Shown here one piece after another: positions 1 to 64,000 of a DNA stretch of 64,000 nucleotides. Origin of the DNA: an uncultured Paracoccaceae bacterium (GTDB lineage Bacteria > Pseudomonadota > Alphaproteobacteria > Rhodobacterales > Rhodobacteraceae); assembly GCA_937920555.1 (NCBI GenBank), contig CAKZTM010000047.1:1-64000 (forward strand). The letters run 5' to 3'. The notes under the pieces were generated by a model, which did not search any database, was not told the origin of the DNA, and was given only the letters and a program-made list of their open reading frames with translations. A program made the position numbers and the translations under genes. How positions within the stretch are numbered: position 1 is the first letter of the stretch; every line of letters starts with the position of its first letter.

Positions 1-3
1 TTT

Positions 4-378
4 TCAGGCGGATAGGGCACGGCCCCAAGCATATATTGAAGTTATAAGCGCGATAAAGGCCAGTGGCACGCGCATGACGTAAAGTTTATACCATGGCCGG
101 GCCGGTTTGGCGCGGATTTTGTGTTTTGGCAGGTAGGCAAGGGCTGTGATCAGGCCGAACACGGCTGCAAAGATGACCCCGTCGCGCCACAGGGCGAGCA
201 GGACCAAAAACGTGGCGGCCAGCAGGCTTAGCCCGATTGTGAGGACGCGGCTAAGGTTGGTGGCGGCGCGGTCAAGGTCGGGATGGGGCTGGCGCGCTTC
301 GCGGCCCGTCAGCCAAAGGGCGGCTGTGAGCGCGGCAAGGGCGATGATCGCCGAGACGGAGGCCGCGTCCAATGTCAT
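4..378 (-). CDS. small integral membrane protein, unknown function
   Basis: Encodes 124 residues with about four hydrophobic segments (near residues 9-24, 46-64, 67-84 and 105-120), so it is probably an inner-membrane protein. A basic stretch between segments 3 and 4 suggests a cytoplasmic loop there. The start codon overlaps the stop of the upstream glutathione S-transferase gene by 4 bases (ATGA), so it is translationally coupled as the last gene of a three-gene leftward operon. I do not recognise the family and see no catalytic motif. Confidence 0.7.
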   Translation of the reverse strand: MTLDAASVSAIIALAALTAALWLTGREARQPHPDLDRAATNLSRVLTIGLSLLAATFLVLLALWRDGVIFAAVFGLITALAYLPKHKIRAKPARPWYKLYVMRVPLAFIALITSIYAWGRALSA

Positions 379-1016
379 GCACCCGCCAGCGGATGGCCGG
401 GCATCAGATCATAGGGGTGTTTCCAGCCGGGGAGGTTTTGGATGGCGTCGATCCAGCGGGCCACGTTGGGGTAGTCTTTGGCGGCGTCTATTTCGATCTC
501 ATCGAGGTAGTACATATAGCCCACGCAAGACAGATCGGCGGTGGTCATTTGGTCGCCCACCACCCATTCATTCGCGCCCAACCGGCGATCAAGCACGGTC
601 AGGGCGGCTTTGGCGCGGCCGATCAAAAAGCCGATCACGTCCGGGTTGCGTTTGTCTTCGGGCAAAAACAGCATCATGAACCGGCCTGTGGCGATATTGG
701 CGGTCAGTTTGTGGTTGTCCCAGAGCGTCCAGCGCAAAATCTCGCGTTTCTCCACGGCGTTGCGGGGGCCGTAGGCGGTGAACTGGGCGGACAGATAGTC
801 GAGGATCACGCCCGATTGGGTGAGCGATGTGCCGTTATGTTCCAAGGTGGGCACTTCGGCCATTTCATTGGTTTTGAGGTAGTCCGGCTGGCGGGTTTCG
901 CCTTTGAAGAAGTCCACGAATTGCGGTTCCCAATCGGCCCCGTTCAGCTCCAACATCAGGGCCGCTTTATAGGCGTTGCCGGATTGTGCGAAGCAGTGGA
1001 GTTTATATTCGGACAT
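375..1016 (-). CDS. glutathione S-transferase family protein
   Basis: 213 residues, the usual GST length. The first 80 or so residues look like the thioredoxin-fold glutathione-binding domain: a cis-proline region (residues EVPTL) followed by the SGVI/QSG signature that binds the gamma-glutamyl part of glutathione. The rest looks like the all-helical C-terminal domain, ending in a typical PNVARWIDAI segment. It probably conjugates or reduces small cytosolic compounds; the substrate cannot be read from sequence. It starts 2 bases after the stop of the upstream 71-residue gene and overlaps the following membrane-protein gene by 4 bases, so all three are one operon. Confidence 0.88.
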   Translation of the reverse strand: MSEYKLHCFAQSGNAYKAALMLELNGADWEPQFVDFFKGETRQPDYLKTNEMAEVPTLEHNGTSLTQSGVILDYLSAQFTAYGPRNAVEKREILRWTLWDNHKLTANIATGRFMMLFLPEDKRNPDVIGFLIGRAKAALTVLDRRLGANEWVVGDQMTTADLSCVGYMYYLDEIEIDAAKDYPNVARWIDAIQNLPGWKHPYDLMPGHPLAGA

Positions 1017-1018
1017 CG

Positions 1019-1234
1019 TCAGTCTTTCTTTGGGGCGCCGTATTGGGTGATGAAGTCTTGGAATACGGCGTCAAGTTTTTCAGGGTCGCTGAATTTGTCG
1101 AGGTTTTCCAGCAGGACCACAAGGAGATAGTTGTTGGCGAGCCCGTATTGGGCGTTGAGGCGGCGCAGGCGGTCGTGGGCCTCATCGGTGAGGCTGAGCG
1201 CGCGGCGCACGGGCAGCGGGAGGCGTTTTGTCAT
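1019..1234 (-). CDS. small 71-residue protein, possibly ribbon-helix-helix-like
   Basis: A 71-residue soluble protein. The stretch around residues 12-45 (basic start, then LSLTDEAHDRLRRL and a hydrophobic helix) resembles the strand-helix-helix layout of Arc/MetJ-type proteins, but this is only a pattern impression. It is the first gene of an operon with the GST and membrane-protein genes (2-base spacing to the GST). Function unknown. A GC-rich hairpin repeat lies about 30 bases upstream of its start. Confidence 0.55.
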   Translation of the reverse strand: MTKRLPLPVRRALSLTDEAHDRLRRLNAQYGLANNYLLVVLLENLDKFSDPEKLDAVFQDFITQYGAPKKD

Positions 1235-1264
1235 CGGGCAGGCCCGATGTTGCGTCCCGCGGTG

Positions 1265-1318
1265 GCGAGGGGCGCTGCCCCTCGCGCTCCCCGGAGTATT
1301 TTGGGAAAATCGAAAGGG
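1265..1318. repeat. interspersed repeat B, copy 1 (GC hairpin plus conserved tail)
   Basis: A perfect 9-bp inverted repeat (GCGAGGGGC at 1265-1273, GCCCCTCGC at 1277-1285, 3-base loop) is followed by a tail at 1291-1318 that reappears with about 23 of 27 matching positions at 13071-13098. From memory, roseobacter genomes carry many such GC hairpin plus GGAGTATTT-type elements; I cannot confirm that here. The rest of 1235-1581 holds only the doubtful ORF listed separately. Confidence 0.5.
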
Positions 1319-1328
1319 TGGGGTTTGG

Positions 1329-1598
1329 TCATGCTGTGGCGATCTTAGTGAGGCCGCCCACCAGAAAAATCACAGACATAAGTAAGTACTGGCTTTTTAG
1401 GGCTGTTTTGAAGTGCCGTTCCAGGAGTGAATTTCTGATCATTGGGGCAAGCCACGCCTTCATAAAATCGTGAAGAAACGGAGGCGCGTCTTCACCGTGT
1501 TGTTTCCTAAAAACGCCCGATCCCCAGAAGAAGACAACACCTAGGAGACAGGAGGACAGAGCGGACAATTTCGATTTTGGCTCAAAACGCCTCGGCAT
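1329..1598 (-). CDS. doubtful small ORF after acyl-CoA dehydrogenase
   Basis: An 89-codon ORF whose ATG lies inside the last codons of the acyl-CoA dehydrogenase gene (17-base overlap), which would allow coupled translation. The predicted protein is basic with one hydrophobic segment near the C-terminus. Composition is more AT-rich than the neighbours, no family is recognisable and the ribosome-binding site is weak. It may be chance; the only other content of 1235-1581 is repeat B. Confidence 0.22.
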
Positions 1599-3357
1599 CC
1601 AAGCTCATGACCGGGTCAGCGCCGCTTTCAATGCGTTTGAGAAGCAGGCCGGTTTCGGGCAGCATACGGGCCATATAGAAGCGGCCGGTTTTGAGTTTGT
1701 TCTCGTAGAACTCGGGATCATCTGTGCCGCCATCAAGGGCCGCTTTGGCCGCGACCGCCATGCGGGCCCACATCAGGCCGAGACATGTATGGCCGAAGAG
1801 ATGCATAAAGTCGGTGGAGCCTGCCAGCGCCGCATTGGGGTTTTTCATGCCGTTTTGCATGAACCACATGCCGGCGGCTTGCAGGTCTTTGGAGGCGGCT
1901 TTGAGCGGCTCCATGAAGTCCGCAAGGTCGTCATTGCCTTTGTGTTCGGCCAGGAAGTCTTTGACCATGGCAAAGAAGGCCATCACATGTTTGCCGCCGT
2001 CCTGAGCCAGTTTACGGCCCACAAGATCGAGCGCTTGCACGCCATTGGCGCCCTCATAGATCATCGCGATCCGGGCGTCGCGGGTGAATTGGGACATGCC
2101 CCATTCCTCGATATAGCCGTGGCCGCCGTAAATTTGCTGGGCCAGCACGGTGCAATCATAGCCTTTGTCGGTGAGAAAGCCTTTGAGCACGGGGGTCATC
2201 AGGGAGATCAGGCCATCGGCGGCCTCGTCCTTTGCGCGGTGGGCGTCATCGACCAGTTTTGCCCCCCACAGCATGAAGGCGCGTGCCCCCTCAATGAAGG
2301 CTTTTTGGGTCATCAGCATCCGGCGCACATCCGGGTGCACGATCAGGGGATCAGCGGGGCCGTCGGGGTTTTGCACGCCCGTGACATCGCGGCCCTGAAG
2401 GCGGTCTTTGGCGTAGATCACCGCGTTTTGGTAGGCGGCTTCGGCCTGAGAGAGCCCTTGCATGCCCACATTGATTCGGGCCTCGTTCATCATCGTGAAC
2501 ATGGCGCGCAGGCCTTTATGTTCGGTGCCCAAGAGATATCCGGTCGCGCCGTCATAGTTCATCACAGCGGTCGCATTGCCGTGGATGCCCATTTTCTCTT
2601 CGAGCTTACCACACGAGAGCGTGTTGCGGTCGCCAAGGGAGCCGTCGTCTTTCACCACGAATTTGGGCACGATGAAAAGCGAGATGCCTTTGACGCCTTC
2701 GGGGCCGCCGGGAATTTTCGCCAGCACCAGGTGGATGATATTGTCGGCCAGATCATGTTCACCGGCGGAGATGAAAATCTTCTGGCCGGTGATCTTGTAG
2801 CTGCCGTCGCTTTGCGGCTCAGCTTTGGTGCGAAGAAGGCCCAGATCGGTGCCGCAATGGGGTTCCGTCAGGTTCATGGTACCGGTCCATTCGCACGAGA
2901 CCATTTTGGGCAGGTAGGTTTGCTTTTGGCTGTCCGAGCCATGGGCGTGGATCGCGGAATAGGCCCCGTGGGTCAGGCCGGCATACATCATGAAGGACAT
3001 GTTGGCGGCGGATAAAACCTCGCCCACGGCGGCATTGAGCATAAACGGCATGCCTTGGCCGCCATAATCGGGATCGCAATCAAGGCCGGTCCAACCGCCC
3101 TCTTTGAGAGTGCCCCACGCGTCCTTGAAGCCGGTGGGCGTGCGCACGACGCCATTTTCCAGGACGCAGCCTTCGGTGTCGCCCACCTGATTGAGCGGGG
3201 CCAAAATATCGCGGGAGATTTTGCCCGCTTCCTCCAAAACCGCTCCGGTGAAGTCCGGTGTCAGTTCCGAGTAGCCGTCGGTGCCACTCGCCTCCACCTT
3301 CAAAACATCATGCAAAACAAAGCTCATGTCTTTTACTGGGGCTGAGTAGCTGGGCAT
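1582..3357 (-). CDS. acyl-CoA dehydrogenase, long DmdC/FadE-like form
   Basis: 591 residues, the length of the extended acyl-CoA dehydrogenase group that includes 3-methylmercaptopropionyl-CoA dehydrogenase DmdC and several FadE-like enzymes. An N-terminal helical domain is followed by the middle domain (residues around [13 protein letters not shown]) and the C-terminal flavin-binding helical domain with the [13 protein letters not shown] signature. It oxidises an acyl-CoA to the enoyl-CoA with FAD and passes electrons to ETF. Substrate is uncertain: DMSP catabolism via DmdC is possible in roseobacters, but ordinary fatty acyl-CoA is equally likely. It follows the MerR gene by 21 bases and is probably controlled by it. 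Confidence 0.9.
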
Positions 3358-3378
3358 ATCCGGGCCTTTCTTGTGTGT

Positions 3379-3777
3379 CTATTCTGCTGCGCGCGCAACA
3401 CCTCTGTCTTTGAGAACTTCGCTCCCCCAGCGCAATTGCTCGGTGAGATCCTCAATGGCTTCGGTCAGCTCGTCGCGTTGTTCAATCATGGCATCGCGGC
3501 GCTCAACTGCAAGCTCATAAACGCGTTGCAGCTGGGCTGTACCTTGATCGTCAAGTTCATACATGTCCAGAAGCTGGCGGATTTCTTCGAGAGAAAAGCC
3601 AAAGCGTTTGCCGCGCAAGATCAATTTAAGCCGGGCCCGGTCGCGTCTGGAGAACAGTCGTTTCTGGCCTTCGCGCATCGGAAACAGGAGTTCCTTAGCC
3701 TCGTAAAACCGCAATGTCCGCGGCGTGACATCAAAGGTCCGACACATTTCGCCTATGGTTAGATGCTCGTTTTCCAT
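3379..3777 (-). CDS. MerR-family transcriptional regulator
   Basis: 132 residues. The N-terminal winged helix-turn-helix (LTIGEMCRTFDVTPRTLRFYE) is a textbook MerR domain, followed by a long coiled-coil dimerisation helix; there is no cysteine cluster for metal binding. I chose the ATG at 3777 because a good AGGTGG ribosome-binding site sits 8 bases before it; a start 20 codons upstream is possible but adds residues not seen in the family. Located just before an acyl-CoA dehydrogenase gene, it resembles the LiuR-type MerR regulators of branched-chain or fatty-acyl-CoA catabolism. A tandem palindromic operator lies 70-100 bases upstream. Confidence 0.88.
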   Translation of the reverse strand: MENEHLTIGEMCRTFDVTPRTLRFYEAKELLFPMREGQKRLFSRRDRARLKLILRGKRFGFSLEEIRQLLDMYELDDQGTAQLQRVYELAVERRDAMIEQRDELTEAIEDLTEQLRWGSEVLKDRGVARAAE

Positions 3778-3846
3778 TTTCTTGCCACCTCTTAAACAAT
3801 TCGAAAAATACATGGCAAGTGAAAGGGGGGTAATCAAGTAAAAAGG

Positions 3847-3878
3847 TGACGTATACGTCAGCTATGACGTCAACGTCA
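3847..3878. promoter_or_regulatory. tandem operator TGACGT-N2-ACGTCA, twice
   Basis: Two copies of the dyad TGACGT-NN-ACGTCA lie at 3847-3860 (spacer AT) and 3865-3878 (spacer CA), offset by 18 bases, less than two helical turns. They sit upstream of the MerR gene and downstream of the previous gene's stop. ACGT-rich palindromes of this kind are known for LiuR-type MerR regulators, so autoregulation and control of the acyl-CoA dehydrogenase are the simplest reading. Confidence 0.65.
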
Positions 3879-3926
3879 GAATTTTCCCCCCAAATCGTGA
3901 CTGATTGTGAGCGGAGTAGGGCGTTT

Positions 3927-5096
3927 TTACAGGAAGTTTGGCGCGAAAAAGTAAAAGCCGTAGGCCACGATCACGGCCGGGATCGCGCTATAGGCGGTGG
4001 CCAAAATCGCCGCTTTCGGGTTCAGGGCGATGGCCGGGAAGAGGGCGTCGCCATCATTGGAGATGGCGTTTCCGATCAGTGCGGAGAACGGCACAATGCC
4101 GTTGATATAGAGGGTTGTGACCAGCACTTGCGGGCCGCATCCGGGGACAAAGCCGATCAGAATTGCCAGAAGCGGCAGGGCTATGGCAATCGAGGAAAAG
4201 GCGTTTGCGAGGTCAAAGCCTGCGAAGGTCATGAAGTAGTCATAGGCCAGATAGGCGAAGATCACCCAGATCGAGATGAAGCTGGTTTCTTCGGCCATGC
4301 GGGTCACGGGGCTGTCTTGTTGGTGGGTCATCGCTTGCAGTGGTGATGTGGCCCAAATGTAGAGACCTGTGGCCACGCCTGCGAGGCTGATGATCAGCGG
4401 GGCGTGTCCGAAGGTTGCGAAATCAACCTGAAAGAGTTGGTTGATGCCAAAGAACAGGCCCGGAATTGCCAAGGCCAGATAGAGGTAGTCTTTGGTCCGT
4501 GTGGTTCCGATCAGCGGGGCCAGCTCGCACTGGGCTTTTGCGCTGTCGCGGTAGTCGCGTTTTTCAAACAGATCGACCAGATATCCGGTGATGATACCAA
4601 CCGCCAGCGAGATCGGCAGCACAACCACGGCCACATCGGGGCGGGTTGCGATCAGCAAAAAGGCCGCATCGCCCATGGTCGCGGTCAGGGCTGCAACCAC
4701 AGCACCCAGCCCCACATTGCCCGAGGAATAGGCGGCCACAACCACAACAGCGCCCCCGCATCCGGGGGTGGCGCCAAGGATTGCGGCGGCGGGCACCTGA
4801 AAGCCTTTGGCGCCTTTGAGCGCGACCCCGAGGTCGAATTTGAAGACTTTCTCTGCGCCGTAAAACAGCATGAGTGTCGCGGCCACAAAGGCACTAACTT
4901 GCACGTAAGCGTCTGTGAGCAGGGTCCGGGTCAGCTCGCCCATATGTCCGGGAATGACTGCAAGAACAAGGACTAAGAGCGCAATCATCAACCTTTTGAC
5001 GCGGAACGGGCCAAGCATGTCGGGCACGGTTGCGCTGCCTGCGGATGGCAGGGTTGCCGGTGCCTTTTTGGCTGGGAATTGATCCTGAACGGACAT
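3927..5096 (-). CDS. putative 10-TM metal (manganese?) exporter, ArsP_2-like
   Basis: 389 residues, strongly hydrophobic with about ten membrane segments in two similar halves. Each half carries a PGCG motif at a helix start (residues around GATPGCGGAVV and IGFVPGCGPQVL), the hallmark of the putative 10-TM heavy-metal exporter family often annotated as putative manganese transporter. A charged cytoplasmic loop separates the halves. Its likely role is efflux of a divalent metal across the inner membrane. A Fur/Mur-type box 15 bases before the start codon supports regulation by iron or manganese. Substrate assignment is inference. Confidence 0.75.
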   Translation of the reverse strand: MSVQDQFPAKKAPATLPSAGSATVPDMLGPFRVKRLMIALLVLVLAVIPGHMGELTRTLLTDAYVQVSAFVAATLMLFYGAEKVFKFDLGVALKGAKGFQVPAAAILGATPGCGGAVVVVAAYSSGNVGLGAVVAALTATMGDAAFLLIATRPDVAVVVLPISLAVGIITGYLVDLFEKRDYRDSAKAQCELAPLIGTTRTKDYLYLALAIPGLFFGINQLFQVDFATFGHAPLIISLAGVATGLYIWATSPLQAMTHQQDSPVTRMAEETSFISIWVIFAYLAYDYFMTFAGFDLANAFSSIAIALPLLAILIGFVPGCGPQVLVTTLYINGIVPFSALIGNAISNDGDALFPAIALNPKAAILATAYSAIPAVIVAYGFYFFAPNFL

Positions 5097-5109
5097 CTAG
5101 AACCTGCTA

Positions 5110-5132
5110 TTGCGAATTATTCTCAATTGCAA
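5110..5132. promoter_or_regulatory. Fur/Mur-type operator before the metal exporter
   Basis: The core TGCGAAT-T-ATTCTCA (5111-5125) is a 7-1-7 dyad with one mismatch, extended by flanking TTGC/GCAA-type sequence to 5132. It resembles Fur-family boxes of alphaproteobacteria, where the Fur homologue Mur often senses manganese. It lies 15 bases upstream of the exporter start codon. Confidence 0.6.
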
Positions 5133-5225
5133 GATAGGGGGTTTGGGCCGAAACGCAAGGGTATTCGCCGCGTTTGGAGCGATTGGCAATCAACTGTTTG
5201 TGCGCGGATTTTCGGGCGGGGATGC

Positions 5226-5255
5226 AAAAAGGGAGCGCGCCTTGGACGCACTCCC
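5226..5255 (-). terminator. Rho-independent terminator of the helicase gene
   Basis: On the minus strand a 9-bp stem (GGGAGTGCG with CGCGCTCCC, one G-T pair) and 7-base loop are followed directly by five T residues, 25 bases after the helicase stop codon. Confidence 0.85.
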
Positions 5256-5280
5256 TCCGCAATTTCGGAATTGGATGTGT

Positions 5281-6549
5281 TTAGGCCGCGCTGCGCTGGC
5301 GCTTGCGTTTGGCGCCCACGGATTTGCGGCGCTGATGCCATGGCTGCTTTTTGCCTGTACCGCCTTTGCGCCCGGCTTTGGCCTTTGGGGCTGCGGGCTG
5401 ATGGGCGATCTCGGCAGAGTGGAACGGATGATCCACGACCACATCGACTTTTTGGCGGGTGTTTTTCTCGATATCTTTGAGATAGGCCCGCTCGTCAGCG
5501 TCGCAAAACGAGATTGCGATCCCGGCGGCACCGCCGCGTGCTGTGCGACCGATGCGGTGGACGTAGCTTTCCGGCTCGTTGGGCAGCTCGTAGTTGATCA
5601 CATGGGTGATGCCATCCACGTCAATGCCGCGTGCGGCGATATCAGTGGCCACAAGTGCGCGGATTTTGCCGTCTTTGAAGGCGCGCAAGGCCCGTTGGCG
5701 GGCCGATTGTTTCTTGTCGCCGTGGATCGCGTCGGCTTTCACGCCAATTTGGTCGAGAAATTTGGTGACCCGGTCGGCCCCGCGTTTTGTGCGGGTAAAG
5801 ACCAGCACACGCTCAAGGTCTTTATTGGCCAGCAGATCGCCCAAAAGGGAGCGCTTCTTGTCCTTGGGCAGGAAGTAGACTTTTTGGTCAACCCGCTCGG
5901 CCGTAGTGCTTTCAGGTGCCACAGAGACCCGGACCGGATCGCTCAACAGCTCCTCGGCAAGCGCGGCCACAGCCTTTGGCATCGTGGCTGAAAACAGCAC
6001 TGTCTGGCGGCCTTTGGGCATTTTGGCGGCGACTTTTTTCACGTCATTGATGAAGCCCATGTCGAGCATCCGGTCGGCCTCGTCGAGAATGAACGTGGTG
6101 ACCTCGTCGAATTTGACATAGCCTTGCTGGTGCAAATCCATCAGGCGGCCCGGTGTGGCCACAAGAATATGCACGCCTTTTTCCATGGCGCGGATTTGGC
6201 TGCGCATGGAGTTGCCGCCGAACACAACGGCGGTTCTGAGCCGCGAGCCTTTGCCGTAAGTGCGCAAGCTGTCGTCAATTTGCACGGCCAATTCGCGTGT
6301 GGGGGCCAAGATCAGCGCGTGGGGTTTGCACGCCTCGGCCCATTTGGTGTTGGTGCTCATCCGGTGGATCAGCGGCAGCGAGAAGGCGGCGGTTTTGCCG
6401 GTGCCGGTTTGGGCCACGCCGACCACATCTCTGCCCTCCATAAGCGCGGGGATGGTTTGCGCTTGGATGGGGGTGGTGGTTTTGTAGCCTTCACGCTCGA
6501 TCACGCCCATAATCTGGTCGGAGAGGTTCAGGGTTTTGAATTCAGTCAT
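5281..6549 (-). CDS. rhlE: DEAD-box RNA helicase, RhlE-like
   Basis: 422 residues with the full set of DEAD-box motifs in order: a Q motif near residues 22-29, Walker A AQTGTGKT, PTRELA, DEAD in ILDEADRML, SAT in FSATMP, and motif VI HRIGRTARGG. The basic, low-complexity C-terminal tail (about 45 residues rich in K, R, G) is typical of the RhlE/SrmB/CsdA group. It unwinds RNA using ATP, probably in ribosome assembly or mRNA decay, often induced in the cold. Monocistronic, with its own terminator. RhlE is the best subgroup guess. Confidence 0.9.
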   Translation of the reverse strand: MTEFKTLNLSDQIMGVIEREGYKTTTPIQAQTIPALMEGRDVVGVAQTGTGKTAAFSLPLIHRMSTNTKWAEACKPHALILAPTRELAVQIDDSLRTYGKGSRLRTAVVFGGNSMRSQIRAMEKGVHILVATPGRLMDLHQQGYVKFDEVTTFILDEADRMLDMGFINDVKKVAAKMPKGRQTVLFSATMPKAVAALAEELLSDPVRVSVAPESTTAERVDQKVYFLPKDKKRSLLGDLLANKDLERVLVFTRTKRGADRVTKFLDQIGVKADAIHGDKKQSARQRALRAFKDGKIRALVATDIAARGIDVDGITHVINYELPNEPESYVHRIGRTARGGAAGIAISFCDADERAYLKDIEKNTRQKVDVVVDHPFHSAEIAHQPAAPKAKAGRKGGTGKKQPWHQRRKSVGAKRKRQRSAA

Positions 6550-6694
6550 TTACGTTTGGTCTTTCTCAAACAAAATAGCGCCCAAGGGATAATCCCCGGG
6601 ACGTGCCGGCCTATGCCGAGCGTTAATTACCGTTGGCTGCGAATTCAGCCTGTGGCAAAACGAAACGCCATAATTTTGTTGGATGAACAAAGTT

Positions 6695-6712
6695 GCCGGG
6701 TTTTATCCCGGC
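6695..6712. other. short GC hairpin between helicase and LacI-type genes
   Basis: A perfect 6-bp stem (GCCGGG, 6-base loop, CCCGGC) lies in the 263-base gap between the helicase start and the LacI-type stop. It could end transcription of the gluconate operon but lacks a T-run, so this is tentative. I see nothing else convincing in this gap. Confidence 0.25.
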
Positions 6713-6812
6713 GTTCGATCTTGAGGATCGTAGATGGTGTGTCGTCGCGGCCCTTAGGCTCTATCTGGCGCTCAAAGTCAAGACATCTTTTGTGCGCTGC
6801 GGTAATGCATTG

Positions 6813-7838
6813 TTAACGCGTGATTTTCCCCGAGCTGGCCCGGACGGTCAAGGTGCAGCCCAAATTCTGGACGCAGGCTTGTGGTGTTTCGTCTTTCAGG
6901 GCTTCTTTGATGATCTGGGCGGTGTTGCTGCCGATCATATAGGCGCCCACGTCGATGGTTGTGATCGGCGGGATGCTATTGGAGGACACATCATCGGCGC
7001 CAAATCCTGCAATGGCGAAATCTCCGGGCACCGACAGGCCGCGGCGGTGGCATTCCATCATGGCGCCAAAGGCTGCCGGGTCAGACACGCACATGGCCGC
7101 TTGTGTGTCGGGGTAGCGGTTCAGCAGGTCGGTCAGGGCGTTGGCGGCGGCGGACATGGAGGTGGGCGGCGGCCCGGTATCGGCCACGCGTGTGTCATCA
7201 AGTCCGAGGTCTTTGAGGGCTTTCAAAAACCCGGTGCGGCGGTCATAGCCGCGCGTATCGCGTTGGGTGTAGCCGCCGATAAAGCCGATTTTGCGGTAGC
7301 CGTTTTCAAAAAGGTGGCGGGCCATGAGTTCGCCTGCCTGGGCATTGGAAAACCCCACCACGCTGCCAATCGGGTTTTTGGGCAGATCCCATGTCTCGAT
7401 CACCGGCACGCCGCTGGCGGCCAGATATTTGTGGCACTGTTCGGTGTGATTGCCGCCTGTGACCACAATCGCTTCGGGGCGGCGACGCAAGAAGGAGCGC
7501 ACAAGGCGTTCCTCTTCCATAATGTCGTAGTTGGTATAGCCCAGCAGCAGATCGAGGTTGGTGTTTTTGAGCCCCTCCGACAGGCCGCGCAATGTATCGG
7601 CGAAATTGGTGTTATTGATCGACGGAATGGTCATGGCGACAAAGCCGGAATGGCGCGAGGACAGGCCCGAGGCGGTACTGTCGAGCACGTATCCAAGTTC
7701 GTCGGCGGCTTTGAGTATTTTGGCCCGTGTTTCAGAAGATGCGGATGTGCCCTTGCGCAGCGCCCTTGAGACGGTCATCGGCGAGACGCCAGCGGCGGCG
7801 GCCACATCGGCCATTGTGGGTGGTTTAGGTCGGGCCAT
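6813..7838 (-). CDS. LacI-family regulator of gluconate/idonate genes
   Basis: 341 residues. The N-terminal helix-turn-helix (TMADVAAAAGVSPMTVSRALR) is followed by the hinge helix and a periplasmic-binding-protein-like sensor domain. It is the last gene of a leftward cluster with gluconokinase and an SDR, so it is likely the GntR/IdnR-type repressor responding to gluconate or a related sugar acid. The palindrome at 9212-9225 resembles E. coli gnt operators and is its probable target; the 64-base gap before the regulator also holds small dyads (e.g. GTCATGAC) that could serve autoregulation. Confidence 0.85.
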   Translation of the reverse strand: MARPKPPTMADVAAAAGVSPMTVSRALRKGTSASSETRAKILKAADELGYVLDSTASGLSSRHSGFVAMTIPSINNTNFADTLRGLSEGLKNTNLDLLLGYTNYDIMEEERLVRSFLRRRPEAIVVTGGNHTEQCHKYLAASGVPVIETWDLPKNPIGSVVGFSNAQAGELMARHLFENGYRKIGFIGGYTQRDTRGYDRRTGFLKALKDLGLDDTRVADTGPPPTSMSAAANALTDLLNRYPDTQAAMCVSDPAAFGAMMECHRRGLSVPGDFAIAGFGADDVSSNSIPPITTIDVGAYMIGSNTAQIIKEALKDETPQACVQNLGCTLTVRASSGKITR

Positions 7839-7902
7839 ATATCCGCCTTTTGGTGTTGGGGGCGGTCATGACGGGACTGGAATAACGGCCGGTCATAACG
7901 GC

Positions 7903-8442
7903 TTATCCTTTGTTGTGAAGTTGGCTCATCGCCAAAGCGACAATGTCGTCAGCGGTGCCTGAGATGTCCACCGATATGGCGTTTTCGTCCGCACCGGGGA
8001 TTTCGAGGGCGGCAAATTGGCTGTCGAGCAGGCTTGGCGGCATGAAATGTCCGGCGCGCGCATTCATTCGCGCAGCGATCAGGTCTTTGGAGCCATCCAG
8101 ATAGATGAAGCACACAGGCTCACCCGCCCGGTTTGTGATATGTTCGCGGTAGCTGCGTTTGAGCGCTGAGCATGCGCCCACCACCGGGCCCTCGCGTTTG
8201 GCGATTTCCTCAGAGAAGGTGGTCAGCCACGGCCAGCGGTCGGCATCGGTCAGCGGGGTTCCTGCGGACATTTTGGCGATATTTTCAGGCGGGTGGAAGC
8301 TGTCGCCGTCCAGATAGGTGCCTTTGAGGGCGCGCGCGATCCCGTCTGCGATGGTGGATTTGCCGCAACCGGCCACGCCCATGACGACCATCAAGCGCGG
8401 CGCATTGCCAGATGTCTCAAAGGCAGGCAGAGATCCCTCCAT
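7903..8442 (-). CDS. gntK: gluconokinase
   Basis: About 179 residues, matching the usual 170-180 for this small P-loop kinase. The Walker A GVAGCGKST lies near the N-terminus, followed by the family signatures DGDSFHPPENIAKM, LTDADRWPWL, CSALKRSYRE and GHFMPPSLLDSQ. It phosphorylates gluconate to 6-phosphogluconate with ATP. Start choice is uncertain: ATG at 8463, 8442 or 8391 are all in frame and none has a good ribosome-binding site; 8442 gives the family length. It overlaps the end of the upstream SDR gene, implying coupled translation. Confidence 0.9.
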   Translation of the reverse strand: MEGSLPAFETSGNAPRLMVVMGVAGCGKSTIADGIARALKGTYLDGDSFHPPENIAKMSAGTPLTDADRWPWLTTFSEEIAKREGPVVGACSALKRSYREHITNRAGEPVCFIYLDGSKDLIAARMNARAGHFMPPSLLDSQFAALEIPGADENAISVDISGTADDIVALAMSQLHNKG

Positions 8443-9190
8443 CCACATATAGGGTGTGGCCATTGACGAAACTGGAGGCCGGCGAGGACAGGAAAATGGC
8501 CGCGCCCACCAGTTCCTCTACATTGCCCCAGCGCCCTGCGGGGGTACGGGTTTCCAGCCATGCGGAAAACTCCGGGTTGTTGACCAGCGCTTCATTGAGC
8601 GGCGTGTCGAAATATCCCGGTGCGATTGCATTGCATTGCAGCCCGTGTTTGGCCCAATCGGTGGCCATGCCTTTGGTCAGATTGCCCACGGCGCCTTTGG
8701 TGGCGGTGTAGGGCGCGATGCCCGGGCGGGCCAGCGCTGTTTGCACGGAGGCGATGTTGATGATTTTGCCGTGCCCGCGTTTGATCATGTGGTTGGCGAC
8801 GGCTTGGCCGACGTTAAATACGGTGGAAATATTGGTGCGCAACAACTGCTCGAACGCGTCGGGGGGGAAGTTTTCAAGCTCCGTCCTGTGCTGCATGCCT
8901 GCGTTGTTGATCAAGATATCGATGGAGCCTGTGCCTGCCTCAAACGTATCGATTGCCGCTTTCACGGCGGAATGGTCGGTCGCATCAAAGGCGATCTGAT
9001 GGGCATCACCAAGCGTCTGGGCCGCTTTGGCCAGTTTGCCGGTGTCGCGGCCATTGAGGATGATGTCCGCACCTGCCTGTTGCAAGCCTTTGGCCAGCGC
9101 GTAGCCGATGCCTTGGCTCGATCCGGTGATCAGGGCGCGTTTGCCGGTGAGGTCGAAAAGGTCTGTGCCGGTGCTCAAAAGATGTTCCAA
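8417..9190 (-). CDS. SDR oxidoreductase, probable gluconate 5-dehydrogenase
   Basis: 257 residues of classical short-chain dehydrogenase: cofactor motif TGSSQGIG, NNAG, catalytic Ser-Tyr-Lys with YTATK, and the SPASSFVNGHTLYVDGG C-terminus. Flanked by gluconokinase and divergent from an L-idonate dehydrogenase, it most likely interconverts 5-ketogluconate and gluconate (IdnO-type), feeding gluconokinase. The start appears to be TTG at 9190, since no ATG or GTG precedes the conserved fold in frame after the upstream stop; the ribosome-binding site is weak. Confidence 0.85.
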   Translation of the reverse strand: MEHLLSTGTDLFDLTGKRALITGSSQGIGYALAKGLQQAGADIILNGRDTGKLAKAAQTLGDAHQIAFDATDHSAVKAAIDTFEAGTGSIDILINNAGMQHRTELENFPPDAFEQLLRTNISTVFNVGQAVANHMIKRGHGKIINIASVQTALARPGIAPYTATKGAVGNLTKGMATDWAKHGLQCNAIAPGYFDTPLNEALVNNPEFSAWLETRTPAGRWGNVEELVGAAIFLSSPASSFVNGHTLYVDGGISACL

Positions 9191-9211
9191 TCCACACTAT
9201 TCATTCGATCT

Positions 9212-9225
9212 TGATATCGATAACA
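9212..9225. promoter_or_regulatory. GntR/IdnR-like operator in the divergent promoter
   Basis: TGATATCGATAACA is a near-palindrome around TATCGATA with one mismatched pair. Read on the minus strand (TGTTATCGATATCA) it closely resembles LacI-type gluconate operators of E. coli (TGTTACC-GGTAACA type). It lies between the divergent SDR and L-idonate dehydrogenase genes, the expected target for the LacI-family regulator at 6813-7838. Confidence 0.55.
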
Positions 9226-9262
9226 TAGCAGATGTCAACCAGTGTCATCGGGAGAGCAGGAC

Positions 9263-10300
9263 ATGAAAGCGATTGTAATACATCAGGCCAAAGATCTTCG
9301 GGTGGAGGATGTGGATGTGGGCACGCCCGGACCGGGGGAGGTTCTGATCCGGCTGGCGGCGGGTGGAATTTGCGGGTCTGATTTGCATTATTACAATCAC
9401 GGCGGGTTTGGTGCGATCAAGATCAAACAGCCGATGATCCTGGGCCATGAGGTCTCTGGCCATGTGGAGGCGTTGGGCGCCTCTGTTGAGGGTTTGGCGG
9501 TTGGGGATTTGGTCGCGGTGTCTCCGTCGCGGCCCTGCGGGGATTGCACCTATTGTGCGGAAGGTCTGCGCAATCATTGTCTGAACATGCGCTTTTACGG
9601 CTCGGCCATGCCCTTCCCGCATATTCAGGGTGCGTTTCGCGAGATGTTGGTGGCGGATGCGGCGCAATGTGTGGTGGCGACCGGATTATCCGCCGGGGAG
9701 GCAGCTATGGCGGAGCCTTTGTCGGTCTGTCTTCACGGGGCGCGCCGGGCAGGTGAGATTTTGGGCAAGCGGGTGTTGATCACCGGGTCCGGGCCGATCG
9801 GGACATTGAGCGTTCTGGCGGCGCGCCGGGCCGGGGCGGCGGAGATTGTGGTCACCGATATTGCTGCCAATGCTTTGGGGTTTGCTGAAGCTGTCGGCGC
9901 GGACAGGGTGATCAATGTGGCCCAGACGCCAGATGCTTTGGAGGCGTTTTCGGCGGACAAGGGGTATTTCGATCTGTTGTTTGAATGCTCCGGTGTGCCG
10001 TCTGCGTTGGCCGCGGGGATAGGTGCGATGCGCCCACGCGGCGTGGTGGTGCAGCTGGGTCTGGGGGGCGATATGCCCGTGCCCATGATGCAAATCACCA
10101 GCAAGGAGCTGGATTTGCGCGGCTCGTTTCGGTTTCACGAGGAGTTCAATATGGCGGTCAGGCTGATGCAGGCGGGTCTTATTGATGTGAAGCCGTTGAT
10201 CAGTCACACGGTGCCTTTGGCCGATGCGCTAAAGGCGTTTGATATGGCCGATAACCGCGATCTGGCCATGAAAACCCAGATCGCGTTTGGGTCCGGGTGA
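9263..10300 (+). CDS. L-idonate 5-dehydrogenase-like zinc alcohol dehydrogenase
   Basis: 345 residues of the medium-chain dehydrogenase family. It has the catalytic zinc region (GGICGSDLHYY, GHEVSGHV), the structural zinc cysteines in RPCGDCTYCAEGLRNHC, and a Rossmann motif (ITGSGPIGTL). It oxidises L-idonate to 5-ketogluconate, or a related polyol such as sorbitol or xylitol. ATG at 9263 is chosen because an AGCAGGAC ribosome-binding site precedes it. Divergent from the SDR/gluconokinase/LacI genes; together they would take L-idonate to 6-phosphogluconate. Confidence 0.85.
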   Translation: MKAIVIHQAKDLRVEDVDVGTPGPGEVLIRLAAGGICGSDLHYYNHGGFGAIKIKQPMILGHEVSGHVEALGASVEGLAVGDLVAVSPSRPCGDCTYCAEGLRNHCLNMRFYGSAMPFPHIQGAFREMLVADAAQCVVATGLSAGEAAMAEPLSVCLHGARRAGEILGKRVLITGSGPIGTLSVLAARRAGAAEIVVTDIAANALGFAEAVGADRVINVAQTPDALEAFSADKGYFDLLFECSGVPSALAAGIGAMRPRGVVVQLGLGGDMPVPMMQITSKELDLRGSFRFHEEFNMAVRLMQAGLIDVKPLISHTVPLADALKAFDMADNRDLAMKTQIAFGSG

Positions 10301-10475
10301 GGGGTTTAATCCCCATATCTGAGCTGTGTTATCGCCATAGTTAACACATAACTGCCTTGAAATGACATTAACCGCGTCAAATTTCGGTCCGATTTGAAAG
10401 GCAAAACATCTTCAACGCCAAACGGCAGGTCGCCGGGTCGGCACAGTGTTTTAACGAGTAAAAGAAAGTCATATC

Positions 10476-10616
10476 ATGTTTAAAGCGTTCACAGCAGGTC
10501 TCTTCGGCATCATCTTCTCCACAACATTGGGTGTTTTTGTTGCCACCAGCTCCGTCAATGCGAATGTACCTGTTGACGCGTCGGCCACGACGGTTGTTGC
10601 ACAGTACATGGACTAA
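10476..10616 (+). CDS. 46-residue secreted small protein
   Basis: ATG at 10476 to TAA at 10614-10616. The 46-residue product starts with MFKAFTAGLFGIIF, a clear signal-peptide-like hydrophobic core, with a probable cleavage near SSVNA-N, leaving a mature peptide of only about 17 residues ending in AQYMD. Eight bases separate it from the next gene, another secreted protein, so the two are probably cotranscribed. The 175-base gap upstream (10301-10475) holds a small inverted repeat (TGTGTTA/TAACACA at 10325-10348) and no other gene. No family is recognised; it could be an exported peptide or a leader. Confidence 0.5.
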   Translation: MFKAFTAGLFGIIFSTTLGVFVATSSVNANVPVDASATTVVAQYMD

Positions 10617-10624
10617 TCCAGCCG

Positions 10625-11299
10625 ATGCTAAACCGGGTTTCCATAAGTCTTCTCGCGGTTCTGATCGCGGCCTCAACAGGTGTCTTTGCGCCCGCACAAG
10701 CGGTCACGGTGACATCCTCGGCCAGCTATATCGGTGACATTTGCGATGATTTTGATGCGGATGGCGGCCAGTCGGGCACGGATTTCAACGATTGCGACGA
10801 GATCGTCCATAATGGCGGTCCGGTGGGCTCTTTCACCATGGAGCTGCTTGGTTTGCGCAGTCATATCGTGTCGGATGCGCTGTTTACATTGTCGGTTCGG
10901 GTCGCGGATTTGTTCGGTGCGGACGGTCAAAACAACCCCGGTGAGCGTTTTGGGCTTTGGTTGGACGGCCTAAATCTTGGCGTTTTGTTCGATGGCAGCA
11001 CAGATGACGAGGCGATTGTGAGCGATAGCTTGGCGGCGTCCGTGCAGGCCAATATTGATACGGCTGGCATTTCGGATGATGCGGTAAATCTGTCGTTTTT
11101 TGTGGCGCAAGCGGATCTGACACCGGTTGTGCGTGATCAGCGTATCTCGGCGGTTTTCGACTTTCAGGGTGATGTGAACTCCATTCGCGACGTTCAGATG
11201 TCGGTGACTTATGCGGCTGTGCCCTTGCCTTTGAGCGGTTTGCTTTTGGGCATGGGTTTGGCAGGCTTTGGTTTGGCGCGTCGCCGTAAAACGACCTGA
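10625..11299 (+). CDS. secreted protein with VPLPA-CTERM-like sorting signal
   Basis: 224 residues. An N-terminal signal peptide (about residues 1-26, ending APAQA) is followed by an acidic beta-rich region, then a C-terminal sorting signal: VPLPLSG, a hydrophobic helix, and a final RRRK cluster. This tripartite tail matches the VPLPA-CTERM variant of PEP-CTERM signals, which exosortases recognise to anchor or release proteins in Rhodobacterales. The usual Ala in VPLPA is Leu here. The central region has no recognised domain. No exosortase gene is in the window. Confidence 0.8.
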   Translation: MLNRVSISLLAVLIAASTGVFAPAQAVTVTSSASYIGDICDDFDADGGQSGTDFNDCDEIVHNGGPVGSFTMELLGLRSHIVSDALFTLSVRVADLFGADGQNNPGERFGLWLDGLNLGVLFDGSTDDEAIVSDSLAASVQANIDTAGISDDAVNLSFFVAQADLTPVVRDQRISAVFDFQGDVNSIRDVQMSVTYAAVPLPLSGLLLGMGLAGFGLARRRKTT

Positions 11300-11356
11300 A
11301 TTTTTCTGATGACGAGCGGGCGGCCTTTGGGCTGGTTTGCGATCTTTCCCACTCTA

Positions 11357-11376
11357 TTACTCCATTAATGGAGTAA
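11357..11376. promoter_or_regulatory. 20-bp perfect palindrome, unknown factor
   Basis: TTACTCCATTAATGGAGTAA is a perfect 20-bp palindrome in the 232-base gap between the VPLPA-CTERM-like gene and gnd, about 155 bases before gnd. It lacks a T-run and lies some way from both genes, so a protein-binding site is more likely than a terminator. A closely similar site occurs at 24358-24375. Confidence 0.55.
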
Positions 11377-11531
11377 AGTGATTTTCCAAATATATTCAGG
11401 CGGTTAATCCGGTTTTGCGCGCAGTGTTCATGCGTGCTTCACGATCTTTTTCCCGTTGATCTCTTGTGTTGTCTGTTCTGACTGTTTAGCCAAGCCGGAC
11501 GTCAATTTAATTTGCACATAAGGGGGGCGGA

Positions 11532-12941
11532 ATGGCTTCGGAAATTGGTTTGATCGGTTTGGGCACTATGGGTGCTGCGTTGGCTTTGAACATTGCCGAT
11601 AATGGCTTTGATATTGCTGTGTTCAATCGCACCACCGAAGTGACGCGCGATTTTGCGGCCAGTGCCGGGTCATTGGCCGAGCGGATCACGCCCACCGAAA
11701 GCCTCAAAGATTTTGTGGCTGCTCTAAAATCACCGCGGGCGATCATTTTGATGGTCCCTGCGGGTGACATTGTTGATGCCCAAATCGCGGCCCTTCGTCC
11801 ATTGCTGGATGCGGATGATCTGATTATCGACGCGGGCAATGCCAATTTTCACGACACTGTGCGCCGCGCGAAGGCCGCAGACGCGGCGGGAGAATTGTTC
11901 ATCGGCATGGGTGTGTCGGGCGGCGAGGAGGGTGCGCGGTTTGGCCCGGCCATTATGGGCGGTGGGCCGAAACAGGCCTGGGATCGGGTGTCGCATATCA
12001 TGGAGGCGATTTCGGCCAAGTTTGAGGACACGCCCTGCGCCACCTGGATGGGAACAGACGGGGCCGGGCATTTCGTCAAGACTGTTCATAACGGCATTGA
12101 ATATGCTGATATGCAAATGATTGCAGAGGCTTACGGCATCATGCGCGACGGTCTAGGGATGGAGGCTCTGGCCATCTCGGAGGTGTTTGCCAAGTGGAAT
12201 GAGGGGCCTTTGAAGTCCTATCTCATCGAGATTTCGGCGGAAGTGGCCGGTGTGGATGATCCCAAGACCGGTCAGCCGATGTTGGACGTGATTTTGGACA
12301 CTGCCGGTCAAAAGGGCACAGGGCGCTGGACGGCTATTGAGGCTTTGATGATCGGTGCGCCTGCCACCACGATCGAGGCGGCGGTGGCGTCGCGCAACTT
12401 GTCCTCGCGGTTGGATGAGCGCAAGCTCGGGCAATCGATCTTTGGGGCCGCGCCGCAGCCCATTCGCGAGGTTGAGGGGTTGGTTGATCAGCTGGAGATG
12501 GCGTTATTGGCCGGCAAGATTGCCTGTTATGCGCAGGGTTTCGGGCTTTTGGCGGCGGCATCTGAGGAGTTTGATTGGTCTTTGGACATGGGCGACATTG
12601 CGCGGGTCTGGCGCGAGGGCTGCATCATTCGTTCCTCCATGCTGGATGATATGGCGTCGGCCCTAAGTGGCGATGCGTCGCTCAATTTGATGTTTGCGCC
12701 TTATTTTGCCGATCTATTGGCGCGCAGCCATGGCGGTTTGCGGTTCATTGTGGCGCAAGGGGCGATTGCGGGCACGCCGGTTCCCGCCTTGTCGGCGGCT
12801 TTGGCCTATTTCGATATGATGCGCACGGAGCGGTCCACCGCCAACATGTTGCAAGCGCAGCGGGACTTTTTTGGCCGTCACAGTTTTGCCCGTGTGGATG
12901 GCGGGTCTGGTCATCACGGTCCATGGGCTGATGACGGCTGA
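11532..12941 (+). CDS. gnd: 6-phosphogluconate dehydrogenase (decarboxylating)
   Basis: 469 residues, the usual size of the long NADP-dependent enzyme. The N-terminal Rossmann motif GLGTMGAALALNIADNGF is followed by GNANFHDT, the substrate-binding GVSGGEEGARFGPAIM, and the active-site segment VKTVHNGIEYADMQMIAEAY; the C-terminus carries RDFFGRHSFARVD...HGPW. It converts 6-phosphogluconate to ribulose-5-phosphate and CO2, making NADPH. A strong purine-rich ribosome-binding site (AAGGGGGGCGG) precedes the ATG. Its position near gluconokinase suggests it takes 6-phosphogluconate made from gluconate/idonate. Confidence 0.95.
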   Translation: MASEIGLIGLGTMGAALALNIADNGFDIAVFNRTTEVTRDFAASAGSLAERITPTESLKDFVAALKSPRAIILMVPAGDIVDAQIAALRPLLDADDLIIDAGNANFHDTVRRAKAADAAGELFIGMGVSGGEEGARFGPAIMGGGPKQAWDRVSHIMEAISAKFEDTPCATWMGTDGAGHFVKTVHNGIEYADMQMIAEAYGIMRDGLGMEALAISEVFAKWNEGPLKSYLIEISAEVAGVDDPKTGQPMLDVILDTAGQKGTGRWTAIEALMIGAPATTIEAAVASRNLSSRLDERKLGQSIFGAAPQPIREVEGLVDQLEMALLAGKIACYAQGFGLLAAASEEFDWSLDMGDIARVWREGCIIRSSMLDDMASALSGDASLNLMFAPYFADLLARSHGGLRFIVAQGAIAGTPVPALSAALAYFDMMRTERSTANMLQAQRDFFGRHSFARVDGGSGHHGPWADDG

Positions 12942-13020
12942 GGGTTTTGACGGTCCATCGCCGTTGAGGCAAGCCGCTTTGTTCGGGACCTTGCGTCCCT
13001 CCAAAGCGTTCGGGCGGGGC

Positions 13021-13098
13021 GCCCTCGGGTACGCTGCGCGGACGGCTTTGGGTGTGGCCGGGCGTCCGTGTCTGGATATTTGGGGAACATTGAAAGGG
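13021..13098. repeat. interspersed repeat B, copy 2
   Basis: GC-rich sequence followed by a tail at 13071-13098 that aligns with the tail of repeat B at 1291-1318 (about 23 of 27 positions). It fills the convergent gap between gnd and the Gfo/Idh gene (12942-13105). Smaller dyads such as GGGAC/GTCCC near 12985 precede it. Confidence 0.45.
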
Positions 13099-13105
13099 AC
13101 GGCGG

Positions 13106-14134
13106 TCACAGCTTAACGGTGTGGCCTTGTTTTGCGGATGTATAAATCGCGTTTTCGATGCGCATGTTTTGCAGGTAGTCTTGAGCGGTATTTTCCAGTG
13201 GCGTGTTTTGGGTCAGGTGGTCGGTCACATGTTTTTGGAAGCTGTACACGCAATCGCCGCCGAAGTTTTTGGTGTTATAGGTGGTGTGCAGTTGGGTTGT
13301 TTTGGTGTCGCCTCTGGGGCGGTGATGGATTTGGCCAAACCCGTTTAGGGTGAGGCTGCCGGTTGTGCCTTCGAGCAGGCATTCGCCCATGGTCAGGCGC
13401 GGGTTGTCGGCGGCGTGGTCGGCCAAGCGGTTGCCGTCGAATATGGCGCGTTTGCCATCTGGGTATTTGAAGATGAAGAGCCCTGCGTCCTCTCCACGGA
13501 TGGCCGGATTGAGCCGTCTGAGATCGGCCATGACCGCGTCGGGCTCGCCCAGCAGATAGCGGAATGTATCAATCCAGTGGATGGCGGTTTCATGGATCAA
13601 AAACCGGTCCATCTTTTGAAAGTAAGGTTGGCGCGACAGGTAGGCGTCTGGTCCTTGACCATCGCCCGGACGCAGGCGGAATGTGATTTGCAACAGATCG
13701 CCGATTGTGCCTTTGGCCAGTTCCGTGTGGAGCCGTCTGTACCACGGCTGGAAGCGAAAATTCTCATGTATAATCAATGGAGTGGCGGCTTCTTTGGCGG
13801 ATTGGACTGCGGCGGCGGCGTGCTGCATCGAGCCGCAAAACGGCTTTTGGCAGATGATCGCTTTGGGCTGGGCTTTTAAGGCGGTTTTGATCAGATCCAG
13901 ATGGGTTTCAGGCGGGGTTGCAATATCAATGATATCGGGGGTGAGTTGGTCCAGTGCCGCCTCCAGCGTGTCAAATCTGGCCGCCTTTGGGGCATGTTTG
14001 CACGCCAGCGTATCTGCCTTGGCGCGGTCCCGGTCCACAAGGCCTACTGGGTCCGCATCAGGGTTGCGCGCCCATGCTTCCACATGCAGTTCGGCAAAAA
14101 AGCCCGCGCCTATGGTCAGAACGCGAAGGGTCAC
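13106..14134 (-). CDS. Gfo/Idh/MocA-family oxidoreductase
   Basis: 342 residues. N-terminal NAD(P)-binding Rossmann fold (VLTIGAGFFAELHVEAW) followed by the family's alpha/beta C-terminal domain. The catalytic-lysine motif is QKP (ICQKPFCG) in place of the common EKP, and HETAIHWIDTFRYL carries the usual histidine. These enzymes oxidise sugars, inositols or sugar derivatives. Its ATG overlaps the stop of the upstream isopropylmalate-dehydrogenase-like gene by 4 bases, so both belong to one pathway. Substrate unknown. Confidence 0.87.
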   Translation of the reverse strand: MTLRVLTIGAGFFAELHVEAWARNPDADPVGLVDRDRAKADTLACKHAPKAARFDTLEAALDQLTPDIIDIATPPETHLDLIKTALKAQPKAIICQKPFCGSMQHAAAAVQSAKEAATPLIIHENFRFQPWYRRLHTELAKGTIGDLLQITFRLRPGDGQGPDAYLSRQPYFQKMDRFLIHETAIHWIDTFRYLLGEPDAVMADLRRLNPAIRGEDAGLFIFKYPDGKRAIFDGNRLADHAADNPRLTMGECLLEGTTGSLTLNGFGQIHHRPRGDTKTTQLHTTYNTKNFGGDCVYSFQKHVTDHLTQNTPLENTAQDYLQNMRIENAIYTSAKQGHTVKL

Positions 14135-15228
14135 GAGAGGCGGGCGCGAAATGCCGCCAGCACTGCGTCTGCCACTTGATCTGTATTGGCTGTTCCCCCC
14201 AGATCGGCGGTCAGGTGTTCTTGTGCGACCAGCACGTCGGAGACGGCCCGGCGCAGCGTCTCACCGAAGTCTTGTAACTCAGTTATAGGACTGGATTGTG
14301 CCAGCCATTCCAACATCATAGCGGCCGACAGGATCATCGCCATCGGGTTTGCAAGGCCTTTGCCGGCAATGTCCGGAGCGGTGCCGTGGCACGGTTGAAA
14401 GACCGCGTGGTCATCGCCAATATCTGCCGATGGTGCAAGTCCAAGGCTGCCCATGATGCCCGCGCCCAGATCAGACAGAATGTCGCCAAACATGTTTTCG
14501 GTGACCAGCACGTCAAACTCCCACGGGCGCTGGACCATCCACAGGGCCATGGCGTCCACGTAAGCGGTTTGGGTCTCTATGTCTGGGAAATTGGCGGCGC
14601 GTTCATTAAAAATTTTGCGAAAGAAGGCCAGTGCCGGGAACACATTGGCTTTGTCCACACAGGTTACCCGGCCTATGCCGCGCCCGGTTTCTTTGCGTCT
14701 TTGGGCCAGTTTGAAGGCGAAATCGAAGAGTTTTTCGGACACGTCGCGGGTAATGACCATAGTTTCGCGGGCTTCCGTATCGCCGATCTGCTCAGAGGCA
14801 CCTGACGGGGCGAAAAGCCCTTCGATGCTTTCGCGCACCAGCACAAAGTCAATTTCCGAGACCCGCTCGGATTTCAGTGGCACGTCCTGACCCGGTTGCA
14901 CAAAGACAGGGCGCACGCCGGCATAAAGGTCAAGTTCCATCCGCAGCTCAATTTGTGGCACGCATTCCGTGCCGTCAGGGTAGCGCACATCGGGCAGCCC
15001 CATGGCCGAGAGCAAAATGGCATCGCAGGTTCGTGCCGCCGCAATGGAGGCGGGCGGAAGCGCCACCCCGTGATCGCGGTAATGGCCAGCGCCTGCGGGA
15101 AGGGAGGTGAATTCCAGATCAAACGCGTCGCTCAGGGCGCAGATTTTGCGCAACAGCTCCACGGTTGGGGCCATAATCTCGGGGCCGATGCCGTCACCAT
15201 CGAAGACGGCGATCTTAAATGTAGTCAT
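14131..15228 (-). CDS. isopropylmalate/isocitrate dehydrogenase family enzyme
   Basis: 365 residues of the beta-decarboxylating dehydrogenase family: GDGIGPEI at the start, ELRMELDLYAGVRPV substrate-binding helix, the YVDAMALWMV region and the NAD site HGTAPDIAGKGLANPMAM. The real leuB is normally next to leuCD, absent here, and the pairing with a Gfo/Idh enzyme suggests a catabolic role on a malate- or tartrate-like substrate. The gene is divergent from a lactonase-like metallo-hydrolase, with a 10-bp palindrome between them. Confidence 0.85.
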   Translation of the reverse strand: MTTFKIAVFDGDGIGPEIMAPTVELLRKICALSDAFDLEFTSLPAGAGHYRDHGVALPPASIAAARTCDAILLSAMGLPDVRYPDGTECVPQIELRMELDLYAGVRPVFVQPGQDVPLKSERVSEIDFVLVRESIEGLFAPSGASEQIGDTEARETMVITRDVSEKLFDFAFKLAQRRKETGRGIGRVTCVDKANVFPALAFFRKIFNERAANFPDIETQTAYVDAMALWMVQRPWEFDVLVTENMFGDILSDLGAGIMGSLGLAPSADIGDDHAVFQPCHGTAPDIAGKGLANPMAMILSAAMMLEWLAQSSPITELQDFGETLRRAVSDVLVAQEHLTADLGGTANTDQVADAVLAAFRARLS

Positions 15229-15263
15229 GGACGTAGCTCCCGTTTTTTGTTCAAATTAGAATA

Positions 15264-15273
15264 ATGTATACAT
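15264..15273. promoter_or_regulatory. palindrome ATGTATACAT in divergent promoter
   Basis: A perfect 10-bp palindrome in the 66-base gap between the isopropylmalate-dehydrogenase-like and metallo-hydrolase genes. TGTATACA-type sites are typical of GntR-family (FCD subgroup) regulators; no such regulator gene is nearby, so the link is tentative. Confidence 0.4.
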
Positions 15274-15294
15274 AAAGAGAAGGCGCGAATTGCA

Positions 15295-16131
15295 ATGGAG
15301 GAGATTTACGAGGTTTTTGCTCTGAAATATGCGGATCGAAACGGGCGCATTCGCGGCGACAGTTTCATATTTGATGATGATCACTCCAGCCCGCATCCGA
15401 TGGATTATTTCATTTGGGTCATTCGCAATGGCGCGCGCACGATTGTGATTGATACCGGGTATGACGGGGCGGAGGCTACGCGGCGCGACCGGCCCATTTT
15501 GCGCGAGCCGGTCGAGGTTTTGCGCGATTTCGGGATTGATGCGGGCGAGGTGGATACGGTGATCATCACCCATTTGCATTATGATCACGCGGGCACTCTC
15601 GACCGGTTTCCAAATGCGGTGTTTCATCTGCAAGCCTCTGAGATGGCGTTTGCGACGGGCCCTTGCATGTGTCACGGCGCGCTTCAGATGCCCTACACGG
15701 CCGAGCATATCTGCGACATGGTTCGCAAGGTTTATTCGGGCAAAGTGGTGTTTCATGACGGTGATGGATCGGTGGCCCCCGGTGTTGAGGTGGCGGCCAT
15801 TGGTGGTCATTCGCGCGGCTTGCAATCGGTGCGGGTGAAAACTGCGCGCGGCTGGTTGGTTTTGGCCTCGGATGCGGCGCATTTTTACGAGAATTACCTT
15901 GCCGGAAAGCCGTTTCCCATCGTGGAGAATTTAGAGGCGATGTATCAAGGTTTTGAGCGAATTCAAGAGCTTGCGTCGGCCCCAGAGCTGGTCATTCCGG
16001 GGCATGATCCGCTTGTGTGTCAGATGTTTCCGCTCATTGGTGCGCAAGGCGGGGCGGCCATTCACCGGCTTGATGTGGCACCTATTGGGGATTTTGCCGC
16101 GGCAGTGGAGCGGTTTCGGGCCGCCGATTAG
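15295..16131 (+). CDS. metallo-beta-lactamase-fold hydrolase, lactonase-like
   Basis: 278 residues. The metal site is visible as HLHYDHAG (near residue 98), GGHSRG, ASDAAH and a C-terminal GHDP, the pattern of the N-acyl-homoserine-lactone lactonase (AttM/AiiA-like) branch of the MBL fold. It should be a zinc-dependent hydrolase of a lactone or ester; AHL is possible, but the divergent dehydrogenases make a sugar lactone equally plausible. Its TAG stop is the first three bases of interspersed repeat A, so the natural C-terminus may have been altered by insertion. Confidence 0.85.
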   Translation: MEEIYEVFALKYADRNGRIRGDSFIFDDDHSSPHPMDYFIWVIRNGARTIVIDTGYDGAEATRRDRPILREPVEVLRDFGIDAGEVDTVIITHLHYDHAGTLDRFPNAVFHLQASEMAFATGPCMCHGALQMPYTAEHICDMVRKVYSGKVVFHDGDGSVAPGVEVAAIGGHSRGLQSVRVKTARGWLVLASDAAHFYENYLAGKPFPIVENLEAMYQGFERIQELASAPELVIPGHDPLVCQMFPLIGAQGGAAIHRLDVAPIGDFAAAVERFRAAD

Positions 16132-16204
16132 AGCGTTCCGATTTAAGCCGGTCACCACCTGAAGCGTTCTGAAATCAAAGATTTCAACGCGTTAGGCGGG
16201 CGGT
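16129..16204. repeat. interspersed repeat A, copy 1
   Basis: Begins TAGAGCGTTCCG, whose TAG is the stop codon of the metallo-hydrolase gene, and runs to the stop codon of convergent aroQ. Inside is a hairpin GAAATC-AAA-GATTTC (16171-16185) followed by AACGCGTTAGG. It aligns closely with 50729-50836; this copy lacks the right end seen there. It fills the whole gap between two convergent genes. Confidence 0.75.
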
Positions 16205-16642
16205 TTAGCCCAGCGAGGTTGCAATGCGCTCAACCGCGAGCGTGTAGCCTTGGGTGCCGCATCCCGCGATCACGCCGTCTGCGCGGTGGGACACGTAGGA
16301 GTGGTGGCGAAACGCCTCGCGTTTGTGGATGTTGGAGATATGGACCTCGATCACCGGGCCGTCGAATGTGTTCAACGCATCAAGGATCGCCACAGATGTG
16401 TGGGAGTAGGCGGCGGGGTTGATGATGATCGCCGCCCCGTCTTCGCGGGCTTTGTGGATCAGGTCGATCAGCACATGTTCGGCGTTGGATTGGTGAAAGC
16501 TGATGGCCAGTCCGTGGGCCTGCGCGGCTGATTTACACGCCGCTTCCACGTCGGCCATTGTGTCGGTGCCGTAAATCTCCGGCTGGCGTTTGCCCAGCAG
16601 GTTCAGGTTTGGTCCGTTCAGAATGTAAATCAGTTTTGACAT
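16205..16642 (-). CDS. aroQ: 3-dehydroquinate dehydratase, type II
   Basis: 145 residues, the standard size. The signature [19 protein letters not shown] carries the catalytic Arg and Tyr; [17 protein letters not shown], the histidine in IEVHISN and the C-terminal [14 protein letters not shown] complete the family pattern. It dehydrates 3-dehydroquinate in the shikimate pathway, or in catabolic quinate use. ATG at 16642 matches the family start; a start at 16678 would overlap the peptidase gene. It is the last gene of a long catabolic-looking operon, an unusual place for a biosynthetic gene. Confidence 0.93.
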
Positions 16643-16647
16643 GGGGG

Positions 16648-17643
16648 TTATGTAGATGATCCGAAGCGCGATGCCCATGTGGGGCTAAGATCATTCTGGG
16701 CTGGTGTTGCGTGATAGATACCGCGGGCGATGGCCCGTGCGAGGCACAGGGCTGCCGCATGTCCGATGTTGAGCATGTCCATACCCGGGTCGCTGAGCGG
16801 TTTGGCGTTGGTGGAGGCCGCAAAGATCAGATCGCCGTCCATGGGTGTGTGTGCCGGTACAATTGCGCGGGCCATGCCGTCATGTGCGGCCACGGCCATG
16901 CGGTGGCACTGGGGTTTGCTCAGGTCTGCGTCGGTTACGACAATGGCGATGGTGGTGTTTTGCATCTGGCTCAGTTTATTGGCGAATGTGTCGGTGGTTG
17001 TGGGGGTCGGGCCTGCGCCTTTTGCGCCGAATTCTGCGTCCATTTCAAATGGTGCGGCCCAAAAGTGGCCGCTGGGGGTGGTGGTGTTGCCAAGGGCATT
17101 GCACGCCACGAGGGCGGCGACTGTGATGCCGCTTGGCAGTTGGAGAGACGCCGTGCCGAGCCCGCCTTTCAGGTCGCCTGCTGTGGCACCCGTGCCTGCG
17201 CCGATTGTGCCCAGATCGGTGGAGGTCTTGGCGTTTTTGTACGCCTCTAAACCCAGCTTGCGGTAGGGGTTCTCAGCCCAGTCTTTGTCGCCGCCGTTCA
17301 GAAGATCAAACAGGATCGCGGCGGGCACGATGGGCACGGTGGCGGGGCCAACCTGATAGCCGATCTTGTCGCGGGCCAGCGCATCCATCACGCCGGATGC
17401 TGCATCAAGGCCAAAGGCGGAGCCGCCCGAGAGCACCAGCGCGTGGACTTGATCCACGGTTTTGTCCGGGGCCAGAAGGTCGGTTTCGCGGGTGCCGGGC
17501 GCGCCGCCCATCACATGCACGGACGCCGTCAAGGGCGCATCTGGAACCAGCACGGTGGTGCCGGTTTTGATATGCGCGTCCTGCGCGTGGCCGATTTTTA
17601 GGCCCGCAATATCGGTGATGCTGTTTTGCGGCCCCGGTGTCAC
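16648..17643 (-). CDS. P1-family peptidase (DmpA/NylC-like)
   Basis: 331 residues. Family features: N-terminal [50 protein letters not shown], and the segment [18 protein letters not shown] holding the expected autocatalytic Thr nucleophile, followed by AHDGMARAI and [11 protein letters not shown]. Members self-cleave and act as aminopeptidases on L-, D- or beta-amino-acid amides, or hydrolyse nylon oligomers. In an operon with a peptide-type ABC transporter, ALDH and SDRs, it may open an imported amide. Overlaps the cupin gene by 4 bases. Confidence 0.87.
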
Positions 17644-17990
17644 AGGCGTGGTTTGGCGCTGGCGGTGGCGGGATCACCTGTGTTGGGCGTGCCTTTAGGC
17701 TCGATCAGGAGCACCTGGCATTCTTGGTCCGCGCGGGGCCGGTGGGTGACGCCTTTGGGAACCACGAACAGCTCGCCCGCTTTGACCGGATGGGAGGTGC
17801 TTTCGAGGTCCATGACCATTTCGCCCTCTATCACGAGGAAAAAGTCATCGGTGTCTTCGTGCAGATGAAACGGAAACTCGCCTTGGAATTTGACCACCAT
17901 GATGTCGTTATCGTTGTAATTGGCAACCACATGGGGATCCCAATGGGTGCTGATTTTCGACAGTTTTTCAGCCAAATTGATCGGGGTCAT
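17640..17990 (-). CDS. cupin-domain protein
   Basis: 116 residues forming a single cupin barrel. Motif 1 reads PFHLHEDTDDFFLVIEGE (Asp in place of the usual Glu metal ligand) and motif 2 ELFVVPKGVTHRP, so a metal site is likely. Small cupins of this kind act as dioxygenases, isomerases or sensors; the exact role is unknown. Overlaps its neighbours on both sides by 4 bases, in the middle of the operon. Confidence 0.87.
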   Translation of the reverse strand: MTPINLAEKLSKISTHWDPHVVANYNDNDIMVVKFQGEFPFHLHEDTDDFFLVIEGEMVMDLESTSHPVKAGELFVVPKGVTHRPRADQECQVLLIEPKGTPNTGDPATASAKPRL

Positions 17991-18715
17991 ATGCAGCGTC
18001 CTCCGTCCAATTCCATGGCCACGCCGGTGATCATGGAGGCTTCATCCGAGCACAGGTAGCAGGCCGCGTTGCCCATATCTTCGGGTGTGGAAAAGCGGCC
18101 CATTGGAATGGTGGAGATGAACTTGGCGCGCATTTCGGGTGTGTCTTCGCCCATGAAGGATTTGAGAAGCGGGGTTTCGCCGGCCACGGGGCACAGGGCG
18201 TTGACGCGGATGCCGAACGGGGCGAGTTCGACCGCCATGGCTTTGGTGGCGGTGATCATCCAGCCTTTGGAGGCATTGTACCAGTTGAGGTTCGGGCGCG
18301 GCGAGAGACCTGCGGTGGAGGCGATGTTGAGGATCGCCCCTGAGCCGCGTTCCTTCATGGCTGCGTTGAAGGTGCGGGCGGCGTGGTAGACGGATTTGGC
18401 GTTGACGGCGAGGACGCGGTCGAATTCGTCTTCCTCCACGGTTTCCATGGGTTTGGGCAGGTGGGTGATGCCCGCATTGTTCACGATGATGTCCGGGTTT
18501 GGCACGGTTTTGGCCAGCTCACTCCAGCTTGCGGCGGAGGCCACATCAAGCATGTGTGCGGTGGTGCCCAGTTCCTTGGCGGTGCTGGTGGCCATCTCCG
18601 CGTTGATATCGGCGATGACCACGGTTGCGCCTTCGGCGATGAACTTGGTGGCGATGCCTTTGCCAAAGCCCGAGGCCGCGCCGGTCACGATCGCTGTTTT
18701 GCCTGCAAGTCTCAT
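17987..18715 (-). CDS. SDR-family oxidoreductase
   Basis: 242 residues of classical short-chain dehydrogenase: cofactor site TGAASGFGKGIA with an acidic residue after strand 2 (ADIN) favouring NAD, NNAG, catalytic YNASK and a C-terminal MITGVAMELDGG. Likely oxidises an alcohol arising from the compound handled by this operon. It is the second of two SDR genes in tandem, 9 bases after the first, which suggests successive or stereospecific steps. Confidence 0.88.
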   Translation of the reverse strand: MRLAGKTAIVTGAASGFGKGIATKFIAEGATVVIADINAEMATSTAKELGTTAHMLDVASAASWSELAKTVPNPDIIVNNAGITHLPKPMETVEEDEFDRVLAVNAKSVYHAARTFNAAMKERGSGAILNIASTAGLSPRPNLNWYNASKGWMITATKAMAVELAPFGIRVNALCPVAGETPLLKSFMGEDTPEMRAKFISTIPMGRFSTPEDMGNAACYLCSDEASMITGVAMELDGGRCI

Positions 18716-18724
18716 GATTTGTCC

Positions 18725-19426
18725 TTAGTAGGTTGCGCGGCCGCCGGAGATGTCGAACACGCCGCCTGTGGTGAAGCTGCATTCCTCGCTGGCCAGCCAA
18801 CACACGAGGCTGGCGATTTCATCTGTTTTGCCAAAGCGGCCCATGGGGATTTTGGAGAGCATGAAATTGATATGCTCCTCGCTCATCTGGTCGAAAATCG
18901 CGGTTTTCACAGCGGCGGGTGTGACGCAGTTGACCGTGACGCTGGTATCGGCAAGTTCTTTGCCAAGGGATTTGGTCAGGCCAATCACGGCGGCTTTGGA
19001 GGCGGAATAGGCCGAGGCGTTCGGGTTGCCTTCTTTACCGGCCACAGAGGCGATGTTGACGATCCGGCCGTTTTGAGCTTGTTCCATATGGGGGATCACG
19101 GCGCGGTTGCAGTAAAACAGGCCGTGCACGTTCACATCAAAGACCTGTTTCCACGCGTCAGCCGGGTAGTCGCGAACTTTGGTGTTTGGCCCGGTGATCC
19201 CTGCGGAACACACAAGGATGTCGATGCCGCCCATGCGCTGGGCGCTGTCTTTGGCCGCCTGGGTGACCGCATCTGGGTCGGTGATGTCCAGTTTGATGCC
19301 GTCGGTCGTGTCGAGATCCCACACGGTGACCTGAGCCCCTTCGGCGCGCAGGCGCTCTGAGACGGCCTGCCCGATGCCTGCGGCCCCGCCGGTTACGATT
19401 GCGCGTTTGCCTTGAAATCTATCCAT
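18725..19426 (-). CDS. SDR-family oxidoreductase
   Basis: 233 residues: TGGAAGIGQAVSE cofactor motif, an Asp after strand 2 (DLDTTDG), catalytic YSASK and C-terminal FTTGGVFDISGGRATY. ATG at 19426 is chosen because it gives the exact family N-terminus (MDRFQGKRAIVTGG) and overlaps the aldehyde dehydrogenase stop by 8 bases. Substrate unknown; the tandem SDR suggests a two-enzyme alcohol oxidation or epimerisation. Confidence 0.87.
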   Translation of the reverse strand: MDRFQGKRAIVTGGAAGIGQAVSERLRAEGAQVTVWDLDTTDGIKLDITDPDAVTQAAKDSAQRMGGIDILVCSAGITGPNTKVRDYPADAWKQVFDVNVHGLFYCNRAVIPHMEQAQNGRIVNIASVAGKEGNPNASAYSASKAAVIGLTKSLGKELADTSVTVNCVTPAAVKTAIFDQMSEEHINFMLSKIPMGRFGKTDEIASLVCWLASEECSFTTGGVFDISGGRATY

Positions 19427-20855
19427 GAAATGCCGCCACTGTTTTGAGTTGAGAAAAGCCGTAAAGTGCCTCGAACCCCTTTTCGCGACCATGGCCGGAT
19501 TTGCCGACCCCGCCAAAGGGAAGCTCGACACCGCCACCGGCACCGTAGTTGTTGATGAAAATCTGACCGGCGGAGATCTGTTTTGCAAGGCGCATTTGCC
19601 GGGCCCCGTTTTGCGACCATATGGAGGCGACCAGACCGTAATCGGTGCTGTTTGCGATTTGCACGGCCTCGTCTTCGGTATCAAAGGGGATGATCACTTG
19701 AACGGGGCCGAATATTTCGTCCTGCGCCAAGGTGTGGTCCGGGGGCACGCCCGCGAAAAGCGTGGGGGCGATGAAATGTCCGCCTGCGGCTTTGACGTGG
19801 CCCTCGGCGGCTTTTTCCAAGTCATGCCCTTTGCCCAAAAACTCTGCCACGATGTCTTTTTGGCGGGCGGAGATCAGCGGGCCCACGTCAAGGTCGTCCA
19901 AGGCCGCCCCCACCTGCAGGGCGCTGTAGCGTGCCGCCATTTTTTCGGTCAATTGGTCGTAGATTGATCTGTGGGCGAGAATGCGCGAGGAGGCCGAGCA
20001 GGTTTGGCCCGCATTTTGGATGCCTGCATTCACAAGGAAGGGCAGGGCCGCGTCGAGGTCTGCATCCTCAAACACCAGTTGCGGGGATTTTCCGCCCAGC
20101 TCTAACGTCACGGGCACAATGTTTTGGGCAGCCGTCGCTTGGATGATGGACCCTACGCCCACAGAGCCTGTGAAAGAAATGTGGTCGATATCCGGGTGTT
20201 TGGCCAAGGCGGCGCCAGCTTCTTCGCCCAATCCCGGCACGACGTTCAGCACCCCTTTGGGCAGGCCCGCCTCATCTGCGATGGCCGCAAAGGCGAGTGC
20301 GGTCAGGCAGGCGTCTTCGGCGGGTTTGAGCACGCAGGCATTGCCCATGGTCAGGGCGGCCCCCACCGAGCGGCCAATGATTTGCATCGGGTAGTTCCAC
20401 GGGATGATGTGGCCGGTGACCCCGTGGGGTTCGCGCAATGTGTAGACTGTGTAGCCGTCCAGATAGGGGATGGTTTCGCCGGTGATTTTGTCGGCGGCTC
20501 CTGCGTAAAACTCCATGTACCGGGCAAGGGCCACGGCGTCTGCGCGGGCCTGTTTGAGCGGTTTGCCCACATCGCGTGCCTCTATCCGGGCCAGCTCCTC
20601 GGTGCGCTCCAACACCAGTTGGCCAATGCGGGCCAGAATGCGGCCACGCTCCAGCGCGGTGCTTTTGCCCCAATCGCTGTTGAGGGTTGCGCGTGCGGCT
20701 GTGACGGCGCGGTCGATATCGCCTGCGCTGCCGCGTGCGATGGTGGTGAAGTCCTTGCCCGTGGAGGGGTCTTCGACGGCCAGCACATCGGAGGCATCGG
20801 CCCAAATGCCGTCAATGAAGAGCTTGTCTGTTGGATACCAAATCTCGTCAAACAC
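19419..20855 (-). CDS. aldehyde dehydrogenase family protein
   Basis: 478 residues, full length. Cofactor-binding and catalytic motifs are in place: IIPWNYPM, FTGSVGVGS, the general base Glu in VTLELGGKSP and the nucleophilic Cys in NAGQTCSASSRI. It oxidises an aldehyde to the acid with NAD(P); it resembles betaine- or gamma-aminobutyraldehyde-type enzymes, but the substrate is not readable. Overlaps the ATPase gene upstream by 8 bases and the SDR downstream by 8, so it is firmly within the operon. Confidence 0.92.
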   Translation of the reverse strand: MFDEIWYPTDKLFIDGIWADASDVLAVEDPSTGKDFTTIARGSAGDIDRAVTAARATLNSDWGKSTALERGRILARIGQLVLERTEELARIEARDVGKPLKQARADAVALARYMEFYAGAADKITGETIPYLDGYTVYTLREPHGVTGHIIPWNYPMQIIGRSVGAALTMGNACVLKPAEDACLTALAFAAIADEAGLPKGVLNVVPGLGEEAGAALAKHPDIDHISFTGSVGVGSIIQATAAQNIVPVTLELGGKSPQLVFEDADLDAALPFLVNAGIQNAGQTCSASSRILAHRSIYDQLTEKMAARYSALQVGAALDDLDVGPLISARQKDIVAEFLGKGHDLEKAAEGHVKAAGGHFIAPTLFAGVPPDHTLAQDEIFGPVQVIIPFDTEDEAVQIANSTDYGLVASIWSQNGARQMRLAKQISAGQIFINNYGAGGGVELPFGGVGKSGHGREKGFEALYGFSQLKTVAAFHG

Positions 20856-22452
20856 CCGCGTGCTCCCGTTTTTCCAGCGCCAAGTCTATATTTGGTGCCG
20901 CTGCGATCAACTGCTTTGTGTAGAGCTGGGTCGGGTTTTGGAAAATCTCCTCGGTGGGGCCTTGTTCTACGATTTTGCCCGCTTTCATGATCAGCACCCT
21001 ATCGGTGATGGCGCGCACCACTGACAGGTCGTGGGAGATGAACAGGTAGCTCAGGTCCAGCCGGTCCGACAGGTCGGCCAGAAGGTCGAGGATTTGGGCG
21101 CGGATGGAGACATCAAGGGCGGATACAGCCTCATCAAGAATGATCAGGTCCGGCTCTATGATCAGGGCGCGTGCAATAGCGATGCGTTGGCGCTGGCCTC
21201 CGGAAAACTCGTGGATGTATTTGTCGGCGTCACTGGCGTTGAGGCCCACTTGGGCGAGGGCTGCGTCAATCCGTTTGCGGGCGTCGGCGGGCGGTGTGTC
21301 GAGCAGGTGAAACGGCTCGGAGACAAGTCGCGCGACCTTGTGGCGCGGGTTGAATGATGAGTAGGGGTCTTGGAACACCACTTGCATGTGCCGCCGGATA
21401 TGGCGGGCGGTCGTGGTTTGGGAGGTTATTTTCTGGCCGTGGACTTCGATTGTGCCCGAGGTGATCGGATCAAGGCCCAAAATGGCGCGGGTGAGGGTTG
21501 ACTTGCCGCAGCCGCTTTCGCCCACCAGCCCCAGATTTTCACCGCGATTGAGGGTGAAGGACACGCCGTCGACCGCGCGAAAATATCCCGGTTTGCCAAA
21601 GAGCGTGCGGCGCGGTGTGGGGTAGTCGCGGGTGACATTGTCGAGTTTGAGCACGGGCGTATCTGCGCGGGCGGTTTTGCGGTCTGGGATGTGCGAGGAG
21701 GCGTCAAAAAGTGCCCGCGTGTAGGGGTGGTTGAGCTCTTGGAACACTTGGACGGTGGGGCCCGCCTCGACGATTTCGCCTTTGCGCATGATGGCCACAT
21801 GATCGGCGATGCCCGCGACCACGCCCAGATCGTGGGTGATCAGCATCAGGCCCATGTCAAACTCATCCACAAGAGATTTCAAAAGGTCGAGAATTTGCGC
21901 CTGTGTGGTCACGTCAAGGGCTGTGGTCGGCTCATCGGCAATCAGCAGTTTCGGGCGCAGTGCAATGGCCATGGCGATCACCACCCGTTGGCGCTGGCCG
22001 CCTGAGAGTTCATGGGGGTAGCGGGTGAGCGGGAATTGATCTGCGGGCAGGCCGACCCGGTTGAGGGTGTCGCGGGCAATTTTGAGCGCGTCGCGTCTGC
22101 TGGTTTTGGTGTGGATGCGCAGGGTTTCGGCCACTTGGTCGCCGATGGTTTGAACCGGGTTGAGGGCGGTCATGGGTTCTTGGAACACCATGCCGATGTC
22201 ATCGCCGCGAATATCGCAGAGGTCTTTTTCGGACAATTGCACGAGGTCGTTGCCGTCCAGTATGATTGCGCCGGATGTGCTGCTGCCATGGGGCAGGAGG
22301 CCGATTGTGGACAGCGCGGTCATGGATTTGCCCGAGCCGCTTTCGCCGATTAACCCTAAGATTTCGCCTGAGTTTATGGTGAAATTCACGTTGTTGAGGA
22401 TTGGTGTGTCGTTGATCGACAGGGACAGGTTTTCGACATGCAGCAGGGTCAT
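20848..22452 (-). CDS. peptide-type ABC transporter ATPase, two domains fused
   Basis: 534 residues containing two complete nucleotide-binding domains (DppD-like then DppF-like). Each has Walker A (GESGSGKS near residue 37; GESGCGKS near 310), an LSGGQRQR / FSGGQRQR signature and Walker B (LLIADEPT, LIILDEAVSAL). It powers the two permeases encoded immediately upstream, which overlap by 4 bases. The fused layout is common for nickel/dipeptide/microcin-type importers in alphaproteobacteria. No binding protein is encoded in this operon. Confidence 0.93.
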   Translation of the reverse strand: MTLLHVENLSLSINDTPILNNVNFTINSGEILGLIGESGSGKSMTALSTIGLLPHGSSTSGAIILDGNDLVQLSEKDLCDIRGDDIGMVFQEPMTALNPVQTIGDQVAETLRIHTKTSRRDALKIARDTLNRVGLPADQFPLTRYPHELSGGQRQRVVIAMAIALRPKLLIADEPTTALDVTTQAQILDLLKSLVDEFDMGLMLITHDLGVVAGIADHVAIMRKGEIVEAGPTVQVFQELNHPYTRALFDASSHIPDRKTARADTPVLKLDNVTRDYPTPRRTLFGKPGYFRAVDGVSFTLNRGENLGLVGESGCGKSTLTRAILGLDPITSGTIEVHGQKITSQTTTARHIRRHMQVVFQDPYSSFNPRHKVARLVSEPFHLLDTPPADARKRIDAALAQVGLNASDADKYIHEFSGGQRQRIAIARALIIEPDLIILDEAVSALDVSIRAQILDLLADLSDRLDLSYLFISHDLSVVRAITDRVLIMKAGKIVEQGPTEEIFQNPTQLYTKQLIAAAPNIDLALEKREHAGV

Positions 22453-23267
22453 GTCACCTGCCTGCGGATGCGCGGATCCAAAAGGTCGCGCAACCCGTCA
22501 CCCATCAGGTTGAGGCCAAGCACGGTCAGCACGATGGCAAGCCCCGGAAAGATGGCCAGATGGGGCGCGAATGAGATCATGGTTTGGCTTTCCGCCAGCA
22601 TGCGTCCCCAGCTTGGCGTGGGTGGTTGTGCGCCAAGGCCCACGTAGGACAGGCCTGCCTCCGCCAAAATGCCAAGTGAGAACTGGATGGTGCCCTGCAC
22701 GATCAGCAGGTTCAGGATATTGGGCAAGATATGTTCGACCGATATGCGGGCTTTGCCTTTACCGGCCACGCGTGCGGCCAGCAGGAAGTCGCGCGACCAA
22801 AGCGATAGTGCCGCCCCGCGGGTGATCCGGGCAAAGACCGGGGTGTTAAAAATGCCGATGGCGATGATGGCATTGACCGCCGACGGGCCAAACACGGCTG
22901 TGATCAGGATCGCGATCACCAGTGAGGGGAAGGCGAAGATCAGGTCATTGGAGCGCATGATCACCTCATCAAGCCATGAGCCGCGAAGGCTTGCGGCGGT
23001 CAGGCCCAAAGGGACGCCCAGCACGATGCCGATACCGACCGCGATGACCGCCACGGCAATCGACGTGCGCGCGCCCACCATGATCATGGAAAAGATATCG
23101 CGTCCGAAATGATCTGTTCCAAACCAATGGGTTACAGATGGAAGTTTAAGTTTGTTGGGGATGGCCAATTGGGCATGGTCAAACGGCGTCCAAATGAAGG
23201 AAATTGCGGCAGCGGCTATGAAAATGGCGCTGAGTGCCGCCCCGATGATAAGGGTTTTGGGGATCAT
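22449..23267 (-). CDS. peptide-type ABC transporter permease, DppC-like
   Basis: 272 residues from the ATG at 23267, which overlaps the upstream permease stop (ATGA). About six membrane segments; an N-terminal helix, a periplasmic loop with HWFGTDHFGRDIFSMIMVGAR typical of DppC/OppC, and the EAA loop around AARVAGKGKARISVEHILPN that contacts the ATPase. Works with the next gene upstream as the second half of the membrane channel. Confidence 0.92.
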   Translation of the reverse strand: MIPKTLIIGAALSAIFIAAAAISFIWTPFDHAQLAIPNKLKLPSVTHWFGTDHFGRDIFSMIMVGARTSIAVAVIAVGIGIVLGVPLGLTAASLRGSWLDEVIMRSNDLIFAFPSLVIAILITAVFGPSAVNAIIAIGIFNTPVFARITRGAALSLWSRDFLLAARVAGKGKARISVEHILPNILNLLIVQGTIQFSLGILAEAGLSYVGLGAQPPTPSWGRMLAESQTMISFAPHLAIFPGLAIVLTVLGLNLMGDGLRDLLDPRIRRQVT

Positions 23268-24211
23268 CGGCCCGCTCTCAGGCGCGGATCGACCCACGCA
23301 TAGGCCAGATCCACCATGAAGGTCACCAAGATCACGGCGAAAACCAGGATCATGACCACGGATTCGACGACAATGAGGTCACGTTGCGTGATGGCTTGGA
23401 AGGCGAGGCGGCCAAGGCCGGGCAGGAAAAACACGTTCTCGATGATGATGGCGCCCGCCAAGAGAAAGGAGAATTGCAGGCCAATGATCGTGAGTACCGG
23501 TATCAGCGCGTTGCGCAAGGCGTGTTTCCACAGCGCTTGTCTGCGTGACAGGCCCTTGGCGCGGGCGGTGCGAATGAAATCCTCGTCCAGCGTGTCCAAA
23601 AGTGAGGAGCGCATGACGCGGGTCAGGATCGAGGCTTGCGGCAGCGCAAGTGCGATTGCCGGTAGGGTGAGGGCTTTGAGGCCGGCTAGAATTCCCGCGT
23701 CCCAGCCCGGAAACCCCCCTGCGGAAAACCACCGCAAATTGATCGCGAAGGCCAGCACCAGCAGCATGGCAAACCAAAAGTTCGGGATTGCGATGCCCAG
23801 TTGGGTCAGGCCCATCACGGAGGTATCGCCGAGGCTTGCGCGTTTGGAGGCTGCATAAAGGCCCGCAGGAAAAGCGATGAGAGTTGAGAGGGTTAGAGCA
23901 AAGAGTGCAAGTGGAAGGGAAACCCAGATACGCGCGCTTATTAATTCTGCCACCGGGGTGCGGTAGGTGTAGGATGTGCCAAAATCGCCGGTGAGCATGC
24001 CGGTCACCCAGCCCCAATAGCGGGCGGGGGCGGAGGCGTCCAAACCCAGCTCGCGGCGCAGGGCGGCAACGGTGTCTTCTTGCGCGTTCAGGCCAAGCAT
24101 GTAGGAGGCCGGATCGCCGGGGATGATCTCGATCACGCAGAAAATCACCAGCGAGGCGGCGATTAGGCTAAGGGTGAGCGACAATGCGCGTTTGAGGGCA
24201 TAGCGAAGCAT
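23264..24211 (-). CDS. peptide-type ABC transporter permease, DppB-like
   Basis: 315 residues with six membrane segments. The N-terminal FCVIEIIPGDPASYMLG and the EAA loop FIRTARAKGLSRRQALWKHALRNALIPV are typical of DppB/OppB permeases. It is the first gene of the leftward operon reaching to aroQ. A substrate-binding protein gene would normally lie just upstream; instead there is a 284-base non-coding region and a rightward gene. Confidence 0.92.
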   Translation of the reverse strand: MLRYALKRALSLTLSLIAASLVIFCVIEIIPGDPASYMLGLNAQEDTVAALRRELGLDASAPARYWGWVTGMLTGDFGTSYTYRTPVAELISARIWVSLPLALFALTLSTLIAFPAGLYAASKRASLGDTSVMGLTQLGIAIPNFWFAMLLVLAFAINLRWFSAGGFPGWDAGILAGLKALTLPAIALALPQASILTRVMRSSLLDTLDEDFIRTARAKGLSRRQALWKHALRNALIPVLTIIGLQFSFLLAGAIIIENVFFLPGLGRLAFQAITQRDLIVVESVVMILVFAVILVTFMVDLAYAWVDPRLRAGR

Positions 24212-24357
24212 AATGGTCGCAGGTTAACCGCAACACCGGGCTTGGGAAAGCGGTAACGCGGACGGGTCGGTTCGGGATTTTGGTGCGCCAGAAGACTGTG
24301 TTAGAGGATAGGGGAGATGTGGGTTAAAGTTTTGATTTTACGGGGGAAACCGGTTCG

Positions 24358-24375
24358 ACTCCACTAGTTGAGTAA
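24358..24375. promoter_or_regulatory. palindrome matching the site at 11357-11376
   Basis: ACTCCACTAGTTGAGT is a 16-bp dyad around ACTAGT with one mismatch; with the next AA it shares ACTCCA-N-TA-N-T-N-GAGTAA with the palindrome at 11357-11376 (15 of 18 positions). It lies in the 284-base region 24212-24495, between the divergent dppB-like gene (147 bases) and the BrnA-like gene (about 120 bases). I see no gene in that region. Confidence 0.5.
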
Positions 24376-24495
24376 TTCTGGTTGCGCGTGATGTCGGAAG
24401 GCTGTGCTGAGCTTCGTGTTGATGGCGGCATGCGCATCTGCAAGCGTTCGTTAACCAAACGGTCCGATTTTGGGGCCATTTAGGGAAATGATGCG

Positions 24496-24825
24496 ATGGC
24501 GGAGCGGAAAAGAACGAAGGAAGAGGCGCGCAAATACATAGAATTGCTCAATAATTGCATGAATTTGCAGATCGATATGCAGCATGCGCATCTCAAAGGC
24601 CTGATCATCCCCAAGGAATGGTCTGAGATTTCGACCATTCCGCCGGTGCAAGTCAAAGAGCGGATCACCATACGGCTCGATAAAGATGTGGTTAAGTTCT
24701 ACAAGGCTCTGGGCCCGGGATACCAAAAACGCATGAATGTTGTGCTGCGCATCTTCATGCTGTCCATGCTGGCAAAAGAGTGCGAGGGCGCCTTTGATCG
24801 CGACTGGAAAGGTGATCCTATCTGA
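24496..24825 (+). CDS. BrnA-like antitoxin-family protein, no toxin partner
   Basis: 109 residues. The C-terminal half (RITIRLDKDVVKFYKALGPG, then YQKRMNVVLRIFM) matches the ribbon-helix-helix DNA-binding segment of BrnA-type antitoxins. The N-terminal half is longer and helical. The usual BrnT toxin gene, normally just upstream and overlapping, is absent: the 284 bases upstream hold no ORF of that size. It may be a solitary regulator evolved from an antitoxin. Ribosome-binding site AGGGA about 11 bases upstream. Confidence 0.7.
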   Translation: MAERKRTKEEARKYIELLNNCMNLQIDMQHAHLKGLIIPKEWSEISTIPPVQVKERITIRLDKDVVKFYKALGPGYQKRMNVVLRIFMLSMLAKECEGAFDRDWKGDPI

Positions 24826-24928
24826 TCATTTTACACATTCGCTCATTGAGTGTTGCAGCATCGTCATATCGCGGCTTACCTGGTTCGGGTATCACTCGGC
24901 AATTCATGCAAAGGCATAAGACGAGTTC

Positions 24929-25837
24929 ATGACGTTTAAACCCGATTTTCTGGTGATAGGGGCTGCCCGTTCGGGGACAACGGCGCTTTATAATTATCTA
25001 AAACAACATCCCGATGTCTTCATGCCCACGGCCATTAAGGAGCCGAATTTCTTTTGTTATGAAGGGCTGAGCCTGAATGTGCAGGGGCCCGGTGCCGAAT
25101 TTATCAACAATTCGGTCACAGATCCCGCGGCTTATGCGGCGTTATTTGCCAGTGCAGGTCCGGGCCAGGTTACGGGGGAGGCGTCCCCGCTTTATCTTTA
25201 CGAAAGTCGGGCGGCCAAGCGCATTTTCCATCACGCACCGGACGTAAAGATGCTTGCAATTTTACGTAATCCGATTGAGCAGGCCTATTCTCATTTTCTA
25301 TATGCCACGCGCTTGATGGTCGAAAACGAGCCGGATTTTGTGAAAGTTCTGCACATGGAGGAGGCGCGTTTGGCCAAAGGCTGGCAGCCGCTTTTTGGCT
25401 ATTCGTCTTTCCCCCGTTATGGCGCCCAGCTTTCCGGTTATTTTGAGCATTTTGACAGGTCTCAGTTTCTGATCGAGACCTATGATGATTTTAACGAAGA
25501 CCCGTTGCCCATGCTTGGTCGAATGTTCGAGTTTATTGGTGCGGATCCGGGTTTTATCCCCGATATATCGTACAGGCCTAATGCGGGCGGCGTACCGAAG
25601 TCTCAGATTTTTCAGGATTTTTTGATCAAGCCCAACCCGATTACGGGGCTTATCGCGAAGGTAGTTCCTTTGGAGTTGCGATCGAAAATTCGTGATCGTC
25701 TTGTGGCCCGAAACCTTAAGAAATCCGACCACGGTATGCCTGAGGAGGCGCGGGCAATTCTGAGTGCCCGCCTGCGCGATGATGTGGGGCGTTTGAGCGA
25801 TCTTTTGGGTCGTGATTTTTCCCACTGGCTGGGGTGA
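24929..25837 (+). CDS. sulfotransferase-family protein
   Basis: 302 residues. The N-terminal PAPS-binding loop reads VIGAARSGTTALYNYLKQHPDVFMP (phosphosulphate binding through the Arg-Ser-Gly-Thr-Thr turn), followed by KEPNFF and, near residue 110, the ILRNPIEQAYSHFLY segment that binds the 3-phosphate of PAPS. It transfers sulphate to a carbohydrate or small hydroxyl acceptor in the cytoplasm. No glycosyltransferase or capsule genes are nearby, so the acceptor is unknown. Confidence 0.87.
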   Translation: MTFKPDFLVIGAARSGTTALYNYLKQHPDVFMPTAIKEPNFFCYEGLSLNVQGPGAEFINNSVTDPAAYAALFASAGPGQVTGEASPLYLYESRAAKRIFHHAPDVKMLAILRNPIEQAYSHFLYATRLMVENEPDFVKVLHMEEARLAKGWQPLFGYSSFPRYGAQLSGYFEHFDRSQFLIETYDDFNEDPLPMLGRMFEFIGADPGFIPDISYRPNAGGVPKSQIFQDFLIKPNPITGLIAKVVPLELRSKIRDRLVARNLKKSDHGMPEEARAILSARLRDDVGRLSDLLGRDFSHWLG

Positions 25838-26026
25838 TCTCAGCCCTTTGACGCGGCCCCGGTCGACTTGAGTTTCATGAAACCATGGCCGGTTGGGCTT
25901 CGCTTTTATCGGTATTAGCAACCTGCATCCCTGTTAACGCAATCGAAAACTATGGCGGTCTATAAGGCGTCGAGTTTGCGGCCACCCGTCGTAAAGATTT
26001 GCTACACAAGAAAAAGGGTTTCATGG

Positions 26027-28615
26027 ATGTCGGTTTTAAAAAACATCGATCTTGCAAAGAAAATCGTGTTGTCGTTGTTGTTTGCCGGACTTGTGTCGGT
26101 GGTTTTAGTCGGAAGCATTTCCTATTTCGTCGGGGTGAAGCGAAACTCTGAAATCTACGCCAAGGACACCAAGGCTGCTTTGCATGCGCGGTGGACCCAA
26201 ATTCAAAGATTTCAGGCGAGTGTGATTGGCGATTTGGATTTCCTATCGGAAATGCGTGATACCGCGCCGATGTTCAAGGTTTTGACAAGTGCGACCGAAG
26301 CCTCAAATGAAAAGGCTGGTGAGGGCTCCGTCAAAAACGCCTATGTGGATGGTAGTCCTCATCCGGTCGGCGAGCGGGAGTTTCTTGATGATGCCGGTGA
26401 CGGCAGCAAATATTCCGCCATGCATAAACGTATTCATCCAACCATGCGGCAGTATCTCTACTCGCGCGGGTATTACGATATTTTCCTGATCAATACCGAT
26501 GGCGATATCGTTTATTCTGTCTACAAAGAGGCGGATTTTCAAACCAATCTGATGAATGGTGAGTATGCAGACAGTGGTCTGGGTGACGCATTTCGCGAAG
26601 CGATGGAGCTAGAGGCGGGAGAATACGCATTTTCCGATCTTCAGCCCTACGCGCCAAGTGCTGGTGCATATGCCGGATTTGCCGCGATGCCTGTTTATGC
26701 GTCTCCCGGATTTGGCGCACCTGAGGAATTGGCTGGTATCGTTGCTGTGCAATTGCCGATGGATCTGATTAATGGCGCGATTTTGGCGGATGAAGAGAGT
26801 GATCCCATACAATCTTACCTTGTGGGGGCTGATGGATTTGCGCGCACAGACGTTCCGGCAACTGAGGCCGTTGATATTGGGGTTGCCTCTCTTGATTTGA
26901 GCAAAGCGCCGGACTCTGGTGACGGGATGTTTGAAGGTGCTGGTCTGCTGAGCACAGATTCGGTTATTGGCGTGAGCGCCTTTACCTTTCTGGGCGAGCC
27001 TTGGTTTGTTGTTTTGGAGCAAACTCGTGCAAATCTGAACCGTTCGCTTGTGGATATGCGTAACAGTTTGTTGATGAGCACTGTTCCGGTTCTTTTGCTC
27101 ATTGGTCTAATTGCGTGGATGATTGGACGTGGCTTGGCCCGGCCGGTGATTGAAGTTGGCAATGCCATGGCGACCATGACCGGTGGAAACTTGAATGTTG
27201 AGATACCCGGGATCGACCGTGGGGACGAGATTGGCGCGATGGCGCGCAATACCGATGAGTTCCGCCAGAAACTGGCTGATGCTGATGAAGCTGATGCACG
27301 CCAGGCTGAGAAAGATGCCGAGAACGAGGCCGAAAGGGTCGCAATGCTTGCCGATCTTGAGCAAAGCGTGGGATCGATTGTGAAAGCGGTGTCGGCTGGT
27401 AAATTCGACGAGCGTGTTGATGCGGAATTCAAGGATGAAGCCTTCCGCAATCTTGGTTCTGGAGTGAATGGAATTTGCGACGTTGTTCAGAATTTTGTGT
27501 CTGAGATCGAAGAGACGATCAGCCGGCTTGCAGATGGTGATCTGACCGCCGAGATGACCGGTCAATATGAGGGTCGCTTTGCTGAAGTGAAGGACAGCAT
27601 TAATGAGACGGCCATCCGTCTTGGCACTGCGGTGGCTGGTATCAAACAAACCGGCGAAGAGATGAACCATTCCATCAAGCAGGTCGCTGAAGGGTCCTCT
27701 GATCTTGCGCGCCGGGCTGAATCTCAGGCGGCGTCGTTGGAAGAGACTGCGGCGACAATGGATAAGATGACCCGGACCATCGATCTGAATGCCAAGAGTG
27801 CACGCAAGGCTGAAGACTTAGCGTCAGATACGCGCGATCAGGCTGTGAAGGGCCATGCGGTTGTGGAAGATGCGGTGACTGCCATGGGCGGTATTGAGGA
27901 AAGTTCAACCAAAATCACCGACATCATTTCTGTGATTGATTCAATTGCCTTCCAGACCAACCTGCTTGCGCTCAACGCGGCTGTGGAGGCCGCGCGGGCA
28001 GGGGATGCTGGTAAAGGGTTTGCAGTGGTTGCGTCGGAAGTTCGGACGTTGGCCCAGCGGTCCTCGGAAGCGGCAAAGGACATCACTGATTTGATCAATG
28101 TAAGCTCTGAGAAGGTCAAGGATGGTGTGCAATTGGTTAACGCGACGGGTGTTGCGCTAAACGATATCACAACTGCTGTGACCGCGTTTTCTGAGACGAT
28201 TTCTGACATCTCGAAGGCAAGTCAGGAGCAATCGCTTGGGGTGGCCGAGATCTCTGGATCGGTTAGTCACATGGACGAAATGACCCAGCACAATGCCACT
28301 TTGGCTGATTCAAGTGCATCTGCGGCACAGTCATTGAGCCAGTACGCCGATAAACTTTCGGAGATGATCCAGGCCTTCAAGACCAGTTCTATCCACGAGC
28401 AGAATTCAAAGGGACCCGCTGCGAATGGCGCTATACCCAAACCGGCGGGAACGACTGCGGATAGTTCGGCGCAACCGCTCCCCTCGATCGAGGAGGCTCT
28501 AATGGCGTCCGAGGCGACTGCCGATCAGGAGTGGGTTGACGTGGCAGCATCGGCATCAACCGGGCGCGGTGAGGGCCACAGTCACGCCGTTGGCGAAGAT
28601 TGGTCGGACTTCTAG
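26027..28615 (+). CDS. methyl-accepting chemotaxis protein
   Basis: 862 residues from the ATG at 26027, preceded by an AAGGG ribosome-binding site. First membrane helix at about residues 10-30, a large periplasmic sensing region to about residue 345 (probably Cache-like, not certain), a second membrane helix, a HAMP segment ([20 protein letters not shown]...DEIGAMARN), a second HAMP-like stretch, then the signalling domain with the conserved tip [18 protein letters not shown]. The C-terminus ends DWSDF, resembling the xWxxF pentapeptide that tethers CheR/CheB. No che genes are nearby. Confidence 0.93.
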
Positions 28616-28638
28616 ATTTGCGATGACTTCTGAGATCG

Positions 28639-30459
28639 TTAAAGGGTCTCGATCTCATCGATCATAGAAGAAATAAGGCTTAGCCCCTCTCCCCAAAAAT
28701 CGGGAGAGGAGGCATCAAGGCCAAAGGGTGCCAGCAGGTCTTTATGATGTTTAGAACCACCGGCGCTGAGCATGTCGAAATAAAGTTTCTGAAAGTCAGG
28801 TTTGCCCGATTCGTAGACCGCATAAAGAGCGTTCACCAACCCATCGCCGAACGCATAAGCGTAGACATAAAAAGGCGAATGGATGAAATGGGGAATGTAG
28901 GTCCAGAACGCACCGTAGTTTTCGGGATAGTTGAATATCGGGCCCAGGCTTTCTTTTTGGCATTCCAGCCAAATGGCGTTGATCTCGGAGGATTTTAGCT
29001 CGCCTTGGGCGCGCGCGTCATGGAGTTTACATTCGAAATCGTAAAATGCGATTTGGCGCACCACCGTGTTGATCATGTCCTCAACTTTTCCGGCCAACAA
29101 GATTTTCCGCGTTGCTTTATCCGGTGCGTCTGCAAGGAGCTTTTTGAAGGTGAGCATCTCGCCAAAAACCGAAGCGGTCTCAGCCAAGGTGAGGGGCGTT
29201 GACGCCAAAAGTTCCCCCTGACCTGCGGCCAAAACTTGGTGGACACCGTGCCCCAGTTCATGAGCCAAGGTCATCACATCGCGGGTTTTGCCCATGTAGT
29301 TCAGCATCACATAAGGATGAACCGTCGTAACTGTGGGATGCGCAAAAGCGCCCGGTGCCTTGCCTTCCTTGACGGGTGCATCAATCCATCCCTTGTCAAA
29401 AAACTTTGATGCCAGATCAGACAGTTGGGGGTCAAAATCGCCGTATGCGCCGAGCACGATATCCTTCGCATCCGACCAAACGATCTGGGTTTCGTCCTTG
29501 TGCGGAAGTGGCGCATTTCGGTCCCAAATATCAAGTTTATCGACCCCCAACCACTTTGCTTTTATGGCGTAATAGCGGTGCGAGATATCGGGATACGCGG
29601 TCTTGACCGCGGTTTTGAGGGCGTCGACAACTTCGGGCTCAACATGATTGGCCAAATGCCGCGACGATTGAGGGCTGGGCAAACCGCGCCATTTATCCTC
29701 GATCTCTTTTTCCTTGATCAGCGTGTTCGAGATGCGGGAGAACAGCGGCAGGTTCGTCTCGAAGGTTGCGGCAAGAGCCCCGTAAGCCTGTTTTCGTTTT
29801 TCAGCGTTTTGGTCGGTCAACTGATTGAGCGTTGCCTCCAGCCCCATCGTTTCCCCGTCCACGTCAAAAGCGAGTGCTGCCATGGTCTCATCGAATAATC
29901 TGTTCCACGCCGTGGCGCCCACAACTGACTGATCATGAAGGAACTTTTCGAGATCGTCCGATAGCTGGTACGGTTTCATGGCGCGAAGCCGGTCAAAGAA
30001 CGGCCCATATTTGGACAGAGTCGCATTCTGTGCAAGCAGCTTTTCCAGGTGATTATCTTCGAGCGAGTTCAGTTCCAGCGAATAGAAAACCAGATGGGCG
30101 GAGGCCTCGGTGACGTGATCTTGCATGTCCGCAAGAAAGGCCGCGCGATCCGGGTCAGTGGTTTTTTGATAGTAGCGAAGACCCGCAAAGGACATGATGC
30201 GCCCGGCCGTCGTCTGGATAGATTCATAGCGTTGAATTGCGTCCAGAAAGAGCTCGGCGGAGATGTCCGCAAGTTTTCCTTCAAAGTCCTTGGCGAACTG
30301 GGTGGCCTGAGTGGTCAGAGTTTTTAGGTCCGACCGCAATGCGGGGGCGTTTTGATCCTTGTAAAGATCGGTCAGATCCCATTCCGGCAAATCGCCAAAT
30401 TCACCGGCGGCTCCGGAAGCCGAAACATCGCGCAAGATTTCAAACGGGAGAGACTGCAT
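28639..30459 (-). CDS. pepF: oligoendopeptidase F, M3 family
   Basis: 606 residues, the length of PepF-type M3 peptidases. The zinc motif HELGH (His at about residue 400) lies in MTLAHELGHGVHQ; downstream Glu ligands and FYDFECKLH follow. It cleaves short peptides in the cytoplasm. A separate ribosome-binding site upstream and a convergent chemoreceptor gene downstream indicate a single-gene unit. Confidence 0.92.
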   Translation of the reverse strand: MQSLPFEILRDVSASGAAGEFGDLPEWDLTDLYKDQNAPALRSDLKTLTTQATQFAKDFEGKLADISAELFLDAIQRYESIQTTAGRIMSFAGLRYYQKTTDPDRAAFLADMQDHVTEASAHLVFYSLELNSLEDNHLEKLLAQNATLSKYGPFFDRLRAMKPYQLSDDLEKFLHDQSVVGATAWNRLFDETMAALAFDVDGETMGLEATLNQLTDQNAEKRKQAYGALAATFETNLPLFSRISNTLIKEKEIEDKWRGLPSPQSSRHLANHVEPEVVDALKTAVKTAYPDISHRYYAIKAKWLGVDKLDIWDRNAPLPHKDETQIVWSDAKDIVLGAYGDFDPQLSDLASKFFDKGWIDAPVKEGKAPGAFAHPTVTTVHPYVMLNYMGKTRDVMTLAHELGHGVHQVLAAGQGELLASTPLTLAETASVFGEMLTFKKLLADAPDKATRKILLAGKVEDMINTVVRQIAFYDFECKLHDARAQGELKSSEINAIWLECQKESLGPIFNYPENYGAFWTYIPHFIHSPFYVYAYAFGDGLVNALYAVYESGKPDFQKLYFDMLSAGGSKHHKDLLAPFGLDASSPDFWGEGLSLISSMIDEIETL

Positions 30460-30634
30460 TTCTTCACCTAACTTGAGGGGCCTGATTGGGGTTTTGGTAT
30501 TTTTACAAAGCTAGACCTTACGGTGCCGAATGCAACCGATTTGGGTGCTTGGAATTGTAAAATGAAAGTGGGTGTTGGTGAAGGTATGTTAGCAATTGCG
30601 TGCCATGATTGCCCAATGTTGATTGGCGCCACAC

Positions 30635-31183
30635 ATGAAGTTTGATCTGTTCTTTGTCGGAACCCCTGTTCTGGACGAGCCGTATTTAATCGCGGCCTTG
30701 GAGGGGCTTGGTGTGAAGTCGCGCTTTTTCGACGGTATCGAGGATACCAAGGGTCAGATTTCCTCGGACGTCGATATTTTGTTGGTTCCGTTTGGGAACC
30801 GATTTGAGTTTCAGGATTTGAGGCAACGATTTCGATCATTTGGAGGGGGGCGCATTGCCGTTGGTTTGCTGCCTGCGCCGGATTACAATCTTTGTTGCGA
30901 GGCGCTTCGCGCCGGAGCGGATGACGTTTTGACGGCACCGTTCAAGAAAGCCGAAATGGAGGTGGTGCTTAAAAACCTTCGCAATCTCGCCGCGAAGAGT
31001 TTCCATCCAGACGCGATTGCGCCGCTTGAGAGTTTGGAGCACGCCGCGATTAGACAAGCACTTGTCGCGTGCAACGGTCAGGTGTCAAAAACGGCCCGTA
31101 AGCTGGGCATTGGCCGTTCCACATTATACCGCAAAATGGAGCAATACGGCATTAAGCCGGTGGGATCGGAACATCCAAGGTAA
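30635..31183 (+). CDS. Fis-type regulator with a degenerate receiver domain
   Basis: 182 residues from the ATG at 30635 (a TTG 4 codons upstream is possible). Residues 1-115 look like a response-regulator receiver: GADDVLTAPFKKAEM keeps the Lys loop, but where the phosphorylated Asp is expected the sequence reads DVDILLVPFGN, so the acceptor seems missing. Residues 130-175 form an HTH_8 Fis-type DNA-binding domain (QALVACNGQVSKTARKLGIGRSTLYRKM). It probably responds to something other than phosphorylation. Its 3' end overlaps the convergent EEP gene by 32 bases. Confidence 0.75.
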   Translation: MKFDLFFVGTPVLDEPYLIAALEGLGVKSRFFDGIEDTKGQISSDVDILLVPFGNRFEFQDLRQRFRSFGGGRIAVGLLPAPDYNLCCEALRAGADDVLTAPFKKAEMEVVLKNLRNLAAKSFHPDAIAPLESLEHAAIRQALVACNGQVSKTARKLGIGRSTLYRKMEQYGIKPVGSEHPR

Positions 31184-32183
31184 CCGGAAAATGGTCGGAG
31201 GCATCAAGCAGCGCCCTTTGGACATCAGCGCATGAAAAGCAATCCGGGTCATCAAAAGGGTGCCAAATCTTCCAAACCGGATCGAGCGCGCGAATATCCG
31301 CAGAGACCATAATAAAATCCAGCATCGCGTTCAGGTAGGTTTTTCGGTGGTGCAAATAGAACCGCGCCGAGGACGGTGACCAGGTGTCGCGCAAATTGAG
31401 CCGGGCCGACGCGTGGGGATCGTAAAGGGTCATTTCCGGTTCGGTCTGGGTTCCCAAAACAACTTCGACGCTGCTGCGGCCGAACAGCTTCTCGTAAGTG
31501 TCCAGACCGGGGCCATCATTGAAGTCCCCCAAGACCATGACCGTATCGCGGTCGTTGAGGTGCATCTCCACCCGGCGGCGCAGCCAAAGCGTTTGTGCCA
31601 GTTGTTTTCTGCGGTTCTGGATCGAGATCCGAACCTCATCGTCTTTATTCTGCGCCCCGTGGGGCGCTTTGGATTTTATGTGCACCCCCATCAGGCGGAT
31701 CGTTTTGCCCGAGTTCAGGGTGATCTGCGCCTCAAGTGGCGGCTTGGAAAATGTGTGGATCTCAGGCTCGTCATCAATGTCCACATCTTTGAGGAACTGG
31801 GCATCGAAACGGGGCGCCGGGTCGTTGGGGCCGGTGCCCCCTTTGGGATCATGGGCGGCCGTCATCGTGCGGTCATCATAAAACAGGGCGATCTCTTGTT
31901 GGGTGCCGCTTAAAAATCCGGTCAGGACGGCGTTCAGGCGCAGACCGAAATGCTGAGAGAAGTTGAGCAGCGCTGTCTTTGTGGAATTCGATTTCGAGGT
32001 GTCGGGCGCCTCCACCACGAGAACGCAATCAGCATCGATTGCTTTGAAAACCTCGGCGATGGCATGAAGCTGCCGTGATTTGGTGACATCGCGGCGGCTG
32101 GACCAGGCATCGGTGAGCAACAATTCATCAGCCTCGTCGAAAAGGCCGGAGAACCATTCGACGTTGTAGGTTGCAAACCTCAC
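31152..32183 (-). CDS. endonuclease/exonuclease/phosphatase-family protein
   Basis: 343 residues of the DNase I-like EEP fold: MRFATYNVEWF at the start, the metal Glu in VVEAPD, LGDFNDGP, and the final SDHFPVTLDV. The family covers nucleases, sphingomyelinases and phosphatases; no signal peptide, so a cytoplasmic role is likely. It overlaps the upstream J-domain gene by 4 bases. Confidence 0.83.
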   Translation of the reverse strand: MRFATYNVEWFSGLFDEADELLLTDAWSSRRDVTKSRQLHAIAEVFKAIDADCVLVVEAPDTSKSNSTKTALLNFSQHFGLRLNAVLTGFLSGTQQEIALFYDDRTMTAAHDPKGGTGPNDPAPRFDAQFLKDVDIDDEPEIHTFSKPPLEAQITLNSGKTIRLMGVHIKSKAPHGAQNKDDEVRISIQNRRKQLAQTLWLRRRVEMHLNDRDTVMVLGDFNDGPGLDTYEKLFGRSSVEVVLGTQTEPEMTLYDPHASARLNLRDTWSPSSARFYLHHRKTYLNAMLDFIMVSADIRALDPVWKIWHPFDDPDCFSCADVQRALLDASDHFPVTLDVPIPPA

Positions 32184-32863
32184 AGATCACGTTCCGCTTT
32201 GATGGCATCCCAGGCGGCATTTACCGCGACCATCCGGTTGGTCGCAAGTTTGATCGCTTCCTCGGGGACGCCGCGCGACATCATCCGGTCGGGATGGGTT
32301 TCGCGCACGATCTGCTGCCAGCGGGCCTTAATTTGGTCGATATCCTGGTCGGGACTGGCGCCCAACACCACATAGGGGTCCGCCGGTGCGCCGGGCATGG
32401 CACGGCTTTTGATTGCGTTAAAGGTGCGGGCATCAAGGCCGAAAATATTCGAGACCCGGTGCAAAAACGCTTCTTCCAACGGGTGGTGAACGCCGTCGGC
32501 GGAGGCAATGTAGAACAGCCCCTCCAGAAGATCGACCAATACGTCGTTGTTATCTTTGAACATTTTTGCGACGGAGCGGGCGTAAGCCTCAAAGCCGCTA
32601 ACATCCTGACGGGCGAGGTTGAAGATCCGCGCCGCATGAGCTTCGTCGGCGGCATCGATCTGAAATACTTCTTTGAAGGCGGTCACTTCGTCGCGGGTGA
32701 CTGTGCCATCGGCTTTGGCGATCTTTGCGCCAAGCCCAATCACAGCAATTGTAAATGCCAGCGTCTTTTCCGGTGGCTGGGTCAGGCTTTCAAATATCTG
32801 CGAAAAGGAGCTGCCGTTCGACAGAGCCTCAAATGCGTCGCGAATTCTGGTCCAAATTGACAT
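32180..32863 (-). CDS. DjlA-like protein: TerB domain plus J domain
   Basis: 227 residues. Residues 30-150 resemble a TerB-like helical domain (AKADGTVTRDEVTAFKEVF and a second acidic repeat SADGVHHPLEEAFLHRV), and the last 65 residues are a J domain with the HPD motif (ETHPDRMM), which stimulates DnaK ATPase. The architecture is that of DjlA without its membrane anchor, so it is a co-chaperone of DnaK with unknown clients. The EEP gene follows with a 4-base overlap. Confidence 0.85.
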   Translation of the reverse strand: MSIWTRIRDAFEALSNGSSFSQIFESLTQPPEKTLAFTIAVIGLGAKIAKADGTVTRDEVTAFKEVFQIDAADEAHAARIFNLARQDVSGFEAYARSVAKMFKDNNDVLVDLLEGLFYIASADGVHHPLEEAFLHRVSNIFGLDARTFNAIKSRAMPGAPADPYVVLGASPDQDIDQIKARWQQIVRETHPDRMMSRGVPEEAIKLATNRMVAVNAAWDAIKAERDL

Positions 32864-32906
32864 AGTCCCGACCCTACTGTGGTGGTGGGGAGGTTGAAAG
32901 CGGGAC

Positions 32907-33383
32907 TTAGAGCATTTTTTGCATCAAATGCAGGTCGAGCCATTGCCCGCGCTTGTGGCCGACCTCGCGCAATGTTCCCATATGGGTGTAGCCCAAGGCT
33001 TCGTGAAAGGTCTGACCGCGGGGGTTCGCCGAGGAAATGCCGCCGATCATCGTGTGGTGGCCGGTGTCGCGGGCGTGTTGTTCCAGCTGCTGCATCAATT
33101 GGCGGCCTACATGCTTGCCCGCATGGGCCTCATCGACAACAATCGAATGCTCAACGGAGTGAGCATATCCGGGGCCATTTCGGAATTGGGAATAGGTGGC
33201 AAAACCGGCGATCTTGCCCGTGTCTTCAGCCACCAAAAAGCAGGTATCATCGCGAATTGATTGGACGATGTTGGCGGGCTGCTTTTCCTGCGAGGTGAAT
33301 GTGTAAAATGTGTCGCGGATTATGGTATTCCACAGCTCCGCGATGCTGGCTGCGTCTTGGGTCGTGGCCGGTCTGATGCGCAT
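32907..33383 (-). CDS. GNAT-family N-acetyltransferase
   Basis: 158 residues from ATG at 33383, chosen for the GGAGA ribosome-binding site 8 bases upstream and the family start MRIRPATTQDAASI. The acetyl-CoA loop HAGKHVGRQLMQQLEQHA (Q/RxxGxG/A-like) and the terminal GYTHMGTLREVGHKRGQWLDLHLMQK are typical of the phosphinothricin-acetyltransferase-like branch. Acceptor unknown; single gene. Confidence 0.85.
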   Translation of the reverse strand: MRIRPATTQDAASIAELWNTIIRDTFYTFTSQEKQPANIVQSIRDDTCFLVAEDTGKIAGFATYSQFRNGPGYAHSVEHSIVVDEAHAGKHVGRQLMQQLEQHARDTGHHTMIGGISSANPRGQTFHEALGYTHMGTLREVGHKRGQWLDLHLMQKML

Positions 33384-33446
33384 GGTCGGTTCTCCGCTGC
33401 CGCTTTGCTGTAGAGGTAGCAACGGGGCCCGGAGCTGTCGAGCCGG

Positions 33447-33983
33447 TTAGAAGCGGATGGAGATTTGTGCGGTGATCAGGGCATCGGCGACGCTACCGGC
33501 GGGCATTACGCGCAGGCGCAGATCGTAAGTGTCGTTGATGCGAAGGGTCGATTGCAGGCCAGCCGCCAGCACCCAATCCCCGAAGGTCGGCACGCCGTGA
33601 TCTTTGAACTTGTTGGCGTTGCTTGGGTAGCGCGCAAGGCCCGCAAAGCCGCCCAAACGAAGCGCCATATCCGGCCCAAGGCGTGCTATTTCTGTGTCGA
33701 GTGAGCCCATCACATAATAGGACTGATTGTTGAGCGAGTTCTTATACTGGCCCAGTTCAAGCCCAAATTCGGAGCGGCCCAAGCCTGATGGACCGGTTAT
33801 GCCAATGCCGATCCCCGGATTTACTTCGTTAAAGTCGCGCGTGGCATTGAGATGATGGGAGCCCAGATTGAACGTGAGGTGTGGGCGAATGCCGTTTTGT
33901 TCATCAGCCGAGGCCATTTGACCCAAGGTGAAGACCATGAAAACAAAAAGATAAACGACAACCAGACGAACGCTACGCAACAT
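33447..33983 (-). CDS. probable outer-membrane beta-barrel protein
   Basis: 178 residues from the ATG at 33983. A signal peptide (about residues 1-26) ends at ASA-D, followed by alternating hydrophobic/polar strands and a C-terminal aromatic residue (SIRF), as in small outer-membrane barrels. The segment FNEVNPGIGIGIT is a feature I have seen in barrel proteins of the PagL/acyloxyacyl-hydrolase neighbourhood, but no catalytic set is clear. Function unknown. Confidence 0.6.
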   Translation of the reverse strand: MLRSVRLVVVYLFVFMVFTLGQMASADEQNGIRPHLTFNLGSHHLNATRDFNEVNPGIGIGITGPSGLGRSEFGLELGQYKNSLNNQSYYVMGSLDTEIARLGPDMALRLGGFAGLARYPSNANKFKDHGVPTFGDWVLAAGLQSTLRINDTYDLRLRVMPAGSVADALITAQISIRF

Positions 33984-34177
33984 AATCTCACACCCTTTAA
34001 TAACCGCCACAATTTATTCATAGTTTGAATACAGTTTTATGAAAAGTCCCTTTGTTTTGAATTGGTTAACACGGATTTACTGTAAAATGGAGTTGCGGGC
34101 CTGCGCATGGCGCGGCTTTTCTCGGTGCAATTCTGGGTGCTTTTGGGTGCTGGGAGCGGGTGTTTTAAGGGGCGAAG

Positions 34178-34222
34178 TTTCGGGTATTTAGAGCGGAAAG
34201 CAAAGCGCTTTGGTGCCCGAAA
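34178..34222. repeat. dyad downstream of yejF, possible degenerate repeat A
   Basis: TTTCGGG at 34178-34184 pairs with CCCGAAA at 34216-34222, and inside lie TAGAGCG (34188 on) and AAAGCAAAGCGCTTTGG, which resemble the two ends of repeat A joined together. It directly follows the yejF stop codon and could act as a transcript-end structure; no T-run is present. Confidence 0.35.
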
Positions 34223-34225
34223 TTC

Positions 34226-35836
34226 TTAAACGGCCAGCTCGTCGGGGGCTGCAAGATCGAATGCGGCGGCCATCAGTGTTTTGGTATAATTGGTTTGTGG
34301 ATTGTCGAATATTTGGGCGGCCGGGCCGGTTTCGACCACGTCCCCGCGCTTCATCACCATGACTTTATGGGACAGCGCCCGGACCACCCGAAGGTCATGG
34401 GAAATGAACAAATAGGCCAGCCCGTATTTGGTTTGCAGGTCGCGAAGCAGGTTCACAATTTGCACCTGCACGGTCATGTCGAGCGCTGATGTCGGCTCAT
34501 CCAGCACCACCAGTTTCGGCTTGAGGATCATGGCGCGCGCAATGGCGATCCTTTGGCGCTGTCCGCCGGAAAACTCATGCGGGTAGCGTTCCAAAATATC
34601 GTCGGGCAGACCGACCTCGCGCAGGATGTCTTGCACCAATTGGCGTGTGTCCTGACCCGGCTCGGTGCCGTGTACGCCCAAGCCTTCGGAAACGATGTCA
34701 ATGACGGGCATGCGCGGAGAGAGTGATCCGAACGGGTCTTGAAAGACCATCTGCATGTCGCGGCGCAACGGTTGCAGGTCGCGGTTTTTCAGCCCCTGAA
34801 TGTCGCGGCCCAGAAAGCTGATCCGTCCTTCCGATGAGATCAGCCGCATCACCGCCAGTGCCAGAGTGGTTTTGCCAGAGCCGCTTTCCCCCACAATCCC
34901 GACGGTTTCGCCTTCGCGAACTGTGAAGGTTGCGTCGTTAACCGCTTTGACATGGCCAACCGTGCGTTTGAGAAGACCGCGTTTGATCGGGAACCATATT
35001 TTGAGGTTCTGCGCCTCCAGCACCGACTTTGCATCTTGCGCCACCGGTACAGGCGTGCCTGTAGCCTCAGCGGCCAGGAGCATCTTGGTGTAGTCGTGTT
35101 GCGGGGCGTCAAAAATGTCGGCGGTTGGGCCTTGCTCGACAATCTGGCCGTCCTTCATGACGCAAACGCGGTCGGCGATCTTGCGCACGACGCCCAGATC
35201 ATGGGTGATGAACAGCATCCCCATACCTTGCTGTCGTTGCAGCTCTGCCAGAAGTTCGAGAATTTGAGCCTCGATGGTGACGTCGAGCGCGGTTGTCGGC
35301 TCGTCGGCGACAAGCAATTCGGGGCCGTTGGCCAGCGCCATTGCGATCATCACCCGTTGGCGTTGGCCGCCGGACAGTTGGTGTGGATAGGATGACAGGC
35401 GGCTTTCGGGGTCCACGATCCCCACTTGGGTGAGCAGCTCGATAATGCGCAGGCGCACCGCGTCGCCGCGCAGACCTTGGTGAAGCTCAATGGATTCGCG
35501 CAGCTGTTTTTCAATTGTGTGCAGCGGGTTGAGCGAGGTCATCGGCTCTTGGAAAATGAAACTCACATCATTGCCGCGCACCCGGCGAAGCGTCGCTTGA
35601 TCGGCGCCGATCATCTCGGTGCCATTGTAGGTGACGGAGCCCGCAACCACGGCGCTATCGGGCAGAAGTTTGACCGAGCTGAGTGCCGTGATCGATTTCC
35701 CGGACCCGGATTCGCCCACCAATGCGACCGTTTCCCCTTTGTTGACGCTAAAGGAGACGCCGCGCACGGCGTGATTTTCCCGGTCTTCCGAGCGGAAGGT
35801 GATGTTTAGGTCTTTGACCTCCAAAAGGACGCTCAT
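34226..35836 (-). CDS. yejF: microcin C/oligopeptide ABC transporter ATPase, YejF-like
   Basis: 536 residues with two fused nucleotide-binding domains: Walker A GESGSGKS twice, signatures LSGGQRQR and FSGGQRQR, Walker B LLVADEPT and [11 protein letters not shown]. The order yejA-yejB-yejE-yejF upstream and the fused ATPase match the YejABEF importer, which takes up peptides and lets microcin C into E. coli. Starts with an ATGA overlap with yejE and ends the operon. Confidence 0.92.
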
Positions 35837-36945
35837 GAGAAGGTCTTTCGAGGGTCAAACGCGTCGCGCACGCCTTCAAAGATGAAGACCATCAGGGACA
35901 GAATGATGGTGAATGTGGCAAAGGCGGAGAACGCCAAATGGGGCATGTGCAGGTTCTGTTTCGCCTGTTGGGTCAGTTCGCCCAAAGACGGCGAGGAGGA
36001 GGGCAGTCCGAAGCCCAAAAAGTCGAGGGCGGCCAGCGAGCTGATGCCGCCGGTAATGATGAACGGTAGGAATGTCAGTGTGGCGACCATCGCGTTGGGC
36101 AGGATGTGGCGGATCATAATCTTGAAGTTGGATACGCCCAGTGCCCGAGCGGCGCGTACATATTCGAAATTGCGCGCGCGCAGGAATTCTGCGCGAACCA
36201 CGCCCACCAGTCCCATCCAGCCAAAGGTCACCGACAGGGCCACAAGGAGCCAGAAGTTCATACGCCAGATGGCTGCCACGATGATGATGATATAGAGGGT
36301 CGGAATGGCCGCCCAAATCTCGATGAAACGTTGAAACAGAAGATCCGTCCAGCCGCCAAAGAAGCCTTGCACGGCACCGGCCAGAATACCGATGACAGAG
36401 GTGAGGGCGGTGACGATGAGCGTGAAAAAGACCGACAGGCGGAACCCGTAAATGACGCGGGCCAGCACATCGCGTTTGGTGTCGTCTGTGCCCAACCAGT
36501 GTCGGCTATCGGGCGGGCTGGGCGCCGAGCCGCCGACGCCTTCATCGATACTGTCGTAGGAAAACGGGATAAGCGGCCAGATGATCCAGCCTTTGTCGAT
36601 GGACGTGCCGTCGATCATGCCATCGGCTGCATCAGCAATGAGGCCGGCAGGATCGTCATAGCACTCTTCCAATCCGCCGGTGATGATCAGGCATTGGCTG
36701 TCTTCAAAGTCGTAATAAGCTTCGACCTTGGTGCCGATATCGCCGAAGGTTTCACCGGTGTAAAACTTGAAAATCGGTGTGTAATAGGCGCCTTGGTATT
36801 TGATCAGCAGCGGGCGGTCATTGACAAAAAGCTCGGCGAATAGCGAGGCTACAAACAGGACCGAGAAAATCCAGAATGACCACAGGGCGCGGCGGTTGGC
36901 CTTGAAGTTTTTCAGCCTGCGCTGGTTGATGGTTGAGAGCGCCAT
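35833..36945 (-). CDS. yejE: oligopeptide ABC transporter permease, YejE-like
   Basis: 370 residues, longer than DppC because of the large periplasmic insertion after the first helix that is typical of YejE (residues about 40-150, including the HWLGTDDTKRDVLARVIYGFR segment at its end). Further membrane helices and the EAA loop RAARALGVSNFKIMIRHILPN follow. It pairs with YejB to form the channel. It begins directly at the yejB stop (no spacer). Confidence 0.92.
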   Translation of the reverse strand: MALSTINQRRLKNFKANRRALWSFWIFSVLFVASLFAELFVNDRPLLIKYQGAYYTPIFKFYTGETFGDIGTKVEAYYDFEDSQCLIITGGLEECYDDPAGLIADAADGMIDGTSIDKGWIIWPLIPFSYDSIDEGVGGSAPSPPDSRHWLGTDDTKRDVLARVIYGFRLSVFFTLIVTALTSVIGILAGAVQGFFGGWTDLLFQRFIEIWAAIPTLYIIIIVAAIWRMNFWLLVALSVTFGWMGLVGVVRAEFLRARNFEYVRAARALGVSNFKIMIRHILPNAMVATLTFLPFIITGGISSLAALDFLGFGLPSSSPSLGELTQQAKQNLHMPHLAFSAFATFTIILSLMVFIFEGVRDAFDPRKTFS

Positions 36946-38025
36946 TTACGTCTCCCGGCTCTCAAAGTCGATACGTGGGTCGATCCAAACATACATCAGG
37001 TCAGACACGATCGCCATTAAAAGGCCCATCAAACCAAACACATAGAGGGTTCCGAACATGACCGGATAGTCCCGTTTGACGGCGGCTTCAAAGCCCAAGC
37101 GGCCCAGTCCATCTAGGGAGAAGATCACCTCGATGATCAGGGAGGCCCCGAAGAAAATGGAGATGAAGGCGCCGGGCAGTCCCGCCACAACAATCAACAT
37201 GGCATTGCGAAATACGTGCCCGTAGAGGACTTTATTCTCGGTCAGGCCCTTGGCGCGGGCGGTCATGACGTATTGTTTGCGTATCTCGTCGAGAAACGAG
37301 TTTTTCGTCAACAGGGTCATGCTGGCGAAGGAGGCGATGAGCGAGGCGGTTACCGGCAGTGTTATATGCCAGAAGTAATCGAGGATTTTGCCCATGACCG
37401 TGAGGCTTTCCCAATTGTCCGAGGTAAGCCCGCGAAGGGGGAAAATCTGCCAATAAGATCCGCCCGCAAACAGCACCAAGAGCAAGATTGCGACCAAAAA
37501 GCCCGGAAGGGCGTAGGCGGCGATAATGATCCCGGAGGTCCATGTGTCGAAGCTGGAGCCGTCCTTGACCGCTTTGGAGATACCAAGCGGGATGGATACG
37601 ATATAGGCGATCAGAGTGCCCCATAGGCCCAGTGTGATCGACACGGGCATTTTCTCCAGCACCAGATCGACGACGGAGATTGACCTGAAATAGCTTTCGC
37701 CAAAATCGAACCGCAGGTAGTTCCAGATCATCGCTCCAAAGCGTTCAATGGGCGGTTTATCGAAGCCAAACTCGCGTTCGAGTTCTTCAATAAATTCCTG
37801 TGGCAAGCCGCGGCCGCCTTGATAGCCGTCATCGTCGTTGCCCACCCCTGCATCCCCAGAGCCGCCGGTGACCCGGTCGAGCGCGTTTGCGCCTTGCTCA
37901 ATCTCTGCAATGATTTGCTCAATCGGACCGCCGGGCACGAACTGGATCAGAACGAAATTGACCAGAAGGATGCCAAACAGGGTCGGAAAGATCAGCAGCA
38001 GTCGTCTGAGGATATAGGCGCCCAT
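36946..38025 (-). CDS. yejB: oligopeptide ABC transporter permease, YejB-like
   Basis: 359 residues. The first helix ([29 protein letters not shown]) is followed by a YejB-specific periplasmic insert rich in Gly/Asp, five more membrane helices and the EAA loop [23 protein letters not shown]. It starts 3 bases after yejA ends, as part of the yejABEF operon. Confidence 0.92.
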
Positions 38026-38028
38026 GAT

Positions 38029-39957
38029 TTAAAGCGCGCCCGCAGCCTTCAGCTTCTCGGCCTTTTCTGCGTTGTACCACCAGAAATCCAAGGTTCCCAA
38101 AGCAAACGGGGGAAGGTTCTCAGGATGTTCAAACATGTCCCAATAGGCCACGGTGTGGACGTCCTTGAACCATTGCGGTGCCCAGATTTTGAGCGAGCGC
38201 AGAGCACGGTCCAAAACGCGGACATTGAGTTCCAGCTCACCGCGGGTTTGGGATGCGATAACCCGCTCTACCAATATATCGATGCCCTCGTTTTTAAGCC
38301 CTGACATGTTTCGGCCACCCGAGGAGATATCGGCGCTTGATGACGAGAACCACTGGCGCAGTCCGATGCCGGGGGTCTGGCTCATGCCGAACGTGTGGGT
38401 CATGACCTCGAAGTCAAACTCATCCAGCCGGTTAACGTAAGCGGCTGTGTCGGTGCGGTTCAGCACAGCCTCGACGCCAATGCGGCTGAGGTTTTCGACG
38501 AACGGGTTGATGATCCGGTCAAATAGCGGGCTGTATGTGAGAAATTCGACGGACAAAAGCTCGCCTTCGGCATTCCGGCGTTTGCCTTCGCTGTCAACGG
38601 TCCAACCGGCTTCATCCAGTAAGGCGGAGGCTTTGCGCAGCGCCTTGCGGTCCAATTGGCGCGGCGAGGAGGGTGTTGGCACAATCGCTTCGGCGGTCAG
38701 CACGCTTTCGGGTAGAAATTCCGCGACAGATTGCAGGATTTCAAGTTCTTCAGGGGAGGGTGCGCCTTTGGCTTCCATGGTGGAGTTGGCCCAGAAGGAC
38801 TGCACGCGTTCGTATAGCCCGAAGAACAATGTCTCGTTGGACCATTCGAAATTGAACATCATGCCCAAGGCTTCGCGGACACGAGGGTCTTCAAATTTCT
38901 CGTTTCTCAGGTTGAAAATGAAGGCCTGCGCGCTGCCCAAATCGCCGTCTGGAAGCTCTTTTTTAACCACCCAGCCGTTGTTGATCGCCGGAAAGTCATA
39001 GCCCTGCGCCCATTGCTTGGAGGAGTTTTCGGTCCGGTAGTGGTAGTTTCCGGCCTTAAATCCTTCGAAACCAGCGGTCGGGTCGGCATAATACTCGTAG
39101 CGGATTTTCTCAAAATTGTTGCGCCCGACATTGATGGGCAAATCCTTGCCCCAGTAATCCGGGTTCAGCTTATAAGAAATGCGTTTGCCCACATCCAATT
39201 CGTCGAGAATGTAGGGCCCTGTGCCAAGCGGTGCTTCGATGGTGCTGTTGGCGAAATCGCGGGGCTCGCCTTGGGCATCGGTTCCGTTCCACCAGCTTTT
39301 GGAGAATACCGGGGTGCCCACGACCAGATTGATTTGCTCGGCCAGAATGGACAGGGGCAGATCTTCGTTAAAGGAGAATTTCACCCGGTCCGCGTCCAGC
39401 GCTTCAACGGACGTAACATCGCTGAAGAGTGTTTTGAGGGTGGGCAGGCCCTTTTCCTTGAGAATATTGTGGGAGAAGACGACATCCTCGGCGGTGACAT
39501 CGGTGCCGTCAGAAAACTTGGCTTCGGGGCGCAGATTGAAAATCGCCCATTTGAGGCTTTCGGGATATTCGATCGTCTCGGCAATCAGTCCGTAGACGGC
39601 ATCGACCTCATCGGCGGTCGCGGCCATCAGCGACTCGAAAAAGATCGTGGCGGATCCTGCATGCTCCCCTTTGGTGGAGTAGCGGTGCAGCGTATCAAAT
39701 GCGCCTTGCGCCCAGGTCGAGATTTCGCCGCCCTTTGGGGCGTTGGGGTTAACATAGTCGAGATGTTTAAAATCTGCGGGATATTTAAGTTCGCCGAAGC
39801 GGGAAAATCCGTGGCTTTTGATGATTTTCTCATCTTGGGCCAAAACTTGCGTGGCAAATGCGATTAAGAAGATAAGACTGAACAAAAGCAGTTGTTTGAC
39901 CGGGCGAAGATCAGGTTTGGGCATTGATTTCGCTTTGGCGTTGGCTCTTGGTCGCAT
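38029..39957 (-). CDS. yejA: oligopeptide-binding protein, YejA-like (SBP family 5)
   Basis: 642 residues. A signal peptide with a long basic N-region ends at TQVLA-Q (about residue 40). The mature protein is a family 5 solute-binding protein with KHLDYVNPNAPKGG near its start, the EYPESLKWAIFNLRPEAKFSDGTDVTAEDVVF region, and a C-terminal WKAP-like WAPQWFKDVHTVAYWD. It captures peptides in the periplasm for YejBEF. A GGAGGA ribosome-binding site precedes the ATG. The 183-base gap upstream holds the terminator of the cytochrome c gene and a possible CtrA-like site. Confidence 0.92.
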   Translation of the reverse strand: MRPRANAKAKSMPKPDLRPVKQLLLFSLIFLIAFATQVLAQDEKIIKSHGFSRFGELKYPADFKHLDYVNPNAPKGGEISTWAQGAFDTLHRYSTKGEHAGSATIFFESLMAATADEVDAVYGLIAETIEYPESLKWAIFNLRPEAKFSDGTDVTAEDVVFSHNILKEKGLPTLKTLFSDVTSVEALDADRVKFSFNEDLPLSILAEQINLVVGTPVFSKSWWNGTDAQGEPRDFANSTIEAPLGTGPYILDELDVGKRISYKLNPDYWGKDLPINVGRNNFEKIRYEYYADPTAGFEGFKAGNYHYRTENSSKQWAQGYDFPAINNGWVVKKELPDGDLGSAQAFIFNLRNEKFEDPRVREALGMMFNFEWSNETLFFGLYERVQSFWANSTMEAKGAPSPEELEILQSVAEFLPESVLTAEAIVPTPSSPRQLDRKALRKASALLDEAGWTVDSEGKRRNAEGELLSVEFLTYSPLFDRIINPFVENLSRIGVEAVLNRTDTAAYVNRLDEFDFEVMTHTFGMSQTPGIGLRQWFSSSSADISSGGRNMSGLKNEGIDILVERVIASQTRGELELNVRVLDRALRSLKIWAPQWFKDVHTVAYWDMFEHPENLPPFALGTLDFWWYNAEKAEKLKAAGAL

Positions 39958-40014
39958 TCCGTATCCTCCGCAGGCGTCCTGAATCGGGACAGTTTATACA
40001 TAAAGTTAATGCAC

Positions 40015-40029
40015 CTAAATAATGGTTAA
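40015..40029. promoter_or_regulatory. possible CtrA-like site upstream of yejA
   Basis: CTAA-N7-TTAA differs by one base from the alphaproteobacterial CtrA consensus TTAA-N7-TTAA, and on the minus strand includes TTAACCAT, the preferred half-site. It lies about 60 bases upstream of yejA. Short and degenerate, so chance is possible. Confidence 0.25.
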
Positions 40030-40088
40030 CGCAATTCCGGCAAGGCTAGGATTGCAGCATCAAGCAGAGTTGTGAATGGACGTGAACG

Positions 40089-40119
40089 AAAAAGGGCCGT
40101 AGCGGATGCCACGGCCCTT
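40089..40119 (-). terminator. Rho-independent terminator of the cytochrome c gene
   Basis: On the minus strand AAGGGCCGT and ACGGCCCTT form a 9-bp stem with a 10-base loop, running into a run of T residues. It sits about 20 bases after the cytochrome c stop codon. Confidence 0.85.
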
Positions 40120-40140
40120 AAAAGTCGAGATTTTTGGGAA

Positions 40141-40656
40141 TTAGCTGCCGATGGTTTGCAAATAAGCAATCAAATCTGCGCGGTCCGTATCTTTTTTCAA
40201 ACCGCCAAAGCCCATTTTTGTGCCTTTCAGGTATTTCTTAGGTGCCGCGAGAAATGCGCTGAGCGTCTCAGGGTCCCACGTTCCACCAAATTCTGCCATT
40301 GCGCTGGAATAGCTGTAGCCGTCAACCGCCCCGATCGGACGATCCACAACACCGAACAAATGCGGTCCTGTGCCGTTTTCGCCATCTGCAAGCTCGTGGC
40401 ACGACGCGCATTTTCTATAAACACCTTCGCCTTTTTCAACATCTGCGGACGCCATAAGCTCCATAATTGAGGGGCCTTCTTCGACAACTTCTTCTGCGCC
40501 GCTGTCTTCCACTTCGATGGAATAGGCCTGCGCCATTTCCCCATGTCCGTGGCCACCAACATGATAGATGGTTTCCGCTGCCCATTTGCCAAGAAGCAAG
40601 ATCAAGAGCGCCCCGCAAAGAGCGCCGACGATTTTGGTGAGTTCCATTGTATCCAT
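40141..40656 (-). CDS. membrane-anchored cytochrome c, CycM/cytochrome cy-like
   Basis: 171 residues. An uncleaved N-terminal membrane anchor (about residues 6-25) is followed by an acidic linker (about residues 45-75) and a class I cytochrome c domain with the haem site CASCH and the axial Met in TKMGFGGL. The layout matches membrane-bound cytochrome c552/cy of Rhodobacterales and Paracoccus, which passes electrons from bc1 to terminal oxidase. Starts at ATG 40656 with an AGGG ribosome-binding site; single gene with its own terminator. Confidence 0.9.
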   Translation of the reverse strand: MDTMELTKIVGALCGALLILLLGKWAAETIYHVGGHGHGEMAQAYSIEVEDSGAEEVVEEGPSIMELMASADVEKGEGVYRKCASCHELADGENGTGPHLFGVVDRPIGAVDGYSYSSAMAEFGGTWDPETLSAFLAAPKKYLKGTKMGFGGLKKDTDRADLIAYLQTIGS

Positions 40657-40778
40657 GACTGTACCCTATGCGCGAAATGGGTTGCTGATTGTTTAATTTC
40701 GCTTCTTCTATCCGCTTCCCTCTATGACTTTCAAGGTGTAGTAACCGCGACCAATCGACCGATATGAGGAGAATAGAG

Positions 40779-41618
40779 ATGGCGATGCAAAAACGCATCT
40801 CGTTTCAGGGGGAATTAGGGGCATATGGGCATCAGGCATGCTTTGAGATGTTCCCTGATATGGAGGCGATTCCCTGCCGGTCTTTTGAGGATGCCATCAA
40901 CGCGGTGCATGAAGATCGGGCCGATTTGACCATGCTGCCGGTGGAAAACTCCACTTACGGGCGGGTCGCTGACATTCATTCATTGCTGCCGGGCAGCGGG
41001 CTTTACATCATTGGCGAGCATTTTGTGCGGGTTCATGCGAATTTGCTGGCTCCCAAGGGGATGAAAATTTCTGATGTCAAAAGAGGGGTCAGTCATGTGG
41101 TCCTGTTGGGGCAGGTTCGCAAGTTTTTGGCCGAACATGGTATTGAGCCGGTTGTCGGGCGTGATACGGCCGGGAGCGTTAAGGATGTGGCGGACGCCAA
41201 TGAGCCCGGTCTGGCCGCTTTCGGCTCAGAGCTGGCCGGTAAGATTTACGGGCTAGATGTTCTGGCGCGTCACATTGAGGACAATGACCACAACACGACG
41301 CGGTTTCTGGCCTGCTCGCCCCATCCGGTGGCCGCCGATACGTCCCGGCCCATCATCACCAGTTTTTTGTTTCGCGTGCGCAATATTCCGGCGGCCCTTT
41401 ACAAGGCCATGGGCGGGTTTGCGACCAACGGCGTTAATATGTTGAAGCTGGAGAGTTACATGTTGAACGGATCATTCCGGGCAACCCAGTTTTATGCGGA
41501 TATTGAGGGGCACCCGGATGACCCTGCGGTGGCGCGGGCTTTGGAAGAGTTGGACTATTTCACGGATTACGTAAAGGTTTTGGGGTCCTATCCGGCCTCC
41601 GCGTTCCGAGACGATTGA
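40779..41618 (+). CDS. pheA: prephenate dehydratase
   Basis: 279 residues from the ATG at 40779, chosen because GAGGAGA sits at the right distance upstream; an earlier ATG at 40764 overlaps that site. The catalytic domain has ISFQGELGAYGHQA and the STYGRVADIH loop; the C-terminal ACT domain (VRNIPAALYKAMGGFATNGVNMLKLESY) binds phenylalanine for feedback inhibition. It makes phenylpyruvate from prephenate. There is no fused chorismate mutase. Single gene, convergent with the antiporter operon. Confidence 0.93.
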   Translation: MAMQKRISFQGELGAYGHQACFEMFPDMEAIPCRSFEDAINAVHEDRADLTMLPVENSTYGRVADIHSLLPGSGLYIIGEHFVRVHANLLAPKGMKISDVKRGVSHVVLLGQVRKFLAEHGIEPVVGRDTAGSVKDVADANEPGLAAFGSELAGKIYGLDVLARHIEDNDHNTTRFLACSPHPVAADTSRPIITSFLFRVRNIPAALYKAMGGFATNGVNMLKLESYMLNGSFRATQFYADIEGHPDDPAVARALEELDYFTDYVKVLGSYPASAFRDD

Positions 41619-41648
41619 CCGGTTTCTCCCGGCCAGCCGTGGCGCGCG

Positions 41649-43346
41649 TCAGCTCAGATAGTTCACGATCAAGGTTGCACCCAAGAAGACCGAAATCCAC
41701 AGCACCATAGCCCCTGTGGGCCAAACCCGTGCAATGCGGCCCTCTGGCCCATGGGAGCGGTAAAGCTGGCGCACAATTGTTTCGAGTTTTTGGGTCCAGA
41801 ACGATGTTTGTGCCATCCATATGCGGTTCATCAGGCCTGCAATATTCATCACAACCCGCGGCAGGAATTTCCGGTAGGTCCAGTCACTGTCGAGATTGAC
41901 CGAGCGCAGCTCTGGTGGGTAGATCCCTGTGCGCATCAACACTGTGAAGGCAAGGGCTGAGAAAAACAGCAGTTGCAATTGGGTGACCACATGTTCGGTG
42001 GTGTAGGACACATATTTCACTTCATAGGGCAACAGCGCGTAAAGCGGATCGGGGTAAACACCGACGGCGATACACAAAAAGGAGGTCATCCCCATGGCCC
42101 ACAGCATGTTTTTGGGGGCTTCTTTGGGGCGCAATCCACTGTCATGGGCGAAGAAGGCGAAATAGGGGATTTTGATGCCGGAGTGGTGGAACACGCCCGC
42201 AGAGGCGAATAGAAGAATGCCCCAGACCACGTAATACCCCTCTTTGGCGGAGGCCGAGAGGATCAGGGATTTGGTGACAAAGCCGGAAAAGAGCGGGAAG
42301 GCGGAAATCGAGGCCGCTCCGATCACGCAGAATATCATCGTAAGCGGCATGGTTTTGTAGAGCCCGCCCAGCTCGGAGCCTTTGGCGGTGCCTGTGCGGA
42401 ATAACACGGCCCCGATGCTCATGAACAAAAGCGATTTATAAAGGATGTGGGCGAAGGCGTGTGCGGCTGTTCCGTTAAGGGCCAGTTCGGTTCCGACCCC
42501 CACCCCAACAACCATGAAGCCCAACTGGTTGTTTAGCGAATAGGCCAGCACCCGGCGCAGGTCATTCTCGATCACCGCATAAAAGATCGGGAAGAGGGTC
42601 ATGATCGCGCCGATATAGATCAGCATCTCGGTACCCGCGAAGCCCCGTGCAAGGGAGTAGACCGCGAGTTTTGTGGTAAAGGAGGACAGGATCACAGTGC
42701 CGGTAATGGTTGCGGCGGGATAGCTGTCTTGCAGCCAATTGTGCAAAAGCGGGAAAGCGCATTTGATGCCAAAGGCTATGAAGATCAGCCATGTGCCCAG
42801 AGAGCCGAGTGTCATCTGCTCAAACACAAGAGAGCCTGTTTCATGGTAGAAAACCGCTGCGCCCGCCAAGAGTATGACGCCTGAGGAGATTTGCACGATC
42901 AGGTAGCGCATTCCTGTGTGATAGGCCCCTTGGGTGCGGCGTGCCCAGATCAGGAAGACGGAGGCAATTGCGGTGCCCTCCCAGTACAAAAACAAGGTGA
43001 GTAGATCGCCTGCAAATACCGCGCCGATGGCCGATCCTGCATAAAGCAGCGCTGCCACTTGTTGGATGAGATCGCGCACATGCCATGCGTAAAGATTGCC
43101 CAGAAATGCCGCGATACAGAAAATGAGCGCAAAAATACGGCTGAGTTTGTCGACCCGCACGAAATCCAGATCGAAGCCCAGAAAGCTGACGGTCCAAAGA
43201 TTGCCCTCGGGCAGGGACCACACGCTCAACAGGGCAATGACCGGCACAACAAGCAGAATTGCGGCGCGCAGATTTCCGTTTTTCAAGATGGGCAGCACGG
43301 CTGCGCCCAGGAAAAACAGAAAGGCTACTGGAAACATATCAATCAT
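41649..43346 (-). CDS. Mrp/Mbh-type antiporter subunit D homologue (third copy)
   Basis: 565 residues with about 14-16 membrane helices of the NADH-dehydrogenase ND2/4/5 and MrpD family. The Glu of the fifth conserved helix (FLYWEGTAIASVF) and the Lys of the seventh (GIKCAFPLLHNWLQDSYP), needed for proton movement, are both present. It is longer than the other two D copies and has an extra C-terminal region. It is the last gene of the operon, starting with an 8-base overlap with the small 114-residue gene. Confidence 0.87.
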   Translation of the reverse strand: MIDMFPVAFLFFLGAAVLPILKNGNLRAAILLVVPVIALLSVWSLPEGNLWTVSFLGFDLDFVRVDKLSRIFALIFCIAAFLGNLYAWHVRDLIQQVAALLYAGSAIGAVFAGDLLTLFLYWEGTAIASVFLIWARRTQGAYHTGMRYLIVQISSGVILLAGAAVFYHETGSLVFEQMTLGSLGTWLIFIAFGIKCAFPLLHNWLQDSYPAATITGTVILSSFTTKLAVYSLARGFAGTEMLIYIGAIMTLFPIFYAVIENDLRRVLAYSLNNQLGFMVVGVGVGTELALNGTAAHAFAHILYKSLLFMSIGAVLFRTGTAKGSELGGLYKTMPLTMIFCVIGAASISAFPLFSGFVTKSLILSASAKEGYYVVWGILLFASAGVFHHSGIKIPYFAFFAHDSGLRPKEAPKNMLWAMGMTSFLCIAVGVYPDPLYALLPYEVKYVSYTTEHVVTQLQLLFFSALAFTVLMRTGIYPPELRSVNLDSDWTYRKFLPRVVMNIAGLMNRIWMAQTSFWTQKLETIVRQLYRSHGPEGRIARVWPTGAMVLWISVFLGATLIVNYLS

Positions 43347-43683
43347 CGTGATTGATCCTTTCCAATTGATCCTCGGGGTAGTCTTCGGATTCCACATCGT
43401 GGGGTGCGTAGTAGTTTTCCGGGCGCATCAAGATCAGGCGCATGACTTTGGCGCAGACCACCAGAGCGGCACACATGATAAAGCCGTATAGCGCATAAAA
43501 TCCGGGCACCCGTTCCATGGCGAAATACGGGTGCTTTGCGTAAAAGAAATCGGCGAAAAACAATACCGCGCACAGCACATAGATAGTGTTCACAAGGCGT
43601 TTCACTTTCTTTGGATCATCGGTCCAAAGGAAGGCGCGCGCCAACGGAGAGAGTTTTGAAGGGTCGTCGTTGTGATGTGCCAT
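43339..43683 (-). CDS. two-TM small protein inside the antiporter operon
   Basis: 114 residues from ATG at 43683, two bases after the preceding D gene stops. Two hydrophobic segments (near residues 35-50 and 65-85) lie between a charged N-terminus and an acidic C-terminus (DVESEDYPEDQLERINHDD). I recognise no family. Its place between two D-type genes and the tight coupling suggest an accessory subunit of the complex. Confidence 0.65.
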   Translation of the reverse strand: MAHHNDDPSKLSPLARAFLWTDDPKKVKRLVNTIYVLCAVLFFADFFYAKHPYFAMERVPGFYALYGFIMCAALVVCAKVMRLILMRPENYYAPHDVESEDYPEDQLERINHDD

Positions 43684-43685
43684 GA

Positions 43686-45158
43686 TTATGGGCCTCCGAC
43701 GATTGGCATAAGGAAGGCTTGGATATCGCCTGCGATAAAGAAGAGCACAAGACACCCAAAGGCTGTGATGGCGGGTGGCAGCCAGACGAAGAGGCCCGCC
43801 TCTTGGATCGGTCCGGGTGGATTATCCTCGGAGCTCAAGAAGAAACCTTTGGCCACGATCGGCAGCAGGTAGGCCACGTTGAGCAAGCTGGAGACCATCA
43901 GCACGGCGATCATGATGACGTGACCGGTTTCTGCCGATCCAATGATCAGGAGCCATTTGCTCCAAGATCCGCCCAAGGGGGGCAGTCCTATGATGGACAG
44001 GGCCCCTATAAGGAATGCGCCGAATGTGATGGGCATCAGGCGGCCCAGCCCGGTCATCTGTGAGATGTTGGTTTTGTGGGTCGCCACGTAGATAGAGCCT
44101 GCGCACATGAACAGGGTGATTTTGCCCATGGCGTGCATGGCGATATGCATGCCGCCACCAATGGCCCCCATGGAGGTGGCAAGCGCCATGCCCAAGGTGA
44201 TGTAGCTGAGTTGGGACACGGTGGAATAGGCCAGGCGGGCTTTGAGGTTGTCCTTGGTCATGGCAACCACTGAGGCCGCGATAATCGAGAAGGCCGCCAG
44301 CCACATCAGCCATTCGGAGGCGCCGGTTTCGGCCAGAAAATCGATACCGAAGATGTAGACGCCGACTTTGAGCATGGTGAACACGCCCGCTTTCACAACG
44401 GCGACCGCGTGCAGCAGCGCAGAGACAGGGGTGGGGGCCACCATGGCCGAGGGCAGCCAGCGGTGGAAGGGCATAAGGGCCGCTTTGCCGATGCCAAAGG
44501 CGAAGAGTGCGAGCAGGATCGCCACCATCGGTCCTTCGATCTTGCCTTTGAGGATGCCGCCCGGTGTGAAGTCCAGGTGGCCTGCAATGTCGTATGTCCA
44601 GATCACCGCGAACAGGAACAGGGCGATGGATGTGCCGATGAGGATGCCCAGATAAACGCGCGCGCCTTGTTTGGCCTCATCCGTGCCTTTGTGGGCCACG
44701 AGGGGATAGGTGGACAGAGTTAGCAGTTCGTAAAACACGAACAATGTGAAGAGGTTGGCGGCAAATGCTATGCCCATCACGGCGGCGATGGCGAAGGAGA
44801 AACAGGCGAAGAAACGGGCGTGATGTTTCTCGGAATTGCCGCGCATATAGCCGATGGCGTAAATGTGGGTCAGGATCCAAAGACCCGACGCGACGATGGC
44901 AAAGAGGAGGCCAAGGGGCTCCACGTTGAAGGCAATCGCGAGGCCGGGGAGGTCATCAAAGAGGGTCAGCGTCTCGGAACTGCCATTGCCAACTTTGGCC
45001 AGTATTGCGAGCACGGCCAGAAAGGTGGCTGCCGCACAGGCGAAGGTGAATGTGTCGCGGTAATCTTCGTGTTTGATGACCATATTGCCGACAGTGGCCA
45101 GCGTTGGGATTGCCATGGTCAGAAGGATCAGCATTTCCAGATCAACTAGTCCCCACAT
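43686..45158 (-). CDS. Mrp/Mbh-type antiporter subunit D (second copy)
   Basis: 490 residues with about 14 membrane helices. Family marks: the proton-channel Glu in FVFYELLTLSTYPLV, the Lys in GIGKAALMPFHRWLPSAM, and the LKARLAYSTVSQLSYI segment. It forms one of the ion-pumping modules of a complex I-like antiporter in the inner membrane. It starts 2 bases after the previous D gene stops, inside the operon. Confidence 0.9.
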   Translation of the reverse strand: MWGLVDLEMLILLTMAIPTLATVGNMVIKHEDYRDTFTFACAAATFLAVLAILAKVGNGSSETLTLFDDLPGLAIAFNVEPLGLLFAIVASGLWILTHIYAIGYMRGNSEKHHARFFACFSFAIAAVMGIAFAANLFTLFVFYELLTLSTYPLVAHKGTDEAKQGARVYLGILIGTSIALFLFAVIWTYDIAGHLDFTPGGILKGKIEGPMVAILLALFAFGIGKAALMPFHRWLPSAMVAPTPVSALLHAVAVVKAGVFTMLKVGVYIFGIDFLAETGASEWLMWLAAFSIIAASVVAMTKDNLKARLAYSTVSQLSYITLGMALATSMGAIGGGMHIAMHAMGKITLFMCAGSIYVATHKTNISQMTGLGRLMPITFGAFLIGALSIIGLPPLGGSWSKWLLIIGSAETGHVIMIAVLMVSSLLNVAYLLPIVAKGFFLSSEDNPPGPIQEAGLFVWLPPAITAFGCLVLFFIAGDIQAFLMPIVGGP

Positions 45159-45160
45159 GA

Positions 45161-46702
45161 TCAGTTGCCCTCCAACAAAGGAAGCGGGGTCGGGCTGGTT
45201 AAAAGCCCCTCAGCGGCGGTGCGGGCGATATCGACCACGAACACGCCGTCAAAGCCGAAATAGATGCACGAAAGCGCTGCGATCCAAAGCGGGATCAGCA
45301 TGGGCAGAGGGGCCTCGCGGCGTGCGGCCCCTTCGGCGGGGGCAGTCAGGTAGAGGGTTTCAATCACACGCCACACATAGATGACGGCCAAAAGCGATGA
45401 GGCAACGATCAAGGCAGCGATTGGCCACCAGCCTTTCTCGAATGCCGCTTGGACCAGCACCCATTTGGATACAAAGCCAGCGGTGCCCGGCACGCCTATC
45501 AGGGAGAGCCCACCGATGACGATGGCAGCGGATGTCCATGGCATGGTCCGTCCGCGCCCTTCCAAGCGGTCGTAAAAGGAGGAGCCGGAATAAAACACAA
45601 GCGCGCCTACCCCCATGAAGAGTGCGGCCTTGGTGATGCCGTGGTTGAACAAATGACTGATCGTTGCTGTCAGACCCGTGGCTGAAATCAGGCCGATACC
45701 CAGCAGCATGTAGCCGATTTGAGCGATGGAAGAATAGGCCAGCATCCGTTTGAAATCACGTTGAAAAATCGCCACGAAGGAGGCGGCGAACATCGCGATC
45801 AGGCCAAAAGGCAGGATGATGAATTGCAGCGTATAGACGTCAAACAGGAAGTCCGGGCGGAACACGCCGAACATGAAGCGCAGCCACACATAGATGGCGA
45901 CTTTTGTGGCAGTGGCCGCAAGGAATGCGGTGATCGCGGAGGGGGCGAATGTATAGGCGTTGGGCAGCCAGTGGTGCAGCGGATAGATCGCTACTTTCAG
46001 ACCCATCCCTACGAGAATGAACGCGAATGCGGCGCGCACAGTGCGGTTATCGCCTTGCTCGGCAATTCGGGCGGCAATGTCGGCCATGTTGAGCGTGCCT
46101 GTGGCCATGTAGAGAAAGCCCAGGCCGATCACAAAGAACGTGGCCCCGATAGTGCCCATGATCAGGTAATCATAGGCCGCTGTCAGGGCGCGTTTGTCTC
46201 GGTAAGCCCCTTGGGCGACCAGCACGTATGTGGATAGTGACGAGATTTCCAGAAATACGAAGACGTTAAACGCGTCGCCTGTAATCAGCACGCCCAAAAG
46301 GCCCGTGAGGCACAACAGGAAGCACGAATACAGGAGTGTGTGGTTCCGCTCGGGCACTTCTTGTCCAATGCTGGCGCTGGCAAAGGGAAGTATCAGCGTG
46401 GCGATACCCGACACAAGAAAGAGCATGAATGCGTTAAGCGCATCGACCCGGTATTCGATCCCCAAAGGGGGCGCCCAGCCGCCGATCTCGTAAGAAATGT
46501 AGCTGCCGTCGGTGACTTGGACCAGAAGCAGGCAAGAGATTACGAAGGCTGCAAAGGAGGAAATGAACGCAATCCACCATGCGGCGTGCCTTTGTCCGAC
46601 AAGCACGCATAGGGGAGCTGCCAGAAGCGGGATGGCGACTTGGAGGATCGGCAATTGATCATGCAGCGTCAGGGCTGTGTGCTGAATTTCTGACGTGGCC
46701 AT
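45161..46702 (-). CDS. mnhD: Mrp/Mbh-type antiporter subunit D (first copy)
   Basis: 513 residues, about 14 membrane helices. The channel Glu in FVFLEISSLSTYVLVAQG and the Lys in GLKVAIYPLHHWLPNAYT are conserved, with FKRMLAYSSIAQIGYM downstream. It follows subunit C directly (TAATG, 1-base overlap), the usual C-D order of Mrp operons, so of the three D homologues this is the best equivalent of MrpD. Confidence 0.92.
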   Translation of the reverse strand: MATSEIQHTALTLHDQLPILQVAIPLLAAPLCVLVGQRHAAWWIAFISSFAAFVISCLLLVQVTDGSYISYEIGGWAPPLGIEYRVDALNAFMLFLVSGIATLILPFASASIGQEVPERNHTLLYSCFLLCLTGLLGVLITGDAFNVFVFLEISSLSTYVLVAQGAYRDKRALTAAYDYLIMGTIGATFFVIGLGFLYMATGTLNMADIAARIAEQGDNRTVRAAFAFILVGMGLKVAIYPLHHWLPNAYTFAPSAITAFLAATATKVAIYVWLRFMFGVFRPDFLFDVYTLQFIILPFGLIAMFAASFVAIFQRDFKRMLAYSSIAQIGYMLLGIGLISATGLTATISHLFNHGITKAALFMGVGALVFYSGSSFYDRLEGRGRTMPWTSAAIVIGGLSLIGVPGTAGFVSKWVLVQAAFEKGWWPIAALIVASSLLAVIYVWRVIETLYLTAPAEGAARREAPLPMLIPLWIAALSCIYFGFDGVFVVDIARTAAEGLLTSPTPLPLLEGN

Positions 46703-47124
46703 TATGCGCGACCACCCATAGCGCCGCCATGGCTTTGGTTTTCTGCGGTCACGATGTCCCGTTCTATGTGGAGGATATCCTCTTCCTCGATCGTGTCATA
46801 TTCCTCGCGGATGCGCACAACCAGCGCGAGACCCAGAGAGGTTGTGGCGATACCAACCACAATTGCGGTCAGGATCAGCACATGCGGGAGCGGGTTGGAA
46901 TAGACCACATTCGGGTCCACATTCATGTCTGTGGGGAAAATCGGCGCGGTGCCGCCTGCGATCTTGCCCATAGAGATGTAGAGCATGAATACGGCGGTTT
47001 GAAAGATATTGAGGCCCACGATTTTCTTGACCAGATTGCCACGGGCAACAACAATATAAAGGCCGGTCATCATGAGGACGCAAAACAGCCAATAGTTGAG
47101 ATGTCCGACGATAAATTCCCACAT
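46702..47124 (-). CDS. mnhC: Mrp/Mbh antiporter subunit C (NuoK-like)
   Basis: 140 residues with three membrane helices, homologous to NuoK: GLYIVVARGNLVKKIVGLNIFQTAVFMLYI contains the typical basic loop and the second helix, and DPNVVYSNPLPHVLILTAIVVGIATTSLGLAL the third. It links the proton-channel modules. Stops with a 1-base overlap on the mnhD start. Confidence 0.92.
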   Translation of the reverse strand: MWEFIVGHLNYWLFCVLMMTGLYIVVARGNLVKKIVGLNIFQTAVFMLYISMGKIAGGTAPIFPTDMNVDPNVVYSNPLPHVLILTAIVVGIATTSLGLALVVRIREEYDTIEEEDILHIERDIVTAENQSHGGAMGGRA

Positions 47125-47128
47125 GGCT

Positions 47129-47569
47129 CTACCACTCCTCGTCGGACATGCGCGGCGGACGGGCCGCGAATGCGTAATAGATTGCGATCATAACGCCGGT
47201 CACGGTGATGCCTACGCCCGCCTCTACCGCGAGAATGCCCCAATGTTGGCCATGCTCCGGATGGTGGGGCGTGAGGGAGCCGTAATTGAGGAACTCATAT
47301 CCTTGCAGCATGTTGACCACACCTGTGCCGCCATAGACCAGCACGCCCAAGGCGACCAGTTTATGGACCAGCCATGGGGGCAGAACCGCGTGGACTTTGC
47401 GCAGGCCAAAGACGATGCCGTAGATAATAAAAGCGACGGCCATGATGACGCCGGCCTGAAAACCGCCCCCGGGGGAGTAATCGCCGTGGAACTGCACATA
47501 AAGCGCGTAGAGGATCATCGTGGACACGAGCAGTTTGACGATGACGCGGAGGATTAGGTGATGGCGCAT
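47129..47569 (-). CDS. mnhB: Mrp/Mbh antiporter subunit B
   Basis: 146 residues with four membrane helices and the MnhB signature FHGDYSPGGGFQAGVIMAVAFI. In this family it sits between the MrpA C-terminal piece and subunit C, and so it does here, with a 1-base overlap (TAATG) with the preceding gene and a 4-base gap to the next. Confidence 0.92.
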   Translation of the reverse strand: MRHHLILRVIVKLLVSTMILYALYVQFHGDYSPGGGFQAGVIMAVAFIIYGIVFGLRKVHAVLPPWLVHKLVALGVLVYGGTGVVNMLQGYEFLNYGSLTPHHPEHGQHWGILAVEAGVGITVTGVMIAIYYAFAARPPRMSDEEW

Positions 47570-48099
47570 TAGGTGTCCTCCTCCTCGTCTGGGTCACGTC
47601 TGCGGCGTAAGCCACTGATAAGTAACAGAACGCCTATGCCTGCGGTGAAGACCACGGCGGTTTCACCCAGCGTATCGTAGCCCCGGTAGCTTGCGAGAAT
47701 GGCGGTGACCACATTGGGCACGCCGATCTCATGCTGTGAGTTTTCCAGATATTCGGGGCCCACATGGGTATGGACCGGCGCATTTGGATCGCCGAAATTG
47801 GGCATATCGAGCGTGCCGTAGATCAGGGCGGCTCCGGTCACGATACATGCGGCCAATGGGATTAGTGGCGACTGAGTCGATGGTTTCTCGACCCGGCTGG
47901 TCAGTGCGATGGTCCCGAGCATCAAAACGGTGGAGATACCAGCGCCCACGGCCGCCTCGGTAAAGGCCACGTCGACTGCGTCCATATTCACAAACAACAG
48001 CGCCGCCAGCAGCGAAAAGACGCCTGACAGCATCACAACGGCAAAAAGCCGGTCCATTTTGGCAATCGCAATGGCGGTTGCAACCAGCATGGTGAACAA
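47569..48099 (-). CDS. MrpA C-terminal-type subunit (DUF4040/MbhD plus MbhE)
   Basis: 176 residues. The N-terminal half (AIAKMDRLFAVVMLSGVFSLLAALLFVNMDAVDVAFTEAAVGAG) is the DUF4040/MbhD domain and the C-terminal half matches MbhE (YRGYDTLGETAVVFTAGIGVLLL). In standard Mrp operons both are the tail of MrpA; here they stand alone with no NuoL-like front half, as in archaeal Mbh hydrogenases. This is the main reason to call the operon Mbh-like. Confidence 0.88.
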   Translation of the reverse strand: MFTMLVATAIAIAKMDRLFAVVMLSGVFSLLAALLFVNMDAVDVAFTEAAVGAGISTVLMLGTIALTSRVEKPSTQSPLIPLAACIVTGAALIYGTLDMPNFGDPNAPVHTHVGPEYLENSQHEIGVPNVVTAILASYRGYDTLGETAVVFTAGIGVLLLISGLRRRRDPDEEEDT

Positions 48100-48119
48100 G
48101 GTTATGGTGACGAAGGTTT

Positions 48120-48488
48120 CTATGACTTTACCTCCGGCGCTGTCGGGCTTGGAACTGTCGGGCTTTCGAGTTCACTGACCAATCCATGTCCCTCTTTGGG
48201 GCGCAGCCCGGTGACAAGCGCCGCATTGGCGACTGCATGGGTTGCCGTGGGGCCCGTGATGAACAGGAAGATGGCAATAATGATCAGCTTGACTGTGATC
48301 AGTGTAAAGCCCGCTTGCAAGCACATGCCCAGCATCAAAAGCAGCATACCCGCGCTGTCGGTCACTGACACGGCGTGCAGGCGCGACCAAAAGTCAGGAA
48401 ATTTGACCGTGCCCCAAGCCCCAATGATCAAAAAGGCTGAGCCTGACAGGATGGCGAGCCAGCTGAGAATGTCCACGATCACGCTCAT
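48120..48488 (-). CDS. mnhG: Mrp/Mbh antiporter subunit G
   Basis: 122 residues with three membrane helices and the MnhG motif VKFPDFWSRLHAVSVTDSAGMLLL. The C-terminal tail is short and polar. It overlaps subunit F by 4 bases upstream and leaves 20 bases to the DUF4040 subunit. Confidence 0.92.
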   Translation of the reverse strand: MSVIVDILSWLAILSGSAFLIIGAWGTVKFPDFWSRLHAVSVTDSAGMLLLMLGMCLQAGFTLITVKLIIIAIFLFITGPTATHAVANAALVTGLRPKEGHGLVSELESPTVPSPTAPEVKS

Positions 48489-48772
48489 GATATGTCCCGC
48501 TCGATCTGCGGGATGTCGCCAATCGCGCGGTAGCGGAAGAATTTCAGAACCGCGATGGTGCCGACAAAGTTGATCAGCGCGTAGAGCAGGGCAATGTCGA
48601 GAAAGTCTGGGCGGCCAGACAAAAAGCCCATCACGCCAATAAAGAGCACCGTATGTGTGCCAAAGGAATTCACCGCCAGCACCCGGTCATAGAGGCTGGG
48701 GCCAGCGTAAAGTCGAAAGAGAACGAGCACCATGCCGATAAAAAGTGCGATGGCGGCGACTGCAAACATCAC
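48485..48772 (-). CDS. mnhF: Mrp/Mbh antiporter subunit F
   Basis: 95 residues with three membrane helices and the MnhF motif RLYAGPSLYDRVLAVNSFGTHTV followed by DFLDIALLYALINFVGTIAVLKF. Overlaps both E and G by 4 bases. Confidence 0.93.
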   Translation of the reverse strand: MMFAVAAIALFIGMVLVLFRLYAGPSLYDRVLAVNSFGTHTVLFIGVMGFLSGRPDFLDIALLYALINFVGTIAVLKFFRYRAIGDIPQIERDIS

Positions 48773-49245
48773 GCGCCTCCTTCTGTCGCGGTCACGCGCG
48801 CATCCATATCCGCCAAGGCTTCATGGTCACTTTCGCTGAAATCAACCGCGTGGACAAGGAAACGACCCGGTTCGGTCTCTACGGAAATTGTGCCCGGTGT
48901 GAGCGTAATTGAATTGGCAAAGATCACTTGCGCCAGATCTGTGCGCTGGGTGTAGGGCGTATAAAACAGATGCTGGTTCAAGGGCTTGCCGGAAACGATC
49001 AACTTGGTCACCGCCCAATTGGCTTTGGCGATTTCACCAAAGAGCCAGATATTATAGGTGAAGAATTTGAACGGGTTCAGGTTGATCTCAAGCTGGTCGC
49101 CATCCACGGCATCCATGCGGCGGACCATATAGACCGCAAATATCGCCGAGGCCGCCCCCAAACCTGTAACTAAGGTCTTATAGTAAAGACCCGACATAAG
49201 GAGCCACAGCGCAAAGAGGGCGATTGCTACTCCGATACTGCGCAC
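48769..49245 (-). CDS. mnhE: Mrp/Mbh antiporter subunit E
   Basis: 158 residues: two N-terminal membrane helices, then a cytoplasmic domain with ITLTPGTISVETEPGRFLVHAVDF, the MnhE signature. First gene of the operon; the 116-base gap to the divergent glycosylase-like gene must hold its promoter. The whole E-F-G-DUF4040-B-C-D-D-X-D run is tightly packed. Confidence 0.93.
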   Translation of the reverse strand: MRSIGVAIALFALWLLMSGLYYKTLVTGLGAASAIFAVYMVRRMDAVDGDQLEINLNPFKFFTYNIWLFGEIAKANWAVTKLIVSGKPLNQHLFYTPYTQRTDLAQVIFANSITLTPGTISVETEPGRFLVHAVDFSESDHEALADMDARVTATEGGA

Positions 49246-49361
49246 GTGATCCTCCGGTCATCCCCTTATTACAAAAATTAAGTTGCATATCGAGATTTGG
49301 GGTGCAAGCGGATTTGACGGAGCGACTTGTAAACTTGCTGTAAGATTTTCATGATGGGGTT

Positions 49362-49958
49362 ATGGATAAGGTTGGTGAGCTATCTTCAAAAATTTCGTCA
49401 TGCAGGCTTTGCGCTGAGCGATTTGCGGCGACTGAGACCGCCCATGACCCGCGGCCGGTCGCGTGGTTGTCGGATCAGGCTCCGATCTTGATCGCCGGCC
49501 AAGCCCCCGGTGCGCGGGTGCAAGCCTCTGGCATACCGTTTGATGATCCATCCGGGGACCGTTTGCGCGACTGGATGGGGGTGGATCGCGATGTATTTTA
49601 CGACCGGACAAAGATCGCGGTATTGCCGATGGCGTTCTGTTTTCCCGGCTACCGCAAAGGTTCTGATTTGCCACCACCGCCTATTTGTGCAGCAACTTGG
49701 CGGCAAGCGGCCTTGGACGCGATGGGGCAAGTGCAACTGACCTTATTGGTGGGGGGCTATGCGCAGAAGTGGCATCTGTCCGGTGCCGGCGCGGTTACAG
49801 ATGTTGTGCGCGACTGGCGTTCTGTCGGGCCTGCGGTTTTACCCTTGCCGCATCCGTCATGGCGTAATACCGCATGGCTGAAGAAACATCCGTGGTTTGA
49901 GGCTGACGTTTTGCCTTGGCTTCAAGACCGGGTTCGCGCGTTGATCGGTGAGACATGA
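49362..49958 (+). CDS. uracil-DNA glycosylase family protein
   Basis: 198 residues. It has the family's water-activating motif (AGQAPG-A, near residue 49) and the C-terminal LPHPSWRNTAWLKKHPWF motif that flips the base. The N-terminal CRLCAERF may relate to the cysteine cluster of family 4 enzymes, but only part of it is visible. Likely removes uracil or another damaged base from DNA, or is a catalytically changed relative. Overlaps the next gene by 4 bases. Confidence 0.83.
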   Translation: MDKVGELSSKISSCRLCAERFAATETAHDPRPVAWLSDQAPILIAGQAPGARVQASGIPFDDPSGDRLRDWMGVDRDVFYDRTKIAVLPMAFCFPGYRKGSDLPPPPICAATWRQAALDAMGQVQLTLLVGGYAQKWHLSGAGAVTDVVRDWRSVGPAVLPLPHPSWRNTAWLKKHPWFEADVLPWLQDRVRALIGET

Positions 49959-50731
49959 CACAGACACAACTTGATGCAGCTTACGGCGCCATGATGGCGG
50001 ACCCGGATAATGATAGCTTGCGATCTGCCTATTACGGGGTTCTGGCCGCAACAGAGGTTTTTGTACTTTTGGAGCGCGAAGCAACCCAGCGCATTGAGCC
50101 GCAACTGTTAGAGATGGACGGCATTCGTTACGCATTGATCTTCGACACGGATGCGCGGCTTGCCAGTTTTTGTGATGCGCCGACCCCATATGGTGCCATG
50201 TCTGGCCGTGCCTTGGTAGAGGCGATTGGCGGCGCGCGTCTTGGTCTTGCGGTCAATCCCGGTGTTGCGGAAGCCTCTATATTTGTACCGCCCGAGGCGG
50301 TGGAGTGGATGCGTGCGCGGGTTGGTGCGGATATCGAAGAGGGCGGGCAACGGATCGTGGCGCTGAACGCGCCCATGGTTGAAAGTGTCGAACTTCTAAA
50401 GGCAATTGATGCACGGCTGGCGGTATTCGCAGGTGAGGGTCGCAGCGCTTATCTGGTTGAGGCGCAATATGAGGCCGACACGGCGCATCTGATGGTTTTG
50501 GTTGGTGTGCCGGAGGCCGCACGGGCTTCCATCGCGGGCGGTTTGGCCGAGGCTTTGCGGTTTTTGGTTCCAGATATGGCGTTTGACACAATGTTTGTTG
50601 ATGCAGGTGCGGAGATCGTGGCTGCTGCCTCCAGGGTCGGGTTGCGCTTTGACATGGCCCCCGAAAAGGCAGTGCCTACTGCGCCACAAGCGCCCGGTTC
50701 TGACCCGGACAAGCCGCCCATTTTACACTAG
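49955..50731 (+). CDS. SseB-family protein
   Basis: 258 residues. The N-terminal 110 residues (LDAAYGAMMADPDNDSLRSAYYGVLAATEVFVLLE, then FDTDARLASF) resemble the SseB N-terminal domain, and a second, weaker domain follows. In Rhodobacterales a gene of this kind often follows a UDG-like gene, from memory. Cellular role unknown. Its TAG stop is the first three bases of repeat A copy 2, so the natural end may have been replaced. Confidence 0.78.
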   Translation: MTQTQLDAAYGAMMADPDNDSLRSAYYGVLAATEVFVLLEREATQRIEPQLLEMDGIRYALIFDTDARLASFCDAPTPYGAMSGRALVEAIGGARLGLAVNPGVAEASIFVPPEAVEWMRARVGADIEEGGQRIVALNAPMVESVELLKAIDARLAVFAGEGRSAYLVEAQYEADTAHLMVLVGVPEAARASIAGGLAEALRFLVPDMAFDTMFVDAGAEIVAAASRVGLRFDMAPEKAVPTAPQAPGSDPDKPPILH

Positions 50732-50836
50732 AGCGTTCCGCTTTAAGTCCGGCATCACCTATAGCTTTCTGAAAACAGAGATTTCAACGCGTTAGGTGAT
50801 GGTTAGGTCTCAAGTTAAAAGCAAAACGCTTTAGGT
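50729..50836. repeat. interspersed repeat A, copy 2
   Basis: TAGAGCGTTCCGCTTTAAG at the left is matched, inverted, by TTAAAAGCAAAACGCTTTA at the right (terminal inverted repeat), and CATCACCTA/TAGGTGATG form an inner 9-bp perfect stem. Its left TAG is the SseB-like stop codon and its right end abuts the convergent reductase stop codon. Longer than copy 1 (108 versus 76 bases). Confidence 0.8.
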
Positions 50837-51772
50837 TCAGTATCCTGATGTCCGGTCCACCAGATGCAGGAAAGGCTGGCCTTTTTGGGCGCGGATTATG
50901 TTTTCAACGATCACTTTTGCCGCCGTCTCGGCCCGCGTTTCAGCCGCAATGTGAGGTGTGACGGTGATGCCGGGATGGCTCCAAAATACGTGGCTTGAGG
51001 GCAGGGGTTCTTGTCGGAACACATCCAGCGTGGCGTGGGCTATCTGTCCGGTTTCCAGAGCCGCAACCAGATCATCATCGACTATCAGATGACCGCGCCC
51101 GGGATTGATCAGGCACGCGCCTTTTGGGAGCAGGGACAGGCGATGTGCATTCATAAGGTCGCGGGTCTGGTCCGTGAGCGGCAGCAATAGCACCAAGATT
51201 TCAGAAAGGCTCAGGATCTTGCCAAGGCCCTCTTCGCCGTCATGGCAGGTCAGTCCGGCCACCGATTTGGGAGTGCGGCTCCAGCCATGCACATCGAAGT
51301 TTAAGCGGGCGGCGGCTTGAGCGCAGGCCGCTCCCAATGCGCCTAAGCCTAGAACGCCGACTGTGCGGTTGCGCGCCAGCGGCGGGGCGGTTTTTGGCAT
51401 CCATGTTCCACTAGACTTTATGTGACGATCCAGTCCCAGATGATGGCGCAGCATATGGCCTGTTACATATTCAACCATGCCTTCGGTCAGCCCCGGATCG
51501 ACCATTCGGGTCAAAGGCACCGTTAAGGTCCGATTGTCCTGAATGCTCTCTACCCCTGCCCACATGGATAAAACCGCTTTGAGGTTGGTGTAGGGGCTGA
51601 AGTCTTGCAGAGGGCTTGCGGGGCTGTAGATCACAAAATCGACCGATTGGGGTGTGTCATAGGATCGGTGCACATTGGCAGTGATGCCTGCGGCGTGCAG
51701 CTCGGCGCGCAGCGGTCCTTCCCATTTTGTCCAAGCCTCATCGCGGTCGGAGAACAGGATATTTAGGGTCAT
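50837..51772 (-). CDS. ghrA: glyoxylate/hydroxypyruvate reductase A-like dehydrogenase
   Basis: 311 residues from the ATG at 51772 (4-base overlap with rodA). D-isomer-specific 2-hydroxyacid dehydrogenase: NAD motif GVLGLGALGAACAQAAARL, then LLLPLTDQTRDLMNA, the Arg-containing LINPGRGHLIVDDDLV and the final ITVTPHIAAET His. It reduces glyoxylate or hydroxypyruvate with NADPH. Its place at the end of the cell-shape operon is unexpected and may be incidental. Confidence 0.88.
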   Translation of the reverse strand: MTLNILFSDRDEAWTKWEGPLRAELHAAGITANVHRSYDTPQSVDFVIYSPASPLQDFSPYTNLKAVLSMWAGVESIQDNRTLTVPLTRMVDPGLTEGMVEYVTGHMLRHHLGLDRHIKSSGTWMPKTAPPLARNRTVGVLGLGALGAACAQAAARLNFDVHGWSRTPKSVAGLTCHDGEEGLGKILSLSEILVLLLPLTDQTRDLMNAHRLSLLPKGACLINPGRGHLIVDDDLVAALETGQIAHATLDVFRQEPLPSSHVFWSHPGITVTPHIAAETRAETAAKVIVENIIRAQKGQPFLHLVDRTSGY

Positions 51773-52914
51773 GAGGATCGCGGTCGGTGCACATGCGCCG
51801 ATTGCACCAGTCCAAACGCCCCCAAAAGCACGAGCATGGCTGAGCCGCCGTAAGAGACCAGTGGCAATGGCACGCCCACAACCGGGGCCAATCCCATGAC
51901 CATCGCCATGTTCACGGCAAAGAAGAAAAAGAATGTGGCAGTGATGCCGCCGGTGAGCAGTGCGCCGAACCGGTTCCGGTTGCCCAGCATGGATGACATG
52001 CAAAAAATGATGATCAGCGCGTAAAGCACCAAAAGCGCGCTAGAGCCGATAAAGCCGAATTCTTCTGCCAGCGTGGTGAAGATGAAGTCGGTGTGTTTTT
52101 CAGGCAGAAAGTTCAGGCGCGATTGGGTGCCTTCCATATAACCGCGCCCGTTTAGGCCGCCCGATCCAAGTGCGATCTTGGATTGTGTGATGTGGTAGCC
52201 CGCGCCAAGGGGGTCGATTGAGGGGTCGAGAAATGTCTCGATGCGTCGGTATTGGTAATCTTTCAACAGCTGGTATTCCGTGCCGCGCGAATAGATCACG
52301 GCGGCCACTGTGCCCACGCCCGCGACGCCCGCTGTGATGAAATACCACAGCGAAACACCGGCGAGAAACATCACCACCGCTGCGCCGCCGCCAAGCAAAA
52401 TGGCGGTTCCAAGGTCGGGTTGTTTGAGCACCAGCAAGACCGGGATGATTGTCAGGATCAAGGGGGCGGCCACCCATACCGGGTGTGAGACTTTCTTGGG
52501 GTCGAGCCAGTCGTAGTAAAGGGCCAGGGCCATCACCAAGGCGATTTTCATGACTTCCGAGGGTTGCAGGCGCATAAATCCAAGATCGATCCAGCGTTGT
52601 GCCCCCATCCCCGTGACGCCCACGAATTCCACTGCTACCAGCAATAGTAACGCGCTAATATAGGCAAAAGGTGAGACACCCCGCCAAAAATGCAACGGGA
52701 TCAGGCCGATGATAAACATGGCGACGATGCCGATGCCAAAGCGGATCATTTGCGGTCGCGCCCAGACCCCAATATTGCCGTCGGCCACAGAGTAGAGCAT
52801 CAAAAATCCGGCGCAGGCGACGGCTGTGAGCAGAATTGCCAGAGACCAGTTGATGTGCAGGATTTTGGAAATCCCGGTGGGGGCCGGTCGTGTGCCTTCG
52901 GACATCCAGGTCAT
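51769..52914 (-). CDS. rodA: rod-shape protein RodA, peptidoglycan glycosyltransferase
   Basis: 381 residues with about ten membrane helices of the SEDS family. The Trp-Asp region QRWIDLGFMRLQPSEVMKIALVMALALYYDW and ILLGGGAAVVMFLAGV are characteristic; the C-terminus includes VGVPLPLVSYGGSAML. It polymerises glycan strands during elongation together with the PBP2 encoded immediately upstream (4-base overlap). Confidence 0.95.
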   Translation of the reverse strand: MTWMSEGTRPAPTGISKILHINWSLAILLTAVACAGFLMLYSVADGNIGVWARPQMIRFGIGIVAMFIIGLIPLHFWRGVSPFAYISALLLLVAVEFVGVTGMGAQRWIDLGFMRLQPSEVMKIALVMALALYYDWLDPKKVSHPVWVAAPLILTIIPVLLVLKQPDLGTAILLGGGAAVVMFLAGVSLWYFITAGVAGVGTVAAVIYSRGTEYQLLKDYQYRRIETFLDPSIDPLGAGYHITQSKIALGSGGLNGRGYMEGTQSRLNFLPEKHTDFIFTTLAEEFGFIGSSALLVLYALIIIFCMSSMLGNRNRFGALLTGGITATFFFFFAVNMAMVMGLAPVVGVPLPLVSYGGSAMLVLLGAFGLVQSAHVHRPRSS

Positions 52915-54854
52915 GCGCGGTCACTTTGCGTGACGATGCGCATCTCTTCGCCGGGCTTGGGCATAGCCTCGCGCTGTTCTTCGATGAGCTGGTGTTGGTC
53001 TTTGGGATAAGCTGACAGAGGCGGGGTGCCCCCGTAAAGAGCTTGGAGCATCACATCGCGGGCAATGGGTGCGGCGGCGGTTGATCCACCACCGCCATGT
53101 TCCACAACCACCGAGATGGCGTAACGCGGATTATCATAGGGTGCGAAGGCCACAAAAAGCGCGTGGTCGCGGCGGTTCCAAGGAAGGTCTTTGTTGCGGG
53201 TCACGCCTGCGGCACGCTCGGCGGCTGTGATCTGGCGCACCTGACTTGTGCCGGTTTTGCCCGCCATTTTCATGCCCTCGGCCACGATCCTTGTGCGATT
53301 GGCCGTTCCGCGCCGCTCATTAGAGACCGCGTACATGCCTTGCCGCACCAGATTGAGGCTTGATTGACTGATGCCCAAATCCTCGGGTTCAGCAAGGCTG
53401 ACCGGTTTGCTGTCGATGGAGCGCACAAGTCGCGGCACAATCACTTTGCCCGAGGCAATTCGCGCCGCCATCACCCCAAGTTGCAAGGGTGACGCCAGCA
53501 CAAAGCCCTGACCAATGCCGGAATTGAAGGTGTCGCCAACCAACCATTGTTCGTCATGGATCGCCTGTTTCCAAGCACGTGTGGGCGTCAACCCCTCAGA
53601 GATCGCGGGCATCGGCAAGTCATGTCTGACTCCGATGCCAAGTTTGCGCGCCATCTCGGTGATCCGATCAATGCCGACACGCCGTGCGGTTTCGTAGTAA
53701 AATACGTCGCAGGAGAACTTTAGACTGTCGTGCAAATTGACATGTCCATGTCCGCCGCGGCGCCAACAGTGGAAGCGCCGCCGACCCAGTTGAAGGTGAC
53801 CCGGACACCAAAATGTTTCGGAAGGGTCCAACTCACCGGCCTCTAGAGCGGCCAAGGCCACCACCATCTTGAAGGTGGAACCGGGCGGGTAGGCCCCCGA
53901 TACGGCCTTGTTGTAAAGTGGGCGATATTCATTGGTGTTGAGTTGGTTATACTCGCTGCCCGAGATCCCCAGCACGAAAGAGTTGGGATCAAAGCTCGGC
54001 GAGGAGGCAAGTGCCATCACATCGCCGGTCTTTGTGTCAATGACCGACACGGCCGCACTTTCCCCAAACAGCCTGCGGTTGGTGTAGTTTTGCAGGTCCA
54101 TATCCACCGTTAGCTGGACATCGGCCCCTTCAACCCCGTCCACCCGGCTCAGCTCGCGCATCACCCGGCCCAGCGAGTTAATCTCGATCCGGCTGGTGCC
54201 TGCGGAGCCGCGGAGGTCTTTCTCCATCTGCTTTTCAATCCCGGATTTGCCGATTTGGAACCGAGGGATTTGCAAGAGCGGGTCGGTGTCGTCCGTATTG
54301 GCCAGATCATAATCGCTGACCGGTCCCACATAGCCGACCACATGGGCGAAATCACTTCGTTGCGGGTAGTGGCGCGACAGGCCCACTTCGGGCAGGATGC
54401 CGGGGAGCACCGGGGCATTGGCGGAGACTTGTGAGATTTGCTCCCACGTCAGGTGGTCGATCACAGACACTGGAACGAAGCCCGGGCGTTGGCTGACATC
54501 TTTTAGAACGCGCGCGATCCTTTGTTCAGACAGCGGCACAATGTTTGCCAGTTTGCGCAAGATGGCTTCGGGATCGCGGGCCTGTTCGCGGATCATTACG
54601 ATGCGGTAGTTTTGCTTGTTTTCTGCAACCGGCTTGCCGTTTCGGTCAAACATAAGTCCGCGTGCCGGTGGGATCAGCCGAATGTTGATCCGGTTCTCTT
54701 CTGCCAGCAGCAAGAATTCGTCAGATTGCTGGATTTGCAATTGGCGCATTCGCCACCCCAACACACCTGCAACCACCAACTGTCCGCCAAGCACGAAAAG
54801 TCCACGGCGGGTTGTGCGGCTGGCAGCATCTTTGTTGGTCGATCCGTTTTTCAT
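52911..54854 (-). CDS. mrdA: penicillin-binding protein 2 (transpeptidase)
   Basis: 647 residues from ATG 54854 (4-base overlap with mreD). An N-terminal membrane anchor is followed by the pedestal domain and the transpeptidase domain with the active Ser326 in GSTFK, SCD as the SxN element and KTG in AGKTGTSQ. It cross-links peptidoglycan in elongation and activates RodA, encoded next. Confidence 0.95.
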   Translation of the reverse strand: MKNGSTNKDAASRTTRRGLFVLGGQLVVAGVLGWRMRQLQIQQSDEFLLLAEENRINIRLIPPARGLMFDRNGKPVAENKQNYRIVMIREQARDPEAILRKLANIVPLSEQRIARVLKDVSQRPGFVPVSVIDHLTWEQISQVSANAPVLPGILPEVGLSRHYPQRSDFAHVVGYVGPVSDYDLANTDDTDPLLQIPRFQIGKSGIEKQMEKDLRGSAGTSRIEINSLGRVMRELSRVDGVEGADVQLTVDMDLQNYTNRRLFGESAAVSVIDTKTGDVMALASSPSFDPNSFVLGISGSEYNQLNTNEYRPLYNKAVSGAYPPGSTFKMVVALAALEAGELDPSETFWCPGHLQLGRRRFHCWRRGGHGHVNLHDSLKFSCDVFYYETARRVGIDRITEMARKLGIGVRHDLPMPAISEGLTPTRAWKQAIHDEQWLVGDTFNSGIGQGFVLASPLQLGVMAARIASGKVIVPRLVRSIDSKPVSLAEPEDLGISQSSLNLVRQGMYAVSNERRGTANRTRIVAEGMKMAGKTGTSQVRQITAAERAAGVTRNKDLPWNRRDHALFVAFAPYDNPRYAISVVVEHGGGGSTAAAPIARDVMLQALYGGTPPLSAYPKDQHQLIEEQREAMPKPGEEMRIVTQSDRA

Positions 54855-55393
54855 GCGACGCGTCCCAATCTGGTAAAGCCACCGGGCGCTTTTGGGGCGC
54901 GGACGCGAAAGACCCAATGCAGGATCGCAACAACAATCGGGTAGGCCGCTGTCGTGCTGACGAAATAGGCCAACATTAAATTAAATGACGGGGTGGGGGA
55001 GAACGAAAGTTTCAAAAATACAAAATTCGCAAATAGAGCGGTTGCAAAGACGACTGCGGCGATCAGCCATTCGAGAATGAATATCTGCTCACGCAGGGGA
55101 ATACGTTGGCTGCGCGCAAATTCAGTGGCCATAAGTGTGATGAAAGCCCAAAGGCCCAAAGGTCGCATCAACAGGAAATCTGCCAGAAGTGACACAACAA
55201 GGATCAGGCCAATTGGCGCGGTCGAGGGACGTCGGATAACCCAGGCAAAGGCAAGGCAGAAGAAGAGGTCGGCCATGACCGGTGCCTCTGCCGACAGACC
55301 CAAGGGGAGCATATTGATCAAGGTGGTGATGAGCCCTAGAGAAATAAAAACCGAGCGACCCAGCCAAAGTGTTGAGGAGGAGACGGCCATCAA
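54851..55393 (-). CDS. mreD: rod-shape protein MreD
   Basis: 180 residues with five to six membrane helices, basic loops and no catalytic motif, as usual for MreD. It links MreC to the elongasome. Overlaps mreC and mrdA by 4 bases at each side, its normal place in the operon. Confidence 0.9.
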   Translation of the reverse strand: MMAVSSSTLWLGRSVFISLGLITTLINMLPLGLSAEAPVMADLFFCLAFAWVIRRPSTAPIGLILVVSLLADFLLMRPLGLWAFITLMATEFARSQRIPLREQIFILEWLIAAVVFATALFANFVFLKLSFSPTPSFNLMLAYFVSTTAAYPIVVAILHWVFRVRAPKAPGGFTRLGRVA

Positions 55394-56289
55394 TTGCCCC
55401 CTTGCGTTGTTGCAAAGGGCGGTAGCATCGGGCCCAGCAATTCATCGGACTGGGCGATGTTCTCCGTCGGGTTGTTGCGCAGGATGCGAATATATCGCAG
55501 GCGGCGGTAATCGGCGGACAGATCCACACGCAAGCGGCCGTCTGGGCCTTGGAACACCTGACCAATCAAAAGATCGGGGGGGAATATACCGTCGGAGCCG
55601 GAGGTCACGACCCGGTCGCCGGGGGCAACCTCTTCGATATTCTCAATGAAGTCCAAAGGGGGGCTGGCTGTATTGTCGCCGGCCACAATTGTGCGTTGTC
55701 CAAGCGGGCGAATGGTGGCGGAGACGCGGCTTGACGCGTCGGTTAGAAACAATATCCGAGCCGAGTTCAACGAAAGTCCAGACACCCGGCCGACAAGGCC
55801 AAGGCCATCCATTGCAGCGGCGCCCTCAACCACGCCGTCGCGCAGGCCGATATTGACTAGACCAGATTGGCGGAAGGGCGAGCCGCTATCGGCCAGAATT
55901 TCACCGGTCACGAAAGTGAGGCGCGGAGACAAACGTACATTGTTGAGTTCGCGCAGCCGGGCATTTTGCTGTTCCAATTGAACGGCGGCCTCGCGCCAAC
56001 CCTTCATGCGCTGCAACTCGTCACGCAGTTCTTGGTTTTGCTGGTACACGCCTGTGTAGGATTGAAAATCCTGTATCATCCGCGAGACTGAGTTGATCGG
56101 ACCAAAGCTCCAATCGATGGTCGGTACAAAGCGATCGACCAACCCCATGCGAATGCGCTCGGCACGCTGATTATCGATCCGCCAAAGCACGAAGAGAGAC
56201 AGGCATAAGAAACACATCACTCCGATGAGAATGCGTCGGGTGGTGGCCCAAAAATTCGGCTTTTGTGGTGATTGCGCCAGTGCCGTCAC
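55390..56289 (-). CDS. mreC: rod-shape protein MreC
   Basis: 299 residues. One N-terminal membrane helix (about residues 16-34), then a coiled coil (about residues 75-110, QNQELRDELQRMKGWREAAVQLEQQ) and the beta-rich periplasmic domain (VNIGLRDGVVEGAAAMDGLGLVGRV). It scaffolds PBP2 and RodA in the periplasm. Follows mreB after 63 bases. Confidence 0.95.
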   Translation of the reverse strand: MTALAQSPQKPNFWATTRRILIGVMCFLCLSLFVLWRIDNQRAERIRMGLVDRFVPTIDWSFGPINSVSRMIQDFQSYTGVYQQNQELRDELQRMKGWREAAVQLEQQNARLRELNNVRLSPRLTFVTGEILADSGSPFRQSGLVNIGLRDGVVEGAAAMDGLGLVGRVSGLSLNSARILFLTDASSRVSATIRPLGQRTIVAGDNTASPPLDFIENIEEVAPGDRVVTSGSDGIFPPDLLIGQVFQGPDGRLRVDLSADYRRLRYIRILRNNPTENIAQSDELLGPMLPPFATTQGGN

Positions 56290-56352
56290 CTCCGGGGCTA
56301 AGATTTACGCAAGATGCCTGTTATTTAATTGCTGCTGGTCAAAGATCGTCGA

Positions 56353-57399
<1,047 letters not shown>

Positions 57400-57456
57400 T
57401 TATCCTCAATCAAACGCGTGCCTTGGCACCCGGTCATTCCCTAACCCCACTCGAGG

Positions 57457-57486
57457 GTTATAATGTTGGCAAGGTATGAACGACAA
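57457..57486 (-). promoter_or_regulatory. candidate sigma-70 promoter of the mre operon
   Basis: On the minus strand a -35 TTGTCG (57481-57486) and -10 TATAAC (57457-57462) are separated by 18 bases, pointing to a start near 57450 and a 5' leader of about 57 bases before mreB. Confidence 0.5.
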
Positions 57487-57610
57487 GTGAAAGATTGGGG
57501 TGTTTTTGTGATTGTCCAATTGCAATAAATCTATCAATTTCAGGGCTCTAAATTGCCGTAAAAATTGTGGTATTTCAACATTTCGGATTTGAGGGCTCGT
57601 AGGTCGATAG

Positions 57611-57643
57611 CCCCCACGCCAAAGTTATCAACAGGCATGGGGG
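57611..57643. terminator. hairpin between leuA and mreB promoter
   Basis: CCCCCACGCC and GGCATGGGGG form a 10-bp stem (one G-T pair) with a 13-base loop, 17 bases after the leuA stop. The T-run needed for a strong terminator lies on the plus-strand side only, where no gene ends, so its use for leuA is uncertain. Confidence 0.35.
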
Positions 57644-57659
57644 AGCGTTTTTACACCGC

Positions 57660-59219
57660 TTAAGCGGACTTAGATTCTTCCGGCGGCGCGGTGCGCAGGC
57701 GTTTGACCATCAGCTTATTGAGCGCGTTGACGTAGGCCTTTGCAGATGCCACGACCGTATCAGTGTCTGCGGACTGGCCGGTTACGATCTTGCCGTCCTC
57801 CTCCATTCTCACGCTGACCGTGGCTTGCGCATCTGTGCCTTCGGTCACCGCGTGAACCTGATAGAGCTGCAAGCTGGCCGTATGTGGGACGAGCTCTTTG
57901 ATCGCATTAAAAGTGGCGTCGACAGGGCCGTCTCCGCTTGCGGTGATTTGCTGGTCTACGCCGCCCACGCCCAATGTCAGTTCGGCCGATTGCGGCGCTT
58001 GGGTTCCACACACCACCCGCAGGAATTTGACCTTGATATGATCGTCCTCTGCCTGCGCATTGCTGTCGGACATGAGGGCGATCAAGTCCTCATCGTAGAT
58101 CTCTTTCTTGCGGTCAGCGAGCGCTTTGAAGCGAACGAAAACATCCTTGAGTTGGTTGTCCCCCAAATCATAGCCGAGGTTCTCCAGCTTCGAGCGCAAA
58201 GCCGCACGGCCCGAATGTTTGCCCATGACCAGATTGGTTTCCGACAGGCCAATATCTTCGGGCCGCATGATCTCGAAATTCTCCGCGTTCTTGAGCATGC
58301 CGTCTTGGTGAATCCCGCTCTCATGGGCAAAGGCGTTCTTGCCGACAATGGCTTTGTTGTACTGAACTGCAAAGCCAGAGACAGTGGCCACCTTCCGGCT
58401 AATCGCCATGATCTTCGTGGTGTCGATATCGGTCCGGTAGGGCATGATATCATTACGCACTTTCATCGCCATGACCACTTCTTCAAGGGCGGTATTGCCT
58501 GCCCGTTCGCCAAGGCCGTTGATGGTGCATTCAATCTGACGTGCGCCTGCCTCGACCGCCGCCAGTGAATTGGCCGTGGCCATGCCAAGATCATTGTGAC
58601 AATGGGTGGCGAAGATAACCTCATCTGCGCCCGGCACGCGGTCAATCAGCATGCGAATGATCTCCGCGCTTTCGCGTGGGGCGGTATAGCCGACCGTGTC
58701 CGGGATATTGATCGTGGTCGCACCCGCCTTGATGGCAATCTCGACGGTCCGGCAGAGATAATCGGCTTCCGTCCTTGTGGCATCCATGGGGGACCACTGT
58801 ACGTTGTCGCAAAGATTGCGCGCCCGCGTGACAGATGTGTGGATCACATCGGCCATCTCGTCCTTGGTCAGGCCGGGAATGTCGCGGTGAAGCGGGGAGG
58901 TCCCGATGAAGGTATGAATGCGTGGCCGGGCGCAGTTCTTTACAGCCTCCCAACAGCGATCAATATCGGCGTCCTTGGCCCGCGCAAGACCGCAAATCAC
59001 AGCATTGGGCGCGGCTTTGGCGATCTCTGTGACCGCCTCAAAATCGCCTTCGGAGGCTATGGGGAAACCAGCCTCGATAATATCGACCCCCATTTCATCG
59101 AGCATCGAGGCAATCTCGATCTTCTCAGACAAGGTCATGGTGGCGCCGGGCGATTGTTCGCCATCGCGCAATGTTGTGTCAAATATCAGGACGCGGTCCT
59201 GTTTGGATATATCGGTCAT
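57660..59219 (-). CDS. leuA: 2-isopropylmalate synthase
   Basis: 519 residues. The HMGL-like catalytic barrel has FDTTLRDGEQSPGATM at the start, the metal-binding ATHCHNDLGMATANSLAAVEAGA segment and GERAGNTALEEVVMAM; the C-terminal LeuA dimer domain (about residues 385-500) binds leucine for feedback inhibition. It condenses acetyl-CoA with 2-oxoisovalerate, the first step of leucine synthesis. An AAGGA ribosome-binding site sits 7 bases upstream. It is preceded by a leucine-rich leader ORF and hairpins. Confidence 0.96.
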   Translation of the reverse strand: MTDISKQDRVLIFDTTLRDGEQSPGATMTLSEKIEIASMLDEMGVDIIEAGFPIASEGDFEAVTEIAKAAPNAVICGLARAKDADIDRCWEAVKNCARPRIHTFIGTSPLHRDIPGLTKDEMADVIHTSVTRARNLCDNVQWSPMDATRTEADYLCRTVEIAIKAGATTINIPDTVGYTAPRESAEIIRMLIDRVPGADEVIFATHCHNDLGMATANSLAAVEAGARQIECTINGLGERAGNTALEEVVMAMKVRNDIMPYRTDIDTTKIMAISRKVATVSGFAVQYNKAIVGKNAFAHESGIHQDGMLKNAENFEIMRPEDIGLSETNLVMGKHSGRAALRSKLENLGYDLGDNQLKDVFVRFKALADRKKEIYDEDLIALMSDSNAQAEDDHIKVKFLRVVCGTQAPQSAELTLGVGGVDQQITASGDGPVDATFNAIKELVPHTASLQLYQVHAVTEGTDAQATVSVRMEEDGKIVTGQSADTDTVVASAKAYVNALNKLMVKRLRTAPPEESKSA

Positions 59220-59247
59220 TTGGAAATCCTTAGCTTTGGTGTGATGT

Positions 59248-59299
59248 GGCGCGGTGTCTCCTCTGAGCGCACGCGCCGATCTCTCAGCGCGCTCAGAGG
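59248..59299 (-). promoter_or_regulatory. candidate leuA attenuator hairpins
   Basis: Two alternative stems in the leuA leader RNA: CCUCUGAGCGC (59299-59289) with GCGCUCAGAGG (59270-59260), and GGCGCG (59277-59272) with CGCGCC (59253-59248). The first begins in the last codons of leuL, so a ribosome finishing the leader would block it. Neither stem is followed by a T-run, so control may act by Rho or by translation of leuA. Confidence 0.55.
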
Positions 59300-59364
59300 C
59301 TGCTAAGGAGTAGGCCGATCAGGGCTGCCCGACATGGGGCTTTATCTGCACCAATGCAAATCAT
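59293..59364 (-). CDS. leuL: leuA leader peptide, leucine-rich
   Basis: A 23-codon ORF from ATG 59364 to TGA 59293-59295 whose end reads ALIGLLLSSL, with five Leu codons in the last nine, three of them consecutive (CTA CTC CTT). The TGA lies within the first hairpin arm. A TATAAC -10 lies just before the ATG, so the leader may begin at or next to the start codon. Ribosome stalling at Leu codons when leucine is scarce is the expected signal. It is too short for usual gene calling. Confidence 0.72.
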   Translation of the reverse strand: MICIGADKAPCRAALIGLLLSSL

Positions 59365-59370
59365 GAGGCC

Positions 59371-59376
59371 GTTATA
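59371..59376 (-). promoter_or_regulatory. -10 element of leuL-leuA
   Basis: TATAAC on the minus strand, 6 bases before the leuL ATG, would place the transcription start at or very near the ATG, as in leaderless trpL of rhizobia. The -35 region is not convincing. Confidence 0.4.
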
Positions 59377-59446
59377 GCGCGATTTTGGCAGAGATAAAGA
59401 GGGTTTTTGGACTGGAATTCGGTGCGTGATGCGCCAAGTTAGGGTC

Positions 59447-60112
59447 ATGACATATGATAGTGCTTTGATAATCGGTGCATCGGGTGGGATTGGTTCGGCT
59501 TTGGCCCAAACCGTTGATGCGACAAACGTGACCACCCTGTCGCGGTCCGAAGACGGGTTTGATATCACCAATGAGGCGTCGATTGCTGGATTTGCCGAAA
59601 GTTTGCCGGGACCGTTTGATTTGATTTTCGATGCGACCGGGGCCTTGGAGATCTCGGGCGTTGGGCCGGAAAAGTCGTTTGGCGCTATCACCCCCGAGGC
59701 CATGGCGCAGCAATTTGCAGTCAATGCGATTGGGCCTGCTTTAATCTTCAAGCACTTCAAGGACCATCTGCCCAGAGACCGGCGTAGTTTAATGGTTACC
59801 TTGTCCGCGCGGGTTGGCTCCATCGGGGATAACAGGTTGGGTGGTTGGGTGTCTTACCGCGCTGCCAAAGCGGCATTGAACCAAATCGTCAAGACCGCAA
59901 GCATCGAGTTGAGCCGGACCCACAAACAGGCGATTTGTGCAGCACTTCACCCCGGAACGGTTCGCACGCCCTTGACGGAAAAATATGTGGGTGCGCATCC
60001 GGCGGTCTCTACAGAGGAAGCCGCACATAATTTATTGATTGTGATGAACGGGTTGAGTGTGAAAAACACTGGCGGTTTTTTCGATTGGCAAGGCGAGCGG
60101 GTCGTTTGGTGA
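59447..60112 (+). CDS. SDR-family protein, C-factor-like
   Basis: 221 residues from the ATG at 59447 (an in-frame ATG 7 codons upstream is possible). Rossmann motif IIGASGGIGSAL; catalytic YRAAK in WVSYRAAKAALNQIVKT; short central region as in the C-factor/CsgA-like SDR group. It is divergent from leuL-leuA and translationally coupled (GTGA) to the photolyase gene. Substrate unknown. Confidence 0.85.
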   Translation: MTYDSALIIGASGGIGSALAQTVDATNVTTLSRSEDGFDITNEASIAGFAESLPGPFDLIFDATGALEISGVGPEKSFGAITPEAMAQQFAVNAIGPALIFKHFKDHLPRDRRSLMVTLSARVGSIGDNRLGGWVSYRAAKAALNQIVKTASIELSRTHKQAICAALHPGTVRTPLTEKYVGAHPAVSTEEAAHNLLIVMNGLSVKNTGGFFDWQGERVVW

Positions 60113-61626
60113 CACGAATTGTCTTGGTATTGGGAGATCAGCTTTCGCCCCAGCTTTCAGCACTGAGAGCTGCGGATAAGGCGTCGGACATTGTCTTGAT
60201 GGCTGAGGTTATGGGGGAGGCCACTTATGTAGGGCATCATCCCAAAAAGATCGCTTTGCTTTTTGCGGCAATGCGAAAGTTTGCAGGTGAACTTGTTCAA
60301 GCTGGCTGGACCGTCGATTATATCAGGTTAAACGATACGGAAAATTCCGGTTCGCTGATTGGTGAGATCGAACGGGCAATGGCGCGCCATAATGCCGCGG
60401 ATGTTGTGTCGACACTGGCTGGCGAATGGCGGGTGCGTGATGAAATCGCACAAGCGTCAGATGCGCTGCCCGATGACCGGTTTGTTGCGACTGAAGAGGA
60501 ATTTGCGAAATGGGCTGAGGGCCGCAAGGAGCTGCGCATGGAGTTCTTTTATCGCAACATGCGGCGCAAGACCGGGCTTTTGATGGACGGCGATAGGCCG
60601 ATCGGTGGCAAATGGAACTTTGATGCGGACAATCGAAAAGCCGCTGCTCCTGACTTGTTCATGCCGGCTCCATTGCGCCATCCGCCGGATGAAATCACTC
60701 GGGATGTTCTTGACCTTGTGACGGAGCGCTTCGGTGATCACTTTGGCGATTTGGAGCCCTTTTGGTTCGCTACAGACAGAAGCGGTGCAGAGGCGGCGGC
60801 CACGCATTTCATTGAGCACGCCTTACCGAAATTTGGTGATTATCAGGATGCCATGCTGTCGGGTGAGCATTTTCTCTACCATTCGGTTGTGTCGATTTAC
60901 CTAAATATTGGGCTTTTGGAGCCGCTACATTTATGCGCGATGGCCGAGCGGGCCTATCATCAGGGCGATGCGCCACTCAATGCGGTGGAAGGGTTTATTC
61001 GGCAAATCATCGGCTGGCGGGAGTATATTCGGGGCATCTACTTTTGGTCTGGCCGGGATTACACACAGTCGAATTTTTTGGGCGCCTCTCGGGACTTGCC
61101 AGGATTTTATTGGACTGCTGATACTGACATGGCCTGTGTACGGGAAGCGGTTTCGCAAACGAAATCAGAGGCCTACGCGCATCACATCCAACGGCTTATG
61201 GTTACTGGTAATTTTGCGATGATCGCCGGGGTTGCGCCTGCGCATGTGCATGAATGGTATTTGGCGGTTTACGCGGATGCGTTTGAGTGGGTTGAGGCCC
61301 CCAATGTCATCGGCATGAGCCAGTTTGCCGATGGGGGTGTTTTGGCGTCCAAGCCCTACGCAAGCTCGGGGGCGTATATCAACCGAATGTCGGATTATTG
61401 TGGCTCTTGCCACTATGTTGTCACCGACCGAACGGGCGAAAAAGCGTGCCCTTTCAATGCGTTATACTGGGATTTTCTGGACCGGAACCGTCCTAAACTT
61501 GGGAAAAACCAACGGCTGGGTCTGGCCTATCGAAATTGGGACCGTATGGATGGTGAAGATCAGGACGCCCTGAGAACAAAGGCGGCGGAGACGTTAGGCG
61601 CGCTGGACCGCGGCGACCGGATTTAG
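60109..61626 (+). CDS. phrB: iron-sulphur (6-4) photolyase, PhrB/CryB type
   Basis: 505 residues from a GTG that overlaps the SDR stop (GTGA). It belongs to the FeS-BCP photolyase group: four cysteines at 343, 431, 434 and 447 have exactly the spacing (88, 3, 13) of the [4Fe-4S] ligands of Agrobacterium PhrB, and GWREYIRGIYFWSGRDY and NFAMIAGVAPAHVHEWYL line the FAD site. It repairs (6-4) photoproducts with blue light; the Rhodobacter relative CryB has also been linked to light signalling. Its stop shares bases with the convergent MORN gene stop. Confidence 0.92.
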   Translation: MTRIVLVLGDQLSPQLSALRAADKASDIVLMAEVMGEATYVGHHPKKIALLFAAMRKFAGELVQAGWTVDYIRLNDTENSGSLIGEIERAMARHNAADVVSTLAGEWRVRDEIAQASDALPDDRFVATEEEFAKWAEGRKELRMEFFYRNMRRKTGLLMDGDRPIGGKWNFDADNRKAAAPDLFMPAPLRHPPDEITRDVLDLVTERFGDHFGDLEPFWFATDRSGAEAAATHFIEHALPKFGDYQDAMLSGEHFLYHSVVSIYLNIGLLEPLHLCAMAERAYHQGDAPLNAVEGFIRQIIGWREYIRGIYFWSGRDYTQSNFLGASRDLPGFYWTADTDMACVREAVSQTKSEAYAHHIQRLMVTGNFAMIAGVAPAHVHEWYLAVYADAFEWVEAPNVIGMSQFADGGVLASKPYASSGAYINRMSDYCGSCHYVVTDRTGEKACPFNALYWDFLDRNRPKLGKNQRLGLAYRNWDRMDGEDQDALRTKAAETLGALDRGDRI

Positions 61627-63077
61627 TTCTCAGATGCGGCCGCCTCGGCCTCGGCAGCGGCGGCTTCCTCTTCAGTTGCCTGTCTGCCATTGGCCCAGAA
61701 GCCGTCATATTCTTCGCCATTAGCGTATTTCATAAGCCCCGTGCCTTGGCGCTGACCTTTTCGGAATTCGCCTTCATACACATCGCCATTGGGATAGGTG
61801 GCGACGCCTTTTCCGTCGATCTCACCGGTGCTCCAAGAGCCATCATAGACAAAGCCGTCGGGCATGGTGATTGTACCATCGCCATCACGTTGGCCATTCA
61901 CAAATGTGCCTTCATAAATGGTGCCGTCGGCATATGTTGCGGTCCCTGTACCGTGGCGCAAACCATTTTCCCACGCGCCCGTGTATTTATAACCGTCGCC
62001 ATAAGTCATAGTGCCAACGCCGTGATTTTTGGCGTTTTTGAACTCGCCCTCGTAAACGAGACCATTGTCGTATCTGGCCAGACCGCTTCCTTCGATCACG
62101 CCGTTGCGCCAATCCCCTTCATAGGAGGAGCCGTCAGTGTAGGTGATTTTTCCGACCCCTTGGGCCACATCATTGAGAAATTCACCCTCATAAACAGAGC
62201 CGTCTGCATAGGTCACTTTACCTGTGCCCTGAATGCGGCCTTCGACCCATTCGCCTTCGTATTTATAGCCGTCCGCACCGGTGAACGTGCCTGTGCCGTG
62301 GCGCTGGTCGTCTTTGAATTCGCCCACATAGATATCGCCATTGGCGTAAGTTGCGGTACCCGAACCTTCACGGCGGCCATTGACCAATGTGCCCTCATAG
62401 CGATCGCCATTGCCATGGGTCAGCACGCCTGTGCCGTTGATCTGTCCCCCCGCCCAAGCGCCGGTATAGATCAGCCCGTCGGGCATAGTCAGTGTTCCTT
62501 GGCCTTCGCGCACGCCCGACTTGATGGCACCTTCGTAGACGGCACCGTCGGCATAAGTGATCTTACCTTTGCCCTCTTTGGTACCTGCGACCCAATCGCC
62601 CTCATAGCGGTAGCCGGTCGATGAGGTCATAACCCCAAAGCCGTCATGGACCGCGTCTTTGAACGCGCCTTCATAGGTTACGCCATTGGCATAGACCGCC
62701 ACGCCTGTGCCCGCGATTTTGCCGTCCAGCCAGTCACCCTCATAGGTGCCGCCATCGGAGAATGTGATTTTGCCTTTGCCCTCGGGGCGACCATTGGCAA
62801 ATGTCCCCTCATAGACCGAACCGTTGGGGAATTTCGCAACGCCAGTGCCTTCAATGCGCCCATCCACCCATTCGCCAACATATTCGTAGCCATTGGGCAG
62901 AGTGTATTTGCCTTGTCCGTGCTGTTTGCCGTCCTTGAATTCACCTTCGTAAATTCCGCCGGTGTCATATTGCTTTGTTTCAACTGTGGTTTCCGATTGC
63001 GCGAAGGCCGGTCCCGCGAGTCCAAGGGCTACAACTGTCGCGAATGCTATGCGTGTGTGTGAAGATATGCTTGTCAC
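61623..63077 (-). CDS. MORN-repeat protein, exported, 19 repeats
   Basis: 484 residues from a GTG at 63077 with AGGGTGG upstream; a longer ORF from 63182 is possible but adds no recognisable sequence. A signal peptide ends at PAFAQ, followed by 19 tandem 23-residue MORN units (Y-E-G-x-F/W, then G-x-G-x-G). The last residue of successive units alternates F and W, giving 46-residue pairs, except at units 7-10. It is probably periplasmic or surface-exposed, and could bind lipids or partners. The final 15 residues are Ala/Glu-rich. Confidence 0.85.
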   Translation of the reverse strand: MTSISSHTRIAFATVVALGLAGPAFAQSETTVETKQYDTGGIYEGEFKDGKQHGQGKYTLPNGYEYVGEWVDGRIEGTGVAKFPNGSVYEGTFANGRPEGKGKITFSDGGTYEGDWLDGKIAGTGVAVYANGVTYEGAFKDAVHDGFGVMTSSTGYRYEGDWVAGTKEGKGKITYADGAVYEGAIKSGVREGQGTLTMPDGLIYTGAWAGGQINGTGVLTHGNGDRYEGTLVNGRREGSGTATYANGDIYVGEFKDDQRHGTGTFTGADGYKYEGEWVEGRIQGTGKVTYADGSVYEGEFLNDVAQGVGKITYTDGSSYEGDWRNGVIEGSGLARYDNGLVYEGEFKNAKNHGVGTMTYGDGYKYTGAWENGLRHGTGTATYADGTIYEGTFVNGQRDGDGTITMPDGFVYDGSWSTGEIDGKGVATYPNGDVYEGEFRKGQRQGTGLMKYANGEEYDGFWANGRQATEEEAAAAEAEAAASEN

Positions 63078-63278
63078 GTTGCCCACCCTGCGTGCCCTTT
63101 GGGGCGTACAGGTCCCTCTGCGCTGTTTCTCGTTGCAGCGAATGTAGTGAGTTGCGCGGCTATGCTCAACGCTTTTTTCCACCCCAGATTTGTGGTTTAG
63201 ATTTGGTGATCTTACTTGTGGGCATGATGCTTCTCCCGTAACCCTTCGGGAGTGTCTTTAGGCTTCGGAGTTACGGGT

Positions 63279-64000
63279 ATGGATGACCGTTTCAAAATCA
63301 CGTTGGCGCAGCTTAACCCAACGGTTGGGGATCTTGCTGGCAATGCCGCAAAAGCGGCCGGCGCATGGGGCGAAGGCCGGACGGCGGGTGCGGATTTTGT
63401 CGCACTGCCGGAGATGTTTATATCGGGCTATCAGGCTCAAGATCTGGTTATGAAACCGGCTTTTGTGGCGGATGTGCAGGCTCATATCGCCGAGCTTGCG
63501 CGCAGCTGTGCCGATGGCCCTGCACTTGGTGTTGGTGGTCCGGTTTTTGACGGTGGTCTACTTTATAACGGCTATTTTGTTCTCAAAGACGGGAAGATCG
63601 CGGCGCGTCTTCTCAAGCATGAACTGCCAAACACGCATGTTTTTGATGAGCACCGCATGTTTGAGCAGGGGCCGATCAGCGGTCCTGTCAAAATCGGTCC
63701 GGTGCGGGTCGGCATCCCCATTTGTGAGGACGCCTGGCATGAAGATGTCTGCGAGGCTTTGGCGGAATCCGGTGCTGAATTATTTTTTGTCCCCAACGGC
63801 TCGCCCTATTATCGCGGCAAGTTTGATCGACGGATGAATACGATGGTGTCGCGGGTGGTCGAGAACGGCTTGCCTTTGGCCTATCTGAACTTTGTTGGCG
63901 GGCAGGATGATCAGATTTTTGATGGTGGTTCATTCGTTCTTGATGCCAAAGGGGCGATGGTCACGCAGATGCCAATGTTTGACGAGGCGATTTCTCATGT
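63279..64000 (+). CDS. nadE: NAD+ synthase (glutamine-hydrolysing), N-terminal part
   Basis: The reading frame runs off the window after 240 codons. ATG at 63279, with GGAG 9 bases upstream. This is the nitrilase-fold amidase domain of the long NadE: catalytic Glu45 (ALPEMF), Lys113 (LLKHELPN) and Cys149 (IPICEDAW), plus VPNGSPYYRGKFDRR. It releases ammonia from glutamine for the C-terminal ATP-dependent NAD synthase domain, which lies beyond the window edge. Confidence 0.93.
   Translation, partial: MDDRFKITLAQLNPTVGDLAGNAAKAAGAWGEGRTAGADFVALPEMFISGYQAQDLVMKPAFVADVQAHIAELARSCADGPALGVGGPVFDGGLLYNGYFVLKDGKIAARLLKHELPNTHVFDEHRMFEQGPISGPVKIGPVRVGIPICEDAWHEDVCEALAESGAELFFVPNGSPYYRGKFDRRMNTMVSRVVENGLPLAYLNFVGGQDDQIFDGGSFVLDAKGAMVTQMPMFDEAISH

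Follow-up and report, generated by a model that had tools for sequence, protein, structure and literature searches.

A candidate leucine-responsive leader RNA upstream of leuA in Rhodobacteraceae shares its layout with the actinobacterial LEU element

Leader ORF and Helices Upstream of leuA

We analyzed a stretch of 64,000 nucleotides from an uncultured Paracoccaceae bacterium (contig CAKZTM010000047.1, positions 1 to 64,000; hereafter the window), in which leuA, a short upstream ORF (uORF), promoter-like boxes, and three helices, S1, S2, and P1, all lie on the minus strand (Table 1). A preliminary description of the locus had pointed to a 23-codon leader ORF with three consecutive Leu codons, to its stop codon within the arm of an 11-bp perfect stem, and to the lack of a T-run after the stems. 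All of this was borne out: the stop codon TGA occupies positions 59295-59293 inside S1, S1 comprises 11 perfect pairs, and no terminator-like site was found within the window. In the window, leuA is flanked by genes of the MreB-like and MORN-repeat types (56353-57393 and 61623-63182), and a similar neighborhood was seen in one relative (L021).

Table 1. Features of the leuA leader in the window
Feature	Position	Strand	Basis
leuA (2-isopropylmalate synthase), predicted regulated gene	57660..59219	-	ORF list and relatives
Leader peptide ORF, 23 codons, MICIGADKAPCRAALIGLLLSSL*	59293..59364	-	Sequence; frame kept in relatives
Three putative regulatory Leu codons, CTA CTC CTT	59305..59313	-	Leader codon usage in the family
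-10-like hexamer TATAAC, 6 nt 5' of the leader ATG, leaderless start predicted	59371..59376	-	Family counts
-35-like hexamer CTTTAT, 17 nt 5' of the -10 box	59394..59399	-	Sequence and aligned relatives
S1 5' arm CCTCTGAGCGC, carries the leader stop codon	59289..59299	-	Sequence; class-wide covariation
S1 3' arm GCGCTCAGAGG	59260..59270	-	Sequence; class-wide covariation
S2 5' strand GGCGCG, within the S1 loop	59272..59277	-	Own versus shuffled pairing in the family
S2 3' strand CGCGCC, predicted H-type pseudoknot with S1	59248..59253	-	Own above shuffled pairing (P = 9e-17), Rhodobacteraceae
P1 5' strand TCCTTAGC (UCCUUAGC), putative anti-Shine-Dalgarno, in Leu/Ser codons	59302..59309	-	Complementarity, fold, and family statistics
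P1 3' strand GCTAAGGA (GCUAAGGA), contains the leuA Shine-Dalgarno AAGGA, 7 nt 5' of the ATG	59227..59234	-	Complementarity, fold, and family statistics

The second stem had been described as overlapping the other arm of the first, the two forming alternative hairpins. S2 does span the 3' arm of S1, but it has no base in common with the 11-bp S1 of the window, which argues against mutually exclusive hairpins; the two can coexist and are expected to form an H-type pseudoknot together. The third helix, P1, pairs 8 complementary bases and is the one best placed to act as a switch; it lies partly outside the region of the preliminary description, which had missed it. The minimum-energy fold of the window contains both P1 and S1 (z score of -2.2 in comparison with dinucleotide shuffles). 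An inner TGCC/GGCG pairing, present in most members of the family, is absent from the window.

Conservation of the Element in Rhodobacteraceae

Among the regions upstream of leuA in 30 relatives, 28 carried the element directly 5' of leuA. The other two (L021 and L027) at first seemed to be without it but have it upstream of a small cupin-domain-like gene, which in turn precedes leuA; this position suggests that the gene has joined a leucine-controlled operon. The core of the element, CGCCTCTGAGCGTGCC..GGCGCGACCGCTCAGAGG, is strongly conserved across the family. A covariance model of the core built from 27 sequences (R1) had a single match in each of 383 of the 396 family genomes, some of which had supplied the sequences of the model, and at least 120 stretches of named genomes contained an exact 22-mer from the core. 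Of the 80 matches listed with titles, most carried the name of Rhodobacteraceae, of Rhodobacterales, or of a genus assigned to them, and a few were titled only as alphaproteobacteria or bacteria. Among 120 matches listed, 113 lay on the leuA strand no more than 400 nt upstream of the gene and 5 further ones at 438-444 nt from it, and for 2 loci the stored stretch did not include leuA. A conserved leucine leader peptide and its link to leuA, proposed initially from the one locus, are thus strongly supported by comparison across the family genomes. A chance origin of the element was rejected on the genome matches of R1, the covariation of S1, the conservation of the reading frame, and the statistics of P1.

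Evidence for a Translated, Leaderless uORF

The TATAAC just before the leader ATG had been taken as a sign of a leaderless transcript, and this reading gained strong support from the relatives. A -10-like box was found 6-8 nt before an in-frame ATG in 146 of 168 Rhodobacteraceae leaders (a few loci representing the same genome twice), in comparison with 2 of 79 out-of-frame ATGs having such a box at that distance. When only unique sequences were counted, 134 of the ATGs with a -10-like box at 6-8 nt were in frame and none was out of frame; given this bias, a uORF that is both translated and leaderless is well supported by the comparison. In the unique sequences anchored on the box, the uORF varies from 13 to 36 codons in length. 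The alignment of the 134 unique relatives on the -10 box also revealed a CTTTCC-like -35 element 17 nt further upstream, the first two T of its CTTT being conserved in 100% and 96% of the sequences. As a feature of the whole class, the leaderless start was rejected, since only 3 of 50 leaders outside the family showed it.

The family leader peptides have a median length of 28 codons, and 148 of the 155 unique ones contain the sequence LLL. Their Leu codons are CTT in 57%, CTC in 19%, and CTG in 17% of cases, in comparison with 7%, 20%, and 62%, respectively, in the leuA coding sequence; CTT and CTC together thus account for 76% of the Leu codons in the leader and 27% of those in leuA.

Statistics of Base Pairing

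Within the family, 97% of the S1 cells pair and few columns vary. For 42 sequences aligned at the class level, the paired share was 96.7% and changes on both sides were observed in 8 of 10 pairs, the covariation score being reached by 0 of 500 shuffles. The stop codon of the leader changes together with the opposite arm of S1, TGA occurring with TCA and TAG with TTA. The comparison of regions upstream of leuA that had been proposed as a check gave both conserved Leu codons and compensatory base changes. For S2, the own pairing exceeded that of shuffled sequences in the family (P = 9e-17), and other alphaproteobacteria showed no excess over shuffles (P = 0.78); with no S2 signal outside Rhodobacteraceae, the pseudoknot was rejected as a class-wide feature.

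The pairing of P1 exceeded that of dinucleotide shuffles among 155 unique family members (P = 2.5e-21) and among 56 other alphaproteobacteria (P = 2.4e-5), and likewise that with partners taken from other species (P = 2.5e-12 and 3.6e-6, respectively), these P values ignoring the relatedness of the sequences. A control segment 12 codons upstream gave no excess over shuffles in the family (P = 0.78) or in the others (P = 0.21), and was slightly above other-species partners in the other alphaproteobacteria (P = 0.004), relatedness again being ignored. The Leu codons CTC and CTT inherently resemble an anti-Shine-Dalgarno sequence, but the controls argue that this is not the whole of the P1 signal. 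Of the strong P1 helices, 96% in the family and only 58% in other alphaproteobacteria end at most 25 nt from the leuA start; of 97 strong family helices, 55 include the Shine-Dalgarno core, and about 4 in 10 are without the core itself. Re-paired variants of P1 include TCCTTATCC/GGATAAGGA (L106), TGGTCCTTCG/CGAAGGACCA (L078), GACTTAGGTG/CACCTAAGTC (L105), and CCTAAGCC/GGTTTAGG (L002).

Across the class, 206 of the 211 unique members have CTTA or CTAA just 5' of S1 (59307-59304 in the window), including members whose P1 makes no use of this motif.

Proposed Mechanism and Alternatives

We consider it probable, though by no means assured, that the element is a ribosome-operated leader RNA that responds to leucine and controls the translation of leuA, that is, a translational attenuator. 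The transcript would start at or beside the ATG of the uORF, which the conservation of the frame suggests is translated. With ample leucine, the ribosome would clear the Leu codons and depart, and the Leu-codon stretch could then pair with the Shine-Dalgarno region of leuA as P1, held by the pseudoknot of S1 and S2, keeping leuA translation low. Under a shortage of Leu-tRNA, the ribosome would stall, its A site occupied by the first Leu codon, and its footprint, ending just before S1, would cover the 5' strand of P1, so that P1 could not form, the Shine-Dalgarno sequence would be uncovered, and leuA would be translated. The leader parts, their conservation, and their pairing come from the comparison of genomes, and from these we infer the switching and the leucine response.

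In constrained folding with a ribosome placed on the first Leu codon, the unpaired fraction of the leuA start region rose from 0.52 to 0.60 (P = 3e-16), and a ribosome placed 12 codons upstream had no effect on that region. The modeled opening is modest and does not appear in some members, and the folding ignores the pseudoknot. The occurrence of the same layout across Alphaproteobacteria, together with compensatory changes between the Leu codons and the leuA start, favors a translational switch operated by the ribosome. Such a switch would account as well for the biased Leu codons of the leader, these being chosen for their complementarity to the ribosome-binding site.

Leader translation could instead gate RNA polymerase into leuA, by intrinsic or Rho-dependent attenuation of transcription with S1 and S2 acting as a pause or a terminator. 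S1 is a strong GC-rich hairpin, it is followed by T8 in one divergent relative (L163), and the classical leu attenuators of gammaproteobacteria work in this mode. However, of the 155 unique family members only 1 has a U-rich tract after S1, and such a tract is missing from the other 154 as well as from 52 of 56 other alphaproteobacteria, so that an intrinsic terminator was rejected for Rhodobacteraceae; moreover, the window has no terminator-like site, and the pairing of the Leu codons with the leuA start region would be left unexplained. We therefore regard transcription attenuation as unlikely. The preliminary description had left the choice between Rho and the blocking of translation; P1 appears to favor the latter, leaving Rho as the less likely possibility.

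A regulatory protein that binds the structured leader, with the uORF being secondary, has been proposed for the actinobacterial LEU element and would account for the extreme conservation of CGCCTCTGAGCGTGCC in the family and for the near-invariant CTTA before S1 (CTTA or CTAA in 206 of 211), which goes beyond what pairing explains; the effects of codon mutations in Streptomyces coelicolor were also not clear-cut (cited in PMC1262725). The conservation of the frame (134 to 0) and the bias of the Leu codons nevertheless show that the uORF matters, and we see a binding protein as the improbable answer. Even more doubtful is a uORF that reads codon identity, that is, the supply of CTT/CTC isoacceptors, and acts only via mRNA stability or ribosome load, with P1 as a by-product of the complementarity between Leu codons and the Shine-Dalgarno sequence. 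CTT and CTC could be read by one tRNA, and their share of the leader Leu codons, nearly three times that in leuA, fits such a reader, but P1 extends past the codons into matched flanks and pairs better than partners from other species do.

Relation to Known Leader Elements

The leader element of the window has its closest counterpart in the LEU element found upstream of leuA in Actinobacteria, which contains a uORF with Leu codons, a pseudoknot, and a base stem between the Leu codons and the leuA Shine-Dalgarno sequence (Seliverstov et al. 2005, PMC1262725). That study cast doubt on classical attenuation and suggested a protein; it also cites mutations of the Leu codons in S. coelicolor whose effects were inconsistent with classical attenuation (PMC1262725). 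The leader of Streptomyces lividans, MRFGLLLLSCRGEGL, is reported to be leaderless and without a terminator (PMC8079986). We found S1, S2, and P1 in the same order as in the window at loci of Tsukamurella, Nonomuraea, Nocardia, and Microbacterium. At these four loci, the end of P1 is 4-6 nt upstream of the ATG.

The window shares with the LEU element a uORF that lies upstream of leuA and carries consecutive Leu codons, a hairpin at the end of the uORF, the lack of a terminator, a predicted leaderless start of the uORF (reported for S. lividans), and a base stem between the Leu codons and the leuA Shine-Dalgarno sequence, here of 8 pairs. A pseudoknot within the base stem is likewise indicated by complementarity in the window and the family, though not in other alphaproteobacteria (P = 0.78). 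The two differ in phylum and show little sequence similarity, the leader peptide of Rhodobacteraceae is longer, and the alphaproteobacterial form outside this family is without detectable S2 and often has LRL. As judged from sequence, the window element matches the LEU architecture, a likeness of layout that may, but need not, reflect common descent; having the architectural features tested, it may be expected to work like the LEU element.

Other known leaders are more distant. The attenuator of the gammaproteobacterial leu operon (Leu_leader in Rfam) also places a leucine-rich leader peptide before leu genes, but the window leader is without a U-tract terminator and is predicted to act on translation. 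No Rfam family, Leu_leader included, matched the window element at its gathering score, and the one weak hit, to sX12, was noise (22.4 bits against a threshold of 106). The trpL leader of Sinorhizobium (rnTrpL/peTrpL), also from an alphaproteobacterium, has a leaderless uORF at the 5' end of the transcript (PMC10117765) but is a transcription attenuator with another amino acid and structure. The uORFC-8-2 motif upstream of cysS, from the same order Rhodobacterales, has an amino-acid-specific uORF, yet with Cys codons and an intrinsic terminator (PMC8632094); its name points to a further motif, uORFC-8-1. In the openly accessible literature, we found no relevant paper on leuA leaders in alphaproteobacteria, and the same literature reports the LEU element from Actinobacteria alone (2005) and leaves its mechanism unsettled. 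A counterpart of the LEU element in Alphaproteobacteria brings the question of mechanism to tractable bacteria such as Cereibacter sphaeroides.

Leucine Leaders in Other Alphaproteobacteria

In a sample of the class, 12 weak matches of R1 fell outside the family, each of them directly upstream of leuA, and regions upstream of leuA across the class contained divergent leucine leaders in many other families. Their uORFs end in LLLL(I/S)RP or LRL(S/T/I/R)xP, with the stop inside GCCCCTGAGCG/CGCTCAGGGG, and they have P1 pairings such as GACTTAGGTG/CACCTAAGTC and TGGTCCTTCG/CGAAGGACCA and no detectable S2. In 34 of the 56 (e.g., L105, L116, and L125), Leu-Arg-Leu with the Arg codon CGA (CTTCGACTTA) replaces the Leu run. 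A class-level model (R2) matched 63 of 241 alphaproteobacterial genomes, the training genomes included; in a sample of the phylum, all 49 matching genomes were alphaproteobacteria, and leuA adjoined the element at each of the 55 R2 loci fetched.

In some relatives (e.g., family f13), the element precedes the other, actinobacterial-like type of LeuA. We tentatively suggest, at somewhat less than even chance, that the leucine leaders of Actinobacteria and Alphaproteobacteria form one widespread class of riboregulators, in which the sensing codons are the anti-Shine-Dalgarno sequence, and which occurs with both of the distantly related LeuA types and may have moved with them. If this is true, sensor and switch are the same nucleotides.

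Upstream of leuA in the divergent alphaproteobacterium L163 (genome G536), S1 has at least 14 pairs and is followed by T8, resembling an intrinsic terminator; the element may thus have become a transcription attenuator in this lineage. On plasmids of Rhizobium and Shinella with the actinobacterial type of LeuA (L296 and L297), the uORF upstream of leuA ends in ALRL(S/T)(R/G)GRRA, and the Rhizobium locus has an 11-bp stem, TTCCGTTGCAT/ATGCAACGGAA, whose end is 6 nt upstream of the leuA ATG. These leaders resemble those of Actinobacteria (GGGCCTGA) and look intermediate.
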